Notes under the pieces: generated by a model
What the model was told of the DNA's origin: nothing
The model's database searches: none
Seen by the model: only the letters and a program-made list of their open reading frames with translations
Made by a program: the position numbers and the translations under genes
Origin: Bacteroidales bacterium
Lineage (GTDB): Bacteria; Bacteroidota; Bacteroidia; Bacteroidales; UBA10428
Assembly: GCA_016928305.1 (NCBI GenBank)
Contig: JAFGKY010000042.1
Location: 1-64,000 of the forward strand
Reading direction: 5' to 3'
Length of the DNA stretch: 64,000 bases
Part shown: positions 1 through 64,000 of the stretch, one piece after another
Position numbering within the stretch: position 1 is the first letter of the stretch
How the letters are laid out: each line of letters opens with the position of its first letter

Positions 1-12
1 AAGGGAACAGGT

Positions 13-67
13 TGATTTTTCAGCTTTCTCCCTTTAGGGATCAGGGTAAAAGAAAGCTGAAAAATCA
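13..67. terminator. Long stem-loop, possible terminator or repeat end
   Basis: Perfect 17-bp inverted repeat TGATTTTTCAGCTTTCT (13-29) / AGAAAGCTGAAAAATCA (51-67) with an inner TCCCT-TT-AGGGA hairpin. Confidence 0.5.
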
Positions 68-472
68 TTAAATTTCAAATTTGTCAAAGTAGAATTAAAA
101 ATAATAATAATTTTTTTATTCAAGTGTACTTCATATTCATGATAACTGTTAAGTGGCTCCATCCAGATATAATGTAAGAACAGGAAAAGAAATTTTTTAC
201 TTAACCTTATACAAAGGAAAGTTTTAGCAAGTTATAAGTATTAAAACGGAAATCGAAAAGCCGTTCAGGACTTCCAATCGAACTTATTTATTGTAATTAC
301 AATTAGCTGTTTAACAACAAATTATTATTGACAACTAGGTAACTACCGGTCATTTTTTCCACTTATTTGACAAATTAATCCACCCTGTTAATTTATTCCA
401 CCTTAACGCTTTTTTTGTACGCAAGCAATCAGCGTCTAATCTCTATTTTTAATCTTTAATTTTTTGTAAATT

Positions 473-568
473 ATGAGGAGAATAAAATATGTAGGTATAG
501 AAATTATGCTTGTTATTATTATCACAGGAGTGATTCTTTTATTATTAAGTATTCTGGATATTCTGTAA
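473..568 (+). CDS. 31-aa hydrophobic small ORF in the leader of the susC-like gene (speculative)
   Basis: ATG...TAA encoding MRRIKYVGIEIMLVIIITGVILLLLSILDIL; basic N-terminus plus one TM segment; not in the ORF track. Confidence 0.3.
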   Translation: MRRIKYVGIEIMLVIIITGVILLLLSILDIL

Positions 569-631
569 CTTTAAACAACCTGTTAACTAACTATGTATTA
601 ACCTTAATAACCTATTAACTAACTATTCAAT

Positions 632-3600
632 ATGAATATCAAAAGAGTTTTTACCTTACTTGTGTTATTTTCGGTAACCCTGTTATCGAATGCACAAATA
701 ACAGTAAGCGGTATTGTTACCGCTTCCGATTCACAGGAACCATTGATCGGGGCCACCATTCAAATCAAAGGCACAACCCTGGGAACAACAACCGATATCA
801 ATGGCCGATACAACATTGAAGTACCTTCCGACGGTATCCTTGTATTTTCATACATGGGATATGTTTCCGAAGAAGTGGATGTTAACAACAGGAATGTTAT
901 TGACATCACCCTGCAAACCAGTGTTGAAGACATCAGTGAAATTGTAGTAGTGGGATACGGTACACAGAAAAAAGCGGATCTTACTTCCGCCATTGCCACC
1001 CTGAGCCCGAAAGAGATATTAAAAATGCCGGGCAATGTCACCTCCGGTATGCAGGGCAGTATTGCGGGTGTCAATGTTACCGCCGGCAAGGTATGGATAC
1101 GGGGTGTCAGCAGCGTAAGAAATACCGATCCCCTTTGGGTGGTTGACGGATTGATCGATGGCATGGTACCCAATGAAAATGAAATTGAGTCCATTCAGGT
1201 ACTGAAAGATGCTGCCTCTTGTGCCATTTATGGATCACGGGGTGCAAACGGGGTCATCATCGTTACCACCAAAAAAGGGAAGGCCGGTGCGCCGAAGATA
1301 GAATACAACGGATATACCGGTACAAAATATCCCTGGAGAACCATTGACATGATGGAGGCGGTTGAATTCGGCGAATATGTCAATGAATGTTATTATAATT
1401 ATTATTATAACCCGGCAGATCCCGGCGCTTTACTGCCCACTCCCCCGGCCTATGAAGATCCCTATCATCCCCTGGCTGAAACCGACTGGCAGGACGCCTG
1501 GTTCAGACATGGCTGGTACCAGAACCATAACCTGTCAGTAAGTGGCGGTAATGAGAATTCATCCTACAGGGCCGGCGTCAATTATTCAAATGACATCGGT
1601 ACGGTTATTCGTAGTTCAAGTAACAACATTGGACTTTTTCTGAACTCACAGTTTAAAAAAAGACTTTTTAACATAATCTTACCCTCTGTTTCATTTGGTG
1701 AATCTTTCACCCTGGGCAAGTACACCAGTGAAAGCGGCGGAGGAGGTTATTTCGACCTATTGCGCACACCCCCTAATCTACCTATTTATAATGCTGCAGA
1801 AGAATACGGATATTACATTACAGGTACCGATTCGACAGGTAACGATATGATTAACCAGATCGCGATGAAAAACCTGACGGATAACTCCAATGAATACCTT
1901 AATGTTAAGGGAACGGTATGGGGTGAGGTTGAGATCATAAAAAACCTGAAATACAAATTAAATATTGGTGTCGACCTGTACCGTGGGTATACATATACAT
2001 ACGTTCACGTTTACAGTATTGGCAAAGGTCAGAATCCTCTGGCCGACCTGTCGGAATCATCAACCCGAAACAACCGCTATCTATTCGAACATACCCTGAC
2101 CTATGAAACAACCATTGCCGATGCTCACAACATCATTGCCCTGTACGGTATTACCTCGGAGACCTATAAATCGAGGATTATCGGTGCCGGAGGAGAAGAT
2201 TTCCCAAGCGGTGAAGCACGTGTACTTTCTTCGGCCCTGACCAATAAAACGATTAACGGCAGGGAAGTTGAAAGAGCACAGTATTCGCATCTTGCACGTA
2301 TCGGGTATGCCTATAAAGGGAAATACCTCTTCACCGGTAATATGCGTATGGATGCTACGTCACGCTTTTCAGAGGTAAACAGGTATGCATACTTCCCGTC
2401 CATATCTGTCGGATGGCGGATCAGCGAGGAACAATTCCTGAAAAACAGTATGCCTTGGCTTACCAACCTGAAACTAAGGGGAAGTTATGGGATTGTTGGT
2501 AACCAGAGCGCCATCGATGATTATGGGTATGAATCCACCATTGTTACAGCTAACCAGTTCTACACATTCGGACCCGATCAGACCAATGCCTTTGCTCCTA
2601 TCCCGAAAGTATTCAACGACCCGTCCCTCAAATGGGAGACATCCTATCAGGCTGATGCAGGAATCGACCTCAACCTTTTTAATGACCTGATTGACCTGGT
2701 AATTGATTATTATTACAAAAAAACAGTAGATATGCTGGTTCAGGTACCCATACCCAGCTCAACCGGATCAACAGAGGCACCTTATATAAATACGGGTGAA
2801 GTGCTGAACAAAGGACTTGAAATATCACTCAAACACCGTTACCGTATCAATAAATTCTCCTATAATATTGGCGCCAATATCTCGTTCAATAAAAACGAAG
2901 TGTTGAAACTGGGTGATCAGGACACACCGATTAATGCCGGACAGGTCAGCAATAATGAATATGTTACCCGTACGGCGGTCGGCAGTTCAATTGGTCGTTT
3001 CTATACAAGAAAAACAGACGGGATTTTTAAAAGCCAGGAAGAAGTCAACAATTACACCTGGACCAATCCGGAAACGAATGCAACTAATCTGATTCAGCCT
3101 AATGCCAAACCGGGTGATATTAAATTTCTCGACCTCGATGATGACGGTCAGATCACCGATGAGGACAAAGACTGGGCAGGCAGTCCGTTACCCTTGTTCA
3201 CCTATGGTTTTACTGTTGACTTTAACTGGAATGGTTTCGATTTTTCCATGTTATGGCAAGGTGATTATGGCAATAAGATTTTCAATAATGGTATCTCACT
3301 GGTGGCTCACGGCACATCAGCCGTAAACCAGACAGAGACCATTGTCGACAGGTTCAGGGAAAACGATGTTACCATTATATCGAACACGGGTGTCGAGATC
3401 AGGCTTCCGGCCAATACGGATACGGATATACCTCGTACAGTGATGAACGATCCGAACGGAAACTTCTCAAAAATGTCCGATTATTTTGTTGAAGATGGTT
3501 CTTACCTGAGGCTTAAACGTATAACGCTGGGTTACACGTTTCCGGTAAGATGGATGAGTCGTATCAAAGTTGACAATCTGAGATTATATATCGGATCAAA

Positions 3601-3766
3601 AAATCTTTTAACCTTTACCGACTATTCATTCTTTGATCCCGAAGTGGTTGGCCTGAATGAAGAAGGAGGCTATAATGTTACCCGCGGTATCGATATGCAG
3701 AAATCATGGGCAACAGGTAATCTGAACGCACGTGAATTTTTTGTTGGCTTGCAGTTAGCTTTTTAA
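632..3766 (+). CDS. SusC/RagA-family TonB-linked outer membrane protein
   Basis: Signal peptide, CarboxypepD_reg-like domain (VSGIVTASDSQEPLIGATIQIKGTTLGTTTDINGRY), TonB box/plug (EIVVVGYGTQKKADLTSAIATL), C-terminal beta barrel. Confidence 0.97.
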   Translation: MNIKRVFTLLVLFSVTLLSNAQITVSGIVTASDSQEPLIGATIQIKGTTLGTTTDINGRYNIEVPSDGILVFSYMGYVSEEVDVNNRNVIDITLQTSVEDISEIVVVGYGTQKKADLTSAIATLSPKEILKMPGNVTSGMQGSIAGVNVTAGKVWIRGVSSVRNTDPLWVVDGLIDGMVPNENEIESIQVLKDAASCAIYGSRGANGVIIVTTKKGKAGAPKIEYNGYTGTKYPWRTIDMMEAVEFGEYVNECYYNYYYNPADPGALLPTPPAYEDPYHPLAETDWQDAWFRHGWYQNHNLSVSGGNENSSYRAGVNYSNDIGTVIRSSSNNIGLFLNSQFKKRLFNIILPSVSFGESFTLGKYTSESGGGGYFDLLRTPPNLPIYNAAEEYGYYITGTDSTGNDMINQIAMKNLTDNSNEYLNVKGTVWGEVEIIKNLKYKLNIGVDLYRGYTYTYVHVYSIGKGQNPLADLSESSTRNNRYLFEHTLTYETTIADAHNIIALYGITSETYKSRIIGAGGEDFPSGEARVLSSALTNKTINGREVERAQYSHLARIGYAYKGKYLFTGNMRMDATSRFSEVNRYAYFPSISVGWRISEEQFLKNSMPWLTNLKLRGSYGIVGNQSAIDDYGYESTIVTANQFYTFGPDQTNAFAPIPKVFNDPSLKWETSYQADAGIDLNLFNDLIDLVIDYYYKKTVDMLVQVPIPSSTGSTEAPYINTGEVLNKGLEISLKHRYRINKFSYNIGANISFNKNEVLKLGDQDTPINAGQVSNNEYVTRTAVGSSIGRFYTRKTDGIFKSQEEVNNYTWTNPETNATNLIQPNAKPGDIKFLDLDDDGQITDEDKDWAGSPLPLFTYGFTVDFNWNGFDFSMLWQGDYGNKIFNNGISLVAHGTSAVNQTETIVDRFRENDVTIISNTGVEIRLPANTDTDIPRTVMNDPNGNFSKMSDYFVEDGSYLRLKRITLGYTFPVRWMSRIKVDNLRLYIGSKNLLTFTDYSFFDPEVVGLNEEGGYNVTRGIDMQKSWATGNLNAREFFVGLQLAF

Positions 3767-3800
3767 GGAAATAAATATGGAACCTTTTAAATTACAGGAT

Positions 3801-5495
3801 ATGAAATCAATTAAAACATATATTTATCTGGCGATCCTTTCTTTAACAGGAATAGCATGCCAGCCGGAAATGGATTTGTCAAATCCTAACGAACTCACCA
3901 CGGAAAGCTATTACAGGTCAGGCGAAGAAGTAACTTATGCCGTCAATGGTGCTTATAATATGCTTCAGCGAAACGGAGGATGGGGCCGGTACATGTTTTT
4001 CATCATCAACGGACACGGCGACGACTGGGACTTCACCTACAAAGCCGCAAACGGTGAAAAAGAGACCCCCCCGATATGCAATTTCACCTATGACGCGGCC
4101 AACCGTATGGTGTACGAATGCTGGGACGACATGTATGCCATGGTGTATGCTTCCAACCTGGCGATGGAAAAAATTCCCTTATCGGACGCATCGGGTGAAC
4201 TGAAAGACCGGCTGATGGGGGAAGCCTATTTTCTTAGGGGCCTTGCCTATTATTACCTGGGACAATTATACGGAGAAGAGATTCCTGTCATGAATACCAC
4301 ACCAAAGACGCGAGATGATTTTTTTACTCCATCAGCTGCACCCGGCGTGCTTTATAAACAAATGACCGATGATTTTATTATGGCAGCTGAATTATTGCCC
4401 GTACGGTCTGTAATATATGCTAACGCTGCAGATATCGGGCGTGCTACCAAAGGATCAGCACTGGGATACCTTGCCAGGGCTTACATGAACCGCACTATTT
4501 TTCAGCAAGGTACCTTGTCCGATTGGGCCGGTGCCGAAGCTGCCCTGAAACAGATCATTGAAAGCGGGGAATACGAACTTGCATATACCTTCAGGGACAA
4601 CCATACCGAATCCAATGAGAATAATAAGGAATCCCTGTTTGAGGTACAATTTTTCAATGGGCCGGGCAGTTATAACGATGCTGTTGGCGAGGACTTCATT
4701 GAAAGCTGGGGTAGTTCCGACCAAAGCACCTGGCGCGAGCAGGAGATCGGGCAGAAGGACGGCGGTGATAACACCAACTGGTGGAACATGATGCCAACTC
4801 TCAGAACGCAGAATGAATTTGAACCCGATGACCCGCGGCATTTCCAGAGTCTCTGGTGCCCCGACGGTGCCAGGTACAGGCTGCAAAACGACCGGTGGGT
4901 TAAGTTCACCTCATTTTTCCCGAAAGGATCAAAAGACCCTAACTGGGGATTGCAGTTCGGCTGCAGAAAATACTGTGCAGATGAGTCAACCGCGGACTGG
5001 GAATCGGGTATAAACGACCGCCTCCTGCGGTATTCCGATGTACTCCTGATGTATGCCGAATGCCTTATTGAGCTGAACCGTGAGAGTGAGGCCATTCCCT
5101 ATATTAACCAGGTAAGAGCCAGGGCAAACAACCAGATGCTGGTATATGGGAAGGCCGATACGGGTCTGTTTTATACCATTCGGCCGGGGACTATTCCTGC
5201 GGTGGAAGACCTGATCGCCAAGGATACGGTCATTAATGGTCTGCAGATCAACACCTTAAGAAGAGCATTGAAACACGAACGGTGGGTGGAATTGTTCGGT
5301 GAAGGCGTGCGGTTTACTGACCTGCTTCGCTGGAGTTACAATCCCAATGATCCCGATCAGGCAACTGTCCTCGATTGTATCAAAAACAAATACGGTCCGG
5401 GTATCGGTTTCATCGCCGGAAGACATGAATACTTTCCGATACCTTCAGAAGAGCTTTCAACCAATCCGAATGTCAAACCAAACCGGGCGAATTAA
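3801..5495 (+). CDS. SusD/RagB-family nutrient-binding lipoprotein (track start 3777; likely start at Met 3801)
   Basis: Lipobox LTGIAC after MKSIKTYIYLAILS; SusD features (FLRGLAYYYLGQLYGEEIPV, LRRALKHERWVELFGEGVRFTDLLRW). Confidence 0.96.
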   Translation: MKSIKTYIYLAILSLTGIACQPEMDLSNPNELTTESYYRSGEEVTYAVNGAYNMLQRNGGWGRYMFFIINGHGDDWDFTYKAANGEKETPPICNFTYDAANRMVYECWDDMYAMVYASNLAMEKIPLSDASGELKDRLMGEAYFLRGLAYYYLGQLYGEEIPVMNTTPKTRDDFFTPSAAPGVLYKQMTDDFIMAAELLPVRSVIYANAADIGRATKGSALGYLARAYMNRTIFQQGTLSDWAGAEAALKQIIESGEYELAYTFRDNHTESNENNKESLFEVQFFNGPGSYNDAVGEDFIESWGSSDQSTWREQEIGQKDGGDNTNWWNMMPTLRTQNEFEPDDPRHFQSLWCPDGARYRLQNDRWVKFTSFFPKGSKDPNWGLQFGCRKYCADESTADWESGINDRLLRYSDVLLMYAECLIELNRESEAIPYINQVRARANNQMLVYGKADTGLFYTIRPGTIPAVEDLIAKDTVINGLQINTLRRALKHERWVELFGEGVRFTDLLRWSYNPNDPDQATVLDCIKNKYGPGIGFIAGRHEYFPIPSEELSTNPNVKPNRAN

Positions 5496-5557
5496 ACTTG
5501 TTTTTACCAGGCATTCATTAATGAAACGAATAAAATATAAATGACAACAAATAAAAG

Positions 5558-6895
5558 ATGAAAAGGATTGCCTATGTGCTGTTATTGAGTATTTTGGGAC
5601 CCGGTGTCGTTGCGCAGGATTCACTGCGCTACTGGGCAGATAAGCTGGATAAATATATAGGCTCATCCGTGGAAGATTATTTTTTCCTGAATGATTTCTG
5701 GACCATGACAAGCAGGACTTATCACAAGATCATGATAGGACAGTTCAATATGATCGTTGCCGGAAATGAAATGAAATTCGATGCCACGGAACCGCAACGC
5801 AATTTATTCAGCTTCACCAAGGGAGACATCATGATGGAATATGCCGGTACTTGGGGCATGGCCACAAGGGGTCATTGCCTCTTGTGGCATAATCAACTGC
5901 CCGGATGGATAACCGCTGGTCTGACCGATGGTGTGGACAACGGCTTATACAGTCGCGATACCCTACTGGCCATCCTCGAAAACCACATCACAACCCTTGT
6001 TACACACTGGAAGGGCAAAGTCAGGGAGTGGGATGTCGTGAACGAGGTGTTCGACGGTGACGGAACCTTACGGGAATCGATATGGCAGCAGGTAATTGGT
6101 GATGACTATATTGATTCGGCCTTTGTATGGGCCCACCGTGCCGATCCGGATGCTCTGCTGTTCCTTCTTGATTACGGTGCTGAAGGTCTCAACAGCAAAT
6201 CGCACGGAATATACGCCAAAGTACAGGAACTGCTCGGGAAAGGCATTCCCATCCATGGTGTTGGCATGCAATGCCACCTGACCACCAATGACATAAACTT
6301 TTATTCCATTGAAAGTAATGTTAAACGTTTAACCGACCTGGGGCTTTTGGTCTGCTTTACAGAAGTGGATATCAAGATCCCTGCTGACGAATTCAGCACC
6401 GACGTTGCCCTGCAACGTCAGGCCAGGGAATATGGACAGCTCTTATCCATCTTTCTGAACTGCGAGCAATGTCCGAGTTTTGTAATGTGGGCATTTTCCG
6501 ATAACGATTCATGGATACCCGATCATACTGCCGGAACTTATGGACAGGCATGCATATATAATCTAAAATACCAGCCCAAACCCGCTTACTATGCCCTGCT
6601 GGACACACTCAGGGCTCATAATGGAGTGAACGTGGGATTGAATACAGCCGCATCGAATCCTTTTTCCATTGTACCTACACTTGTGGATGATCATTTTATT
6701 GTTACTTCTGAAACCGGATCCCCGGAATTTACAACGGCTGTCATTACTGACATGGCAGGCCGGCAAATTGTCAAGCTTAAAGAGATAACAGCCGGGGAGC
6801 CTGTTTATGTATCCGCACTTGGAAAAGGAACGTATGTGCTGACAGTCACTGATCGTAATGACAACCATTACCTGATGAAGTTTCTTAAAAAATAA
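5558..6895 (+). CDS. GH10 endo-1,4-beta-xylanase with C-terminal T9SS sorting domain
   Basis: GH10 motifs HCLLWHNQLPGW, EWDVVNEVFD and CFTEVDIK; C-terminus TYVLTVTDRNDNHYLMKFLKK is T9SS type A-like. Confidence 0.93.
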   Translation: MKRIAYVLLLSILGPGVVAQDSLRYWADKLDKYIGSSVEDYFFLNDFWTMTSRTYHKIMIGQFNMIVAGNEMKFDATEPQRNLFSFTKGDIMMEYAGTWGMATRGHCLLWHNQLPGWITAGLTDGVDNGLYSRDTLLAILENHITTLVTHWKGKVREWDVVNEVFDGDGTLRESIWQQVIGDDYIDSAFVWAHRADPDALLFLLDYGAEGLNSKSHGIYAKVQELLGKGIPIHGVGMQCHLTTNDINFYSIESNVKRLTDLGLLVCFTEVDIKIPADEFSTDVALQRQAREYGQLLSIFLNCEQCPSFVMWAFSDNDSWIPDHTAGTYGQACIYNLKYQPKPAYYALLDTLRAHNGVNVGLNTAASNPFSIVPTLVDDHFIVTSETGSPEFTTAVITDMAGRQIVKLKEITAGEPVYVSALGKGTYVLTVTDRNDNHYLMKFLKK

Positions 6896-6935
6896 TACTT
6901 GTTTTATTTATGTTATACCTTTAAATCTATTAACT

Positions 6936-8093
6936 ATGAAAATGAAAATTTTTACAATTGCATTCGGAATGTTACTTTTCGGTGCTGCACTGTCAGCACA
7001 GGATACAATTTTCTATTACGGCTGGGAAGAAGGGACAGAACCCGGTCCTATCGGTAGTTTGTGGGTAAATACGGGTCAAACCTGGGTTCATGGCACCGCT
7101 ACAGGTGATACTGCCGATGCCCGCACCGGCAATAGCTGTTTCTGGGCCGATGTATACGCTGATGCAGCACAGAACTGGGATAATCAGGCTGTTCCCGAAG
7201 GGATTGAGGTTGAAGACAGTTCGGCATACCGTTATACCATATGGGCCAAAGTGGATGGCGGCGAAATCCCGACCATAAACATCACCTGCGGAAGATATGT
7301 GGATTGGGCTGAACTGAGCCGCAAGGGGATGGTGCTTATTACACCCGAATGGGAGAGGTATTACCTCCAGGTATATGTTAAGGATGCCTCTGAATTACCC
7401 TTACACCAGGTTGTCGAAGGTGAGGATACTATAGATTATCCCAACCATATCCGTTTCCCGTTGCATTTTTTCAGAATCGGGACATACAGACTGGATGATG
7501 TTTCTGTAATTAAATCAACCATTGCTTATATAATGGCGGCAGGTAATACAGTGACCGTTAATTTCGGATGGGCACTGGAATGGTCTGATGATATCAGCGC
7601 AGATGCTTTTACGGTTACTGTAAACGGCACCCCGGTTACTGTTAACGAAGCTGTGATGCGCGACCTGGGCGACCTGGTTGAACCATGGATCGATCTTACC
7701 GTGGATGCCGATATAGCGGAAGGGGATGTAGTATTGGTTTCTTATGACGGAACGGCCGAATTGTATTACTCCGGAAACGGCCCTATTACGGATGAAATGG
7801 GACATGCGGCTGTCTTTACCGATGAAGTGGCAGAGTTCGGGGTGCAGGAAAGTCCGGTTGGGATAAAGGATGCTGTTAACCGGAATGTTTCCATAGCTTT
7901 TGACGGAGAAAGCATTCGCATTCTCGATATGCTGGATATTGATAATGTGAGAATATACAGCGTTGGCGGTCAGCTGCTAAAACAAATTGACAAGGCAACA
8001 GAGGTTATTTCCATCACCGATCTGAATCGTGGTGCTTACATCATCAGGATACAATCGGGTGACGGTATATATACCGCTAAGTTTATCAAATAG
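6936..8093 (+). CDS. Secreted carbohydrate-binding (CBM4/9/22-like) protein with T9SS sorting domain
   Basis: Signal peptide, CBM_4_9-like segment (YRYTIWAKVDGG...LITPEWERYYLQVYV), C-terminal NRGAYIIRIQSGDGIYTAKFIK. Confidence 0.75.
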   Translation: MKMKIFTIAFGMLLFGAALSAQDTIFYYGWEEGTEPGPIGSLWVNTGQTWVHGTATGDTADARTGNSCFWADVYADAAQNWDNQAVPEGIEVEDSSAYRYTIWAKVDGGEIPTINITCGRYVDWAELSRKGMVLITPEWERYYLQVYVKDASELPLHQVVEGEDTIDYPNHIRFPLHFFRIGTYRLDDVSVIKSTIAYIMAAGNTVTVNFGWALEWSDDISADAFTVTVNGTPVTVNEAVMRDLGDLVEPWIDLTVDADIAEGDVVLVSYDGTAELYYSGNGPITDEMGHAAVFTDEVAEFGVQESPVGIKDAVNRNVSIAFDGESIRILDMLDIDNVRIYSVGGQLLKQIDKATEVISITDLNRGAYIIRIQSGDGIYTAKFIK

Positions 8094-8131
8094 TTAGTAC
8101 TACTTTTCAGCAGGGTGCGGGCAATAATCTT

Positions 8132-8155
8132 CCCGGAGAATACCATTTCTCCGGG
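8132..8155. terminator. Hairpin downstream of the CBM-like gene
   Basis: CCCGGAGAA-TACCAT-TTCTCCGGG. Confidence 0.5.
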
Positions 8156-8340
8156 GGATTATGTTGTACCCTGCTTTATACAGAATATGTCAAACGGTTA
8201 TAATCCTCTTTGTTGCGGATTTATTCATTATTTAAGCTTACCTGCAGTGGCAAAGCACCAGGATTATGACGTCTGCCGTTTCAGCTCCCTTGTATTGAGA
8301 ATATGGAAAAACTGATTTCAACCTGTAAATAATTCAATTT

Positions 8341-9792
8341 ATGCAATCGATTACACAAAAAATATCGGTAAAAGAAAAAGTCGGCTTCAGCCTCGGCGAC
8401 AGTGCGGCCAATTTCATCTTTCAGACCATGATGCTGCTGCAATTAAGTTTTTATACCGACACCTTTGGTATTACAGCAGCAGCTGCGGGCACGCTCTTTC
8501 TTGTAGCTCGCCTTTGGGGGGCTGTTGTTGATCCGGTTATGGGTGCAATAGCCGATCGTACCGAAACACGATGGGGAAAATTCAGGCCCTGGATTTTATG
8601 GACAGCTGTTCCTTTCGGGATTATCGGTTTTCTGGCATTCCTCACACCCAAATTCAGCCTGTCGGGTAAACTGGTTTACGCCTATGTAACCTATATCATC
8701 CTGTTGACGGTGTATTCCATGAATAATATACCCTATTCCGCACTCAGCGGTGTAATAACAGGTGACATGAAACAGCGTAACAGCCTGTTCTCTTACCGTT
8801 TTGTTTTTGTGTGCCTTGCCACCATTGCCATACAGGGATTTGCCCTTCCCATGGTAAATCATTTCGGAAAGGGGGACAGTACAAAAGGATATACAATCAC
8901 CATGGGTATCTTTGCCGTGCTGGCCATGGTGTTCTTCTTTGTCACCTTCTTTACGACCAAAGAAAGGATTAAACCCGATCCCAAACAAAAGACCTCTCTT
9001 AAAGAAGATCTGGCTTCACTTTTAAAAAACAGGCCCTGGATACTCATGTTCCTCCTGTTCATCATGATGTTCATCTTTCTTGCAATAAGAAACGGAAATC
9101 TGCTGTATTTTTTCCGGTATTACCTTGACCTGAACAGCCTGACCGGCTTCATGGAAGGAGTGGACAAAGGTATGCTCGGCCTGCTGGGCAAGCTAGGCTT
9201 TGTGGGGGAAAGTGCAAATATCGCCGACAGTGCTTTCAGCTTTATGAACATCCTGGGACAAATCGCTTCCATTATTGGCATAATGATATCCAATGCAATC
9301 GCTACGCGTTTTGGTAAAAGGGACGTCTTCATTACCGGTCTTTTTCTCAGCGCAATCTGTACAGCCTTCTTTATCATGATACAACCGGACGGGATCATGC
9401 TTACCCTTATTCTGCAGATCCTGTTTAATCTTGCATGGGGCATTACCATGCCGTTACCCTGGGCCATGATGGCCGACGTAGCGGACTATTCCGAATGGAA
9501 ACATAACCATCGTGCTACCGGCATCGTCTTTGCCGGTGTTGTGGTTGGACTGAAAATTGGCCTGGCGGTTGGGGGTTTCATCGGAGCTTATATTCTTTCA
9601 TTATACGGATATGTAGCCAATGTAGCCCAGGCACCGCTGGCTATAAAAGGTATAAGGCTGTCATCAAGCATTTATCCGACCCTTGCCCTGAGTATTGTTA
9701 TCATTTTGCTGTTCTTTTATAAAATTTCAAAGAGTGTGGAGTTAAAAATTCAGGACGACCTGGTGGAAAGAAGAAAGGAGTATAAGGGATAG
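8341..9792 (+). CDS. GPH-family (MelB-like) glycoside/xyloside MFS transporter
   Basis: FGITAAAAGTLFLVARLWGAVVDPVMGAIADRTETRWGKFRPWILW; multiple TM segments; inside the xylan locus. Confidence 0.93.
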   Translation: MQSITQKISVKEKVGFSLGDSAANFIFQTMMLLQLSFYTDTFGITAAAAGTLFLVARLWGAVVDPVMGAIADRTETRWGKFRPWILWTAVPFGIIGFLAFLTPKFSLSGKLVYAYVTYIILLTVYSMNNIPYSALSGVITGDMKQRNSLFSYRFVFVCLATIAIQGFALPMVNHFGKGDSTKGYTITMGIFAVLAMVFFFVTFFTTKERIKPDPKQKTSLKEDLASLLKNRPWILMFLLFIMMFIFLAIRNGNLLYFFRYYLDLNSLTGFMEGVDKGMLGLLGKLGFVGESANIADSAFSFMNILGQIASIIGIMISNAIATRFGKRDVFITGLFLSAICTAFFIMIQPDGIMLTLILQILFNLAWGITMPLPWAMMADVADYSEWKHNHRATGIVFAGVVVGLKIGLAVGGFIGAYILSLYGYVANVAQAPLAIKGIRLSSSIYPTLALSIVIILLFFYKISKSVELKIQDDLVERRKEYKG

Positions 9793-9958
9793 GGAATAAT
9801 AAAGTAAACGGTAAACGGTGAACAGTAAACGGTTGCCTGCCTTACATAGCCTTGGAGAATGCGGATTGGTTATGGTTGTTGTTTGAAGACGCGATGAATC
9901 GCGACTCTACCAACACACGATACCCGACACCCGACACACAATACCCATGCTACTTGTC

Positions 9959-9980
9959 ACCTGCCTGACGGCAGGCAGGT
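9959..9980. repeat. Palindromic repeat ACCTGCCTG-ACGG-CAGGCAGGT
   Basis: Perfect 9-bp stem; related hairpin at 23117-23138. Confidence 0.7.
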
Positions 9981-10051
9981 TTGTCACTTTTACCCACCGA
10001 AGCCTCGGCGAAGGTGGGTGTCACTTGTCACTATTAACTAAAACCAACAAT

Positions 10052-11179
10052 ATGAAAAGAAACATTTTCTCCCGGATCGCGACAGGTATTATCCTGGCAG
10101 TAACTGTACTTTACACTGCCTGCCAGAAGCCTGAACCTGCCCTGAAAGAGGTATTCAGCGATCACTTTATGATTGGCACGGCAATGAACGCTTCGCAGAT
10201 GATGGGTGATGATGCGCCTGCAAAGGACTTCGTGGCGAAACACTTCAATTCCCTCACTGCTGAAAATGCAATGAAATGGGAAAGAATTCATCCGTTACCC
10301 GGGAAATACGAATTCCGGATCGCCGACAGCACCGTCGCATTTACAGACCGGAATGGAATGTTTACCGTGGGACATACCCTCGTATGGCACCAGCAGACAC
10401 CCAAATGGGTATTCGAAGACTCGCTTGGAAATGCGTTGACCCGTGATGCCCTCCTTGCCCGTTTGAAAGATCACATATTCACTGTTGCCGGCAGGTACAA
10501 GGGCAGGGTAAAAGGATGGGATGTGGTGAACGAAGCGCTCGATGATGACGGCAGCATGCGAAAAACAAAATGGCTGGAGATCATCGGTGATGATTATATG
10601 CACAAAGCATTCGAATATGCAAAGGAAGCCGATCCTGAAGCTGAATTGTATTATAACGATTATAATATCGAAACACCGGCAAAAAGAGACAGTGCCGTTA
10701 AACTGTTGCGCCAACTACTGGCTGATGGCGTAAAGATTGATGGAGTGGGAATACAGGGACATTACCACATGGACTTCCCCGATCTGAAAGACCTCGATGA
10801 AAGCATCCGGCAGTTTGGAGAACTCGGGTTGAAGGTTATGATCACCGAGCTGGATATCAATGTGCTTCCCCGGCCGGAAAACATAAGCGGAGCTGATATT
10901 TCACAAAATTTTGAGTTACAGAAACAACTGAATCCCTATCCTGAGAGTCTGCCGGATTCAGCTCAGCGGCAACTTGCCGGTCGCTATGCCGATATGTTCA
11001 GCATATTTGTCAGGCACAGTGATAAGGTAAGCAGGGTTACCTTCTGGGGTGTTCACGACGGCCAGTCGTGGCTGAACAACTGGCCGGTCAGGGGCAGGAC
11101 AAACTACCCGCTGCTGTTTGACCGCGATTATCAGGCCAAACCGGCTTTTTATTCGGTGATTGAAACTGTAAAACAGTAA
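10052..11179 (+). CDS. GH10 endo-1,4-beta-xylanase, lipoprotein (track start 9947; likely start at Met 10052)
   Basis: Lipobox VLYTAC; GH10 motifs HTLVWHQQTPKW, GWDVVNEALDDDGSMR and ITELDINVLP; no T9SS tail. Confidence 0.94.
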   Translation: MKRNIFSRIATGIILAVTVLYTACQKPEPALKEVFSDHFMIGTAMNASQMMGDDAPAKDFVAKHFNSLTAENAMKWERIHPLPGKYEFRIADSTVAFTDRNGMFTVGHTLVWHQQTPKWVFEDSLGNALTRDALLARLKDHIFTVAGRYKGRVKGWDVVNEALDDDGSMRKTKWLEIIGDDYMHKAFEYAKEADPEAELYYNDYNIETPAKRDSAVKLLRQLLADGVKIDGVGIQGHYHMDFPDLKDLDESIRQFGELGLKVMITELDINVLPRPENISGADISQNFELQKQLNPYPESLPDSAQRQLAGRYADMFSIFVRHSDKVSRVTFWGVHDGQSWLNNWPVRGRTNYPLLFDRDYQAKPAFYSVIETVKQ

Positions 11180-11200
11180 ATCCTGAGAACCGGTAAAAAA

Positions 11201-11288
11201 GCCACAAAGACTCTAATACAGGAAGGTTCACGAAGATTCTTTATTTTTTTGAACTTTGTGATACTTAGAGCCTTTGTGTTTTTGTGGC
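11201..11288. repeat. Imperfect long palindrome (MITE-like or intergenic repeat)
   Basis: GCCACAAAGACTCTA ... TAGAGCCTTTGTGTTTTTGTGGC across ~88 bp. Confidence 0.5.
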
Positions 11289-11345
11289 AAAAACCAGCAA
11301 TGATTAATGCTTTTTATTTTATTTTAACTGAAATTCCGAAAATTT

Positions 11346-13634
11346 ATGGACAACAAAACCAAAAAATCACTAAAGAACGCACCTTACAAGAATCCTAAGC
11401 TGCCAGTAAATAAAAGGATAGCGGATTTATTATCGCGCATGACCCTCCAGGAGAAGGTGGCCCAGCTTATGGGCCTTTGGAACGGTGGTGTTGAAGATTT
11501 CAAGGAGGAGATCTTCAGCGACCCGAAAAAAATGAAAGAAATATTCGGGAACGGATGCCACTCCATTCACCCTGCCCCTTTTGGCATCAAAGCCACCGTT
11601 GAGATGCGTAATAAAATCCAGCAATACCTGGTGGAAGAAACACGACTGGGAATTCCGACGATTTTTGTTGACGAGGGCCAGCATGGCATGATGCGGCCGA
11701 ACTCTACGGTTTTCCCTCAGGCCATAGGACTGGCCTGTTCGTGGGACACGGACCTCTTTGAGCAGGTTTACAGCATTGTTGCACATGAAATGAGGTCGAG
11801 GGGTACACACCATGCCCTCACCCCGGTTATTGATGTCTGCCGTGAGCCCCGTTGGGGAAGGGTTGAGGAAACTTACGGCGAGGATCCGTACCTCAACGGT
11901 ATGCTCTCATGCGCTGCCGTGAAAGGATTGCAGGGGAGTTCCAACGGGAAGGTCACTGCAAATCATGTGGCGGCCACCCTGAAACACCTTGTCGGCCACG
12001 GTGAACCGGAAGGAGGACAAAATCAGGGTCCTGCCAACTATTCCATTCGGGTTTTGCGCGACTATCATATGCCTCCATTTAAAATGTGCATTGATAAGGT
12101 GAAACCTGTTTCTGTGATGCCATCCTACAACGAGGTTGACGGCGTTCCTTCCCATGCCAATACCTGGCTTATAAAGGAACTGCTCAGGAAGGAATGGGTA
12201 TTCAAAGGCATGGTTATTTCCGATTATTATGCGGTCGACCAGCTTTTCCAGAAACACTTTGTGGCAACCGACGGTAAAGATGCAGCCAGGATCGCCTTCA
12301 ACACCGGTATCCAATATGAACTGCCGCAGGGCAATCATTATAAAGTATTACCGCAACTCCTGAAAGAAGGAAAGATTAAACAGGCCGATATAGATAAGGC
12401 CGTCTCACAGGTGCTGCAATTCAAATTCGAGCTGGGATTGTTCGAGAATCCGTATGTTGATATGAAAGTTGCGATGGCCGTAAGCAAAAAACCTGAATAT
12501 AAAGCAATCGCACTGCAGGCTGCCCGTAAATCGATCGTCCTGCTTAAAAATGACAAGTTATTGCCCTTACCTAAAAACAAATATAAAAAGATAGCCGTGA
12601 TCGGTCCCTGTGCCAAAGACCTTTACTTTGGCGGATATGCGGGTGAGCCATACGAGAAAGTAAGCCTGCTGGAAGGCATCAGGAAAAAGGTCGGGAACAA
12701 AGCCGAAGTGCTTTTTGCACAGGGATGCAGGCTGACCACCAACACATCCACCAGCTATTTCAACTGGAAATACGATGAGATCGTATTTGCTTCACGGGAA
12801 GAAAACCTGAAGCTCATCAAAGCAGCCGTTGAGGTTGCGAAAAAGGCCGAGATCGTCATCCTGGCCGTCGGCGAAAATGAGCACCTGTGCCGCGAGGCCT
12901 GGGCCAAAACGCACCTCGGTGATAACCTGACATTGGACCTGTTTGGCGAGCAGAACGAGCTGGCCGATGCCATCCTTGCCCTGGGCAAACCGGTAGTGGT
13001 TTACCTGATGAACGGCCGGCCGCTTTCCATCAACAACCTGGTGAAAAAGGCCCCTGCCATCATCGAAGGCTGGTATATGGGACAGGAAACGGGAACAGCG
13101 GCAGCCGACGTTATATTCGGAGATGTCAATCCATCGGGAAAGCTTACCATCACATTCCCTAAATCATCGGGACAGTTGCCCATGTATTACAACCACAAAC
13201 CCGGTGCGCAGTTCCACGATTACCTGTCGCTTGACATACAGCCGTTGTATTACTTTGGCTTTGGCTTAAGCTACACCCGGTTTGTTTATGGAAAGCCAAA
13301 GCTTGAAAAGAGCAGGATCAAACGCAACGGATCCACCCGGGTAACGGTTGAGGTTACCAATGCCGGGAAAGTTGCCGGTGACGAGATCGTTCAGCTGTAT
13401 ATACGCGATAAGGTAAGTTCGGTGACCCGTCCTGTTAAAGAGCTGAAAGGATTTCAGCGAATCCATCTGAAGCCGGGAGAGAAGAAAAAGGTAAGCCTGA
13501 AAATCACACGTGACAGCCTGGCCTTTCATGATATCAACATGAAATACGTTGTCGAACCGGGAGAATTCGAAATCATGGTGGGCGGCTCATCACGCGATGA
13601 GGATTTGCAGAAGGTGACGCTGAAGGTGGAGTAA
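11346..13634 (+). CDS. GH3 beta-xylosidase/beta-glucosidase, no obvious signal peptide
   Basis: GH3 N-domain (GIPTIFVDEGQHGMMRPNSTVFPQAIGLACSWD, GMVISDYYAVDQL), C-domain and Fn3-like tail. Confidence 0.94.
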   Translation: MDNKTKKSLKNAPYKNPKLPVNKRIADLLSRMTLQEKVAQLMGLWNGGVEDFKEEIFSDPKKMKEIFGNGCHSIHPAPFGIKATVEMRNKIQQYLVEETRLGIPTIFVDEGQHGMMRPNSTVFPQAIGLACSWDTDLFEQVYSIVAHEMRSRGTHHALTPVIDVCREPRWGRVEETYGEDPYLNGMLSCAAVKGLQGSSNGKVTANHVAATLKHLVGHGEPEGGQNQGPANYSIRVLRDYHMPPFKMCIDKVKPVSVMPSYNEVDGVPSHANTWLIKELLRKEWVFKGMVISDYYAVDQLFQKHFVATDGKDAARIAFNTGIQYELPQGNHYKVLPQLLKEGKIKQADIDKAVSQVLQFKFELGLFENPYVDMKVAMAVSKKPEYKAIALQAARKSIVLLKNDKLLPLPKNKYKKIAVIGPCAKDLYFGGYAGEPYEKVSLLEGIRKKVGNKAEVLFAQGCRLTTNTSTSYFNWKYDEIVFASREENLKLIKAAVEVAKKAEIVILAVGENEHLCREAWAKTHLGDNLTLDLFGEQNELADAILALGKPVVVYLMNGRPLSINNLVKKAPAIIEGWYMGQETGTAAADVIFGDVNPSGKLTITFPKSSGQLPMYYNHKPGAQFHDYLSLDIQPLYYFGFGLSYTRFVYGKPKLEKSRIKRNGSTRVTVEVTNAGKVAGDEIVQLYIRDKVSSVTRPVKELKGFQRIHLKPGEKKKVSLKITRDSLAFHDINMKYVVEPGEFEIMVGGSSRDEDLQKVTLKVE

Positions 13635-13670
13635 AGCCTCACCCCCAGCCCCTCTCCCAGGGGAGAGGGG
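13633..13670. repeat. Palindromic repeat A, left copy
   Basis: AAAGCCTCACCCCCAGCCCCTCTCCCAGGGGAGAGGGG; inverted relative at 14995-15035. Confidence 0.8.
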
Positions 13671-13786
13671 CGATACCTTGTGCCAAGTGGAACGTGGTCT
13701 CTTTTTATCAGGCGTTTGGCTCTGCCTGGGGACCACCTCACCCCACACTGGGTGTAGTTTTTAGAACTACACCCTACTATTTCCAT

Positions 13787-13811
13787 CAGTCGCTCGGCTC
13801 TGCCGAGTGAC
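13787..13811. repeat. 25-bp palindromic repeat B, left copy
   Basis: CAGTCGCTCGGCTCTGCCGAGTGAC, exact reverse complement of 14883-14907. Confidence 0.9.
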
Positions 13812-13878
13812 TTTCAGTTTGATATCCTGCAAACCTGTTGGTTTTTATTTAGTCAACACTTGCTTTTTAACAAACAAT

Positions 13879-13918
13879 TTGCGAACTTTGTCGTATTTAT
13901 AAACGACAAAATTCGCAA
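13879..13918. promoter_or_regulatory. Candidate autoregulatory operator of the Xre-RES operon
   Basis: Dyad TTGCGAACTTTGTCGT-ATTTATAA-ACGACAAAATTCGCAA (16-bp arms, one mismatch) ending just before the start codon at 13920. Confidence 0.7.
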
Positions 13919-13919
13919 T

Positions 13920-14312
13920 ATGATACTCAAACAAATATTCCAGGATGAAGACAGGCTTATTAAAGCTTCGCGTTCAGGTATCACCAAAAAAGTGTACAAT
14001 AACATTATGAAATCCACCGGGATTTCTATGGAGAATTTTACCCGGGCCACACGCATCACACCGAGAACCATACAGCGGAAAAAACCAGATGAACTGGTTG
14101 CCCCCGAAGCCTCTGAACGGGCGATTCTTATCGGCAAACTTTATTTCATGGGCGAAAAGGTATTTGCAAATAAAGAGAAGTTCAAAACATGGATGACCCG
14201 ACCCAACAGCACACTTAACGGAAAAATGCCAAAAGATTTACTGGATACAATAACCGGACTGGGAATTGTGCAGGATGAATTGCTGCGAATTGAACACGGT
14301 ATCCTTGCATGA
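13920..14312 (+). CDS. Xre/MbcA/ParS-type (DUF2384) antitoxin (track start 13860; likely Met 13920)
   Basis: Helical N-domain plus DUF2384-like C-terminus (AILIGKLYFMGEKVFANKEKFKTWMTRPNSTLNGKMPKDLLDT). Confidence 0.88.
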   Translation: MILKQIFQDEDRLIKASRSGITKKVYNNIMKSTGISMENFTRATRITPRTIQRKKPDELVAPEASERAILIGKLYFMGEKVFANKEKFKTWMTRPNSTLNGKMPKDLLDTITGLGIVQDELLRIEHGILA

Positions 14313-14758
14313 TCATGAATTTATTTCGCATCACAAAATCACTTTATGCAAATCTCGATGGTTTTGGTGGTCTGATGGTATCAGGAAGGTGGCATGATAA
14401 GGGACTTCGGATTGTTTATCTTTCTGAAAACCGTGCCCTTGCTGTATTGGAATACCTGGTTCACGTGGGAGAGAATTATCTCTTACCGGCAGATCTGGTT
14501 TTACTGACGCTGGAGATTCCCGATAAAATCAAAATTGCAAGAATTGACCCCGCACTTTTTCCATCATACTGGCAACAAAAACCGGCGCTTACCCGCAGGT
14601 TGGGATCTGATTTTTTAAAAGAAGGGAAAGAACTTCTGCTTCGTGTACCCTCGGTTATAGTTCCCGGTGAATTTAATTACATACTTAACCCCTTGCATCC
14701 GGATGCAAAACAGTGTAAAATGACAGTAAGTCCTTATAAAATAGATGATCGTATATAA
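14309..14758 (+). CDS. RES-domain toxin
   Basis: Starts with MIMNLFRITKSLYANLDGFGGLMVSGRWHDKGLRIVYLSENRALAVLEYLVH; overlaps the antitoxin stop by 4 nt. Confidence 0.88.
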   Translation: MIMNLFRITKSLYANLDGFGGLMVSGRWHDKGLRIVYLSENRALAVLEYLVHVGENYLLPADLVLLTLEIPDKIKIARIDPALFPSYWQQKPALTRRLGSDFLKEGKELLLRVPSVIVPGEFNYILNPLHPDAKQCKMTVSPYKIDDRI

Positions 14759-14765
14759 TCTCTCT

Positions 14766-14789
14766 CAGTCGCTCAGCTCTGCCGTGTAC
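14766..14789. repeat. Degenerate copy of repeat B
   Basis: CAGTCGCTCAGCTCTGCCGTGTAC. Confidence 0.7.
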
Positions 14790-14882
14790 TTTACTATTTT
14801 ATTTTACTCCAACACTGTCGGATGATTTGTTTTTTGCCAGAGTAATATTTAATTAAAACGAACCTTGTTGTTTTAATGTTGT

Positions 14883-14907
14883 GTCACTCGGCAGAGCCGA
14901 GCGACTG
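14883..14907. repeat. 25-bp palindromic repeat B, right copy, inverted
   Basis: GTCACTCGGCAGAGCCGAGCGACTG is the exact reverse complement of 13787-13811. Confidence 0.9.
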
Positions 14908-14994
14908 TATGAGGTGTGGTTTTCTTAACTGCAACCTGTATGAAAAATGACAATGATTAATCACTATACAAAATGATTGGTTTGTACAATCTTT

Positions 14995-15035
14995 CCCCTC
15001 TCCCTTCAGGAGAGGGGGCCGGGGGGTGAGGCTTT
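14995..15035. repeat. Palindromic repeat A, right copy, inverted; contains the stop codon of the HTCS gene
   Basis: CCCCTCTCCCTTCAGGAGAGGGGGCCGGGGGGTGAGGCTTT. Confidence 0.8.
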
Positions 15036-18000
15036 CTTCCCCGCATGGAATTCCGCCATGTACTCTGTGGGGGTCTTTCCGAATTCCTTCACAAAACATT
15101 TAGTGAAATACTTGGGATCGGTAAAGCCCACCATATAGCTGACCTCGGCCACGGGAAGTTTATCTTTCTGAAGGATCAGGGCAGCCTTCCTGATGCGGTA
15201 ATTTTTGATTAACTCAACCAGTGAAACACCTGTCAGTGCTTTTACTTTCCGCAGGATGGTGGTATGACTCATATGCATGGCATCCACCAGTCCCGTTACA
15301 TCAAAATCGGAGTTGGACAGGTTATCTTCCATAACATGCATGAGTTTCTTCAAAAATTTTTCATCAACCGGAGTGATGGTGACATCGGCAGGTTTGAGCA
15401 ATATCTGTTTGCTATAGCGATCGCGCAGCAGATTGCGTGATTCGATCAGCATTTTTACCTGGGCATCCAGCACTTTGATGCTGAAGGGTTTTGTTATGTA
15501 CAGGTCAGCACCGTGCCGGTAGCCCTCGTTGATATTCTCTTCGGTTGCCTGTGCAGTAATCAGGATGATGGGGATATGGCTCGTTTCAATAGTTGTTTTC
15601 AGCGCATCACACAATTGCAAACCACTCATCTCAGGAAGCATGACATCAGAGATGATCAGCTCGGGCATCTCTTCCCTTGCCATTTTCAGTCCTTTTACAC
15701 CATTGTACGCAATACCAACCCGGTATTTCTTTCCAAAATATTCCACAAGGTAATCAGCCAGCTCGTGATCGTCTTCGATAATTAGTATTTGTGAATCCGG
15801 TTGTCCGCGAACGTCCTCCACGGCAGGTGCTATTTCAGCTGTTGATTCCTCATCGGAGAATGTCTCAATAAACTGAGCCTTTGCGATATTTTCTTCTTCC
15901 GGTTGCTTTTTCAGTATCCTTGCATTTCTTTCAACAGATTTGCTTTCATAAGGCAGGTAAACGGTAAAAGTGCTTCCATGCTGGTTGCTGTTCACTTCGA
16001 TATATCCTTTATGGATATCTATGTATTCCTTCACCAGTGAAAGTCCGATGCCTGAGCCGGAACTGTGATGGGTCCCGTCGATGTTAACCTGATAAAACCG
16101 TCTGAAGATGTTGTTCAGCTCATTATGCGGTATACCTCTTCCGGTATCTGCTATTTTGATACCGATAAACTGTCGTCTCCCTTGTTTTAATCCGAGTTTT
16201 CTCTTCAGGCTTTCTAACAGCTTTTGCTGAACCGGGCCTTTGTGCGGATATACGCTTATGCTTATGCTGCCATCATCAGCGGTGTATTTGAATGAATTGG
16301 CAATAAGGTTATAGAAAACGGTCGTCATCAGTTCCGGGTCAAACTTCACCAGTATTTCCGGCACCTCGGTCTGAAAATGTAACCTTATATTACGGCGTGT
16401 TGCGTGTTGTTCAAAATACACCAGGATATCTTTCAGGAAGGGGATCAGGTCAACCTGTGTCATTTTAGGCTGCAGGATGCCCAGATCGATCTTCCGGAGC
16501 TGAAGCAATTGATTTGCCAAACCCAGCAGGCGGTGTACATTTTTAGAGATAAGTTTCAGGTTCTTTTTTGAAGTATCGTCCATGGTGCCTTCAGCAAGCA
16601 CCACGTCCAGCGGATCACTGATGAGAGTGAGAGGAGTCCGGATTTCATGGGATATATTGGTAAGAAACCGCATCTTGGCTTCGGTCATCTCTATGATCTT
16701 CTTATGTTCAAGCCTCTCAATAAGTAATTTATTCTTTTCCTTAACGGCAATCAGGGAGTAGGTTCTGAACAGGGCCAGTCCGGCCACGATAATAAAAACA
16801 TAAATAAAGAAAAACCAGGGCTTACGCCAGAAAGGAGGCATAACCGATATCTCCAACTCTGTGACCGGACCAGTTGAAATACCGTCATCATTAATAGCCC
16901 TTACCTGAAAATTATAGTTGCCGTCATCCAGGTTGGTATATGTAACAGAATGGGTGCTGCCATCAACCTGTTGCCATTCATCATTAAAACCTAACAGCCG
17001 GTATTGATACCTTACACGTTGCGGATTTGCATAATGCAGGGCGGAAAATTCAAGGGTGATTTCTTTATCCTTGTAGGACAACCGTAATCTGTCCGTATTG
17101 AAAATGGCATCTTTCAGGATCATCCTGTTACCGGTTGCCACACCCGGATTTATCGTCTTGTTAAGGATCTTCAGGCCGGTTAAAACAACCTGTGAATTGA
17201 GAGGATGTTGAACGATGTCGTCGGGATTGAACATGGTAAGTCCGTTCACCCCACCTATGAACATATTTCCTTTTATATCCTTGAAATACGCATTGGCGTA
17301 AAACTCATTTGCCTGTAATCCGTCATTCACATTGTAATTGATGAACTTCCTGATGGATGGATCAAACATGGAAAGACCGTTATTTGTGCTCAGCCAGAGA
17401 TTACCTTTACGGTCTTCCAGGATGCCATAAACAACGCCGTTTGAAAGCCCGTCCTTTTCCTGATAGCTGGTAAATTCAATCTCACCTTTCAGGATAGCTT
17501 CCGTGAGCGACTGCTGCCGGTTCCATTCTACCTTATTCAGGCCGCTCCCCGTCCCGATCCAGATATCATTCTTGTGATCCTGGAGAACGCAATACACATC
17601 GTTATGGCTCAGGCTCCTGTTGTCCTTCAGGTTGTGACGGTAAGTGACAAAGTCACTGTTGCCGGCGCTCACCATGTGCAGGGGAATGATATTAACACCG
17701 CCCCCTTTGGTACCAGCCCAAAGGTTTTTCATATTGTCCTCATAGAGTGCAATTACCTTATCACTGCTGAGGGCTCTTGTTGCATCGGGAGAGCTCTCAA
17801 CACGGCGCTGTGTGTTTGTCTTTTTATCGAACCATCCAAGTCCCTGTCCCCATGTACCATACCATATTCTGCCTTCATGATCCTCGAGGAGGGAAAACAC
17901 AAAACCGTCCGTAACATAACTCATGAAACCACGGCGTTCTGAGTACCGTATAAGGTTTTCGGTGGCATTACCTATCCATAATTCACCATCGCGGTCATAT

Positions 18001-19328
18001 AACAGTGAAATTACCTCACTTGTGATTTCGCCGGTGTTAACAACAGGAAGGATCCTTATATTCTCAATGCTATAGTTACCGCGTTCATCAAACCTGAGCT
18101 TATCCAGTCCTTTCACGGCACTTCCTATCCACACCGTATGTCCGCCGGTTCCGGTAATGGCCGTAACCAGTGCACCACTCAGGCTGTTCGGATTGTTGGG
18201 TATGCTCCGGATGTGCATGAATTTTTTGCTTGAAAGATCAAGGGTGTTGCATCCCTGACTTTCGGTGCCGATCCAGAGTACACCTGTTTTATCAACCAGC
18301 AGGGAATTGACGATATTATCGCGAATGCTGTTGATGTCATTTTCGTCATTTCTGAAACAATGCACATTACCGTTCGGCTCGATTTTGACCAGACCGCCGC
18401 CCCGGGTTCCGGCCCAGATATTTTCGAAAGGGTCCTGCACCAGCGACTCGATACGGTTGCTGAACAGGTGATAACGTCCCTGCCCCCGTGTGCTGTATGT
18501 TGTGAGCCTGTATTCATCGGTGTATGGATTCGCTCTTACGGCCTTAATGAGACCGTTGAATGAACCTGCCCAGATTGCTTTATCCGATGCAATAAGAATG
18601 GAGGTGATGATAAAATCATTGGCATCCCCGACATTGAAACGGACAAACTTGTTTTCCTTTGATAGGAAAAGAAACATGCCCGTTTCAGTTCCTATCAGTA
18701 ATGTATCCGGTGCAAGCCGGTTAATAGACACAACCGAAACAATGGTTTTTTGCTGTGAAAGCAACTGACCGTCCTCGTCAAGGTAAATTGACTTTTTTGA
18801 AAGATTGACAAAGGAACCGGGGTTTTCCTTATCTGCAATATCAGCTCTCAATAACCCGTCCGATGATCCAACCCAGAGGGTTCCTTCCGGGGATTCATAA
18901 ATGTCCCTGATGATCTTCTCGGGTGTGAGGTGTGAAAAGCGGACAAAACGATTCCATCGGGTAACATATTTGTTCAACCCTCCGCCCCTTGTACCGATCC
19001 ATATGTCCCCGTGCCGGTCAGCGTGAATAACGGTAATCTCATTATTACTTATGCTGCCTGTGTCCTGGGGATCTATTTTATAGGTTATGAAGTTGTATCC
19101 GTCAAAACGATTAAGACCATCCCGTGTGCCAATCCAAATAAATCCCTTATGATCCTGGGCAAGGCTGAAAACAGACGATTGCGATAAACCCTGCTGGGAG
19201 GAAATAACGCCAAAGCGTGTGTTGGATAGCTCCATCGGTTGCTGGCCATCAGCCTGCATATACAAGCCCAAAACGAATCCGGATAACAACCGGAGAAAAA
19301 GTAGTATTTTTTTTGCTTTCAGGCCCAC
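15006..19328 (-). CDS. Hybrid two-component system (HTCS): propeller sensor, Y_Y_Y, histidine kinase, receiver, AraC-type HTH
   Basis: Repeated IWIGTRDGLNRFDG-type blades, H-box FLTNISHEIRTPLTLI, receiver (ILIIEDDHELADYLVEYF...ELIISDVMLPEMSG), AraC C-terminus (VSYMVGFTDPKYFTKCFVKEFGKTPTEY). Confidence 0.97.
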   Translation of the reverse strand: MGLKAKKILLFLRLLSGFVLGLYMQADGQQPMELSNTRFGVISSQQGLSQSSVFSLAQDHKGFIWIGTRDGLNRFDGYNFITYKIDPQDTGSISNNEITVIHADRHGDIWIGTRGGGLNKYVTRWNRFVRFSHLTPEKIIRDIYESPEGTLWVGSSDGLLRADIADKENPGSFVNLSKKSIYLDEDGQLLSQQKTIVSVVSINRLAPDTLLIGTETGMFLFLSKENKFVRFNVGDANDFIITSILIASDKAIWAGSFNGLIKAVRANPYTDEYRLTTYSTRGQGRYHLFSNRIESLVQDPFENIWAGTRGGGLVKIEPNGNVHCFRNDENDINSIRDNIVNSLLVDKTGVLWIGTESQGCNTLDLSSKKFMHIRSIPNNPNSLSGALVTAITGTGGHTVWIGSAVKGLDKLRFDERGNYSIENIRILPVVNTGEITSEVISLLYDRDGELWIGNATENLIRYSERRGFMSYVTDGFVFSLLEDHEGRIWYGTWGQGLGWFDKKTNTQRRVESSPDATRALSSDKVIALYEDNMKNLWAGTKGGGVNIIPLHMVSAGNSDFVTYRHNLKDNRSLSHNDVYCVLQDHKNDIWIGTGSGLNKVEWNRQQSLTEAILKGEIEFTSYQEKDGLSNGVVYGILEDRKGNLWLSTNNGLSMFDPSIRKFINYNVNDGLQANEFYANAYFKDIKGNMFIGGVNGLTMFNPDDIVQHPLNSQVVLTGLKILNKTINPGVATGNRMILKDAIFNTDRLRLSYKDKEITLEFSALHYANPQRVRYQYRLLGFNDEWQQVDGSTHSVTYTNLDDGNYNFQVRAINDDGISTGPVTELEISVMPPFWRKPWFFFIYVFIIVAGLALFRTYSLIAVKEKNKLLIERLEHKKIIEMTEAKMRFLTNISHEIRTPLTLISDPLDVVLAEGTMDDTSKKNLKLISKNVHRLLGLANQLLQLRKIDLGILQPKMTQVDLIPFLKDILVYFEQHATRRNIRLHFQTEVPEILVKFDPELMTTVFYNLIANSFKYTADDGSISISVYPHKGPVQQKLLESLKRKLGLKQGRRQFIGIKIADTGRGIPHNELNNIFRRFYQVNIDGTHHSSGSGIGLSLVKEYIDIHKGYIEVNSNQHGSTFTVYLPYESKSVERNARILKKQPEEENIAKAQFIETFSDEESTAEIAPAVEDVRGQPDSQILIIEDDHELADYLVEYFGKKYRVGIAYNGVKGLKMAREEMPELIISDVMLPEMSGLQLCDALKTTIETSHIPIILITAQATEENINEGYRHGADLYITKPFSIKVLDAQVKMLIESRNLLRDRYSKQILLKPADVTITPVDEKFLKKLMHVMEDNLSNSDFDVTGLVDAMHMSHTTILRKVKALTGVSLVELIKNYRIRKAALILQKDKLPVAEVSYMVGFTDPKYFTKCFVKEFGKTPTEYMAEFHAGKKASPPGPLS

Positions 19329-19407
19329 ATCTGAGGTTTTGTGAGATTTGATGAACCAAACAGGAGGGTAAAATTATTAAAAATAAATTTCAATAAACTT
19401 TATATTT

Positions 19408-19425
19408 TATGCAATCGATTGCATA
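19408..19425. promoter_or_regulatory. LacI-family operator-like palindrome between divergent HTCS and lacI-type genes
   Basis: TATGCAATCGATTGCATA, perfect 18-bp palindrome with central CG. Confidence 0.7.
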
Positions 19426-19479
19426 TTGTTTACAATGATTTTGCTATTTTTGTCTTCCAATACTCCTTTTATTACAAAT

Positions 19480-20505
19480 ATGAGACATAATAAAGATATA
19501 ACTATATATGATATAGCCCGTGAATTGAATATTTCTGCCGCCACTGTAAGCCGTGGGCTCAAAAACAATCCTGTCATCAGTGAGGAAACCCGTATTCGGA
19601 TACAGGAACTAGCCGCATTAAAGGGATATCGGCCGAATACGGTAGCCCGCAACCTGCGACGCCAAAAGACCAATGCCATTGGAATGATCGTACCTCGACT
19701 TGACAGTTATTTTATTGCCACTGTACTTGCCGGTATTGAAACCGTTATCAGTCCGGCCGGTTTTCATTTAATTATCACCCAGTCTTTCGAAAGTGTTCAG
19801 AAGGAAATTACCAATACCATCGCCATGTTTAACAGCCGTGTCGATGCCCTTATCGTTTCTCTTGCTGCCGATACAACGGACATATCTCACTTTGAGCCCT
19901 TCTGGTCAAAAGGCATTCCGGTTTTTTTCTTTGACCGTGTCTGCGATAAAGATTATTGCCAGAAATTTGTCATTGACAATTATGAAGCGGCTTATGCATT
20001 AACCAGTCATATGATCAGTCAAGGTTGCAGAAAAATTATTCACATTGCGGGAAATACAACAAAAAATGTTTATTACGACCGGATGAACGGATACAAAAAT
20101 GCACTGACCGATCATGGCATTAAAGTCAAACCATCCTACATCCTTGTAAATAATTTAAGTCTCCAGGCCGGCATTGTTGCAGCAGAAAAGATATTAGCCT
20201 TGAAACCCCTTCCGGATGGAGTTTTTGTTGCCAATGATTTGTGTGCTGCATGTTGTATGCAGATGTTCAAGGAAAAAGGATTAAGAATACCCGAGGATAT
20301 AGCTGTGGCAGGATTCAATAATGATCCCGTATCACGGTTGGTAGAGCCCAGGCTGACCACGGTTAATTACCCGGGAGAGTTGATGGGAAAGCTTGTTGCC
20401 ACCTGCCTGATTGACAAGCTAAATGGCAAATCACCGGCCGATTTTTCACCGTTGCAAATTATCAAATCAGAACTGTTGATACGAGGCTCCACTTCCCGTA
20501 TTTAA
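19480..20505 (+). CDS. LacI-family transcriptional regulator (track start 19426; likely Met 19480)
   Basis: HTH MRHNKDITIYDIARELNISAATVSRGLKNNPVISEETRIRIQELAALKGYRPNTVARNLR plus periplasmic-binding-protein-like domain. Confidence 0.96.
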   Translation: MRHNKDITIYDIARELNISAATVSRGLKNNPVISEETRIRIQELAALKGYRPNTVARNLRRQKTNAIGMIVPRLDSYFIATVLAGIETVISPAGFHLIITQSFESVQKEITNTIAMFNSRVDALIVSLAADTTDISHFEPFWSKGIPVFFFDRVCDKDYCQKFVIDNYEAAYALTSHMISQGCRKIIHIAGNTTKNVYYDRMNGYKNALTDHGIKVKPSYILVNNLSLQAGIVAAEKILALKPLPDGVFVANDLCAACCMQMFKEKGLRIPEDIAVAGFNNDPVSRLVEPRLTTVNYPGELMGKLVATCLIDKLNGKSPADFSPLQIIKSELLIRGSTSRI

Positions 20506-20560
20506 ATTATGCCCGATACAATCATAATATCAAACGTTTTGCACCTGTAAAACCCGAATT

Positions 20561-22723
20561 ATGAAACGAATCTTTCCCCTTGGATTTCTTCCGGTATGTT
20601 TTGCACTGCTTTCTTTTACGGCCGTTTCCGGTGAAGACGGTTACCGGCTCTGGCTTCGATATGAAGCAATCAGCGATACCGGCATCAGCAGATCCTATCA
20701 TTCCGCGTTGCAACAAATCCTTGTTACAGGCAATTCCGGTACCATCGATGCAGTGAGGGAGGAATTGGAAAGAGGACTGGAAGGCATGCTGGGAAAGAAA
20801 GCGCTTTTTGTTTCTCAACTAATCAGCAATGGTACACTGATGATCGGCACTCCTGAAAGCTCAGCCCTTATCGCTTCATTGCCATTGAAGGATCAGCTTC
20901 AGAAAACAGGTCAGGAAGGATATGTAATTAAAAACTGTAATGTTTTCAATAAAGCATGTATTGTGATCGCGGCTAACAACGATATTGGTTTGCTTTACGG
21001 TACATTTCATTTCCTCAGGTTACTGCAAACATATCACGATATTGGAACAACAGATCTGATAAGTATTCCTTCAACACAAATACGGTTGCTGAATCACTGG
21101 GATAATCTTGACAGGACTGTGGAACGCGGATATGCAGGATTTTCGCTCTGGAACTGGCACTTATTGCCCGGCTACCTGTCACCACGGTATAAAGATTATG
21201 CCCGGGTCAACGCCTCAATAGGGATTAATGGCGCTGTGCTTACCAATGTTAATGCAAACGCACTTGTACTTACACCACAATACCTTGAAAAAGCAGCTGC
21301 CCTGGCCGGAATATTCCGGCCCTATGGCATCAGAATATACCTTACTGCACGGTTCAATGCGCCGGTTGAGATCGGAGAACTGCCTTCCGCTGATCCGCTT
21401 GATCCCAGGGTAAACGAATGGTGGGAGAAAAAGATAACAGAAATATACAGCTATATACCCGATTTCGGGGGATTCCTTGTCAAAGCCAACTCTGAAGGAC
21501 AACCCGGACCACAGAACTACGGACGAACGCACGCTGAAGGGGCCAATATGCTGGCACGCACACTTGCACCTCATGGAGGTATCGTAATGTGGCGTGCCTT
21601 TGTATACGACAACAACATACCTGAAGACAGGGCCAAACAGGCATACAATGAATTCACACCACTGGATGGAAAGTTTGACCGGAATGTTTTCGTTCAGGTA
21701 AAGAATGGTCCGATAGACTTCCAGCCGCGGGAACCATTTCACCCCCTTTTTGGGGCCATGCCCAATACACCCATGATGATGGAATTTCAGATCACCCAGG
21801 AATACCTTGGACAGGGAACACACTTGGTTTATCTTGCACCGCTGTTCAAAGAATGTCTTGAATCAGATACATATGCCAGGGGAAAGGGATCAGAAATCTC
21901 TAAAGTAATTGACGGCACCCTCGAAAATCACGGGTATTCCGGGATGGCCGGTGTTTCTAATATCGGTGATGAACGCAACTGGTGCGGACATCCCTTTGCT
22001 CAAGCCAACTGGTATGCATTCGGACGCCTGGCCTGGGATCTGTCCTTAACCACCGGAACTATAGCAGAAGAATGGATAAGGATGACCTTTACAAATGATG
22101 ATGGATTTATCATCCCCGTAAAACAAATGATGCTCAATTCACGCGAATATGCTGTTAACTATATGACACCGCTTGGACTGCATCACATCATGGCCATGCA
22201 TCATCATCATGGTCCGGGACCCTGGGTCGATGAAGGCCGGCCTGACTGGACATCGGTCTATTACCACCGTGCTGACTCAACAGGCATTGGCTTTGACCGG
22301 ACCTCCCGCGGCAGCAACGCGATAAGCCAATATTTTCCGGAAGTGAGACAGATGTTTGACAATCCCGGTACCTGTCCGGAGTCCCTGCTGCTGTGGTTCC
22401 ATCATATGAACTGGGATCACACCCTTTCGTCAGGCCAGACCGTTTGGGAAGAGCTTTGTCATGCCTATTACCGCGGTGTTGATTCGGTGAAAAAGATGCA
22501 GCAGACCTGGAATTCCCTGGCAGGAAAAATAGATGCTGAAAGGTTTAATCATGTAAAAGCGTTACTGGAAATACAGCGAAAAGAATCGATCTGGTGGCGG
22601 AATGCCTGCGTTCTGTATTTTCAAACCTTTTCCCGGCTCCCGATACCGGAAGAACTTGAAAAACCAGACCAAACAGTGGAATATTACAGGAATATCAAAA
22701 AGTATTATGTGCCGGGAATCTGA
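20561..22723 (+). CDS. aguA: GH67 alpha-glucuronidase
   Basis: AguA-like regions (YRLWLRYEAISD, GYAGFSLWNWHLLPGYLSPRYKDYARVNASIGINGAVLTNVNAN, FLVKANSEGQPGPQNYGRTHAEGANMLARTL); signal peptide. Confidence 0.93.
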   Translation: MKRIFPLGFLPVCFALLSFTAVSGEDGYRLWLRYEAISDTGISRSYHSALQQILVTGNSGTIDAVREELERGLEGMLGKKALFVSQLISNGTLMIGTPESSALIASLPLKDQLQKTGQEGYVIKNCNVFNKACIVIAANNDIGLLYGTFHFLRLLQTYHDIGTTDLISIPSTQIRLLNHWDNLDRTVERGYAGFSLWNWHLLPGYLSPRYKDYARVNASIGINGAVLTNVNANALVLTPQYLEKAAALAGIFRPYGIRIYLTARFNAPVEIGELPSADPLDPRVNEWWEKKITEIYSYIPDFGGFLVKANSEGQPGPQNYGRTHAEGANMLARTLAPHGGIVMWRAFVYDNNIPEDRAKQAYNEFTPLDGKFDRNVFVQVKNGPIDFQPREPFHPLFGAMPNTPMMMEFQITQEYLGQGTHLVYLAPLFKECLESDTYARGKGSEISKVIDGTLENHGYSGMAGVSNIGDERNWCGHPFAQANWYAFGRLAWDLSLTTGTIAEEWIRMTFTNDDGFIIPVKQMMLNSREYAVNYMTPLGLHHIMAMHHHHGPGPWVDEGRPDWTSVYYHRADSTGIGFDRTSRGSNAISQYFPEVRQMFDNPGTCPESLLLWFHHMNWDHTLSSGQTVWEELCHAYYRGVDSVKKMQQTWNSLAGKIDAERFNHVKALLEIQRKESIWWRNACVLYFQTFSRLPIPEELEKPDQTVEYYRNIKKYYVPGI

Positions 22724-22755
22724 ATTAATTATTAATGGTTAATTGAAAAAAAATT

Positions 22756-22797
22756 CAGTAGTTAGTAGCTAGTAGCCAGTAGTTAGTAGCTAGTAAA
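22756..22797. repeat. Two-copy 21-bp tandem repeat
   Basis: CAGTAGTTAGTAGCTAGTAGC followed by CAGTAGTTAGTAGCTAGTAAA. Confidence 0.8.
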
Positions 22798-22982
22798 TCA
22801 ATCCATTGGTGGGCTTTCTTAAATCTGACTTCGTTAATCGTAAATCTTACTTTATTTTTCAAAAATCGTACATCGTACATCGTACATTCTTCCATCATTC
22901 CATTTTTCTTTAAAAAAAGATCATTGATCTTTATTCTCGCTTTTATTTAGAATCATTACATATAAACCATTTTGGAATACTC

Positions 22983-23021
22983 TGTTATTTAAATAACAAT
23001 AATTGTGTTATTTTTGTAACA
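22983..23021. promoter_or_regulatory. Two tandem Rex-like operators (TGTTA-N6-TAACA), the second overlapping a TAnnTTTG -7 element
   Basis: TGTTATTTAAATAACA (22983-22998) and TGTTATTTTTGTAACA (23006-23021); TATTTTTG at 23009-23016. Confidence 0.6.
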
Positions 23022-23069
23022 GAAAAAAAATTTGTACGTACAACACGCTAATAATGAAAATGCTTTTAC

Positions 23070-23095
23070 TAACCCCAGGCTTAAGCCTGGGGTTA
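23070..23095. repeat. 26-bp perfect palindrome
   Basis: TAACCCCAGGCTTAAGCCTGGGGTTA. Confidence 0.85.
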
Positions 23096-23116
23096 ATGAG
23101 TGCAACTCACTGATGG

Positions 23117-23138
23117 GCCTGCCTGACAGCAGGCAGGC
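23117..23138. repeat. Palindromic hairpin GCCTGCCTG-ACAG-CAGGCAGGC
   Basis: Perfect 9-bp stem; relative of 9959-9980. Confidence 0.75.
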
Positions 23139-23264
23139 TTTAGTCTCAAACCTATTCTTGGACAGTAATGAAAAAATACGTAATTTAATAGAAACGGTCC
23201 GTATCGGAATTAAGATATCATATCCGACAAATCTGAAATTAAAAACAGTATAAATACAAGTTGT

Positions 23265-23660
23265 ATGACAAAAATTAAAAATCTGGCTGATCTCAAAAAG
23301 CTGAAAGATCAGCTGCAATCGAAAATGAAATACGGGGATAAACGTGAAAGAACCGAAGATCTTGTACAGGTGAAAATAGCCATGGCTACCTGTTGCATCG
23401 CATCCGGTTCCAGGGAAACCATGAATTACCTTGTGGATGAACTGGAGAAAAGAAATATTGACGCCGTGGTTACACAAACCGGTTGCATGGGGTATTGTTA
23501 TGCGGAGCCGACCGTTGAAGTAAAGCTACCGGACAGGGAGCCTGTTGTATTCGGATATGTTGATCATCACAAAGCGGATGAGATCATTGAAAAATATATC
23601 AAGAACGGAATTCTCCTGGAAGGCATCATTCCGGTGAACTACAGAAAAATTGATGAATAA
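23265..23660 (+). CDS. hndB: HndB-like thioredoxin-fold [2Fe-2S] ferredoxin
   Basis: IAMATCCIASGSRETMNYL...TQTGCMGYCYAEPTVEVKLPD; first gene of the hydrogenase operon. Confidence 0.85.
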   Translation: MTKIKNLADLKKLKDQLQSKMKYGDKRERTEDLVQVKIAMATCCIASGSRETMNYLVDELEKRNIDAVVTQTGCMGYCYAEPTVEVKLPDREPVVFGYVDHHKADEIIEKYIKNGILLEGIIPVNYRKIDE

Positions 23661-23675
23661 CATAAAACATTCAAT

Positions 23676-25469
23676 ATGTCGGAATACAAAATATACTTGC
23701 TTGTTTGTGGGGGCAGCGGATGCAAATCACATTCAAGCCATACGATCGCTGAAAACCTGAAATCTGAGATCAGACAACAGGGGTTAAGTGATACAGCACA
23801 GGTGGTGACTACCGGCTGCTTTGGCTTTTGTGAAATCGGACCTGTGGTAAACATTATTCCCGGTAATACTATTTATACCCAGGTAAAACCCGAGGATGCA
23901 AGGGAAATCGTTGATGAACATGTGGTAAAGGGCAAAAAGGTGCAGCGTCTTTTATATAAAGATCCAATGACAGAGAAGATCATTACCGATTCCAGGGGTA
24001 TGGAGGTCTATAAAAAGCAGGTAAGGATAGCATTGCGAAACTGTGGTGTGATCAATCCTGAAAACATTGATGAGTATATTACACGACAGGGATACGAGGC
24101 ACTTGGCAAAGTGCTTACCGAAATGGACCCAAGTCAGGCTATTGACATCATTAAAAAGTCAGGTTTACGGGGACGCGGCGGGGGTGGTTTTCCCACGGGG
24201 ATGAAGTGGGAATTGACTGCTGCCAGTAAATCCGACCAGAAATATGTTGTCTGCAATGCCGATGAAGGTGATCCGGGGGCTTTTATGGACCGGTCGATCC
24301 TTGAAGGAGATCCGCATTCGGTTATAGAAGCCATGGCTATTTGTGGGTATTGCACCGGGGCCAGTGAAGGACTGGTATACATAAGGGCAGAATACCCGCT
24401 GGCGATCGAACGACTGAAGATGGCCATTAAACAGGCAAGGGAATATGGATTACTGGGAAAAAACATTTTCGGTACCGGATTCAGTTTTGATATTGACCTG
24501 AGATACGGAGCCGGAGCTTTCGTATGCGGAGAAGAAACAGCCCTTATTCATTCGATGGAAGGCAAAAGAGGTGAACCTACCATGAAGCCTCCCTTCCCTT
24601 CTGTTGCAGGTTATCTGGGAAAACCAACAACGGTAAATAATGTTGAGACATTTGCCAATGTTTGCCCCATTATCCTTAAAGGACAAGAATGGTTCAGCAG
24701 CATCGGCACCGAAAAGTCAAAGGGAACAAAGGTATTTGCGCTGGCCGGAAAAGTGAATAACGTAGGTCTTATTGAAGTACCTATGGGAATCACTCTTCGC
24801 GAGGTTATTTTTGAAATAGGAGGAGGGATCAAGGGAGGAAAGAAATTCAAAGCCGTTCAGACCGGCGGACCGTCGGGAGGTTGCCTGACCGAACAGCACC
24901 TGGATATACCCATAGATTATGATAATCTGATTGCAGCAGGGTCGATGATGGGGTCCGGTGGCATGATTGTGATGGATGAAGATGACTGCATGGTGGATAT
25001 GGCCAAGTTCTTCCTCGAATTTACCGTGGATGAATCCTGTGGAAAGTGCACTCCATGCCGTATTGGTAACAAACGGTTGTTTGAGTTACTGGAAAAGATA
25101 ACCAGCGGGAATGGCAATCGAGAGGATATCGACAGGCTTATCAACCTGGGAAACGTAATCAAGGATACGGCTCTATGCGGGCTGGGCCAGAGCTCCCCCA
25201 ACCCGGTCCTTTCTATGATAAAAAATTTTCCGGTCGAATATGAGACCCATGTGGTGGATAAAAAATGTCCATCGGGGGTTTGCAAAGCCTTAATGGTTTA
25301 TGAGATTATCGCCGAGAATTGTGTGGGATGCACCGCATGTGCAAGAGCATGTCCGGTTGGAGCAATTACCGGTGAAAGAAAAGAAGTTCACACGATCGAT
25401 ACGGGTTTATGTATCAAATGCGGAGCATGTATGGACCGATGTAAGTTTAATGCAGTAATTGTTAAATAG
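23676..25469 (+). CDS. hndC: NuoF/HndC-like flavin/Fe-S subunit of [FeFe]-hydrogenase
   Basis: N-terminal 2Fe-2S domain, NuoF core (GLRGRGGGGFPTGMKWE, GAGAFVCGEETALIHSMEGKRGEPTMKPPFP, ESCGKCTPCRIG), C-terminal 2x[4Fe-4S]. Confidence 0.94.
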   Translation: MSEYKIYLLVCGGSGCKSHSSHTIAENLKSEIRQQGLSDTAQVVTTGCFGFCEIGPVVNIIPGNTIYTQVKPEDAREIVDEHVVKGKKVQRLLYKDPMTEKIITDSRGMEVYKKQVRIALRNCGVINPENIDEYITRQGYEALGKVLTEMDPSQAIDIIKKSGLRGRGGGGFPTGMKWELTAASKSDQKYVVCNADEGDPGAFMDRSILEGDPHSVIEAMAICGYCTGASEGLVYIRAEYPLAIERLKMAIKQAREYGLLGKNIFGTGFSFDIDLRYGAGAFVCGEETALIHSMEGKRGEPTMKPPFPSVAGYLGKPTTVNNVETFANVCPIILKGQEWFSSIGTEKSKGTKVFALAGKVNNVGLIEVPMGITLREVIFEIGGGIKGGKKFKAVQTGGPSGGCLTEQHLDIPIDYDNLIAAGSMMGSGGMIVMDEDDCMVDMAKFFLEFTVDESCGKCTPCRIGNKRLFELLEKITSGNGNREDIDRLINLGNVIKDTALCGLGQSSPNPVLSMIKNFPVEYETHVVDKKCPSGVCKALMVYEIIAENCVGCTACARACPVGAITGERKEVHTIDTGLCIKCGACMDRCKFNAVIVK

Positions 25470-25479
25470 CAGCAAAAAA

Positions 25480-27255
25480 ATGGAAACAGTAAAACTCACA
25501 ATAGATCAGAAAGCAGTGGAAGTTCTCAGGGGCACGTCAATTCTTAAAGCAGCCCGCACCGTGGGTGTCGAAATTCCCACCCTGTGCTACATGGATCTGG
25601 GAGATTTGAAGATTGAACATAAACCGGGAGGATGCCGTATTTGTGTCGTTGAAGTGCAGGGACGTAAAAACCTGGCACCATCATGTGCAACGGAGGTTGC
25701 TGAGGGCATGGTGGTGAACACCCATTCCATTCGTGTTCTGAACGCCCGGAAGACAGTCATGGAGCTGATCCTTTCGGACCATCCAAAAGATTGCCTTACG
25801 TGTCCTAAGTCAGGAAATTGCGATTTACAAAATATGGCCATTAAAATGGGCATCCGGGAGATCCATAACCAGGATATTGCTGCTATGTCAACATACCGTA
25901 CGGACTTTTCACCGGCCATCATACGCGACATGAACAAATGCATCATGTGCCGCAGGTGCGAGACCATGTGCAATGAATTTCAGACAGTAGGTGCGTTGTC
26001 AGCCATTAACAGGGGCTTCATGTCGGTAGTATCTCCGGCTTTTGAAATGGATCTGGAGGACTCTACCTGTACGTATTGCGGGCAGTGCGTAGCAGTATGC
26101 CCCACCGGTGCGCTTACCGAGGTCGATCACACAAACCAGCTGATCCGTGATCTTTCCAATCCATCCAAGACGGTTATTGTTCAAACTGCCCCGGCAGTAA
26201 GGGCTGCCCTTGGCGAAATGTTCGACCTGGAACCCGGCACGCTGGTTACCGGAAAAATGGTAGCAGCACTGCGTCGTATGGGATTTAAATACGTATTTGA
26301 CACCGACTTTGCCGCTGATCTGACGATCCTCGAAGAAGGAACTGAATTCCTCGACCGCTTATCAAGACATTTGAAAGGTGACAAATCGGTAAAACTGCCC
26401 ATTCTTACATCGTGTTGTCCCGGCTGGGTGAATTTCTTCGAATCACAGTTCACCGATATGCTGGATATTCCGTCGACAGCAAGATCACCACAGCAAATGT
26501 TCGGATCGATAGCCAAAACTTATTTTGCTGATAAGATCAACCTGAAACGCGAAGACCTGGTGGTTGTATCCATTATGCCCTGCCTGGCTAAAAAATATGA
26601 ATGCACACGCGACGAATTTAAGGTCAATGGCAATCCCGATGTGGATTATAGCATTTCAACCCGTGAACTGGCTAACCTCATAAAGCAAGCCAATATCGAT
26701 TTTCACAGCCTGCCCGATGAGGAATTCGATCTTCCGCTGGGTGAATCTTCAGGAGCTGCTGTTATCTTTGGCACAACCGGTGGTGTAATCGAAGCTGCCG
26801 TGAGATCAGCTTATGAGCTATTTACCAAGAAAAAGCTTGATTCGGTTGATTTTAAGGAATTACGTGGCATGGACGGCATCCGTGAGGCAACCATTGACTT
26901 TGACGGCTTGTCGATTAATATAGGAATAGCCCATGGCCTTGGCAATGCACGCCGGCTGCTGGAGGATATCCGCAATGGTAAAAACCAGTTTCACGCCATC
27001 GAAATCATGGCATGTCCGGGTGGATGCATAGGAGGTGGCGGACAACCCCTGCATCATGGCAAATTCGAAATCCTTAAGAAACGGATGGAAGCTATTTATC
27101 GTGAAGATATTAACAAGCCTGTCCGAAAATCACATGAGAATCCATACATTGTCAAACTGTACGAGGAATTCCTCGGCAAGCCAATGAGCGAGAAGTCACA
27201 TAAGCTGCTGCATACCCATTATGTTGATCGACGGAAAAAAATAATCTATATTTAA
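25480..27255 (+). CDS. hndD: [FeFe]-hydrogenase catalytic subunit (HndD/HydA-like; track start 25459, likely Met 25480)
   Basis: 2Fe-2S and 4Fe-4S modules and H-cluster motifs TSCCPGW, MPCLAKKYE and MACPGGCIGGGGQP. Confidence 0.97.
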   Translation: METVKLTIDQKAVEVLRGTSILKAARTVGVEIPTLCYMDLGDLKIEHKPGGCRICVVEVQGRKNLAPSCATEVAEGMVVNTHSIRVLNARKTVMELILSDHPKDCLTCPKSGNCDLQNMAIKMGIREIHNQDIAAMSTYRTDFSPAIIRDMNKCIMCRRCETMCNEFQTVGALSAINRGFMSVVSPAFEMDLEDSTCTYCGQCVAVCPTGALTEVDHTNQLIRDLSNPSKTVIVQTAPAVRAALGEMFDLEPGTLVTGKMVAALRRMGFKYVFDTDFAADLTILEEGTEFLDRLSRHLKGDKSVKLPILTSCCPGWVNFFESQFTDMLDIPSTARSPQQMFGSIAKTYFADKINLKREDLVVVSIMPCLAKKYECTRDEFKVNGNPDVDYSISTRELANLIKQANIDFHSLPDEEFDLPLGESSGAAVIFGTTGGVIEAAVRSAYELFTKKKLDSVDFKELRGMDGIREATIDFDGLSINIGIAHGLGNARRLLEDIRNGKNQFHAIEIMACPGGCIGGGGQPLHHGKFEILKKRMEAIYREDINKPVRKSHENPYIVKLYEEFLGKPMSEKSHKLLHTHYVDRRKKIIYI

Positions 27256-27281
27256 TCATAACGTATTAAGTCAACGCTTAT

Positions 27282-27770
27282 ATGTCAAGGATAAAAGTCG
27301 AGCTTAAAAAAAAGGATGTGGATACCATCAAAGATATCTGCAAATCCTTTGATAACAAACCGGGAGAACTTATCAATGTATTGCACAAAGTGCAACATAC
27401 TTTCGGATACCTGCCCGCCGAGGTACAGGAAGTCGTGGCAAACGAACTGAATGTTCCCCTTGCCAAGGTATATGGAGTGGTTACATTCTATTCCTTTTTC
27501 AGCATGGTTCCCAAGGGCAGGCATCCGATATCGATATGCACCGGGACAGCCTGTTATGTCCGCGGAGCCGAAAACGTGCTTTCGGAGTTTAAAAATGAAC
27601 TAAAAATTGATGTGGGTGAAACGACCCCCGACGGAAAATTTTCCATTAGTTGCCTCCGTTGTGTTGGCGCCTGCGGTCTCGCCCCCGTCGTTATGGTGGG
27701 CGATAAGACCTATGGACGTGTTTCACCGGAAATGGTGAAAGACATTATTAAAGAATACGAAGAACAATAG
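27282..27770 (+). CDS. hndA: NuoE/HndA-like [2Fe-2S] subunit
   Basis: GELINVLHKVQHTFGYLPAEVQEVVA...GVVTFYSFFSMVPKGRHPISICTGTACYVRGA...CLRCVGACGLAPVVMV. Confidence 0.94.
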   Translation: MSRIKVELKKKDVDTIKDICKSFDNKPGELINVLHKVQHTFGYLPAEVQEVVANELNVPLAKVYGVVTFYSFFSMVPKGRHPISICTGTACYVRGAENVLSEFKNELKIDVGETTPDGKFSISCLRCVGACGLAPVVMVGDKTYGRVSPEMVKDIIKEYEEQ

Positions 27771-27779
27771 ACATTATCG

Positions 27780-28262
27780 TATGTTACGAGGCGGGTTTCG
27801 AGACAGCCTCAGTCCGGTTTGAGCGATATTTTCACCTTGAAATTTAATAAATTAGCCCGCTGGAAGCAGTCGGGTAATCACGGGTATGAAACCCCAAAGT
27901 CCCGAGAACTCGGGAGAAACATATTCCGCAGCAGAGCTACGAGGTATTATACCCTCCGACTTCGTCGGGATTGTTCGACTAACAAATTTCAGTTCGCTCA
28001 CTCCTGAAATTTGAGTCTCACGAATAAAACAACATACTGAAAATGATTCCGCCTCCAGCGGTAAGGAACCGAGTTCTCGAGCCCGGCGAAGCCCATTAAC
28101 CCTATTCCTTTAGGCTGCGCTATCGGGATAATTCGGCAACCCGTATTCAGTTCGCCAGTAGTCTCCTGAAAACTGTGCCTCATTAAAAACACCATCAACC
28201 GGAATGAGTTTTTTCTCAACCGAATAATTATTTCTACCTTTGATATAATTCCTTTGGTCAAT
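27780..28262. repeat. Non-coding, hairpin-rich intergenic sequence sharing a ~57-bp element with 36316-36372
   Basis: No convincing ORF; AATCACGGGTATGAAACCCCAAAGTCCCGAGAACTCGGGAGAAA at 27876 recurs at 36316; CAAATTTCAG/CTGAAATTTG stem at 27983-28013. Confidence 0.6.
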
Positions 28263-28369
28263 TATTTGTAACTTGAATAATCAATATCACGTAGGATTTA
28301 TCGTTGATTATTAAATGAATATGAATAATCAGTTTTGTATTAAATGTTAAACCAACAAATAATAAAGGT

Positions 28370-28498
28370 ATGAAAAGGTTAATTTTGATCCTGATGGTCG
28401 TTGTTTTTGTTGCCGGATTACTTGTTTCGTGCAACCAGAATATTTGTCCTGCCTATTCCTCAAACGACGATACCGAACAAGTTGATCAGAATGTCTGA
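28370..28498 (+). CDS. Tiny putative lipoprotein (42 aa), not in ORF track
   Basis: MKRLILILMVVVFVAGLLVSCNQNICPAYSSNDDTEQVDQNV; signal peptide with lipobox LLVSC; terminator follows directly. Confidence 0.65.
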   Translation: MKRLILILMVVVFVAGLLVSCNQNICPAYSSNDDTEQVDQNV

Positions 28499-28522
28499 TT
28501 GCTGGTTTTTTTAAGTTTTTTC

Positions 28523-28559
28523 ACTATTTTTGACCCTTGTATTAAGGGTCAAAAATAGT
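28523..28559. terminator. Strong stem-loop terminator
   Basis: Perfect 16-bp stem ACTATTTTTGACCCTT-GTATT-AAGGGTCAAAAATAGT. Confidence 0.8.
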
Positions 28560-28568
28560 TGAATCAGC

Positions 28569-28699
28569 GTGAAAAAATTACAGCTTTCTCTTTCCTTGTC
28601 ATCCTTCTGTGAATAGCTTTACTTGCCTGTGGCAGTGCCAATGCTTGCCCGGAAAAATGTAAAAATCACACAGAAAGATCGGATGACCAAAACAGTTAA
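28569..28699 (+). pseudogene. Decayed paralogue of the tiny lipoprotein
   Basis: One frame reads KITAFSFLVILL*IALLACGSANACPEKCKNHTERSDDQNS with an in-frame TGA at 28610 and no in-frame start codon; resembles 28370-28498. Confidence 0.45.
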
Positions 28700-28764
28700 T
28701 TGCATCAGGCTGGATTTTATTAACGCATAACCGGTTTCAATCCGGTTTATTAATGCTATAGCAG

Positions 28765-29571
28765 ATGCATAAACTTTCAGGTGTAATAGGATTTTTTCTG
28801 ATTCCTTTGCTTGCATACACACAAGGGGAAATCGACACACAGGAAAAGATTCTGTATCGAAATGAAAGAAGTCTGGCTCTTTTATTGAACTCCAATGGTT
28901 TTGGAGGTAATTTCAGGTATGCAAAACGTGTTACCTACCTTAAGAAGACGCTTTACGAAGTCGACCTGGTATCAATCAAACATCCAAAAGAAGTAAGGAT
29001 ATATACAAATACTTCGGTTTCCAGCGCAAGCAAGAGTTACATCTACGGAAAAACCAACAGCTTCATAAACCTTAGAGGCGGTATAGGATTTCAACGGGAA
29101 ATATATCAAAAACAGGACCGCGGGGGAATAGCCATACGGTATTTTTACAGTTTCGGTCCCGATATCGGATTGGCCAAACCTGTCTATTATAATTATATCT
29201 CGGTATTATATGTGGACGGCCAGATCATGTACAGTTACAGTGTTGAAAAGTTTAAAGACCAGCACGTTAATCCTACCGAGATTATCGGAAGAGCATCTTA
29301 TTTCAAAGGATTTGATGAGATCTCCGTGATTCCCGGTATTTTCGGGAAAGTAGGCCTGACGATGGAATTCGGACGAAGTGAAAAAATTGTCAACGCTCTT
29401 GAAGGAGGACTTATTGCAGATATCTTTATCAAGAAAGTACCCATCATGGCCACGGAGGACAACAACTGGCTGTTTTTCTCCCTTTTCCTTAGTTACCGTT
29501 TTGGTAAGGCTATTGACGTAAGCAAGAGACAGCGCAAAAAAACCAAAATTGACGAATTACTGGTTCAGTAG
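28765..29571 (+). CDS. Conserved hypothetical secreted/outer-membrane beta-barrel-like protein
   Basis: Signal peptide (MHKLSGVIGFFLIPLLAYTQG), alternating beta-strand pattern, C-terminal WLFFSLFLSYRFG. Confidence 0.6.
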   Translation: MHKLSGVIGFFLIPLLAYTQGEIDTQEKILYRNERSLALLLNSNGFGGNFRYAKRVTYLKKTLYEVDLVSIKHPKEVRIYTNTSVSSASKSYIYGKTNSFINLRGGIGFQREIYQKQDRGGIAIRYFYSFGPDIGLAKPVYYNYISVLYVDGQIMYSYSVEKFKDQHVNPTEIIGRASYFKGFDEISVIPGIFGKVGLTMEFGRSEKIVNALEGGLIADIFIKKVPIMATEDNNWLFFSLFLSYRFGKAIDVSKRQRKKTKIDELLVQ

Positions 29572-29720
29572 TTTCAATATAAACGATTACGGTTACTTTG
29601 CATTCGGCATTCAACCATCACAACCCCTATTGAATCGGCTCTATTAATTTGTGGTTGTAGAGATTTTTTTTAACTTCGCCTTTCGTTTTCAAAACATCAA
29701 ATTCATAATTATTAATTTAA

Positions 29721-30734
<1,014 letters not shown>

Positions 30735-30770
30735 AACTCCCTATATCCCTTCAAGGAGGGTTAACGAATT

Positions 30771-30799
30771 AAAAAGTCCGGTTCTTCACCGGACTTTTT
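30771..30799. terminator. Bidirectional Rho-independent terminator between convergent genes
   Basis: AAAAAGTCCGG-TTCTTCA-CCGGACTTTTT. Confidence 0.88.
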
Positions 30800-31179
30800 T
30801 ATTGAATGAACTCAATCAGGTTGAATGGCAACCTGACAGAAGTTTTGTAATGTTCCCCCAGGCTGAAAATGGCCTCATCATCTTCTTCATAATACCAGTT
30901 GATGATGCATGGATACCCTTCATCCTGTTTCTTTTTAAAGATCCTGAAAATCCCCAGTAAATATTTTGATGAGCCGCTGTTAACATATTCAAGGTTTAGA
31001 TCAAAGCGGGTTACTTCGGCTGGATTTTTATAATATTGTTCTATCCATTCCAGCAACCGGTCGAAGAAATCCCCGGGATTTTCAGGTATAGATCTTCCTT
31101 CAATTTTCAAATGACCTGTAAGTGCGTTAAACTCTACGCCAGGAGTACTATTCGTTTTTTCAATTATCAGCTCTTTCAT
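30799..31179 (-). CDS. SiaC-family (DUF1987) regulatory phosphoprotein-like (track start 31206; likely Met 31179)
   Basis: MKELIIEKTNSTPGVEFNALTGHLKIEGRSIPENPGDFFDRLLEWIEQYY...NLEYVNSGSSKYLLGIFRIF. Confidence 0.85.
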   Translation of the reverse strand: MKELIIEKTNSTPGVEFNALTGHLKIEGRSIPENPGDFFDRLLEWIEQYYKNPAEVTRFDLNLEYVNSGSSKYLLGIFRIFKKKQDEGYPCIINWYYEEDDEAIFSLGEHYKTSVRLPFNLIEFIQ

Positions 31180-31198
31180 GATATATAGTGTATTATAA

Positions 31199-32443
31199 TT
31201 ATTCATATCGCAGTGCGACTATAGGATCAAGTTTTGAAGCCTTTGCTGCCGGATAATATCCGGATACCAACCCGACAACAGAACACAGAATAATGCCAGT
31301 AAGAATCCAGATCCATGGAATGAAAAAGTTCGAATGGAAAAGCAAAGATAGAATTTTCCCCACCAGAATTCCCAACAAAATGCCTATAAAACCTCCTATC
31401 TGGCAGATCAGGACAGCCTCGAATAAAAACTGCTGACGAATAACAGCATCTTTGGCACCAATAGCTTTCCGAATACCAATCTCTGTTGTTCTTTCAGTAA
31501 CCGAGACCAGCATGATGTTCATAAGACCAATAGCGGCACCGAATAAAGTTACCACACCAATAAGGGTTGCCGCAATCAATACAATGCCAAGGACGTCTTT
31601 CAGCATATTGGACAGAAAATCGCTCTTTGTGATATTAAAATCCGATTCATCGGTCACTTTAAGCCGGCGTACCGTCCTGAAAAGACTCTCGGCATAGCCA
31701 ATGGCTGCCTCGGTTAATAATACGTTAGACGGAGCAATGCTGAGCGAATAATTCCGGTTCGGCCGTGAGAAATACTGACGGACACTGGTATAGGTAAGAA
31801 TGCACATATTGTCACTGCTCGTAATACTGGATCCCTTCTCCTTCAGAATACCCACGACCATGAATTTACCATTACCTATACTGACAATTTTATTAAGCGG
31901 ATCCTCGCCTTTTTTAAATAATTTCCTGGCCAGCGAACTACCCAATAAAACAACATTTCTGTTCATCAGCACATCCTGGTATGAAATATTGCGCCCTTTT
32001 TCAATTTCATAACCTGCCGTCAGAAGATAATTTTCATCTGCTCCCATAACATCAATGTTGGGATGAGTTCTCTCCGATTTGTATTTAACCACTGCCATAC
32101 CGGATGCACGCGTGGAAATCGAAACGGTAGCCGGAAAAGAAAACCGCTCTTTAAACTCTTTTGCCTGCCGGTGAGAAATATAAGGATGATTTTTTCTGCG
32201 GTAATGTTTATCCCCCATCTGTACCACCCAACTGCGGCTTTCAATGGTGAAAGTATTGGCTCCCATCGCGGCAAACTGCGTTGTTATGGTACTTTTAATG
32301 GAATCAATTGCTGTAAGTATTCCTACCAGCGCCATAATGCCAACGGCAATGATCAGCATGGTCAATACCGACCGTAACATATTCGACCGGATGGATCTTA
32401 ATGCAACCTTCAGATTCTCTTTTATAAGCGCAAGAGCCTTCAT
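31199..32443 (-). CDS. MacB/FtsX-like ABC transporter permease
   Basis: MacB periplasmic core followed by the FtsX domain ([42 protein letters not shown]). Confidence 0.93.
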
Positions 32444-32534
32444 GGCACAATATGCGTATTAACAGGCAAAAGCAAAAATAAGGTAATTTTTTATCCGATA
32501 TAAAATATTTGTTAACAATTCATTATCGGAATAT

Positions 32535-33428
32535 TTACACGTAAAATATACCTTTTGATATTTTTACTGCGTTTCCTGAGACTTTCACCGTTTCAATCTT
32601 TCCGGCTACATTTTCGATCCCGACATAAACAATGCCCGGTCTTCCCATTTCAAAACCCTGTTCGCAAATAATGCCATGGCCGTCCGATAATCCGTGCTTC
32701 ACCAGGTAGCATCCCAGTGGTCCGCTGGCACTTCCGGTAACCGGATCTTCAGGAATACCAAACCTCGGGGCAAACATCCGCCCGTGGGTGGTTGACCCAG
32801 GATATAAAGTTTCCGTTGTAAACACGTATAATTCCGTACTGTCCAGTTCACTTTTATGATTCTCCAGTAGATCCACGCGAACTTTTATATCGGCCATACC
32901 TGCATGGCTTTTTAATGGTATAAAAAGAAAATTGTTACCGCAGGATACGCTCTGGACAGGATATCTCTCATCAATTTCTTCGACCGGCAGCGATAAAATG
33001 GATGCAATGGTGTTCAGGTTTGTATGAACGGGACCAAAAACCGGCAAAGGCTGCGTCATGCCAATATTGCGGTACGTACCCTCCAAATGATCGAACGTAA
33101 TTGTTATGTCGCCCACTTTCTCTTCAAAAACTGCCTTACCCTGCTGACGCAACAGAAGAATACCCTCGCTCAGCAAAATAAAGGCTGTCCCAATGGTAGG
33201 ATGACCTGCAGTAGGCACTTCAACCGCCGGAGTGAAGATCCGCAACCTGCAATCGTTATCCGGATTTTCAGGGGGATAAACAAAACTGGTCTCTGAAAAG
33301 TTTAATTCCCTGGCTATTTGCTGCAGCATCGGTTCAGCAATACCTTGAGCACGGGGAAAAACAGCCAGCTGATTCCCCCCGAAGGGTTTGTCTGTAAAAA
33401 CATCCGTTATATAATAAACAAGTTCCAT
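32535..33428 (-). CDS. PhzF-family phenazine-biosynthesis-like isomerase
   Basis: YYITDVFTDKPFGGNQLAVFP...VEVPTAGHPTIGTAFIL...EDPVTGSASGPLGCYL. Confidence 0.95.
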   Translation of the reverse strand: MELVYYITDVFTDKPFGGNQLAVFPRAQGIAEPMLQQIARELNFSETSFVYPPENPDNDCRLRIFTPAVEVPTAGHPTIGTAFILLSEGILLLRQQGKAVFEEKVGDITITFDHLEGTYRNIGMTQPLPVFGPVHTNLNTIASILSLPVEEIDERYPVQSVSCGNNFLFIPLKSHAGMADIKVRVDLLENHKSELDSTELYVFTTETLYPGSTTHGRMFAPRFGIPEDPVTGSASGPLGCYLVKHGLSDGHGIICEQGFEMGRPGIVYVGIENVAGKIETVKVSGNAVKISKGIFYV

Positions 33429-33723
33429 ACCTGATGGCTTATAAAATTAATTCAAGTTGCCGGTTATAAATTCAAAATACGATTTAAGAACCAAGAATGA
33501 CGATTTTTGATTTAAGAAGGTCAAGTCTAAGCTCATATAGTATTGATTATATTGTTTTTGCATTTTACTTCTTAAATCTTAAATCTTTAATCTTCAATCG
33601 TAAATCTATTTTTATGTAAGCATTATAAGTAGCAACTAAAGTTGATTAATCCATAACAACCATAAAACGCCGGTTGCATTCAATTATTGGTATATTTGCA
33701 AACTTACTATTAATTTTTGCATA

Positions 33724-34467
33724 ATGAAGGAGACAATACTGAATCACCGGACCATACGTAAATACAAAGACGATCCGATAGAAAAATCGCTGCTTTCAGC
33801 AATTCTGACGGCTGCCTCCCGCGCTTCCACAACAGGTAACATGCAGGTATACAGTATCATTGTCACAACAAATAAAGCCATAAAAGAAAAGCTCTGGGAA
33901 GCTCATTTCAGGCAAAACATGGTATTGCAGGCACCGGTTATCCTTACCTTTTGTGCTGATTTTAACCGTTTTAACAAATGGTGCCGTCAACGCAAGGCAG
34001 AACCCGGTTACGATAATTTTCTTTCATTCTTCACTGCTGCCATCGACGCTTTGCTGGCTGCCCAGAATGCCGCACTTGCTGCCGAAGAACAGGGACTCGG
34101 CATTTGTTACCTGGGAACCACCACATACAATGCCGATATGATCATTGATATTCTTGACCTGCCATCGGACGTGATACCTGTTACAACACTTGTCGTCGGA
34201 TATCCCGATGAATCACCTGGCCTTACCGACCGACTTCCGATGGAAGGAATTGTTCACCAGGAAAAATACAGGGATTATGAACCTGCGGATATTGACAGAA
34301 TATATGCCGAGAAAGACAATTCTGAGCTTACGCAAAAACTTCTGCAGGAAAATAACCTGGAAACCCTTGCACAGATCTTTACCCAAAAAAGATATACCAA
34401 AAAGGACAATGAGTTTTTTTCCCAAAAACTGCTGGAGGGTATCCGGAAGCAGGGATTTGGAATGTAA
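33724..34467 (+). CDS. Nitroreductase-family (NfsA-like) flavoprotein
   Basis: LNHRTIRKYKDDPIEKSLLSAILTAASRASTTGNMQVYSI...EEQGLGICYLGT. Confidence 0.92.
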   Translation: MKETILNHRTIRKYKDDPIEKSLLSAILTAASRASTTGNMQVYSIIVTTNKAIKEKLWEAHFRQNMVLQAPVILTFCADFNRFNKWCRQRKAEPGYDNFLSFFTAAIDALLAAQNAALAAEEQGLGICYLGTTTYNADMIIDILDLPSDVIPVTTLVVGYPDESPGLTDRLPMEGIVHQEKYRDYEPADIDRIYAEKDNSELTQKLLQENNLETLAQIFTQKRYTKKDNEFFSQKLLEGIRKQGFGM

Positions 34468-34606
34468 GTTACCGGGGATGACGGATGACGGATATCGGAT
34501 GTAAGTGTAATGTGAAATGGGTATTGTGTTATATTGTCTTGTATTATGCAGCTTATTGTATTCCCTTTCTCCATCCGTATAATTATACTATCGACTCTAT
34601 ATTTCA

Positions 34607-36265
34607 TTATTCTCCCCCTCGGGGGGAGTTAGAGGGGGCTTCTCTCATTGTCTTCAACTCCGTCTTTTCAAGCACCCTGTATACGGGGTAAGGATAATAT
34701 CCCAGGCCCCATTGCGGTACCAGGTATCGGTCAAATTTATTCCACACGGCCATTCCGTCATTGGATAACGGCTCCAGGATGTATGCAGCAAGGTTTGCCA
34801 GCGGCTGGGCCGTGCGGACAACCCAGGTTCCGGCATGAAAAATCATTTTCTCTTTTGCATATTTTCCGCTGATCGTATTGGTATAATGTCCCTGGTTTAA
34901 ACGCCTTGAAGGAATGATCTTATCCATAGTGAACATTTCCGCTTCCAGTTCCTGGTCACAAGCCAGTTTTTCGACTTCAATGCCGTGAATTTGTAAGTAT
35001 TCTGCAAAAACAGGATCCTGAACCTGCAGCAGGTAGGCATAAGGAAATCGTATACTTACTGAAGGAACATAATCGGCCAGGTAAGGAACTGTTACGGTTA
35101 CTTTCCTGTCGGTCTTCCTGTATTTTTTCCAGAAAAGGGTATCACCGGTTTCCTCCACTTCAAATGCCTTTATGGTAATTTTTTCAGGAGTAGGTTGCAC
35201 CCTGAAGCCGATGGCAAAGGAATCGATAACCGAAGGATGTAATCCGCGACCCATGACAGCCTTATCTGCCTGCTGAAGCAATTGCCTTATTTCATTCCTG
35301 TGAGCTGATGCATATTCCAGGATCGACAGAAGAAGTTTATGACAACCCAGTACCCGGGTCCTGTAATCGGCATAAACATAATTTTCATTTAAAATGGCCA
35401 GCCGGTTACGTAAGCCCACATAATTATCAAAATACCTTGGTTCCGGTCCTGCCATTTCCCATCCGAGATCAGGCTTTGTCATATCAACAAACTCACCATA
35501 GAAACAATTGTCAACGTTGTATTTTTCCCTGAGGACAGCCGCCACGCGGGGCATCATGATATCCCTCATATAGTGAATCAGTGAGGTATCGACATTCGGA
35601 TTCATCATCCAGGTGAAGGTAACCGGCTCCTCATGAAAGGATCCGTTGGTGGTATGGCAATCAACAGTGACAGCCGGATCCCAGCGGTTAAGCACGTTCT
35701 TGACTACGCCTATCATTTCAGGCGTTTCGAGTTTCATAGCATCACGGTTCAGGTCGAGGTTTTGGGCATTGTATCGTATCCCCACTCCGTTCTTTGGTCC
35801 GTTCTGGTTTGTCCTGTTCCGGGTGCTTATCCGGTCATTCCCGTCAGGATTCAGGTTGGGACAGATCAATACAATCAGGTTTTTAAGCCAATTACCGGCA
35901 TCAGGTCCGGTCAATTCACGTGCCAGTATAAGCGAGGCTTCTTTCCCTTCCACTTCACCGGCATGTATATTGGCCTGAATATAAACGACCGTTCTTTCGT
36001 CATTATGTAACGCTTCAGGTGAAGCGGGTAAAGGATCGGCAATAACAAGCAGAAGAACCGGCTCACCGGTAACCGTTATGGCCAGTGTGTCAACACGGCA
36101 GATGCCTGAACCGGCTGCTAACTGACTGATAAATGCATTCACTTCACGGCTGGTGGCGGTAGATGTATAATCCGATTGTTCGGCCACCGTCAGCAAACCC
36201 GACTGAGCGCAGATGCCGGTGAGTATAAGAATAGACAGGATTGGAATCAATAATAATTTTTTCAT
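34607..36265 (-). CDS. M14-family zinc carboxypeptidase, secreted (track start 36337; likely Met 36265)
   Basis: Signal peptide MKKLLLIPILSILILTGICAQ; IQANIHAGEVEGKEASLIL (HxxE) and TVDCHTTNGS; C-terminal REAPSNSPRGGE derives from a repeat. Confidence 0.88.
   Translation of the reverse strand: MKKLLLIPILSILILTGICAQSGLLTVAEQSDYTSTATSREVNAFISQLAAGSGICRVDTLAITVTGEPVLLLVIADPLPASPEALHNDERTVVYIQANIHAGEVEGKEASLILARELTGPDAGNWLKNLIVLICPNLNPDGNDRISTRNRTNQNGPKNGVGIRYNAQNLDLNRDAMKLETPEMIGVVKNVLNRWDPAVTVDCHTTNGSFHEEPVTFTWMMNPNVDTSLIHYMRDIMMPRVAAVLREKYNVDNCFYGEFVDMTKPDLGWEMAGPEPRYFDNYVGLRNRLAILNENYVYADYRTRVLGCHKLLLSILEYASAHRNEIRQLLQQADKAVMGRGLHPSVIDSFAIGFRVQPTPEKITIKAFEVEETGDTLFWKKYRKTDRKVTVTVPYLADYVPSVSIRFPYAYLLQVQDPVFAEYLQIHGIEVEKLACDQELEAEMFTMDKIIPSRRLNQGHYTNTISGKYAKEKMIFHAGTWVVRTAQPLANLAAYILEPLSNDGMAVWNKFDRYLVPQWGLGYYPYPVYRVLEKTELKTMREAPSNSPRGGE
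34614..34641. repeat. Palindromic C/G-rich repeat read into the M14 peptidase C-terminus
   Basis: CCCCCTCGGGGGGAGTTAGAGGGGGCTT. Confidence 0.65.
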
Positions 36266-36315
36266 AGCGTAAATATACAATATATGTTGTTTGCTGATTC
36301 TATATGAAGCGTGAG

Positions 36316-36372
36316 AATCACGGGTATAAAACCCCAAAGTCCCGAGAACTCGGGAGAAATAAATTCTGCAGC
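36316..36372. repeat. Second copy of a dispersed ~57-bp element
   Basis: AATCACGGGTATAAAACCCCAAAGTCCCGAGAACTCGGGAGAAATAAATTCTGCAGC, close match to 27876-27932. Confidence 0.8.
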
Positions 36373-36671
36373 CTTATCCCCTTCCCCCCGGGGGACAGAG
36401 ATGGATTTACAGCATAATTCGCCCCTTTTTGTGTCATCCTTGATAATCGCTGCAATTAAAAATAATCATTTAGGTAACAACGTGTTCTTATTTAGAACTA
36501 TTCTAAATTAAGGGGGGGGGTATTGACACGGGCTTTTCTGTTTCATATATTTCATACGTTTTTGGCAAGATGATTTGATATTCATAATCCTTCGCTATGG
36601 AGAACTGATGTGAAGGATTTTAGAGGGAAGAGAATAGACAGAAGTGATATGTTCAGGCTTTTATAAACTGT

Positions 36672-36769
36672 CCGTTGGCTAAAGCCAACGGCAATGGATA
36701 CTTTCAATTTGTTTTATCGATGCGGGTCAGGAGATGATTCAAATCCATTGCCGTCCCGAAACGGGACGG
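36672..36769. repeat. Paired-hairpin REP/BIME-like element
   Basis: CCGTTGGCT-AA-AGCCAACGG and CCGTCCCG-AAA-CGGGACGG hairpins linked by the inverted pair CGGCAATGGA/TCCATTGCCG. Confidence 0.7.
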
Positions 36770-36882
36770 AAATAAATGAAGCGGGGTGACAATAAATATT
36801 CTTAATTCATACTAGCACCGGAAAGTTATTTAAAACATGGATGTAAGTAACTGAATATAAATCTAATAAAAATTTTGTACGA

Positions 36883-37872
36883 ATGAAAAAGCATGCAATT
36901 ATTGCAATTATTCTTTTGTTAAGTTTTAATCTGGCAATAAATGCCCAGATCAAACTGAACTCCTCCGGTTATGTAAAAATCGGAAGCACCGAAAGCGCAA
37001 CCCAGGCACTTGATGTCAGGGGCAATGTTATTATCAAGGAAGCACCCGGTTATTCGGGCTACAGCTACCAGGTTATTTTTGACCATACAGGGTATTACGG
37101 AACGAAATGCCTGCACCCGGTTACAAATTACTCAGGCAATATCGGAAATTCTTCAAACGCATTTGCCCAGATATGGACGTACAATCTGTACAACTTATCG
37201 GATGAACGTTACAAGGAAAACGTTAGGGACATTAATGACGCACTGGATCTGATAACCAGGCTGAAGGGCATCCGGTATAACCTGATACCGGAAAACGTCG
37301 CTGATGATTCAACACTATCAGAGGCATTACTGGAAAAAAAGAAAAAGGAACAAAAAGCAGACAGGCTTGGCTTTATTGCACAGGATGTAAATAAAGTCAT
37401 CCCTGAAGCGGTTTATTATGATGATTCAACCGATATTTACGGTATTGATTATACAAAAATTATTCCTGTGCTGGTGGAGGCCATAAAAGAGCAGCAGGCT
37501 ATCATTAAAAGCCTGCAGTCGGGCAGTTCGTCCGATAAGCTGAAAAGCACTGCCGGAGCCGGGGGTCAGGAGAATCCGGCCAGTGAAGATGTGCCGTTGC
37601 TTTACCAGAATTTCCCGAATCCGTTCACCGAAAGCACCCGGATTGAATATTACCTGCCTGATGATATAGGCAGTGCCGTTATTTTCATATACGACATGAG
37701 CGGTCTGCAGCTCAAATCTGTTCCGGTTTCCGGTACGGGGTACGGAAATGTTACCATAAACGCCAATGAACTGAAAGCAGGCATGTATATGTACACGCTG
37801 ATAGCCGACGGGCAGGTGATCGATACCAAAAGGATGATTCTTACGGATCAGTATGTTTTGTCAACCAAATAA
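36883..37872 (+). CDS. Secreted protein with S74-type intramolecular chaperone domain and T9SS sorting domain
   Basis: LSDERYKENVRDINDALDLITRLKGIRYN...RLGFIAQDVNKVIPEAV...GIDYTKIIPVLVEAIKEQQ; C-terminal NFPNPFTESTRIEYYLPDD... sorting signal. Confidence 0.88.
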   Translation: MKKHAIIAIILLLSFNLAINAQIKLNSSGYVKIGSTESATQALDVRGNVIIKEAPGYSGYSYQVIFDHTGYYGTKCLHPVTNYSGNIGNSSNAFAQIWTYNLYNLSDERYKENVRDINDALDLITRLKGIRYNLIPENVADDSTLSEALLEKKKKEQKADRLGFIAQDVNKVIPEAVYYDDSTDIYGIDYTKIIPVLVEAIKEQQAIIKSLQSGSSSDKLKSTAGAGGQENPASEDVPLLYQNFPNPFTESTRIEYYLPDDIGSAVIFIYDMSGLQLKSVPVSGTGYGNVTINANELKAGMYMYTLIADGQVIDTKRMILTDQYVLSTK

Positions 37873-37883
37873 ATCACGTTATT

Positions 37884-38795
37884 ATGAAAAAGCTATTATT
37901 TATTGTACTGCTTGCTTATGCAATTGTGTGTAATTCGCAGGAAATTTTTTGTTTGGGTCAGGGGTTGGGTGCTGACCTTGACTTTGAATATCCGACCCAT
38001 TATAATTATGTTAAAATAGATACCGATCATGTTTGGTTTATTACAAGGGCTGAAAAGGAAATCCTGTTTGCTGATACACCCAATAATAAACATTCACTGA
38101 TTACGGATACATCTGATTATTATAAAAACAATATAAAGTCGTCTGTGAATTTTAAGTTATGTTTCAGTAAGTGTGAGGATTATACAATAATGTTCTGGCA
38201 CAAATATGATTTTGAAAGAAACAAGGACGGTGGAATAATAGAAACTTCTCATGATAATGGATTGACCTGGCAAAATATTATTCATGATACACTTATTATG
38301 AATAATATCAAAGATACTGTAAGGCTTTATAATAATTCAGATATTATCAGTTCATACGGAGATCAGCCCGGTTATACAGGTCGGCAATCTGAAGACAAAT
38401 CAGTACGGATTAATTTTTATGCAAGGGAATACATGCTGGAAGACACCATGCTATTGCGTTTCACTATCTCAACGGATTCAACAGATGCACAGAACGAAGG
38501 ATGGATGCTGGATGATTTTCATTTCTATGGAGAAGAAACTGCAATCAATTATCGTATCAATGATATTAAACCATTGGTTTATCCCAATCCGGCAAGTAGC
38601 TATATTAACATTTATGATGAACAGAAAACCGTTGATGCAGTGAAGATCATTTCATTAACCGGAGAAACAATAATTGAAAAAAAGGGCGGTAATATCTGCA
38701 CCCTGAATATAGACAGTCTTGCAGCCGGCTTTTACCTTTTAGTTTGCAGGAATGAACATAACGATTTCCATGTATTAAAATTAATGAAGCAATGA
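37884..38795 (+). CDS. T9SS type A sorting-domain protein of unknown function
   Basis: Signal peptide; C-terminal PLVYPNPASSYINIYDEQ...GFYLLVCRNEHNDFHVLKLMKQ. Confidence 0.75.
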   Translation: MKKLLFIVLLAYAIVCNSQEIFCLGQGLGADLDFEYPTHYNYVKIDTDHVWFITRAEKEILFADTPNNKHSLITDTSDYYKNNIKSSVNFKLCFSKCEDYTIMFWHKYDFERNKDGGIIETSHDNGLTWQNIIHDTLIMNNIKDTVRLYNNSDIISSYGDQPGYTGRQSEDKSVRINFYAREYMLEDTMLLRFTISTDSTDAQNEGWMLDDFHFYGEETAINYRINDIKPLVYPNPASSYINIYDEQKTVDAVKIISLTGETIIEKKGGNICTLNIDSLAAGFYLLVCRNEHNDFHVLKLMKQ

Positions 38796-41287
38796 AAAAG
38801 ACAATAATATTTCTCTTTCTGTTCATTTTTTCACAAATACACGGACAGGATACTACCTATTATGGCGACAGGCTTTCGCCGGTTGAAACGATCAGGGTAT
38901 TGAATTTTTTTATTAATATCATATATGATATTGACTCCACCAAAGATCCATGCAAAGCACCCACTCCGAACTGGATGCCGGGTCCTCCAAACACTGTAAA
39001 TCAAAGCTTCCCCACATACCTTGATAATTTTATGGACAGCGATTATGATCCGAATAACATCCACGGAACATTTACTAAGAGATATGCCGAAGCATCCTTT
39101 AAGAAGTTTATTGTTTTAGGCGATCATGTGGTAGTGAATATTAAACAATCCTATGTTAATCCAAACGGTGACTTCAGTAAGGAAAGATTGCTTGATTCCT
39201 GTGTGTCATTGATCAATCAGTGGGGAGGATTGCAAACAAAGAACCTTCACAACAGCATTTCAGATTATGATGGTTGCTATACCCTGAAAGATCCTTTATT
39301 AACGTTTCAACGAAAGCCCCAGAATTTTATTAACGATCAAATTGATTTTATTCAGGTATACCTGAGAAACAGCACTTCTCAGTACGGAGGACTGGAAGGT
39401 GAAGGTAGAACAAGTATTTATATGGAAAAACCAATAAAAATCAATGGGCTGTTATGTAAGAACGATGCAGGCACAGTACAAGGCCAGATAAAGGACCAGG
39501 ACTTATCAAATCCGGTTTTCACACCTGCGGATATTCATGAATTGGCGCACAATCTAATAGATATGCTCAATTCAGCCCATATGGGAGGCGGCGGGCCTTT
39601 AAATTTCGGTGCCCTTATCACACTGGAAGCCAATCATGGCGGATGGTCGCTTCTGGGGGGGTCAAATTCCAGCCTTATCTCCTGCAACGGATTTGAACGG
39701 TGGCGGCTGAACTGGATTTCACAATCAAACAACGGTATACCGATTGCCGTTAAAGGTGTTTCATCCGATATTGTAAAAAGTCCGGGTACAAAAACTTTTT
39801 ATCTGCGTGATTTTATCACCTATGGCGATGCCGTGAGAATTAAACTTCCTTATGTTGACGCCGGTGCATTAAATCAGTACATCTGGCTTGAGAACCACCG
39901 GCTGAAACCAATTAACGGAAAAGAGGATTATCCTGCATATTGGCAGCAAGGTTGCAAAGATGACGGAGTACCTGGAATTTATGCTTATTACCAGGTAGGC
40001 AAGGATATGCGTGAAGGCCCACGCAGTGAGATTCACTATGCCTTTACCGATCATTTAATACCCATTTGTGCTGACGGCAGATGGGATGTATCCTTAACTG
40101 TCAACAGCGAAGCCTCATGCATGACCGGCAATCCTTTTTTAATCCAAGAGTATTACAGTGAAAATCCGTTTTCAGGTTATAACGATCTCGTGGATCATTA
40201 TTTTAATACAATACAAGGCAATACAATTAATTGGAAAGATCACAGGCAGGAATTTGTCATTAAACTTCAGAACGGAGAACTAACCAACAAGCTTGCAAGC
40301 CTGGGCGATAATAATGATCCCTTCACCGGGACAACTGCATTAAATCTGTCTTCCAATCCCGCTCCTGTAAATGTAGTCACCTATCATCATTTAAGGGGAA
40401 GTACAGGAATAATATCAAAAAGTTCCAGAACTGATAATCAAAAAATCCACCTTAGCGGCTTACGGATCGATATGACGAGTCAGCAAAACGGAGAGATGAA
40501 AGTTGATGTCCGCTGGGATTATTATAATGTCACAAAAAATGTACGCTGGACCGGAAATATTGTTCTGCATGAAAATGTCATTCTGAATACGGGAAAGACC
40601 ATAACTCTCGATCAGAATAACACACCAAACCAACATACAAGGAATGCTGTAACGGGAGTATTTGCAGGGCCGACTTATTTCAACTGTCTGAATAATTCGA
40701 ATTTTACCATGCAGTCTTCCTCTTATATTAACCAGCAAAATCTGAGTTCCTTTATACTGAATTCGGGGAGCAAGCTGACCATAAATGATGGTTCAATTTT
40801 CACCGTGAAGTCGGGTTGCACGATGCAGGTAAAATCAGGTGCTACGCTGGATGTTTACGGATCGGGTCGTATTGAGGTTGAAAACGGCGGTTATATTTGC
40901 ATTGAAAACGGGGCCAATGTAAAGCTGAATAATGTTTTAAGCTTCATTAACCTCAGGCCGGGGTATTCACTGGGTGTGAACACCAGTGTTATACCAAATC
41001 CGGGAACGTGCGTTAACAATGCAAATAATATTAATTATACCGGTTACGGGGCGATAAATACGACATTTACGGCAGATACCTATATTCAGAATATTACCCT
41101 TACAGGCAGTCACAACTATACCGGAAGGAATATATATGCCGGCCAGGCTGTAGACCCTAATCCGTCGCATCCTCAGGGTCCGGTTTTAATAAAGAGTGGC
41201 GCCAATGTGGTGTTTGACTGTACTGCCTTCACCATTATCGATAACGGATTTACGGCGGAACTGGGTGCAACGTTTACAGTTTTGTAA
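38792..41287 (+). CDS. Large secreted protein with HELAH motif and C-terminal beta-repeat region (putative metalloprotease)
   Basis: Signal peptide; DIHELAHNLIDML; repeats GSKLTINDGSIFTVKSGCTMQVKSGATLDVYGSGRIEVENGGYICIENGANVKL; start overlaps upstream stop (ATGA). Confidence 0.6.
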   Translation: MKKTIIFLFLFIFSQIHGQDTTYYGDRLSPVETIRVLNFFINIIYDIDSTKDPCKAPTPNWMPGPPNTVNQSFPTYLDNFMDSDYDPNNIHGTFTKRYAEASFKKFIVLGDHVVVNIKQSYVNPNGDFSKERLLDSCVSLINQWGGLQTKNLHNSISDYDGCYTLKDPLLTFQRKPQNFINDQIDFIQVYLRNSTSQYGGLEGEGRTSIYMEKPIKINGLLCKNDAGTVQGQIKDQDLSNPVFTPADIHELAHNLIDMLNSAHMGGGGPLNFGALITLEANHGGWSLLGGSNSSLISCNGFERWRLNWISQSNNGIPIAVKGVSSDIVKSPGTKTFYLRDFITYGDAVRIKLPYVDAGALNQYIWLENHRLKPINGKEDYPAYWQQGCKDDGVPGIYAYYQVGKDMREGPRSEIHYAFTDHLIPICADGRWDVSLTVNSEASCMTGNPFLIQEYYSENPFSGYNDLVDHYFNTIQGNTINWKDHRQEFVIKLQNGELTNKLASLGDNNDPFTGTTALNLSSNPAPVNVVTYHHLRGSTGIISKSSRTDNQKIHLSGLRIDMTSQQNGEMKVDVRWDYYNVTKNVRWTGNIVLHENVILNTGKTITLDQNNTPNQHTRNAVTGVFAGPTYFNCLNNSNFTMQSSSYINQQNLSSFILNSGSKLTINDGSIFTVKSGCTMQVKSGATLDVYGSGRIEVENGGYICIENGANVKLNNVLSFINLRPGYSLGVNTSVIPNPGTCVNNANNINYTGYGAINTTFTADTYIQNITLTGSHNYTGRNIYAGQAVDPNPSHPQGPVLIKSGANVVFDCTAFTIIDNGFTAELGATFTVL

Positions 41288-41424
41288 TAATATATAAGGT
41301 CCAAAAAATGTATAAAACTGGTTTTATTCTGCAATGGCTTTGAAAGAAAACATTATATTTTGTTTCCGGCATACCGTTGCGGCTTACCAGCCAATACCGT
41401 CGGATTAATGAAAATGAAGAAAAA

Positions 41425-41472
41425 TTGCCCCAGCGGGGCAAAATGTTGGTAGCCCGGGGTGTCAACCCCGGG
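41425..41472. repeat. Paired-hairpin intergenic repeat
   Basis: TTGCCCC-AGC-GGGGCAA then CCCGGGGT-TGTC-type hairpin CCCGGGGTGTCAACCCCGGG. Confidence 0.75.
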
Positions 41473-41753
41473 TATCATATGGAGTGCAGAAAACGCTGCA
41501 AACATAACCTGACCAAAAGCCGCAACTCCCTTTGCAGCGTAACCTGAGACGACAATATACAGTGTGATGACAGATAAAAAGCTAATATTTGGTTGTAGTT
41601 TTGAAACCTGCCGAGAGAGCTCATGAGCAAAGCAAGTAAGCTACACCCAGTGTGGACAATGATTTGATAATTCATTAATTATTATTACCTTTCTGAATAA
41701 TTAAGATCAGTCTTAATTCCAAGGTTATTAATTAATCAAATTCAATCCATCCT

Positions 41754-42344
41754 ATGAAAAAGCTATTATGTATTCACGCAGCCATCCTGCTTATAACCGG
41801 CGTATCTTTAATAGCACAGGAAAAAGATTCACAATCCGGTATCCGGCCGGCTATCGTTGTCATCGATATTCAGAACCAGTTCCTGACATGGGTACCCGAA
41901 AGCGAGAAAAACCTTGCCTTGTATATGATCAATGATTACATCGATTACTTCCGTGCCCTTGGATTTCCTGTCATCCGTGTTTATCATCACAGCCCGGAAT
42001 GGGGACCGCATCCTGATTCCTCCGGATTTCAATTTCCTGCATCGGTGCATATAAAAAACGATGATCCTATGATCGTTAAGAACTATGCCGATGCCTTTAA
42101 GAAAACGGATCTCGAAAAAATCCTGCGCGAAAGAAAATGCAATACCTTGTTCCTTTGCGGTCTCAGTGCTACAGGCTGCGTATTGGCAACCTATTTCGGC
42201 GCCAAAAATGCTGACTTTAATGTATTTATGATCCGGAATGCCGTGATGAGTCACAACTCAACTTTCACCAATAACATCCAGGAGATCGTCAACGCCCTCG
42301 ATTTTGAAGCCATTGACCTGATGCTGAAGCATGCGGAAAAATAA
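41754..42344 (+). CDS. Isochorismatase-family cysteine hydrolase with N-terminal signal peptide
   Basis: RPAIVVIDIQNQFL...CNTLFLCGLSATGCVLATYFGAKNADFNVFMIRNAVMSH; leader MKKLLCIHAAILLITGVSLIAQ. Confidence 0.9.
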   Translation: MKKLLCIHAAILLITGVSLIAQEKDSQSGIRPAIVVIDIQNQFLTWVPESEKNLALYMINDYIDYFRALGFPVIRVYHHSPEWGPHPDSSGFQFPASVHIKNDDPMIVKNYADAFKKTDLEKILRERKCNTLFLCGLSATGCVLATYFGAKNADFNVFMIRNAVMSHNSTFTNNIQEIVNALDFEAIDLMLKHAEK

Positions 42345-42388
42345 GAATTATTGTACCGGTCCCGGACAATATAGGATAAATGGATTAC

Positions 42389-43303
42389 CTATATCGTCTT
42401 GAAGTGTGAATAATACTCATAAAATTTGTACACCTTAAGCAATTCATCAATACCCTGTTCAACCGATATAGTTGGTTTAAATCCCATTTTTTCGATCTTA
42501 TCGAAGGTAACAATAAAATGACGCAGGTCATTGTCCTGCACTTCTGAATCAATTATGTTATAATTAACCCGGTCCCTGATAAGATTTGCAATTTCAAGTT
42601 TCGAGTAATTCAGGTGGTTGCCTCCGGCATTATAAATATTGCCTTTCATCTTTTCGGCATGCTCAAGCGTAAAGATATAGCACAGGGCAGCGTCATCAAC
42701 GTGCATGAACGTTCGTTTGGCAAAGCTGTCAAAAATAACCAATACGCCTTCCTTTACCGCCTTATAAGTGAAATCATTGACCATCAGGTCGATACGCATT
42801 TTCGGACTAAAGCCGAATATGGTGGCAAACCGCAAAGCAATTGCATTTTCCTTTTCCATGGTAATCTGTTCAGCCATATACTTAGTATTGGCATAAACAC
42901 TGAACGGCGTGATGGGCATTTTTTCATCACAGGGCTCCCCCGACCTTCCATAGAACGATGTGGTGGAAGCATAAATGATCAACTGGTCTTTGCACAGTTT
43001 TCTCAGGATGTTGCGTGTTGCCTGCACGTTGATCAGATGAGCCGAATGCGGGTTGGCGGCACAGGCAGGATATCCGCTTATTCCGGCCAGGTGAAAGATC
43101 ACATCATACTTTTGAAGGCTTTCAATCGTATTCCTTATATCTGCTTTGATAATGGAAAGATTCTTGTTTTTGACCAGATGCAACACCGGTTCATAACCAT
43201 ACATAAAATTATCAAGGATGGTGACTTTATATCCTTTTTCAAGCAGTTTGGATGTCAGAACGATTCCTTTGTAACCTGCTCCGCCTGTAACTAATATTTT
43301 CAT
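42389..43303 (-). CDS. NAD-dependent epimerase/dehydratase (extended SDR)
   Basis: MKILVTGGAGYKGIVLTSKLLEKGYKVTILDN; SxnYxxxK-type VYANTKYMAEQ. Confidence 0.93.
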   Translation of the reverse strand: MKILVTGGAGYKGIVLTSKLLEKGYKVTILDNFMYGYEPVLHLVKNKNLSIIKADIRNTIESLQKYDVIFHLAGISGYPACAANPHSAHLINVQATRNILRKLCKDQLIIYASTTSFYGRSGEPCDEKMPITPFSVYANTKYMAEQITMEKENAIALRFATIFGFSPKMRIDLMVNDFTYKAVKEGVLVIFDSFAKRTFMHVDDAALCYIFTLEHAEKMKGNIYNAGGNHLNYSKLEIANLIRDRVNYNIIDSEVQDNDLRHFIVTFDKIEKMGFKPTISVEQGIDELLKVYKFYEYYSHFKTI

Positions 43304-43320
43304 CGCGTAAAATGTGTTAT

Positions 43321-43920
43321 TTAATTAAGTTTAATGGTCTTTGTATACATCCTGAAAGGCAATCCGTATAAATTAACCTCTTTGAACAATACAAATCCAA
43401 GTTTTTCATAGAGTTTATATCCTGTACTATACAAAGTGTCCGTATAGACCTTATATATACCGACTTTCTTTTCTTCAAAATATTTTTCCAATTCGTTAAC
43501 CAGTGAAACACCGATTCCTTTTCCACGGTAATCAGGGTGAACCACAACCGATAACAATTCGCTTTTAATACCAGCATCATCAAATGCCTTTAATCGTTTT
43601 ATATGCCTGCAAAGACTCAGGTACAAACACGGATGATAAAAGTTACTCAATACCCCGGTGACCGCATGCAGATAATAACGCCCGGTGGTCAACCTTTTCT
43701 CGTTTTCCGTGCCGCTGATGAAGCCGGCTAATTCAGTACCCAGAAAACAGGCATAAATAACGTCATTTTTTAAGACAGTTTTATAATAATACCGGAGAAA
43801 TCTCCTGCCTATCTGACCCGAAAGAACATTTTTAAAAGCATCGCGATGAAGATCAACGATCGTATCAAGATAATCAGACTCGGTAAGACGTATAATATTA
43901 TATTCAGGAAAATTTTGCAT
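43321..43920 (-). CDS. GNAT-family N-acetyltransferase
   Basis: LLSVVVHPDYRGKGIGVSLVNELEKYF. Confidence 0.9.
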   Translation of the reverse strand: MQNFPEYNIIRLTESDYLDTIVDLHRDAFKNVLSGQIGRRFLRYYYKTVLKNDVIYACFLGTELAGFISGTENEKRLTTGRYYLHAVTGVLSNFYHPCLYLSLCRHIKRLKAFDDAGIKSELLSVVVHPDYRGKGIGVSLVNELEKYFEEKKVGIYKVYTDTLYSTGYKLYEKLGFVLFKEVNLYGLPFRMYTKTIKLN

Positions 43921-45007
43921 AAAAGTCAGCGATAACCGAACAGATCATTTTTATATCCTCTTCCCGAAGGCTGCAATGCACAGGCAAAGCCATACCCTTA
44001 TTATAGGTATCATTGGATACAGGGAATTCCGATTCCTTATAATTCAGGTAGCTGAAGCACGGTTGACGATGCAAGGGATAAAACATTCTTCGCGTCTGAA
44101 TACCCCTTTCTTCAAGATAAATAAGCAACGATTCCAGTTTTGGCACCAGTACATTCACCCTGAAAGGTACGAAGTTGGAATATTCGTTAAGCCCAATAAA
44201 TTTAATCCCGGGAACTCCGGCGAGGTATTTCTCATACAGGCTGTGATTCGTCAGTTTAATCTTTTCAATGGTTTCGAATTTATCCAGTTGCGCAACACCC
44301 ACGGCACATTGCAGATCTGTCATCCGGAAATTCATGCCCAGCTCCGGATGTATGAACGTTCCGCTGTTTGGACGGCCCTGATTCCGGATCATTTTTAACC
44401 GGTTGTAGATGCTTTCATCATTTGTGAGAACCACAGCCCCCTCACCGGTCGTAATTGTCTTATCCGCAAAGAAGGAAATCATTCCCACATCGCCAATGGT
44501 ACCTGTATGCCTGTTTTTGTAAAATACGCCAAATCCCTGGGCGGCATCCTCCACTACTTTTAAATGATGCTTGCGGGCAATTTCCATAACCGGATCCATA
44601 TCACACGACTGGCCGTATACATGTACCGGCATGATGGCTTTTGTATCTTTTGTAATGGCATTCTCAATTTTTGAAGGATCGATTTGCAGGTCAACCGGAT
44701 TGATATCAACAAAGACTGGATTTGCACCGGTGAATGCAATGGAGGATGCCGATGCATTGAAGGTGAAATCGGGAACAATCACTTCATCTCCTTTTTTAAT
44801 ATCCAGGGCAAGGAGCGCCAGGAATAAACCCAGTGTACCGTTGTTGGCAAACACTGCAAACTCCGCTCCGGTGAACTCTTTCAGACGGACTAAAAACTCC
44901 TGTGAAAAAGGCCCTTCCGTAACCCACCCTGTTTTAATAGCCTTTTCCAGGTTGTTGATTTCTGAATTATCAAAGAAAGGCTGGATCTGGAATATTTTAT
45001 ATGCCAT
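43904..45007 (-). CDS. DegT/DnrJ/EryC1/StrS aminotransferase (sugar PLP aminotransferase)
   Basis: FAVFANNGTLGLFLALLAL...IMPVHVYGQSCDMDP...VVEDAAQGFG...ISFFADKTITTGEGAVVLTND. Confidence 0.95.
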   Translation of the reverse strand: MAYKIFQIQPFFDNSEINNLEKAIKTGWVTEGPFSQEFLVRLKEFTGAEFAVFANNGTLGLFLALLALDIKKGDEVIVPDFTFNASASSIAFTGANPVFVDINPVDLQIDPSKIENAITKDTKAIMPVHVYGQSCDMDPVMEIARKHHLKVVEDAAQGFGVFYKNRHTGTIGDVGMISFFADKTITTGEGAVVLTNDESIYNRLKMIRNQGRPNSGTFIHPELGMNFRMTDLQCAVGVAQLDKFETIEKIKLTNHSLYEKYLAGVPGIKFIGLNEYSNFVPFRVNVLVPKLESLLIYLEERGIQTRRMFYPLHRQPCFSYLNYKESEFPVSNDTYNKGMALPVHCSLREEDIKMICSVIADFYAKFS

Positions 45008-45008
45008 A

Positions 45009-45761
45009 TTATTTATTTTTACTCAGTACAAAAATAATGGAAGAACCAAAGGGGAATCCAATGCCCAGTTGTGCAATAATCCATGTTTCAAATTTCATAA
45101 GCTGTTTCAGTATGTAGTTGACAGGTTTTGGCAAGGGTTTCAGAACGCTGGAAGTTTTAACACTTCCCGGAAACAGATTGGAATAAACAGTGGCTGCTAC
45201 AAATACGGGGAAAAGGAAAAAATTAAAATAACTCCATTGTCGAATAGTAAAGTCACATTGATATGCCAGTTGAACGAATGCCTTTCTGCTATACCTGCGC
45301 TGATGATGATAGGCCTCATCATTTTTACTCCACAACCATGGGTATGCAGGCACAATTATCAGCGCTATTCCTTCAGCCGACAACACTCTTGATATCTCAC
45401 TCATGGCCTTTACATCATCCTCCACATGCTCAACAATATCGAGGGCAGTCACAACATTGAATGATGCATCCGGAAACGGTATATCGGTAATGTCTCCAAA
45501 CTTTATCCTGTCTCCCAGCCCTCTTTCTTTGCAGAATTTTATGGCCTCGTCATCGATATCAATACCGACATAATTCAGTTGGTTGCCTTCCAGAAAATCG
45601 AGAAATGCTCCTTCGCTGGAACCGATATCAAGAATACGACGGGTTTTAATACATGCATCGAGCCGTCTTAACAACGACATTACCATTTTATTTCGTCCTT
45701 CGAAGAACCACCAGCCTTTCTTTTGCAGCAGATGTACTTTTTCAAATACCGATCGATCCAT
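45009..45761 (-). CDS. Class I SAM-dependent methyltransferase
   Basis: RRILDIGSSEGAFLDFLEGNQLNYVGIDIDDEAI...FNVVTALDIVEHVEDD. Confidence 0.93.
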   Translation of the reverse strand: MDRSVFEKVHLLQKKGWWFFEGRNKMVMSLLRRLDACIKTRRILDIGSSEGAFLDFLEGNQLNYVGIDIDDEAIKFCKERGLGDRIKFGDITDIPFPDASFNVVTALDIVEHVEDDVKAMSEISRVLSAEGIALIIVPAYPWLWSKNDEAYHHQRRYSRKAFVQLAYQCDFTIRQWSYFNFFLFPVFVAATVYSNLFPGSVKTSSVLKPLPKPVNYILKQLMKFETWIIAQLGIGFPFGSSIIFVLSKNK

Positions 45762-47197
45762 TATGAAATGATGAACTTTCTGAACGCAATAAAACTCATA
45801 CGAAGTAACAGCAATGCATGTTTTAAGAAGCTGAAGAAGGACTGACCATAGGCTTTTGATTCACCATAGTCACGTGGCCGGTAGTGAACCGGGATTTCGG
45901 AAACTTTAAGATTGTTTTTTATGGCTCCGAATATCAGTTCAAAATCTCCAAACGGATCAAAGTCACCAAAAAAATCAATTTGTTTACGGATTTTGACATA
46001 ATTGTATTTTGAGATTGCTTTAAATCCGCACAATGTATCGGTAAACCGTTGTTTCAACAATGTTGTGAACAACATCCCAAAAAACCGGTTGCCCATGAAA
46101 TTAAACAAGGGCATAGCGCTTTTTTCCATTTTATAAATGAAACGGCTTCCGTTTATATACTCTCCCCGGTTGTTTATATAAGCTTCCCAAAAATGAATAG
46201 CTTCTTCCGGTGGGGTGGTCAGATCAGCTTCAAGCCAGATAACAAGCTCTCCTTTCGCCTCATCAAATCCGTAACGGAAAGCATCACCTTGTCCGATACC
46301 CTTTTGTTTCAGTATTTTAATATCCTTATCAGGGTATTTTGCGATCATTTCCTGAATTTTATCCACCGTATTGTCTTTTGAATGTCCTTCCACAAAAATA
46401 ATTTCTGTTTTAGAGCCCATCCTGGGCATCCTTGTAACCAGACCCTCAATATTGCCCTCTTCATCACGGCAGGTAATCACCACCGAACAAAATCTTTCGG
46501 GATTGCTTGCAAGGACCTGGGAAGGTCTTGCCACAACGATATTGTTTAAGGAAAAGCGTCTGATAAAAGGAAGGTTACCGATGAAATTATTCAGTATATA
46601 CGAGAGAACAGGCACATATTTGGGAAAGAACATAAGGTATTTTCGTTTTATTACCTGATAACCTGAAATGTACAGGAAGTTTTCAATATCATCAACGGAG
46701 AGCCAGTTTTTTATCATTTCAGGCATTTTCATTCCGATCTTTTCGCCAATTTTAATAATCGGATTCCATAACGGATTGTAAAAGTCAATGAATATCCTTG
46801 TATTTGTTGTCGACCACGATAGAGCCTTCTCAAGAAGGATCTGGATGTTTTCAATGCTTCCGGCAATTCCCGAAAGGATAATATATTCAAAAGTTTCATT
46901 TGTCTGATAGCATTCAGCATCACTCCTTATAAACTCAACAGCCGGATATTTCTGCTGTGCAATGGCAACCATTTCCTCACTGATATCGACACCCACACCA
47001 CGCGATGGGCTCAGGTTCCCTATCAGATCACCGGTGCCACATCCCAACTCCAGGATCGTCGAATTTTTCGGGATACACATTTCAAAAAACCTGAGAATTG
47101 AAGAATGATAAAACTTATTGCGCCTGTAATATTTCTTTCTTTTTTTTGCAAGATTATTATAAAAACAACGGGCTTTTTCGCCAAATGATTCAGACAT
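45761..47197 (-). CDS. Methyltransferase / GT2 glycosyltransferase fusion
   Basis: N-terminus STILELGCGTGDLIGNLSPSRGVGVDIS; C-terminus SVVITCRDEEGNIEGLVTRMP...ELVIWLEADLTTPPEE...FTDTLCGFKAISKY. Confidence 0.9.
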   Translation of the reverse strand: MSESFGEKARCFYNNLAKKRKKYYRRNKFYHSSILRFFEMCIPKNSTILELGCGTGDLIGNLSPSRGVGVDISEEMVAIAQQKYPAVEFIRSDAECYQTNETFEYIILSGIAGSIENIQILLEKALSWSTTNTRIFIDFYNPLWNPIIKIGEKIGMKMPEMIKNWLSVDDIENFLYISGYQVIKRKYLMFFPKYVPVLSYILNNFIGNLPFIRRFSLNNIVVARPSQVLASNPERFCSVVITCRDEEGNIEGLVTRMPRMGSKTEIIFVEGHSKDNTVDKIQEMIAKYPDKDIKILKQKGIGQGDAFRYGFDEAKGELVIWLEADLTTPPEEAIHFWEAYINNRGEYINGSRFIYKMEKSAMPLFNFMGNRFFGMLFTTLLKQRFTDTLCGFKAISKYNYVKIRKQIDFFGDFDPFGDFELIFGAIKNNLKVSEIPVHYRPRDYGESKAYGQSFFSFLKHALLLLRMSFIAFRKFIIS

Positions 47198-47340
47198 GAG
47201 CTTGAATAATTATCGGAGATTATTTGTTTGTAGGCCACAAATATAATAAATATATGTAACTACGATTTATCATAAAAATTATTTATTGATCAGCATAAAT
47301 CCAAAATGATTATTTTAGTCCTAAAATAATCTCCAGCATT

Positions 47341-49383
47341 ATGGCAAACACAAGCAAGCATAATCCTGAAAAACCGGGACAGAAGAAAAGCAAACAAACT
47401 GCCATGCACGAAAATAAGCCTTATGGAAAAAAGAAACAAAGTCAGCCGAAGAAAGGATTTTTGGTCTCCACGGAGGAATTCTTTCAACGAAATCTGCTCC
47501 GGTTCTTTATAGCATCCCTTTTATTATCTGCGATTCTTGCAGGTTATTTGTTCGATGTAAAAATTGATGAAGGAGGGGATGACTCCAATTATATCCTGAT
47601 GGCATATAATTTCCTGAAAGGGAAAAGCTACCCGACCTGGCACGGGGAGTTCTATTCCATTTTCATCAGCCTTCCCATCCTGGTCTTCGGAATCAATGTG
47701 GTCGTACTAAAGATTTTTTCCTACCTGTTCATACTGGGACATCTTATTTTCTTCTACATGGCCTTCAGGAACCGGATCAGTGCGACAGCGCTGGTGATAA
47801 CCATGCTGATTGTATCCGTGAGTTCCAACATTCTGTTTTTCAGCAGCCAGACATACAGTGAAGCTATGTTTATGTTTATTCAATCCGTTGGTTTCTTTAT
47901 CTTCTTTAAACTGATGGATAAGTTGCCTGAAAACAGGCTGAATCAGATTAAATTGTGGAATTACTGGTTGTTGCTGGGTTTCACCGTTTTGGTGCTGATG
48001 CTGACGCGAAATATTGGAATTACTTTTCTGCTGGCTGTCATTATGCTTCTCATCATAGAAAAGAAGTTCTTTGCTATCCTTTACACCATAGCCGGCTACT
48101 TTGTTTTTTCAATACCCTATTCACTTTTTAAAAAGATCGTCTGGGGGATTGAGAAATCAGCGTTTTCTCAACAAATGGAAATCCTTCTATTTAAAAATCC
48201 TTATAATGCAGCGCTGGGAAAGGAAGATTTTTCGGGTATGGCAATCCGCTTTGTTGCGAATCTTAAAATGTATCTTTCCCGGTATTTCTTTTCATCGATA
48301 GGCCTGAGAGATATTGACAAAACAGAAACTTCCTTATTTCCTGCCATTATTCTTATTGTGCTTTTTCTTATCGGATTGTATTTCGCCTTCCGGCGTAACC
48401 GGTATGTTTTATTTGTCGCGTTCTACCTGGGCATCGCTATTTTCACCACCTTTGTAACCCTTAACCAGTCCTGGGGACAGCTCCGGATGATTGTTATTTA
48501 CATCCCGTTAATGGTACTGTTTTTGTTATGGACCTTTATCGAGTTAGCCGGGGTAAAAAAGCTCCGTTTCGTGTTCCCGTTGTTGTTGATTTTATGTACA
48601 TTTCTTTTCTTTAAATCACTGGGCCAGACTTTGCAAAAGGCACAAAAGAATCAGAAAGTGCTGGCAAAAACAATGAGAGGCAATCTGTATTATGGTTTTA
48701 CGCCCGACTGGCAGAACTTTCTTAAAATGAGCGAATGGGTGGGGAAAAACCTGCCGGACAGCACCGTGGTGGTCTCACGAAAACCTTCCATGTCATTCAT
48801 CTATAGCAAGGGAAAAGAATTTTACCCCATGTACAGGTTTCCCACCGAAAATGCAGATACTCTTGTTGCAAGGCTTTTAACACGGACGGGGCCGCTGATT
48901 GCTATACAACAAAATGAATTATTTGAAAAAAACATACCTTTCACTCACCAGCTGGTTACCAAGCCTTCCATAGTTGCCGTTGTCAGCCAGGAAAATGATG
49001 TATATACGTTGCATAAGGAAAGTGATGTGCTTCAACAGCCCATGGAATCATTTATTCGTCAATACCAGGTTACTACTATGGATGCTGATTCATTGCTCAG
49101 GCTTATGCATAATAACAACAAGTCTTTTTATGGAATTTCACCGGATACCTTACTCCTGACCCTCAGTAAAAATAAGGTGGAATATGCCATAGCGGCTAAT
49201 CTGCGTGCCAATCCCAAGGCTAAAACTGAACGTATCATCAACACCGTGCAACGTTACCTGTATATTATAGAAATGAAATATCCGGGTATATTCACCGTGC
49301 AACATCAGATTGGCAGCAACGATAATGAGCCCGCACTATTATATAAGATCAATTACGGTCTGTACGGAATTCATATTCCTTAG
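47341..49383 (+). CDS. Polytopic membrane glycosyltransferase-like protein (GT39/ArnT-like)
   Basis: FDVKIDEGGDDSNYILMAYNFLKGKSYPTWHGEFYSIFISLPIL; many TM helices and a C-terminal extramembrane domain. Confidence 0.7.
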   Translation: MANTSKHNPEKPGQKKSKQTAMHENKPYGKKKQSQPKKGFLVSTEEFFQRNLLRFFIASLLLSAILAGYLFDVKIDEGGDDSNYILMAYNFLKGKSYPTWHGEFYSIFISLPILVFGINVVVLKIFSYLFILGHLIFFYMAFRNRISATALVITMLIVSVSSNILFFSSQTYSEAMFMFIQSVGFFIFFKLMDKLPENRLNQIKLWNYWLLLGFTVLVLMLTRNIGITFLLAVIMLLIIEKKFFAILYTIAGYFVFSIPYSLFKKIVWGIEKSAFSQQMEILLFKNPYNAALGKEDFSGMAIRFVANLKMYLSRYFFSSIGLRDIDKTETSLFPAIILIVLFLIGLYFAFRRNRYVLFVAFYLGIAIFTTFVTLNQSWGQLRMIVIYIPLMVLFLLWTFIELAGVKKLRFVFPLLLILCTFLFFKSLGQTLQKAQKNQKVLAKTMRGNLYYGFTPDWQNFLKMSEWVGKNLPDSTVVVSRKPSMSFIYSKGKEFYPMYRFPTENADTLVARLLTRTGPLIAIQQNELFEKNIPFTHQLVTKPSIVAVVSQENDVYTLHKESDVLQQPMESFIRQYQVTTMDADSLLRLMHNNNKSFYGISPDTLLLTLSKNKVEYAIAANLRANPKAKTERIINTVQRYLYIIEMKYPGIFTVQHQIGSNDNEPALLYKINYGLYGIHIP

Positions 49384-49400
49384 CCCTGCAAAGAAACCGG

Positions 49401-50219
49401 ATGAATAAAAGCATCGTTCAAACCGCTGTGCTGATAGGTGCAGGTAATGTCGGATGGCACCTGGGCAATATTTTGAATGAAAAAGGGATCAAAATATTAC
49501 AGGTTATCAGCAAATCAGAATCGTCCTGTAAAGAACTTGCAACCCTGTTACAGGCCGAATATGACACACGGCTTAAAAAACTTGCCGGTGATGCAGGCAT
49601 TATCATTGTAACCGTCCCCGACACCCAAATCAATAATGTTATCGATCAGTGTGACTTCAGGGATAACCTGGTGGTACACACTGCCGGGAGCATCCCTATG
49701 AGTGTATTCAACAACAGGGCAATTAACTATGGTGTTTTTTATCCGCTGATGACCTTTACCCGTAAGAAACCGCTTAATTTTGTATCCATACCTCTGCTGA
49801 TTGAAGCCAATACGACAGCAAATTTAAATAAACTCAGTCACCTTGCCGGATTATTATCAGGAACTGTCAGTACGATAACATCAGCCCAACGAAAGATAAT
49901 ACACCTGGGAGCTGTAATTGCTTCCAATTTCTCCAATCATATGTATGCACTGGCTGAGTCCCTTTTGACACGCGAAGGTATCTCATTTGACCTGTTGAAG
50001 CCGCTTATAAGGGAAACAGCCGATAAAATAACCCGGGTATCACCCCTGTCAGCCCAGACAGGTCCGGCAGCACGGAATGACACCCGGATCCTGGAAGAAC
50101 ATCTTAAGGTGTTGGCAGAAGATCCTGAAATAGCTGAATTGTACAAGCAAATTAGTAAAAGTATCATTACTTTTGCCGGGAAGAAAAAAGATCAGGATCA
50201 AAGTAAAAACACTATATAA
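49401..50219 (+). CDS. Rossmann-fold plus DUF2520 protein
   Basis: AVLIGAGNVGWHLGNILNEKGIKILQVISKS; C-terminal helical DUF2520-like region. Confidence 0.85.
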   Translation: MNKSIVQTAVLIGAGNVGWHLGNILNEKGIKILQVISKSESSCKELATLLQAEYDTRLKKLAGDAGIIIVTVPDTQINNVIDQCDFRDNLVVHTAGSIPMSVFNNRAINYGVFYPLMTFTRKKPLNFVSIPLLIEANTTANLNKLSHLAGLLSGTVSTITSAQRKIIHLGAVIASNFSNHMYALAESLLTREGISFDLLKPLIRETADKITRVSPLSAQTGPAARNDTRILEEHLKVLAEDPEIAELYKQISKSIITFAGKKKDQDQSKNTI

Positions 50220-50370
50220 TTTTGCCATCAGAACATAAGCGTATAATAATTTTCATATAAGGATTTTGCTATAATGTATTTCAAGCCCTTTTTTGTATTT
50301 TGATGCTGCTGGTGGGAAAAACAGGCATTTGTGGCATATCTGAACATTGGATTGAATTACTGAATTTCAC

Positions 50371-50892
50371 ATGATAAACCTCAAAGAAAAATTCAGCAAA
50401 ATAAAGGCCTTTGCCTTCGACGTCGACGGGGTGTTTACAAATGGTGATGTATTGCTTCTTCCCGGGGGTGAATACGTAAGAATAATGAATATCAAAGACG
50501 GCTATGCAGTACAGTATTCCATCAAAGCCGGTTATCCGGTTGCCATAATCACAGGTGGTTTTTCAAGGATGGTCAGAAAACGCTTTACATACCTTGGCGT
50601 GAAAGATATATATATGCGTTCAATCAAGAAAACGGATGCCTTTGAAAGTTTCCGTAAAAAATACGGGCTTGACAATGAAAATATCCTGTATATGGGAGAT
50701 GATATCCCTGATTATGAAGTTATGATGCAGTCGGGATTACCTGCCTGTCCTGCCGATGCGGCACAAGAGATCAAGGAAATTTCAACCTACATCTCACATC
50801 AGCGAGGTGGTGAAGGCTGTGTGCGTGATATCATCGAACAGGTATTGCGCCTGCATGGTAAATGGATGAAAGACGGAGCTTTTCTATGGTAA
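50371..50892 (+). CDS. kdsC: 3-deoxy-D-manno-octulosonate 8-phosphate phosphatase
   Basis: KAFAFDVDGVFTNGDVLLLPGGEYVRIMNIKDGYAVQYSIKAGYPVAIITGG...ILYMGDDIPDYEVM. Confidence 0.93.
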   Translation: MINLKEKFSKIKAFAFDVDGVFTNGDVLLLPGGEYVRIMNIKDGYAVQYSIKAGYPVAIITGGFSRMVRKRFTYLGVKDIYMRSIKKTDAFESFRKKYGLDNENILYMGDDIPDYEVMMQSGLPACPADAAQEIKEISTYISHQRGGEGCVRDIIEQVLRLHGKWMKDGAFLW

Positions 50893-51857
50893 GAGCGATG
50901 GGACATATCATTCCCTTTTTTCGGCTGATACGGCTGCCTAACCTGCTGATCATTATACTTACCCAATCGCTCATCCGATGGTCACTCATGAGCCCCCTGC
51001 TGGAGGCAAAAGGATTGTCTCTCCAAATGAGCAATTCATTGTTTTTCTTAATGATGCTGGCAACAATCATGGTGACAGCCGGTGGCTATGTGATAAATGA
51101 TTATTTTGATCGTAAAATAGATACTATCAATGAACCCGATGATGTTATCGTTGGACGTTCTATCAGTTTACGCCATACCATGATGATTCATCTGGTATTA
51201 TCTACGCTGGGTGTAATATTGGGCTTTTATATTGCCTATAAAATTCATTTTATCTATCTCGGTATCCTGTTCCTTCTGGGAAGCGGAATTCTATGGTTTT
51301 ACTCAACTACCTATAAACGTCAGGTATTCATCGGGAACCTTATCATAGCCATTATGACCGGGATGATTCCCATGCTGGTATTACTGTTTGAATTACCACT
51401 GCTGTACAGCCACCTTAGCAAAGTATTGATTGAAGCGAACCTCAGCTTATCCTATGTAGTCATATGGGTAGGTGGCTTTTCAGGATTTGCCTTTATACTC
51501 ACATTGGCGCGTGAAATAATAAAAGATGCAGAAGACATTAAAGGAGATACATCATACGGTCGCAGAACCTTACCGGCAGTTGTTGGTTTCGGCATCTCAA
51601 AAGCCATTGTTATTACCCTGTTTGCCCTAACCTCAATAACATTATTTCTGATTTATTTGCTTTATCTGCCCGACAGGTTCACACTTGTCTATATCATATT
51701 GCTGCTCATTTTACCTTTGATGGCAGCCATCGTTCTCATGCTGAAAGCAAGCACCGACAAAGCATTTCATCGCATCAGCATACTGACCAAATGCATCATG
51801 ATAGCTGGCTTATTATATGCCCTTCTCGCCAATTATCTTATTCACCACTTAAAGTAA
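50886..51857 (+). CDS. UbiA-family prenyltransferase, GGGP-transferase-like (track start 50862; possible Met 50886)
   Basis: VINDYFDRKIDTINEPDDVIVGRSIS and AREIIKDAEDIKGDTSYGRRTLP; 7-9 TM segments. Confidence 0.88.
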   Translation: MVRAMGHIIPFFRLIRLPNLLIIILTQSLIRWSLMSPLLEAKGLSLQMSNSLFFLMMLATIMVTAGGYVINDYFDRKIDTINEPDDVIVGRSISLRHTMMIHLVLSTLGVILGFYIAYKIHFIYLGILFLLGSGILWFYSTTYKRQVFIGNLIIAIMTGMIPMLVLLFELPLLYSHLSKVLIEANLSLSYVVIWVGGFSGFAFILTLAREIIKDAEDIKGDTSYGRRTLPAVVGFGISKAIVITLFALTSITLFLIYLLYLPDRFTLVYIILLLILPLMAAIVLMLKASTDKAFHRISILTKCIMIAGLLYALLANYLIHHLK

Positions 51858-51862
51858 TACAG

Positions 51863-52462
51863 GTGTACGATCTTGAACAGCTAAATCAATATAACATCAT
51901 CCTGGCATCCAAGTCACCCCGTCGTCATTTTTTACTGGGTGAACTGGGAATAAAATTCAACGTTGTTGCCAACCATGAGGTAGATGAGTCTTACCCCGAA
52001 TACCTGAAAGCCGAAGCTATACCTCTTTACCTGGCGAAGCTGAAAGCTCATTATTATAAACCGTTATTGGCGGAAAAAACCATTTTGATTACTGCTGATA
52101 CGATTGTATGGCTCAACAACGAACTGATAGGAAAACCACAGGACACAAACGATGCAAAAACAATGCTCAGAAAACTGTCCGGTCAGATGCATTATGTTTA
52201 TACCGGTGTTTGTATTGCATCACCGGATAAGGAAATGGTATTTTCAGCTGAATCGAAAGTTTTTTTCCGCAATCTGACCGGTGCTGAAATCGATTATTAT
52301 GTCAGCCACTATAATCCTGTTGATAAAGCAGGAGCCTATGGTATACAGGAATGGATCGGATATATCGGTGTTGAACGTATCGAAGGATCCTATTATAATG
52401 TTATGGGACTTCCGGTTCAGGAACTTTACAGCATGCTCATTCATTTTGTTGATCGGGAATAA
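51863..52462 (+). CDS. maf: Maf-family nucleotide pyrophosphatase (track start 51791; likely GTG at 51863)
   Basis: IILASKSPRRHFLLGELGIKF...TADTIVWLNNELIGKPQDTNDAKTMLRKLSGQMHYVYTGV. Confidence 0.94.
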   Translation: MYDLEQLNQYNIILASKSPRRHFLLGELGIKFNVVANHEVDESYPEYLKAEAIPLYLAKLKAHYYKPLLAEKTILITADTIVWLNNELIGKPQDTNDAKTMLRKLSGQMHYVYTGVCIASPDKEMVFSAESKVFFRNLTGAEIDYYVSHYNPVDKAGAYGIQEWIGYIGVERIEGSYYNVMGLPVQELYSMLIHFVDRE

Positions 52463-52505
52463 CATGTCCTGTTAATAGTTTTTTTCATACTAAATTACTC
52501 CTGTA

Positions 52506-54650
52506 ATGAAGCTGTTTCTTTTTTTATTAAATATTTTTTTATTCTCCGTACAGGTGTTTGCCGGTGAAGGCATGTGGATCCCTTTATTGCTTGAAAACCG
52601 TGTTATTGCAGATATGCAGGCAGCCGGTTTAAAGCTTTCGGCAACCGATATATACAACATCAACCAGGCTTGCCTTAAAGATGCGGTAATACTATTCGGG
52701 AAGGGATGTACCGGCGAGCTGATATCACCCGACGGATTGCTGATTACAAACCATCACTGCGGTTACGGAAGAATCCAGGCACACAGTACGTTGGAAAATG
52801 ATTACCTGACCGATGGATTCTGGGCTTATTCACGCAACCAGGAACTGCCAAATCCGGGACTTACCGTATCATTTCTGGTAAGAATCGAAGATGTGACAGA
52901 AAAGATACTCCGAAGCGTCAGACCCGATATGTCAGACCGGCAACGAGCTGTAGCCATTGACTCGATTGCTGAGACAATTGTTGCCGACGCAGTTATGAAT
53001 ACCCATTACGAAGCTGAAATTGAATCCTTTTACTTCGGAAGCGACTATTTTCTCTTTGTATACGAAGTATTCCGTGATATCAGGCTGGTGGGAACACCAC
53101 CTTCTTCCATCGGCAAGTTCGGAGGAGACTCGGATAACTGGTTATGGCCCAGGCATACAGGTGATTTTTGCCTTTTCAGGATTTATGCCGGAATAGACAA
53201 TGCTCCTGCTCCCTACAGTCCGGAAAACGTTCCGTATAAACCCAAAAAGTATTTGACCATCTCAACAAAAGGTGTGCAGGAAGGTGATTTCACCATGGTT
53301 ATCGGATACCCTGGCAGAACCGATGAGTATTTGTATTCGGAAGGCCTTGCTATAATTGCTGATGAGATCCTGCCTGCTAAAATAAAAATGCGGGAGGAAA
53401 GGCTCAGGATCATGGCGGAAGAAATGTCGAAAAGCCCTGAAATAAAACTGCAATATGCCAATATATACCAGGGTGTAAGCAATGCATGGAAAAAGTGGGA
53501 AGGAATTGTTGAAGGAGTAAAACGAACAGGCGTTATCCACGAAAAAATCCGGCAGGAAAAACGGCTTGCCGACGGGCATCTGACAGACACACCATCACCA
53601 GCACTTTTTACACCGGTTTTGCGTGAACTTCATGAATTTTATACAAGCAACAAAACAGGTATCATTACCTCCGACCTTGGACATGAAGCAATAAGTAGTT
53701 TCGAAATCCTGCCGTTCACGTACAATTTTATTGATAAAACCCTGTCACTGGTGAATTATGACACTACCCATTATGTAATCCTGAAGGATAAGCTAAAAAG
53801 CATGGCCAATGATTTCTATAAAAATGTGGATCTGAATATCGACAGAAGGACTATGCCCGGAATCCTTGAAATTTATTTTACATCTGCAGATCCGTTGTAT
53901 TATCCGGAAATATATAAAACAATCCGGAAGAAATTCAATGGGAATATTCAGGATTATGTGGACTATTTATATAAAAAGAGCCTGTTTACCCACCCGGCAA
54001 AACTGAACAAAACAATAGACAGGCTTTCCCGTGGAACAATAAAAAAGCTATTATCCGATCCTGTTGCAGAGATGTATCAAAGCTTTGCCAATGCACTTTC
54101 AAAATACTACCCGGTTGCTGACAGTCTCAGCCTGGTACGTCAGCGTTTGTACAAAGACTATCTGGATGGATTGTTTGCACAGGATACAAACCGTTTGTAT
54201 TATCCCGATGCCAATTTTACCATGCGAATTGCTTATGGAAGAGTTGAAGGATATAAAGCTGCGGATGCGATAACCTATAATTATTTTACAACAACTGACG
54301 GTATTATTGAGAAGGAAGATCCTGAAATAGCCGATTATAAGGTAAATGAAAGGTTGAAGCAACTCATTGAGAAAAAAGATTTTGGGCCCTATGGAACCAA
54401 TGCAATCCTTCCGGTTTGTTTTATCGCCTCAAATCATACTTCAGGCGGTAATTCTGGAAGCCCGGTATTGAATGCCGAAGGTTGTCTGATCGGAATCAAT
54501 TTCGACCGTAACTGGGAAGGTACGATCAGTGATTACAAATACGATCCGGCTGTATGCCGGAATATTTCACTTGATATACGGTATGTACTGTTTATTATCG
54601 ATAAATACGCCGGTGCCTCCAATATCCTGCAGGAACTAACGATAGAATAA
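52506..54650 (+). CDS. S46-family dipeptidyl-peptidase, DPP11-like
   Basis: MWIPLLLE, TGELISPDGLLITNHHCGYGRIQ, GDSDNWLWPRHTGDF, SGGNSGSPVLNAEGCLIGINFDRNWEG. Confidence 0.94.
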   Translation: MKLFLFLLNIFLFSVQVFAGEGMWIPLLLENRVIADMQAAGLKLSATDIYNINQACLKDAVILFGKGCTGELISPDGLLITNHHCGYGRIQAHSTLENDYLTDGFWAYSRNQELPNPGLTVSFLVRIEDVTEKILRSVRPDMSDRQRAVAIDSIAETIVADAVMNTHYEAEIESFYFGSDYFLFVYEVFRDIRLVGTPPSSIGKFGGDSDNWLWPRHTGDFCLFRIYAGIDNAPAPYSPENVPYKPKKYLTISTKGVQEGDFTMVIGYPGRTDEYLYSEGLAIIADEILPAKIKMREERLRIMAEEMSKSPEIKLQYANIYQGVSNAWKKWEGIVEGVKRTGVIHEKIRQEKRLADGHLTDTPSPALFTPVLRELHEFYTSNKTGIITSDLGHEAISSFEILPFTYNFIDKTLSLVNYDTTHYVILKDKLKSMANDFYKNVDLNIDRRTMPGILEIYFTSADPLYYPEIYKTIRKKFNGNIQDYVDYLYKKSLFTHPAKLNKTIDRLSRGTIKKLLSDPVAEMYQSFANALSKYYPVADSLSLVRQRLYKDYLDGLFAQDTNRLYYPDANFTMRIAYGRVEGYKAADAITYNYFTTTDGIIEKEDPEIADYKVNERLKQLIEKKDFGPYGTNAILPVCFIASNHTSGGNSGSPVLNAEGCLIGINFDRNWEGTISDYKYDPAVCRNISLDIRYVLFIIDKYAGASNILQELTIE

Positions 54651-54652
54651 TC

Positions 54653-55714
54653 ATGAATACCTATGTAAGGGTAAATGGTTGCGGCAATGCCTGGCCGGTC
54701 TTTCTCGGAACCGAGCATCCGTTTTATAACAGAATGGTTGCAGATGACCTGGGAAGTACCTCATATTCGGTCATAGGCAGCAGGAATAAGGATTTTTCCA
54801 TTCAGGCAATAGAATGGGAAGTAGTGGTTGATGCAGGTCATAATACGGTTCCGTTTCTGTTGAAAAATGAGAACCGGATACCCGAAGCCTTATTGCTGAC
54901 ACATGGCCACCTTGACCATATATTGGGGGCTGACTGGATCGCCCAGAGCCTGGGTTTTACAGGTCAGCAAAATGAAAAATTACCCCTGTATGCGACTGCC
55001 CCTGTATGGCAACAGGTTTTGCAAACCATTCCGCACATTGAAAATGCCGTTGCTTTTACTGAACTCAAACCCGGCATAAAAATACCGGTGAAGCAGGTAC
55101 CCGGCTTATCGGTCACAGCATTTCCGGTTTATCATGGTGATAGTGCCCGCGGAGCCGTTATGTTGCTGCTGGAGTATTTGCAGAATGAAAGCGCTTCTTT
55201 TGTTCTGTTTACAGGAGACCTGTTATTCCCATTCCTGAGAAAAAACGATTATGCAATCCTTTCGAAAGCACAGGCAATCTATATCGATTGCTCCAACCGT
55301 TTTAGCTTTCCTTCATCGAATCATATCTCCTTCACCACCGAAATGCCCGATAAAAGTACAAACCATAAATATCTCGAAGAATGGAAACGCCAGCATCCTG
55401 TTGAACGGCTTGTTAACATGCAATTACAGGATAATCCGGATGAGAATTGCAGGATGCATTTTGACAGTTTTATGCAGGAAAACCGCAATTATGAAAACAT
55501 TCCCTTTTCGGTGGTGGAATTCCTTGCAAAAACCAGGATCCCTCAGGTCCAGCTGGTTCATTATTTCGGATATCATGATGTGCAGTATTACAGGCAGGAA
55601 ATGCTGGGATCCCGGGCCCTGCAACACTGGGCAACAACAATGCTGCAAAATCATGGGATGAAACAGATTACGGTAGCCGCACCAAAGGCAGGACATCTGA
55701 TCAAACTGAAATAA
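54653..55714 (+). CDS. MBL-fold metallohydrolase
   Basis: ALLLTHGHLDHILGADWIAQSLG. Confidence 0.85.
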   Translation: MNTYVRVNGCGNAWPVFLGTEHPFYNRMVADDLGSTSYSVIGSRNKDFSIQAIEWEVVVDAGHNTVPFLLKNENRIPEALLLTHGHLDHILGADWIAQSLGFTGQQNEKLPLYATAPVWQQVLQTIPHIENAVAFTELKPGIKIPVKQVPGLSVTAFPVYHGDSARGAVMLLLEYLQNESASFVLFTGDLLFPFLRKNDYAILSKAQAIYIDCSNRFSFPSSNHISFTTEMPDKSTNHKYLEEWKRQHPVERLVNMQLQDNPDENCRMHFDSFMQENRNYENIPFSVVEFLAKTRIPQVQLVHYFGYHDVQYYRQEMLGSRALQHWATTMLQNHGMKQITVAAPKAGHLIKLK

Positions 55715-55732
55715 AATTGCTAATCATATTGC

Positions 55733-55756
55733 AGAGACGCAATATTTTGCGTCTCT
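55733..55756. repeat. Hairpin repeat AGAGACGCAA-TATT-TTGCGTCTCT
   Basis: Perfect 10-bp stem. Confidence 0.75.
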
Positions 55757-55806
55757 ACGCAATACCAATCCTTAAATATTTTATGCTGTTATATACAAAC
55801 TATTGT

Positions 55807-55840
55807 TATATTTGTGTTACGATTTTAAAAAAAGTAACAC
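55807..55840 (+). promoter_or_regulatory. TAnnTTTG -7 element fused to a NikR-type dyad operator
   Basis: TATATTTG (55807-55814) overlapping GTGTTAC-GATTTTAAAAAAA-GTAACAC (55814-55840). Confidence 0.6.
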
Positions 55841-55855
55841 TCGTAATCAATTCTT

Positions 55856-57763
55856 ATGAAATTTCTTGTGCCGCCTTTAATGCTGCTATGTTTATATTTG
55901 AACGCTTTTACCCAGCAGTCGATATCCGATACCATTGCCATTACTGAAATAGTGATTACCGCATCCAAGAATGAGACAGCAAGACGTAATGTACCGTTAA
56001 CCATTTCTTTCATCAAAACAGAAGAAATAGAACAAAGTGACGAATCAGCTATACTGCCGTTCATCAGTGAGCGCACACCCGGTCTGTTTGTCACCGAGCG
56101 TGGCATACTGGGTTTTGGTGTGTCAACAGGAGCTGCCGGTCAGATCAGCATTCGCGGCACCGGTGGATCACCCACCACCCAGGTGCTTATTCTGATCGAT
56201 GGTCATCCTCAGGTAATGGGCATCATGGGCCATACTTTACCTGATGCCTATGTTACTTCAGATGCCGAAAAAGTGGAGGTCATCCGTGGTCCGGCATCCA
56301 TTCTTTACGGATCAAATGCTATGGGTGGTGTCATCAACATAATTACCCGGCAACAGAAGGCTGACGGTTTCAATGTAAATAGCCGTGTTGCATACGGCTC
56401 TTATAATACACAAAAGTATACCCTGAGCGGAGGATTCCGTAAAAAAGGTTTTACTCTCTTCGGGTCAGTTAACCATGGAAGTACCGATGGTCACCGCGAT
56501 AGCTCAGAATTCTCCATCACCAACGGGTATCTTAAGGCAGGATATGTCATTTCCAACAAGATCAAACTGACTGCAGATGTTAACATTGCCGATTATCATA
56601 CCAGGGATCCCGGAAAAGCCGGAAGCATTGCCGGAGTAAAAATGAATATCCTAAGGGGTTCATCATCTCTTTCTGTCGACAACTCCTTCAAAAACACCGA
56701 AGGATCAGTAAAATTTTATCAGAATTTCGGAGATCACGACTTTACTGACGGGTGGAGATCGCATGACGGCATGTATGGTTTAATGGTATATCAGGTAGTT
56801 AAACCCTTTCAGGGAAATACCATAACCGTGGGATATGATTATATGACTTACAACGGGAAAGGCAGTCCTATTACCAAAGTTCTCCGGGATGAAAACGGCA
56901 ACATTATTCCCGGTGAGAATGGTCCCCAGTTTCAGCTTTCGGAATACAGCGACCAATGGATTTCCATGCATAACCATGGTGTGTACACATTCATCCAGCA
57001 ACAGCTGTTGCAAAAATTTACCTTAACGGCCGGACTAAGGTATGAATATAACAGTATATTTGGTGGTGAATTTATCCCACAGGGCGGATTTGCCTTTTAT
57101 CCCGGAATTAATAGTACATTACGGGGTTCAGTCTCCAAAGGATACCGGCCTCCATCCCTTAGGGAACTTTACTTGTTCCCAACTGCCAACGACGAGCTAA
57201 AACCCGAAAACATACTGAACGCCGAAATTGGCTGGGATCAACAATGGTTATCAAAAAAGATTAATACAATTTTAACCCTGTTCTTCCTTACCGGCGATAA
57301 CCTTATCGTTAAAAATCCTCCTGCCCCTCCCCCTCCTCCCCTGTACAAAAACACGGGAGAAATTTCCAACATGGGTATCGAGTTTTCAACTGATATAAAA
57401 CCTCTTGAAGGACTGACCATTCATGCAAATTATGCATACATCCACATGAAAAATCCTGTAACAGGCACACCCGAACATAACTTTTTCATCAATCCAACCT
57501 ACAAAGTATGGAAATTTCATTTCTCAGCCAAAATGCAGTATGTCTGCAACCTTTATGGAGAAAATGCCACAGGCCTTGTTGATGTGATAGAAAAAAGTTA
57601 TGTACTCCTGGGGATAAAAACCAGTTTCAGCATCATTGATAAAATGCTTGAATGCTATATTTCAGGCGATAACCTGCTGAACCAGGATTATCAGCATATG
57701 GATGGTTATCCTAATCCGGGAATCCATTTCATGGGAGGTATTCATTTCAAATTTGCCAGATAA
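55856..57763 (+). CDS. TonB-dependent outer membrane receptor (BtuB/siderophore-type)
   Basis: Signal peptide; EIVITASKNETARRNVPLTISFI; plug VEVIRGPASILYGSNAMGGVINIIT; C-terminal HFMGGIHFKFAR. Confidence 0.94.
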   Translation: MKFLVPPLMLLCLYLNAFTQQSISDTIAITEIVITASKNETARRNVPLTISFIKTEEIEQSDESAILPFISERTPGLFVTERGILGFGVSTGAAGQISIRGTGGSPTTQVLILIDGHPQVMGIMGHTLPDAYVTSDAEKVEVIRGPASILYGSNAMGGVINIITRQQKADGFNVNSRVAYGSYNTQKYTLSGGFRKKGFTLFGSVNHGSTDGHRDSSEFSITNGYLKAGYVISNKIKLTADVNIADYHTRDPGKAGSIAGVKMNILRGSSSLSVDNSFKNTEGSVKFYQNFGDHDFTDGWRSHDGMYGLMVYQVVKPFQGNTITVGYDYMTYNGKGSPITKVLRDENGNIIPGENGPQFQLSEYSDQWISMHNHGVYTFIQQQLLQKFTLTAGLRYEYNSIFGGEFIPQGGFAFYPGINSTLRGSVSKGYRPPSLRELYLFPTANDELKPENILNAEIGWDQQWLSKKINTILTLFFLTGDNLIVKNPPAPPPPPLYKNTGEISNMGIEFSTDIKPLEGLTIHANYAYIHMKNPVTGTPEHNFFINPTYKVWKFHFSAKMQYVCNLYGENATGLVDVIEKSYVLLGIKTSFSIIDKMLECYISGDNLLNQDYQHMDGYPNPGIHFMGGIHFKFAR

Positions 57764-57849
57764 TCCATCCTCATTCAGCCATACTATCACAAAGGGTAAT
57801 ACCAACAGCAATTTGAGAAAAACAACGGGGATCGTATGCAATCATTTTA

Positions 57850-57885
57850 TATCTTTGTGTCACGATTTTAAAAAAAGTATTACAC
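57850..57885 (+). promoter_or_regulatory. Second copy of the promoter/operator element
   Basis: TATCTTTG (57850-57857) then GTGTCAC-GATTTTAAAAAAA-GTATTACAC. Confidence 0.55.
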
Positions 57886-57905
57886 CTTAAATCACTTGAA
57901 ATCGT

Positions 57906-59378
57906 ATGATTAAAAAGGTTTTTGTATTCACGCTGATCCTGTTTCATTTTTTTGTTCTTTGCCAGGCCTCCCCGATTCATGATGAAGATGATCATCCACT
58001 GGTTATCGATACTGACTGTGCATTCGATGATATGCGGGGTATAGGCATGTTATTGTCATGCCCCGGTATAAACATCCAGGGCATTGTCGTAACCGAAGGC
58101 ACTTTATTGCCCGAAGAGGGAGTTATGAAGATCAGGTCAGTGCTGCATGAATTTTCACTGGATACGCTTCCGGTTACCTGCGGAATGACATTTAACAGGC
58201 CCGGACCTGCCTGGCGGGAATTCAACCGGTCAATCACATGGGGAGATCAGCAACAGGAAAGCAACCCAACCATCGATGCTGTTGAATGGCTGCAAAAAAA
58301 ACTGGAAACATGCCCTGACAAGATAACCTATATATGCCTCGGTCCTTTATCAACACTTGCTAAGGTACTCACCTTACGACCTGAGTTGAAAAAGAAAATT
58401 TACAGGATTATCTGGTACAACGAATCCATCGAACCTTCAACCGGCTTTAATTACACTTATGATAAGTCAGCCGCTGATTTTATGATAAGCATGGAGGTCA
58501 GGATTGATCTTATATCCAAACTCAATAAAGAGCAAGCTTTTTGGGATACAGACCTATATACATTTGCCGGTAACTATAATACCACTCTGGCAACGCTCTT
58601 GTCAAAAACCGGGAATCAACCAAACATGATGGAAATACAACATAAGCACCATCTCCGTATGGCTGATGAACTGGTTTCAGCATATTATCTGAATCCTGAA
58701 CTTTTCGATATTACCATTATGCACCCAAGGGTATATATACGCTTCAACAGGGATTATGATCTGGCATCCGTGAAAGAAGTCTTTGCCGATATGATCAGGG
58801 GAAGCTATAAAAAAGGTAATACTGTTGTATTTAGCGCTTTTCCTGACAAGCCTGAGATGTATACGTATGATGTCAGGGAAATAATGGATTCAACGATTGC
58901 ACGATACGGACCAGAGGAATGGAAGGCTTGTGTAATGACCGATGAATTTCACGGACACCTGGGGAGCTTTTCCATCATTGGCGCAAAGATGGGCATCAAA
59001 GCCAGGGAATTATTCGGAGTTGGCCCCGATATACTCATGGTAACATCCTATGCGGGGGTTAAACCACCATACAGCTGTATGAATGATGGCATCCAGGTGA
59101 GCACCGGAGCCACCATCGGCCAGGGACTTATAACCATTGCAGCAGCCGAAAAAAACAGGCCGGAAGCCATTTTCACATACCAGGGAAGATCCATCCGCCT
59201 CAAGCTAAAAGACAGTTACCTGGAGATGGTTGACAAAGACATTGCGGAAGGAATTGTTAAATTTGGCCTGACTGATGACGGTTACTGGAAGATGGTTCGC
59301 CGGTCAGCGCTTAAATATTGGATGGAATGGGACCGCAACGTAATTTTTGAAGTCGAAGAAACAAATAATAACAACTGA
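57906..59378 (+). CDS. Secreted fusion: nucleoside-hydrolase-like N-domain plus FmdE-like C-domain
   Basis: Signal peptide; DHPLVIDTDCAFDDMRGIGMLLSCPGINIQGIVVTEG (IUNH-like); EFHGHLGSFSIIGAKMGIKARELFGVGPDI...CMNDGIQVSTGATIGQG (FmdE-like). Confidence 0.82.
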   Translation: MIKKVFVFTLILFHFFVLCQASPIHDEDDHPLVIDTDCAFDDMRGIGMLLSCPGINIQGIVVTEGTLLPEEGVMKIRSVLHEFSLDTLPVTCGMTFNRPGPAWREFNRSITWGDQQQESNPTIDAVEWLQKKLETCPDKITYICLGPLSTLAKVLTLRPELKKKIYRIIWYNESIEPSTGFNYTYDKSAADFMISMEVRIDLISKLNKEQAFWDTDLYTFAGNYNTTLATLLSKTGNQPNMMEIQHKHHLRMADELVSAYYLNPELFDITIMHPRVYIRFNRDYDLASVKEVFADMIRGSYKKGNTVVFSAFPDKPEMYTYDVREIMDSTIARYGPEEWKACVMTDEFHGHLGSFSIIGAKMGIKARELFGVGPDILMVTSYAGVKPPYSCMNDGIQVSTGATIGQGLITIAAAEKNRPEAIFTYQGRSIRLKLKDSYLEMVDKDIAEGIVKFGLTDDGYWKMVRRSALKYWMEWDRNVIFEVEETNNNN

Positions 59379-59380
59379 AA

Positions 59381-60091
59381 ATGGTTTCAGAACTGAACAT
59401 CCTGCTGGTCACCGCCGCGTCGGTCGGATTCATCCATACTGTTACCGGGCCCGATCATTACCTTCCATTTGTGGTGATCGCCAGAGCCCGTAAATGGTCC
59501 CTGGCAAGAACATCGCTGATTACTTTGTTATGCGGCATCGGGCATGTCGGAAGCTCAATTTTACTGGGTGGATTAGGTATTGCATTAGGGGTGGTTCTTT
59601 CAAAAATTGAAGGTATCGAAAGCTACCGCGGTAACCTGGCTGCGTGGGCCTTTGTTTTGTTCGGGCTGGCATACATGATCTGGGGTATATACAGGGCTGT
59701 AAAAAACAAACCACACAGGCACATTCACTATCATGCAGGCGAAATAACTCACGAGCATGAACATACACATGAAAATGAACACAATCATATTCATTCGAAA
59801 GAAAAAATAATAAATCTGACACCCTGGGTACTGATCATCATATTCGTGCTGGGTCCCTGTGAAGTGCTGATTCCCATATTGATGTATCCGGCGGCAAAAC
59901 ACGGTACCATGGGCATTGTGCTGGTGTCATCCGTTTTTGCTATCGCCACCATTGCCACCATGATGACAATCGTATTGCTCCTCACGGCCGGATTCAACAG
60001 AATCCCCTTTGGAAAGCTGGAGCGTTATACCCATGCTATTGCCGGGGCAACAATTCTGCTCAGTGGAATTGCGATATTGCTGGGATTATAG
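59381..60091 (+). CDS. NiCoT/UreH/RcnA-superfamily metal permease with His-rich loop
   Basis: HTVTGPDHYLPFVVIARARKWSLARTSLITLLCGIGHVGSSILLG; HRHIHYHAGEITHEHEHTHENEHNHIHSKEK. Confidence 0.85.
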   Translation: MVSELNILLVTAASVGFIHTVTGPDHYLPFVVIARARKWSLARTSLITLLCGIGHVGSSILLGGLGIALGVVLSKIEGIESYRGNLAAWAFVLFGLAYMIWGIYRAVKNKPHRHIHYHAGEITHEHEHTHENEHNHIHSKEKIINLTPWVLIIIFVLGPCEVLIPILMYPAAKHGTMGIVLVSSVFAIATIATMMTIVLLLTAGFNRIPFGKLERYTHAIAGATILLSGIAILLGL

Positions 60092-60307
60092 AAAAGTTTG
60101 AAAGTTTGAAAATTTGATTATTATCCGTGGACCGTCGGCTGTCGACTATATTACCGTGGACTGTCGACTGTGGACTGTGGACGAATTACACTGCCGACAA
60201 GCAGGTTTGAAAGTTTGAAGGTTTGAAAACTTGCCTGCCGTGTAACGATTAATATTTTATCTCCCTGTTCTTTTATAATACAGTCCTTTAGTATCCGAAA
60301 AAGTTTA

Positions 60308-62116
60308 TCACGGCCGGACTATTAATTTTTCTGTTCTTGCATAATTATCGCCTGTCAGGCGTATGAAATATATGCCGGCCGGTAGGTCATGCAGGGAAAT
60401 GTATTCATCACAGGGTCTCTGATTCCCGGGATAGTGCTTAACAAGCACGATTTCACCCCTGCTGCTGATAATCTCGAGTTTCCTCACCAATATCTTGTTA
60501 TCAGGTATTACAATATGAATATACTCATCGGAAGGATTAGGAAACAGAACCAGCCAAAAAGCACTTCCCTCTTCCGCATAGGTGGCAGAGTTTTCCGAAA
60601 GGTAAAAATCAAGCTTGTTTTTCTTATAATTAAAAACAGTATCATACCTGTCAATTAAATGCACCGTAAAGATCAGTTCGTACCAGCCCTTTTTCAGCGC
60701 ATCAAAACAAACGGGCTGTATGGGACAATCGAGCTTCGAACAAAGAGTAAAATCGATATTTGTGATTGTATAAAAGAGATCCACAGCTATCACTCCCTCT
60801 GTCTGGTTAATCCTAATGTCTGTTATTTCAGGGCAGGTTTCTGATTGCATGCAGGAATAATGAATATTACCTGCCAGCTTCAGTATTCTGTTCTCATCGG
60901 AGAATATATAAACCGAATCTGAGGGATACAGGTTGTCGGTGTAATCAGAAATGCAATTCATGCAATTCCATATGTAATAAACGGGCACATTGTTTTCACT
61001 ATAGCAATCCAATGAGGATGATTCATTATTTTCAACCAGGCCAAAACTACTGCCAATACCTTCGAACAGCCTGAAGTCCTGAAATCCTTCCCGTGAGATG
61101 TAAAAACGTTTCCTGCCATTGGCAATCGTATCGATCTTATAAACCAACCCTCCCTGACCTACATATGATTTTATGGTATCCCCTATGTTGAGTTCAAAAT
61201 CATAAAGGAGCAATTCGTGTGATGAATTGCTTTCGATGTAGTATATTTTCTTTTCATCGCTTCGTATCGCTCCCGTATACCGGTTTCTGTAATATTGCAC
61301 AACACTCCCGTTTAGTTTAGCTCGCTGACCCGACTTATACAATTTTATGCAGTTCCGTTCCTGAATCACGGTATCACCTTCGGTGAAATAAAATAAATCA
61401 TCACGGAATACTGTATTATTTACCGTTGAATAACCTGAAACATGCCATACCGAATGCAATCCGGGTTGAAAAATCATCCCGGTATTTCCTGTTATATCGC
61501 AATGGCATACGATATCACCTGCAAATAGCATCTCGTCGTTGATTGTAAAACAGGTTAAAAAATAACCGGAATACCACACATGGTTGCATCTGTCACTCTC
61601 GAGAAGACCAGCAGTGCTTCCAACTCCTTCAATGATATAAAATCCGCAACGCCAACTATATACCCCGAATGAAAATACCTTTCGGCCGTCCATGAGTGTG
61701 TCCACATCCTTTACGATCCAATCTTTTCCAATTTCGGCTTTTATTGTATCATACAGTTCCAGGTTGTAATCATAAAGCAGGACTTCTGTATTTTTATCTT
61801 TTGCGATAAAATACACTTTATTACCGGAGTCTCTCAATGCTCCTCTGTACTCGTGATCATAATGATAAGGTGGATCGACTGCATTTAAAACACCCGTTTT
61901 ATACACCTTAAAATATTTAAACGATCCAATAACCGTATCCCCCGTGGCGTGATAATAAAAATCCTCGTCCGCCTGAACAGCAGAATCTATACGTACAGGT
62001 TCAATATATCCTTGTATTTTCCATTTCGTATTTTCCTGCAACGGAAAGCGGGTAGGATTTTGTGCATATACCCATGAAGAAAATAAAAACAGTACGATTG
62101 GCAATAAGGTTTTCAT
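60308..62116 (-). CDS. T9SS-sorted secreted protein with internal duplication
   Basis: Signal peptide, two homologous segments (FYYHATGDTVIGSFKYFKVYKTG... / FYFTEGDTVIQERNCIKLYKSG...), C-terminal LFPNPSDEYIHIVIPD...GIYFIRLTGDNYARTEKLIVRP. Confidence 0.8.
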   Translation of the reverse strand: MKTLLPIVLFLFSSWVYAQNPTRFPLQENTKWKIQGYIEPVRIDSAVQADEDFYYHATGDTVIGSFKYFKVYKTGVLNAVDPPYHYDHEYRGALRDSGNKVYFIAKDKNTEVLLYDYNLELYDTIKAEIGKDWIVKDVDTLMDGRKVFSFGVYSWRCGFYIIEGVGSTAGLLESDRCNHVWYSGYFLTCFTINDEMLFAGDIVCHCDITGNTGMIFQPGLHSVWHVSGYSTVNNTVFRDDLFYFTEGDTVIQERNCIKLYKSGQRAKLNGSVVQYYRNRYTGAIRSDEKKIYYIESNSSHELLLYDFELNIGDTIKSYVGQGGLVYKIDTIANGRKRFYISREGFQDFRLFEGIGSSFGLVENNESSSLDCYSENNVPVYYIWNCMNCISDYTDNLYPSDSVYIFSDENRILKLAGNIHYSCMQSETCPEITDIRINQTEGVIAVDLFYTITNIDFTLCSKLDCPIQPVCFDALKKGWYELIFTVHLIDRYDTVFNYKKNKLDFYLSENSATYAEEGSAFWLVLFPNPSDEYIHIVIPDNKILVRKLEIISSRGEIVLVKHYPGNQRPCDEYISLHDLPAGIYFIRLTGDNYARTEKLIVRP

Positions 62117-62158
62117 ATGATTTGGATATTTTATCCGTTTTTTTAATGAAGGATGTCG

Positions 62159-63238
62159 TTAATCCCTGATTTCGAACTCAATATGCAACTCCTTTGCAAT
62201 CTCTTTCATTTCTTTTGCTACAGCCGGAAGAAGAGAAATTCCTTCTTCCCTCAACCTGGACTCTTTTTCCCTTTCGGGATCACCGGGAATAAGTACTCTA
62301 TCCCTCCCGGCTGCAGGTTTGGAAGAGCGGAATGTCATTATCCACTCATCCATTTTAGCTTTGAAATCATCAGCAGGCTGAAAGGCATCAATGCGCATGG
62401 CTCCGAAAAAATGGCCGGTTCCTTCCCCCACTTTCTTATCCAATACAGGCAGGTATGCCACGGAGGGTGGCACAAAAGGTCCAAAATTGGCTCCCGAAAA
62501 AACGGCACAGAAAATGTCAACAATAGCACTGAGGCAATATCCCTTATGGCTGCCATGTTCATAATCGCCACCCAGGGTCAGCATAGAACCACCTGATTTC
62601 AGAATGGCAGGATCGTCAGTAGGTTTTCCCTCTTTGTCCTGAATGAATCCTATGGCTACCTTTTCTCCTTTTTTTTCAGCCACAGCCAGTTTTCCGCGTG
62701 CTATGGGGGTTGTGGCAAAGTCAGCCACAAAAGGCGGTTGATTACCTGCCGGTATGGCCACAGCAATAGGATTTGTACCCATCATGCGACTTACCGAAAA
62801 AGTGGGTGCCACAAGTGGATTGGCGTTGGTCAGTGCTATTCCGATCATATCATGCTTCAGGGCCATCAGGGCATAATAACCGGCTATTCCGAAGTGATTG
62901 GAACCCCGGGTGGAAACCCATCCGCTGCCAACCTGCGATGCTTTCGCAATGGCAATTTCCATAGAACGCGAAGCAGCGACCATACCGACAGCGCCATCTC
63001 CATCCACAACCGCAGTACTGGGAGTCTCATGAACCACGCTGACATTGGGTTCAACATTGATACGCCCTGCTTTCCACAACTGGTAATAATCCCTTATCCG
63101 AATCATCCCGTGCGAAGGTATACCGCGAAGCTCGGCTGCAAGAAAAATATCGGCAATCAGTATTGAATCGTCTTCTGAACAACCCATTCCTGAAAAAAAA
63201 TCATGTGTAAATCTATGCAGGTATTCGTATGTGTACAT
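62159..63238 (-). CDS. Malate/L-lactate dehydrogenase (Ldh/YbiC-YiaK family) oxidoreductase
   Basis: AAELRGIPSHGMIRIRDYYQLWKAGRINVEP...RGSNHFGIAGYYA...MMGTNPIAVAIPAG. Confidence 0.95.
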   Translation of the reverse strand: MYTYEYLHRFTHDFFSGMGCSEDDSILIADIFLAAELRGIPSHGMIRIRDYYQLWKAGRINVEPNVSVVHETPSTAVVDGDGAVGMVAASRSMEIAIAKASQVGSGWVSTRGSNHFGIAGYYALMALKHDMIGIALTNANPLVAPTFSVSRMMGTNPIAVAIPAGNQPPFVADFATTPIARGKLAVAEKKGEKVAIGFIQDKEGKPTDDPAILKSGGSMLTLGGDYEHGSHKGYCLSAIVDIFCAVFSGANFGPFVPPSVAYLPVLDKKVGEGTGHFFGAMRIDAFQPADDFKAKMDEWIMTFRSSKPAAGRDRVLIPGDPEREKESRLREEGISLLPAVAKEMKEIAKELHIEFEIRD

Positions 63239-63385
63239 TGTCGGCTTATTTTTAAAAGGTAAAGATAATCAGCAACAGAGATTAAACAAAGTATGAGGTG
63301 TGGTTAAATGTGTGAGTCTTTACAATTTCTATAAAAAATACTATTTTCGCAGCGATTTCGTTCTTCTTAATAAAACGTTAAAATT

Positions 63386-64000
63386 TTGAAGAAAATATTA
63401 GTGCTTTTAACGGCTATTTTCGTTGTCACGGTCTCCTTTGCCCAGAAACCGAAAGTTAAAAACGATCCTACACACGATGAGAAGCCATTGCATTTTGGCT
63501 TTTCGCTGGGTATAAACACAATGGACTTTCGCATCGTACCCTCACAAACCGCCGTTGACTCAGCTATTTTTGCTGATGTGGCGCACCTGCAGCCCGGATT
63601 CCATGTACATGCCATATCCAATTTGCGGCTTGCTGACAATTTTGACCTTCGATTTACACCAGGCATATCGTTTGGCGGAGAAAGGCAAATAACTTACAAG
63701 GAATACAAGACTGCGAATCTTTTAATTGATTCAGCTGATCTTCCTGTTGTTGTTGAATCAAACTTCCTTGAATTTCCATTGATTTTAAAATACAAATCAA
63801 AACGCCTCAACAATTTCAGGCCTTACCTGATCGCTGGATTTAATACACGAGTTGATCTGGCTGCTACCAAGAAGACGTGGGGCCGTTCAAAGAAAGAAGA
63901 TAACCTGGTATTGGTCGATGAACTTGACTTTTATTATGAAATAGGTTTTGGAATGGATTTCTACCTGAAATATTTCAAATTCGCTGTCGAATTAAAATAT
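63386..64000 (+). CDS. porT: PorT-like T9SS/gliding outer membrane protein, truncated by window end, TTG start; not in ORF track
   Basis: (M)KKILVLLTAIFVVTVSFAQKPKVKNDPTHDEKPLHFGFSLGINTMDFRIV...HAISNLRLADNFDLRFTPGISFGGERQITY...ESNFLEFPLILKYKSKRLNNFRPYLIAGFNTRVDLA; open to base 64000. Confidence 0.78.
   Translation, partial: MKKILVLLTAIFVVTVSFAQKPKVKNDPTHDEKPLHFGFSLGINTMDFRIVPSQTAVDSAIFADVAHLQPGFHVHAISNLRLADNFDLRFTPGISFGGERQITYKEYKTANLLIDSADLPVVVESNFLEFPLILKYKSKRLNNFRPYLIAGFNTRVDLAATKKTWGRSKKEDNLVLVDELDFYYEIGFGMDFYLKYFKFAVELKY

Follow-up and report, generated by a model that had tools for sequence, protein, structure and literature searches.

The window, a 64,000-nucleotide stretch of a Bacteroidales genome (contig JAFGKY010000042.1), holds three genes that follow one another on the plus strand. 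The first (55856-57763) encodes a 635-aa TonB-dependent outer-membrane receptor, assigned from its open reading frame and domain profiles. The second (57906-59378) encodes a fusion, here called NH-FmdE, of a nucleoside-hydrolase (NH) domain (PF01156, residues 32-308) with an FmdE domain (PF02663, residues 348-481), and the third (59381-60091) a predicted inner-membrane permease that is DsbD_2/UreH-like by Pfam and carries an HX5DH motif and a His-rich loop. The collinear run of receptor, two-domain protein and permease described in an earlier note on this DNA is thus confirmed, as three plus-strand reading frames with the expected domains. Near the module, on the minus strand at 62159-63238, lies a gene of the Malate/L-lactate dehydrogenase family (Ldh_2) that shows no sign of belonging to it.

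Upstream of the receptor gene, a Bacteroidota-type -7 promoter element, TATATTTG (55807-55814, plus strand), ends in the first base of operator 1 (55814-55840, plus strand), a perfect NikR-type dyad GTGTTAC-N13-GTAACAC. Upstream of NH-FmdE, the -7 element TATCTTTG (57850-57857, plus strand) is fused in the same way to operator 2 (57857-57883, plus strand), a degenerate NikR-type site, GTGTCAC-N13-GTATTAC, also found by genome scan. At both sites the final G of the -7 box TAnnTTTG is also the operator's first base, and ACGATTTTAAAAAAAGTA is common to the sequences ahead of the two genes, TATATTTG-TGTTAC from 55807 and TATCTTTG-TGTCAC from 57850, so the shared promoter-operator element reported earlier is indeed there. 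The perfect dyad, too, is exact, with 0.02 copies expected per window in shuffled sequence, and the operator class given in the earlier note is correct: Table 4 of PMC545781 gives GTGTTAC-[N13/14]-GTAACAC for NikR.

The exact dyad occurs once in the 4.8 Mb genome assembly, as operator 1, and in a whole-genome scan with GTRNYACGA-N11-GTRNYAC the only exact matches were operators 1 and 2, the N14 version of this pattern giving no match. In a looser scan the top three matches precede the receptor, the NH-FmdE gene of the window and, on a different contig (C72), a second permease/NH-FmdE pair, the last with one mismatch and in inverted orientation, while matches below rank 3 were at the level of a reversed-pattern control. 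The proposed search for further dyads thus yielded no second exact copy and this one inverted site. The second pair (L033:801-2912; G000:C72) follows its inverted operator at a distance of 71 nt, on a short contig that has no receptor gene.

We also scanned the upstream regions of approximately 120 loci from relatives, allowing up to two mismatches and the published inverted orientation. Operators were found upstream of 14/25 nikR genes and 21/36 receptor genes, as opposed to 5/1190 other genes, and four of these five adjoin genes of the module. Permease genes (3/15) and fusion genes (8/110, many of them operon-internal) were preceded by operators less often. The dyad does, then, occur in front of orthologous operons. 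A fixed-orientation scan over the relatives' whole loci was not enriched over a reversed-motif control; the enrichment emerged once the scan was limited to upstream regions and the inverted orientation was allowed. In 18 of the 47 operators of the family, TAnnTTTG begins exactly 7 nt before the operator, where approximately 0.07 would be expected at the local frequency, and this placement on the -7 box would fit a repressor.

The absence of nikR from the genome had been named beforehand as an observation that would speak against a nickel system. The gene is present on contig C153 (PF08753 match), and its four nickel-ligand positions, taken to be those of E. coli NikR, are kept in 25-26 of 26 homologues. 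Some observations nonetheless count against the nickel reading: nikR is unlinked to the module in this genome, no site with up to two mismatches was found near it, and neither the lar operon of this genome nor the stretches upstream of its hydrogenase operons showed a convincing operator.

The permease had been described as NiCoT-like, with an HX4DH motif and a His-rich loop. The loop is present (about residues 112-138), whereas the motif reads H19-TVTGP-D25-H26, i.e., HX5DH, and the Pfam family is DsbD_2 (PF13386, 30.9 bits, cut-off 24.9). With this motif and no match to NicO (PF03824), we rejected the NiCoT identity; the Pfam match and gene context point to a DsbD_2/UreH-like permease instead. 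No sequence in the PDB matched the permease, and its AlphaFold model is poor (pLDDT 57.5). Since neither CbiM nor NicO (PF03824) was found in this genome, the two permease copies are a candidate inner-membrane route for nickel.

NH-FmdE has an N-terminus that, judged by eye, resembles a signal peptide, and its AlphaFold model (mean pLDDT 89) shows a first domain whose fold matches nucleoside hydrolases. The FmdE domain (58947-59348, plus strand) scores 61.3 bits against PF02663 (cut-off 22.9). In FmdE domains, Zn/Ni is held by His, His, Cys, Cys, and the genes often adjoin those of metal transporters (PMC2954224); in our alignment, with ligands assigned from that work, H349, H351 and C391 do not vary, and an invariant glycine (Gly353) occupies the one other ligand position. 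FmdE-only proteins, which do not contain the NH domain, occur at L072:8630-9232 and L070:8137-8682. In L072 such a protein replaces the fusion inside a nikR-receptor operon; its gene starts after a good ribosome-binding site, and we saw no upstream extension or signal peptide. Because the FmdE-only protein stands in for the fusion here, FmdE looks like the core part of the fusion, whose role, we infer, is to bind a nickel complex and hand the metal on.

Relatives of the fusion (the best 80 of 327 in named genomes were kept) are nearly all from Bacteroidota, with a few from Aminicenantes and Chlorobiota-labelled MAGs. Partner genes lie at 43 of these 80 loci; the other 37 have none of them, in some cases owing to short contigs. 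These 37 loci count against the nickel reading, as does the fact that the relatives are not phylogenetically independent. The arrangements include nikR-receptor-fusion with or without the permease (L036, L041, L046, L051, L098, L138 and others), nikR-nikM-PDGLE-nikQ-nikO-fusion (L076 and five more) and nikR-receptor-fusion-nikMNQO (L110, L123 and L096, which is cut by the contig end). In some relatives, nikMNQO thus stands in place of the permease or alongside it. Permeases of this family are also encoded in nikR-lar-permease operons of the nikR-larECB type (L094, L157, L158, L159), one of which, L159, has a perfect operator before nikR. In the Bacteroidales operons at L157:4769-8726, L158:6640-10548 and L159:5256-9318, NikR appears to control nickel-pincer nucleotide synthesis. 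Several relatives carry NiFe hydrogenase genes close to the module, and the genome under study includes genes for NiFe hydrogenases along with larCEB and two larA-like genes.

Co-occurrence with nickel genes was tested across 295 genomes of the order, with shared ancestry ignored. The fusion co-occurs with NikR (21/42 vs. 50/253, p = 7e-5) and with LarC (14/42 vs. 24/253, p = 1.4e-4), and not significantly with NiFe hydrogenase. Among NikR-positive genomes, LarC was again more frequent with the fusion than without it (13/21 vs. 12/50, p = 0.006), and NiFe hydrogenase showed no such co-occurrence.

With genes, operators, NikR, a conserved neighbourhood and nickel-using genes all observed, the locus is very probably a NikR-repressed nickel acquisition module, with the receptor in the outer membrane, NH-FmdE in the periplasm and the permease in the inner membrane. 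When nickel is sufficient, NikR, encoded elsewhere in the genome, would bind the site beginning at the -7 promoter box, and the bound Ni-NikR would block transcription of the receptor gene and, as a second unit, of the NH-FmdE/permease pair; this two-unit repression is suggested by the position of the sites and by what is known of NikR. When nickel is scarce, the receptor would carry a nickel complex across the outer membrane, periplasmic NH-FmdE would bind the complex, with the His-x-His...Cys site of its FmdE domain accepting the nickel, and the UreH-like permease would move the metal on into the cytoplasm, thereby feeding the NiFe hydrogenases and nickel-pincer (Lar) enzymes. The dedicated uptake system that the earlier note had envisaged is thus supported by nikR, the operators and the relatives' neighbourhoods, and none of the computable observations that it had named against itself was made; transport itself, and with it the metal, the direction, the chelate and every step assigned to NH-FmdE, we infer.

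The NH domain leaves room for a more specific role, although one that we regard as rather improbable. Its DxDxxxDD site and distal Asp (D35/D37/D41/D42 and D254) are present; among 46 homologues, the Ca2+-site residues D37, D41, D42 and D254 never vary and the ribose-site Asn182 rarely does, while the catalytic His before D254 is missing, replaced by Ala in the window protein and mostly by Trp in relatives (these positions being assigned from what is generally known of the family). NH-FmdE might then be a periplasmic enzyme that dismantles metal-bearing ribosides, with NH splitting a scavenged nickel-pincer nucleoside at its ribosyl bond (or, in Alistipes, acting on a cobamide) and FmdE catching the metal; a pyridinium leaving group could dispense with the missing His. 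This idea is suggested by the retention of the Ca2+- and ribose-site residues despite the loss of the His, by LarC rather than NiFe hydrogenase tracking the fusion in NikR-positive genomes, by the existence of nikR-lar-permease operons, and by a derived branch in which the fusion lies behind a cobalamin riboswitch.

That branch also bears on an unlikely alternative, namely that the locus serves cobalt or corrinoid uptake, with a BtuB-like receptor and a fusion that handles cobalamin or cobalt. The nearest solved relatives of the receptor are indeed BtuB, in the plug region, and the BtuB equivalog TIGR01779 is its best NCBIfam match, albeit at 133.6 bits, far under the cut-off of 599.7. Moreover, at six Alistipes-type loci (L140:1702-6194, L142, L144, L146, L150, L152) a cobalamin riboswitch precedes the fusion, and genes for DUF4465 and PKD-domain proteins or for a TonB receptor separate the two. 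In the window, however, no Rfam riboswitch was found between 50000 and 64000 and both units have NikR-type operators, and in the tree the riboswitch loci all fall within a single derived Alistipes group, whereas the nickel context is spread over most clades; 25 other fusion loci that do not have the nikR context showed no riboswitch. The Alistipes-type loci probably represent a regulatory switch from nickel to B12. Because the fusion follows a cobalamin riboswitch in this branch, the family is not strictly nickel-specific; judged from these contexts, it seems linked to the uptake of nickel or of corrinoid/cobalt, the nickel context having the wider distribution.

It is very unlikely that the dyad is the site of another regulator with a similar palindrome, which would leave the metal unassigned: short AT-rich dyads can coincide, and the genome's own nikR has no clear operator, but the same site precedes nikR itself in the 14 relatives mentioned above, including nikR-nikMNQO and nikR-lar operons, and it matches the NikR consensus of PMC545781 as well as the inverted form given there. 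Least credible of all is nucleoside salvage, in which the secreted NH domain would hydrolyse nucleosides with FmdE and the permease incidental, since the hydrolase fold and Ca2+/ribose-site residues are retained but the catalytic His is lost, an FmdE-only protein can replace the fusion (L072), and the neighbours are nickel genes.

A NikR-repressed nickel module would show a definite way for Bacteroidales to obtain nickel, one with related loci in gut genera. It would also place FmdE proteins, which have lacked an established function ever since their structures became available, in a clear biological setting; the operator, the regulator and a mutant set make it directly testable. In a 2009 survey, almost no nickel transporters were found in Bacteroidetes, though several species use nickel (PMC2667541). 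The UreH secondary transporters of that survey are, as here, small permeases beside nickel genes, the assignment here coming from the DsbD_2 match and context. Our fusion shares its core domain and the greater part of the Zn/Ni site with the FmdE family (PF02663; PMC2954224), from which it differs in being joined to an NH domain, apparently secreted, and in having the invariant Gly353 in place of the third ligand, Cys.

In our literature search, made mostly outside subscription journals, we found no earlier description of the NH-FmdE component or of its recurrence in Bacteroidales, and no paper on FmdE with TonB or with nickel in Bacteroid- taxa. In its predicted role the receptor resembles FrpB4 of Helicobacter pylori, a NikR-repressed TonB-dependent nickel receptor that is not known to have an NH-FmdE partner. 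The NikR regulons of delta-proteobacteria have the same operator, GTGTTAC-[N13/14]-GTAACAC, also as inverted GTAACAC-N-GTGTTAC, and their targets are nikMNQO-type transporters and a hydrogenase, with no TonB receptor or NH-FmdE mentioned in the parts of PMC545781 consulted. Also close are the predicted loci of Caldithrix abyssi, where, as here, NikR-like sites, a TonB receptor and a nickel transporter are found in one locus; they use NikMNQO, and the portions of PMC5317091 consulted mention neither an NH-FmdE fusion nor a UreH-like permease. The combination of NikR, TonB receptor and nickel transporter has thus been predicted before, in Caldithrix (PMC5317091), and what is new in the Bacteroidales module is its NH-FmdE component.
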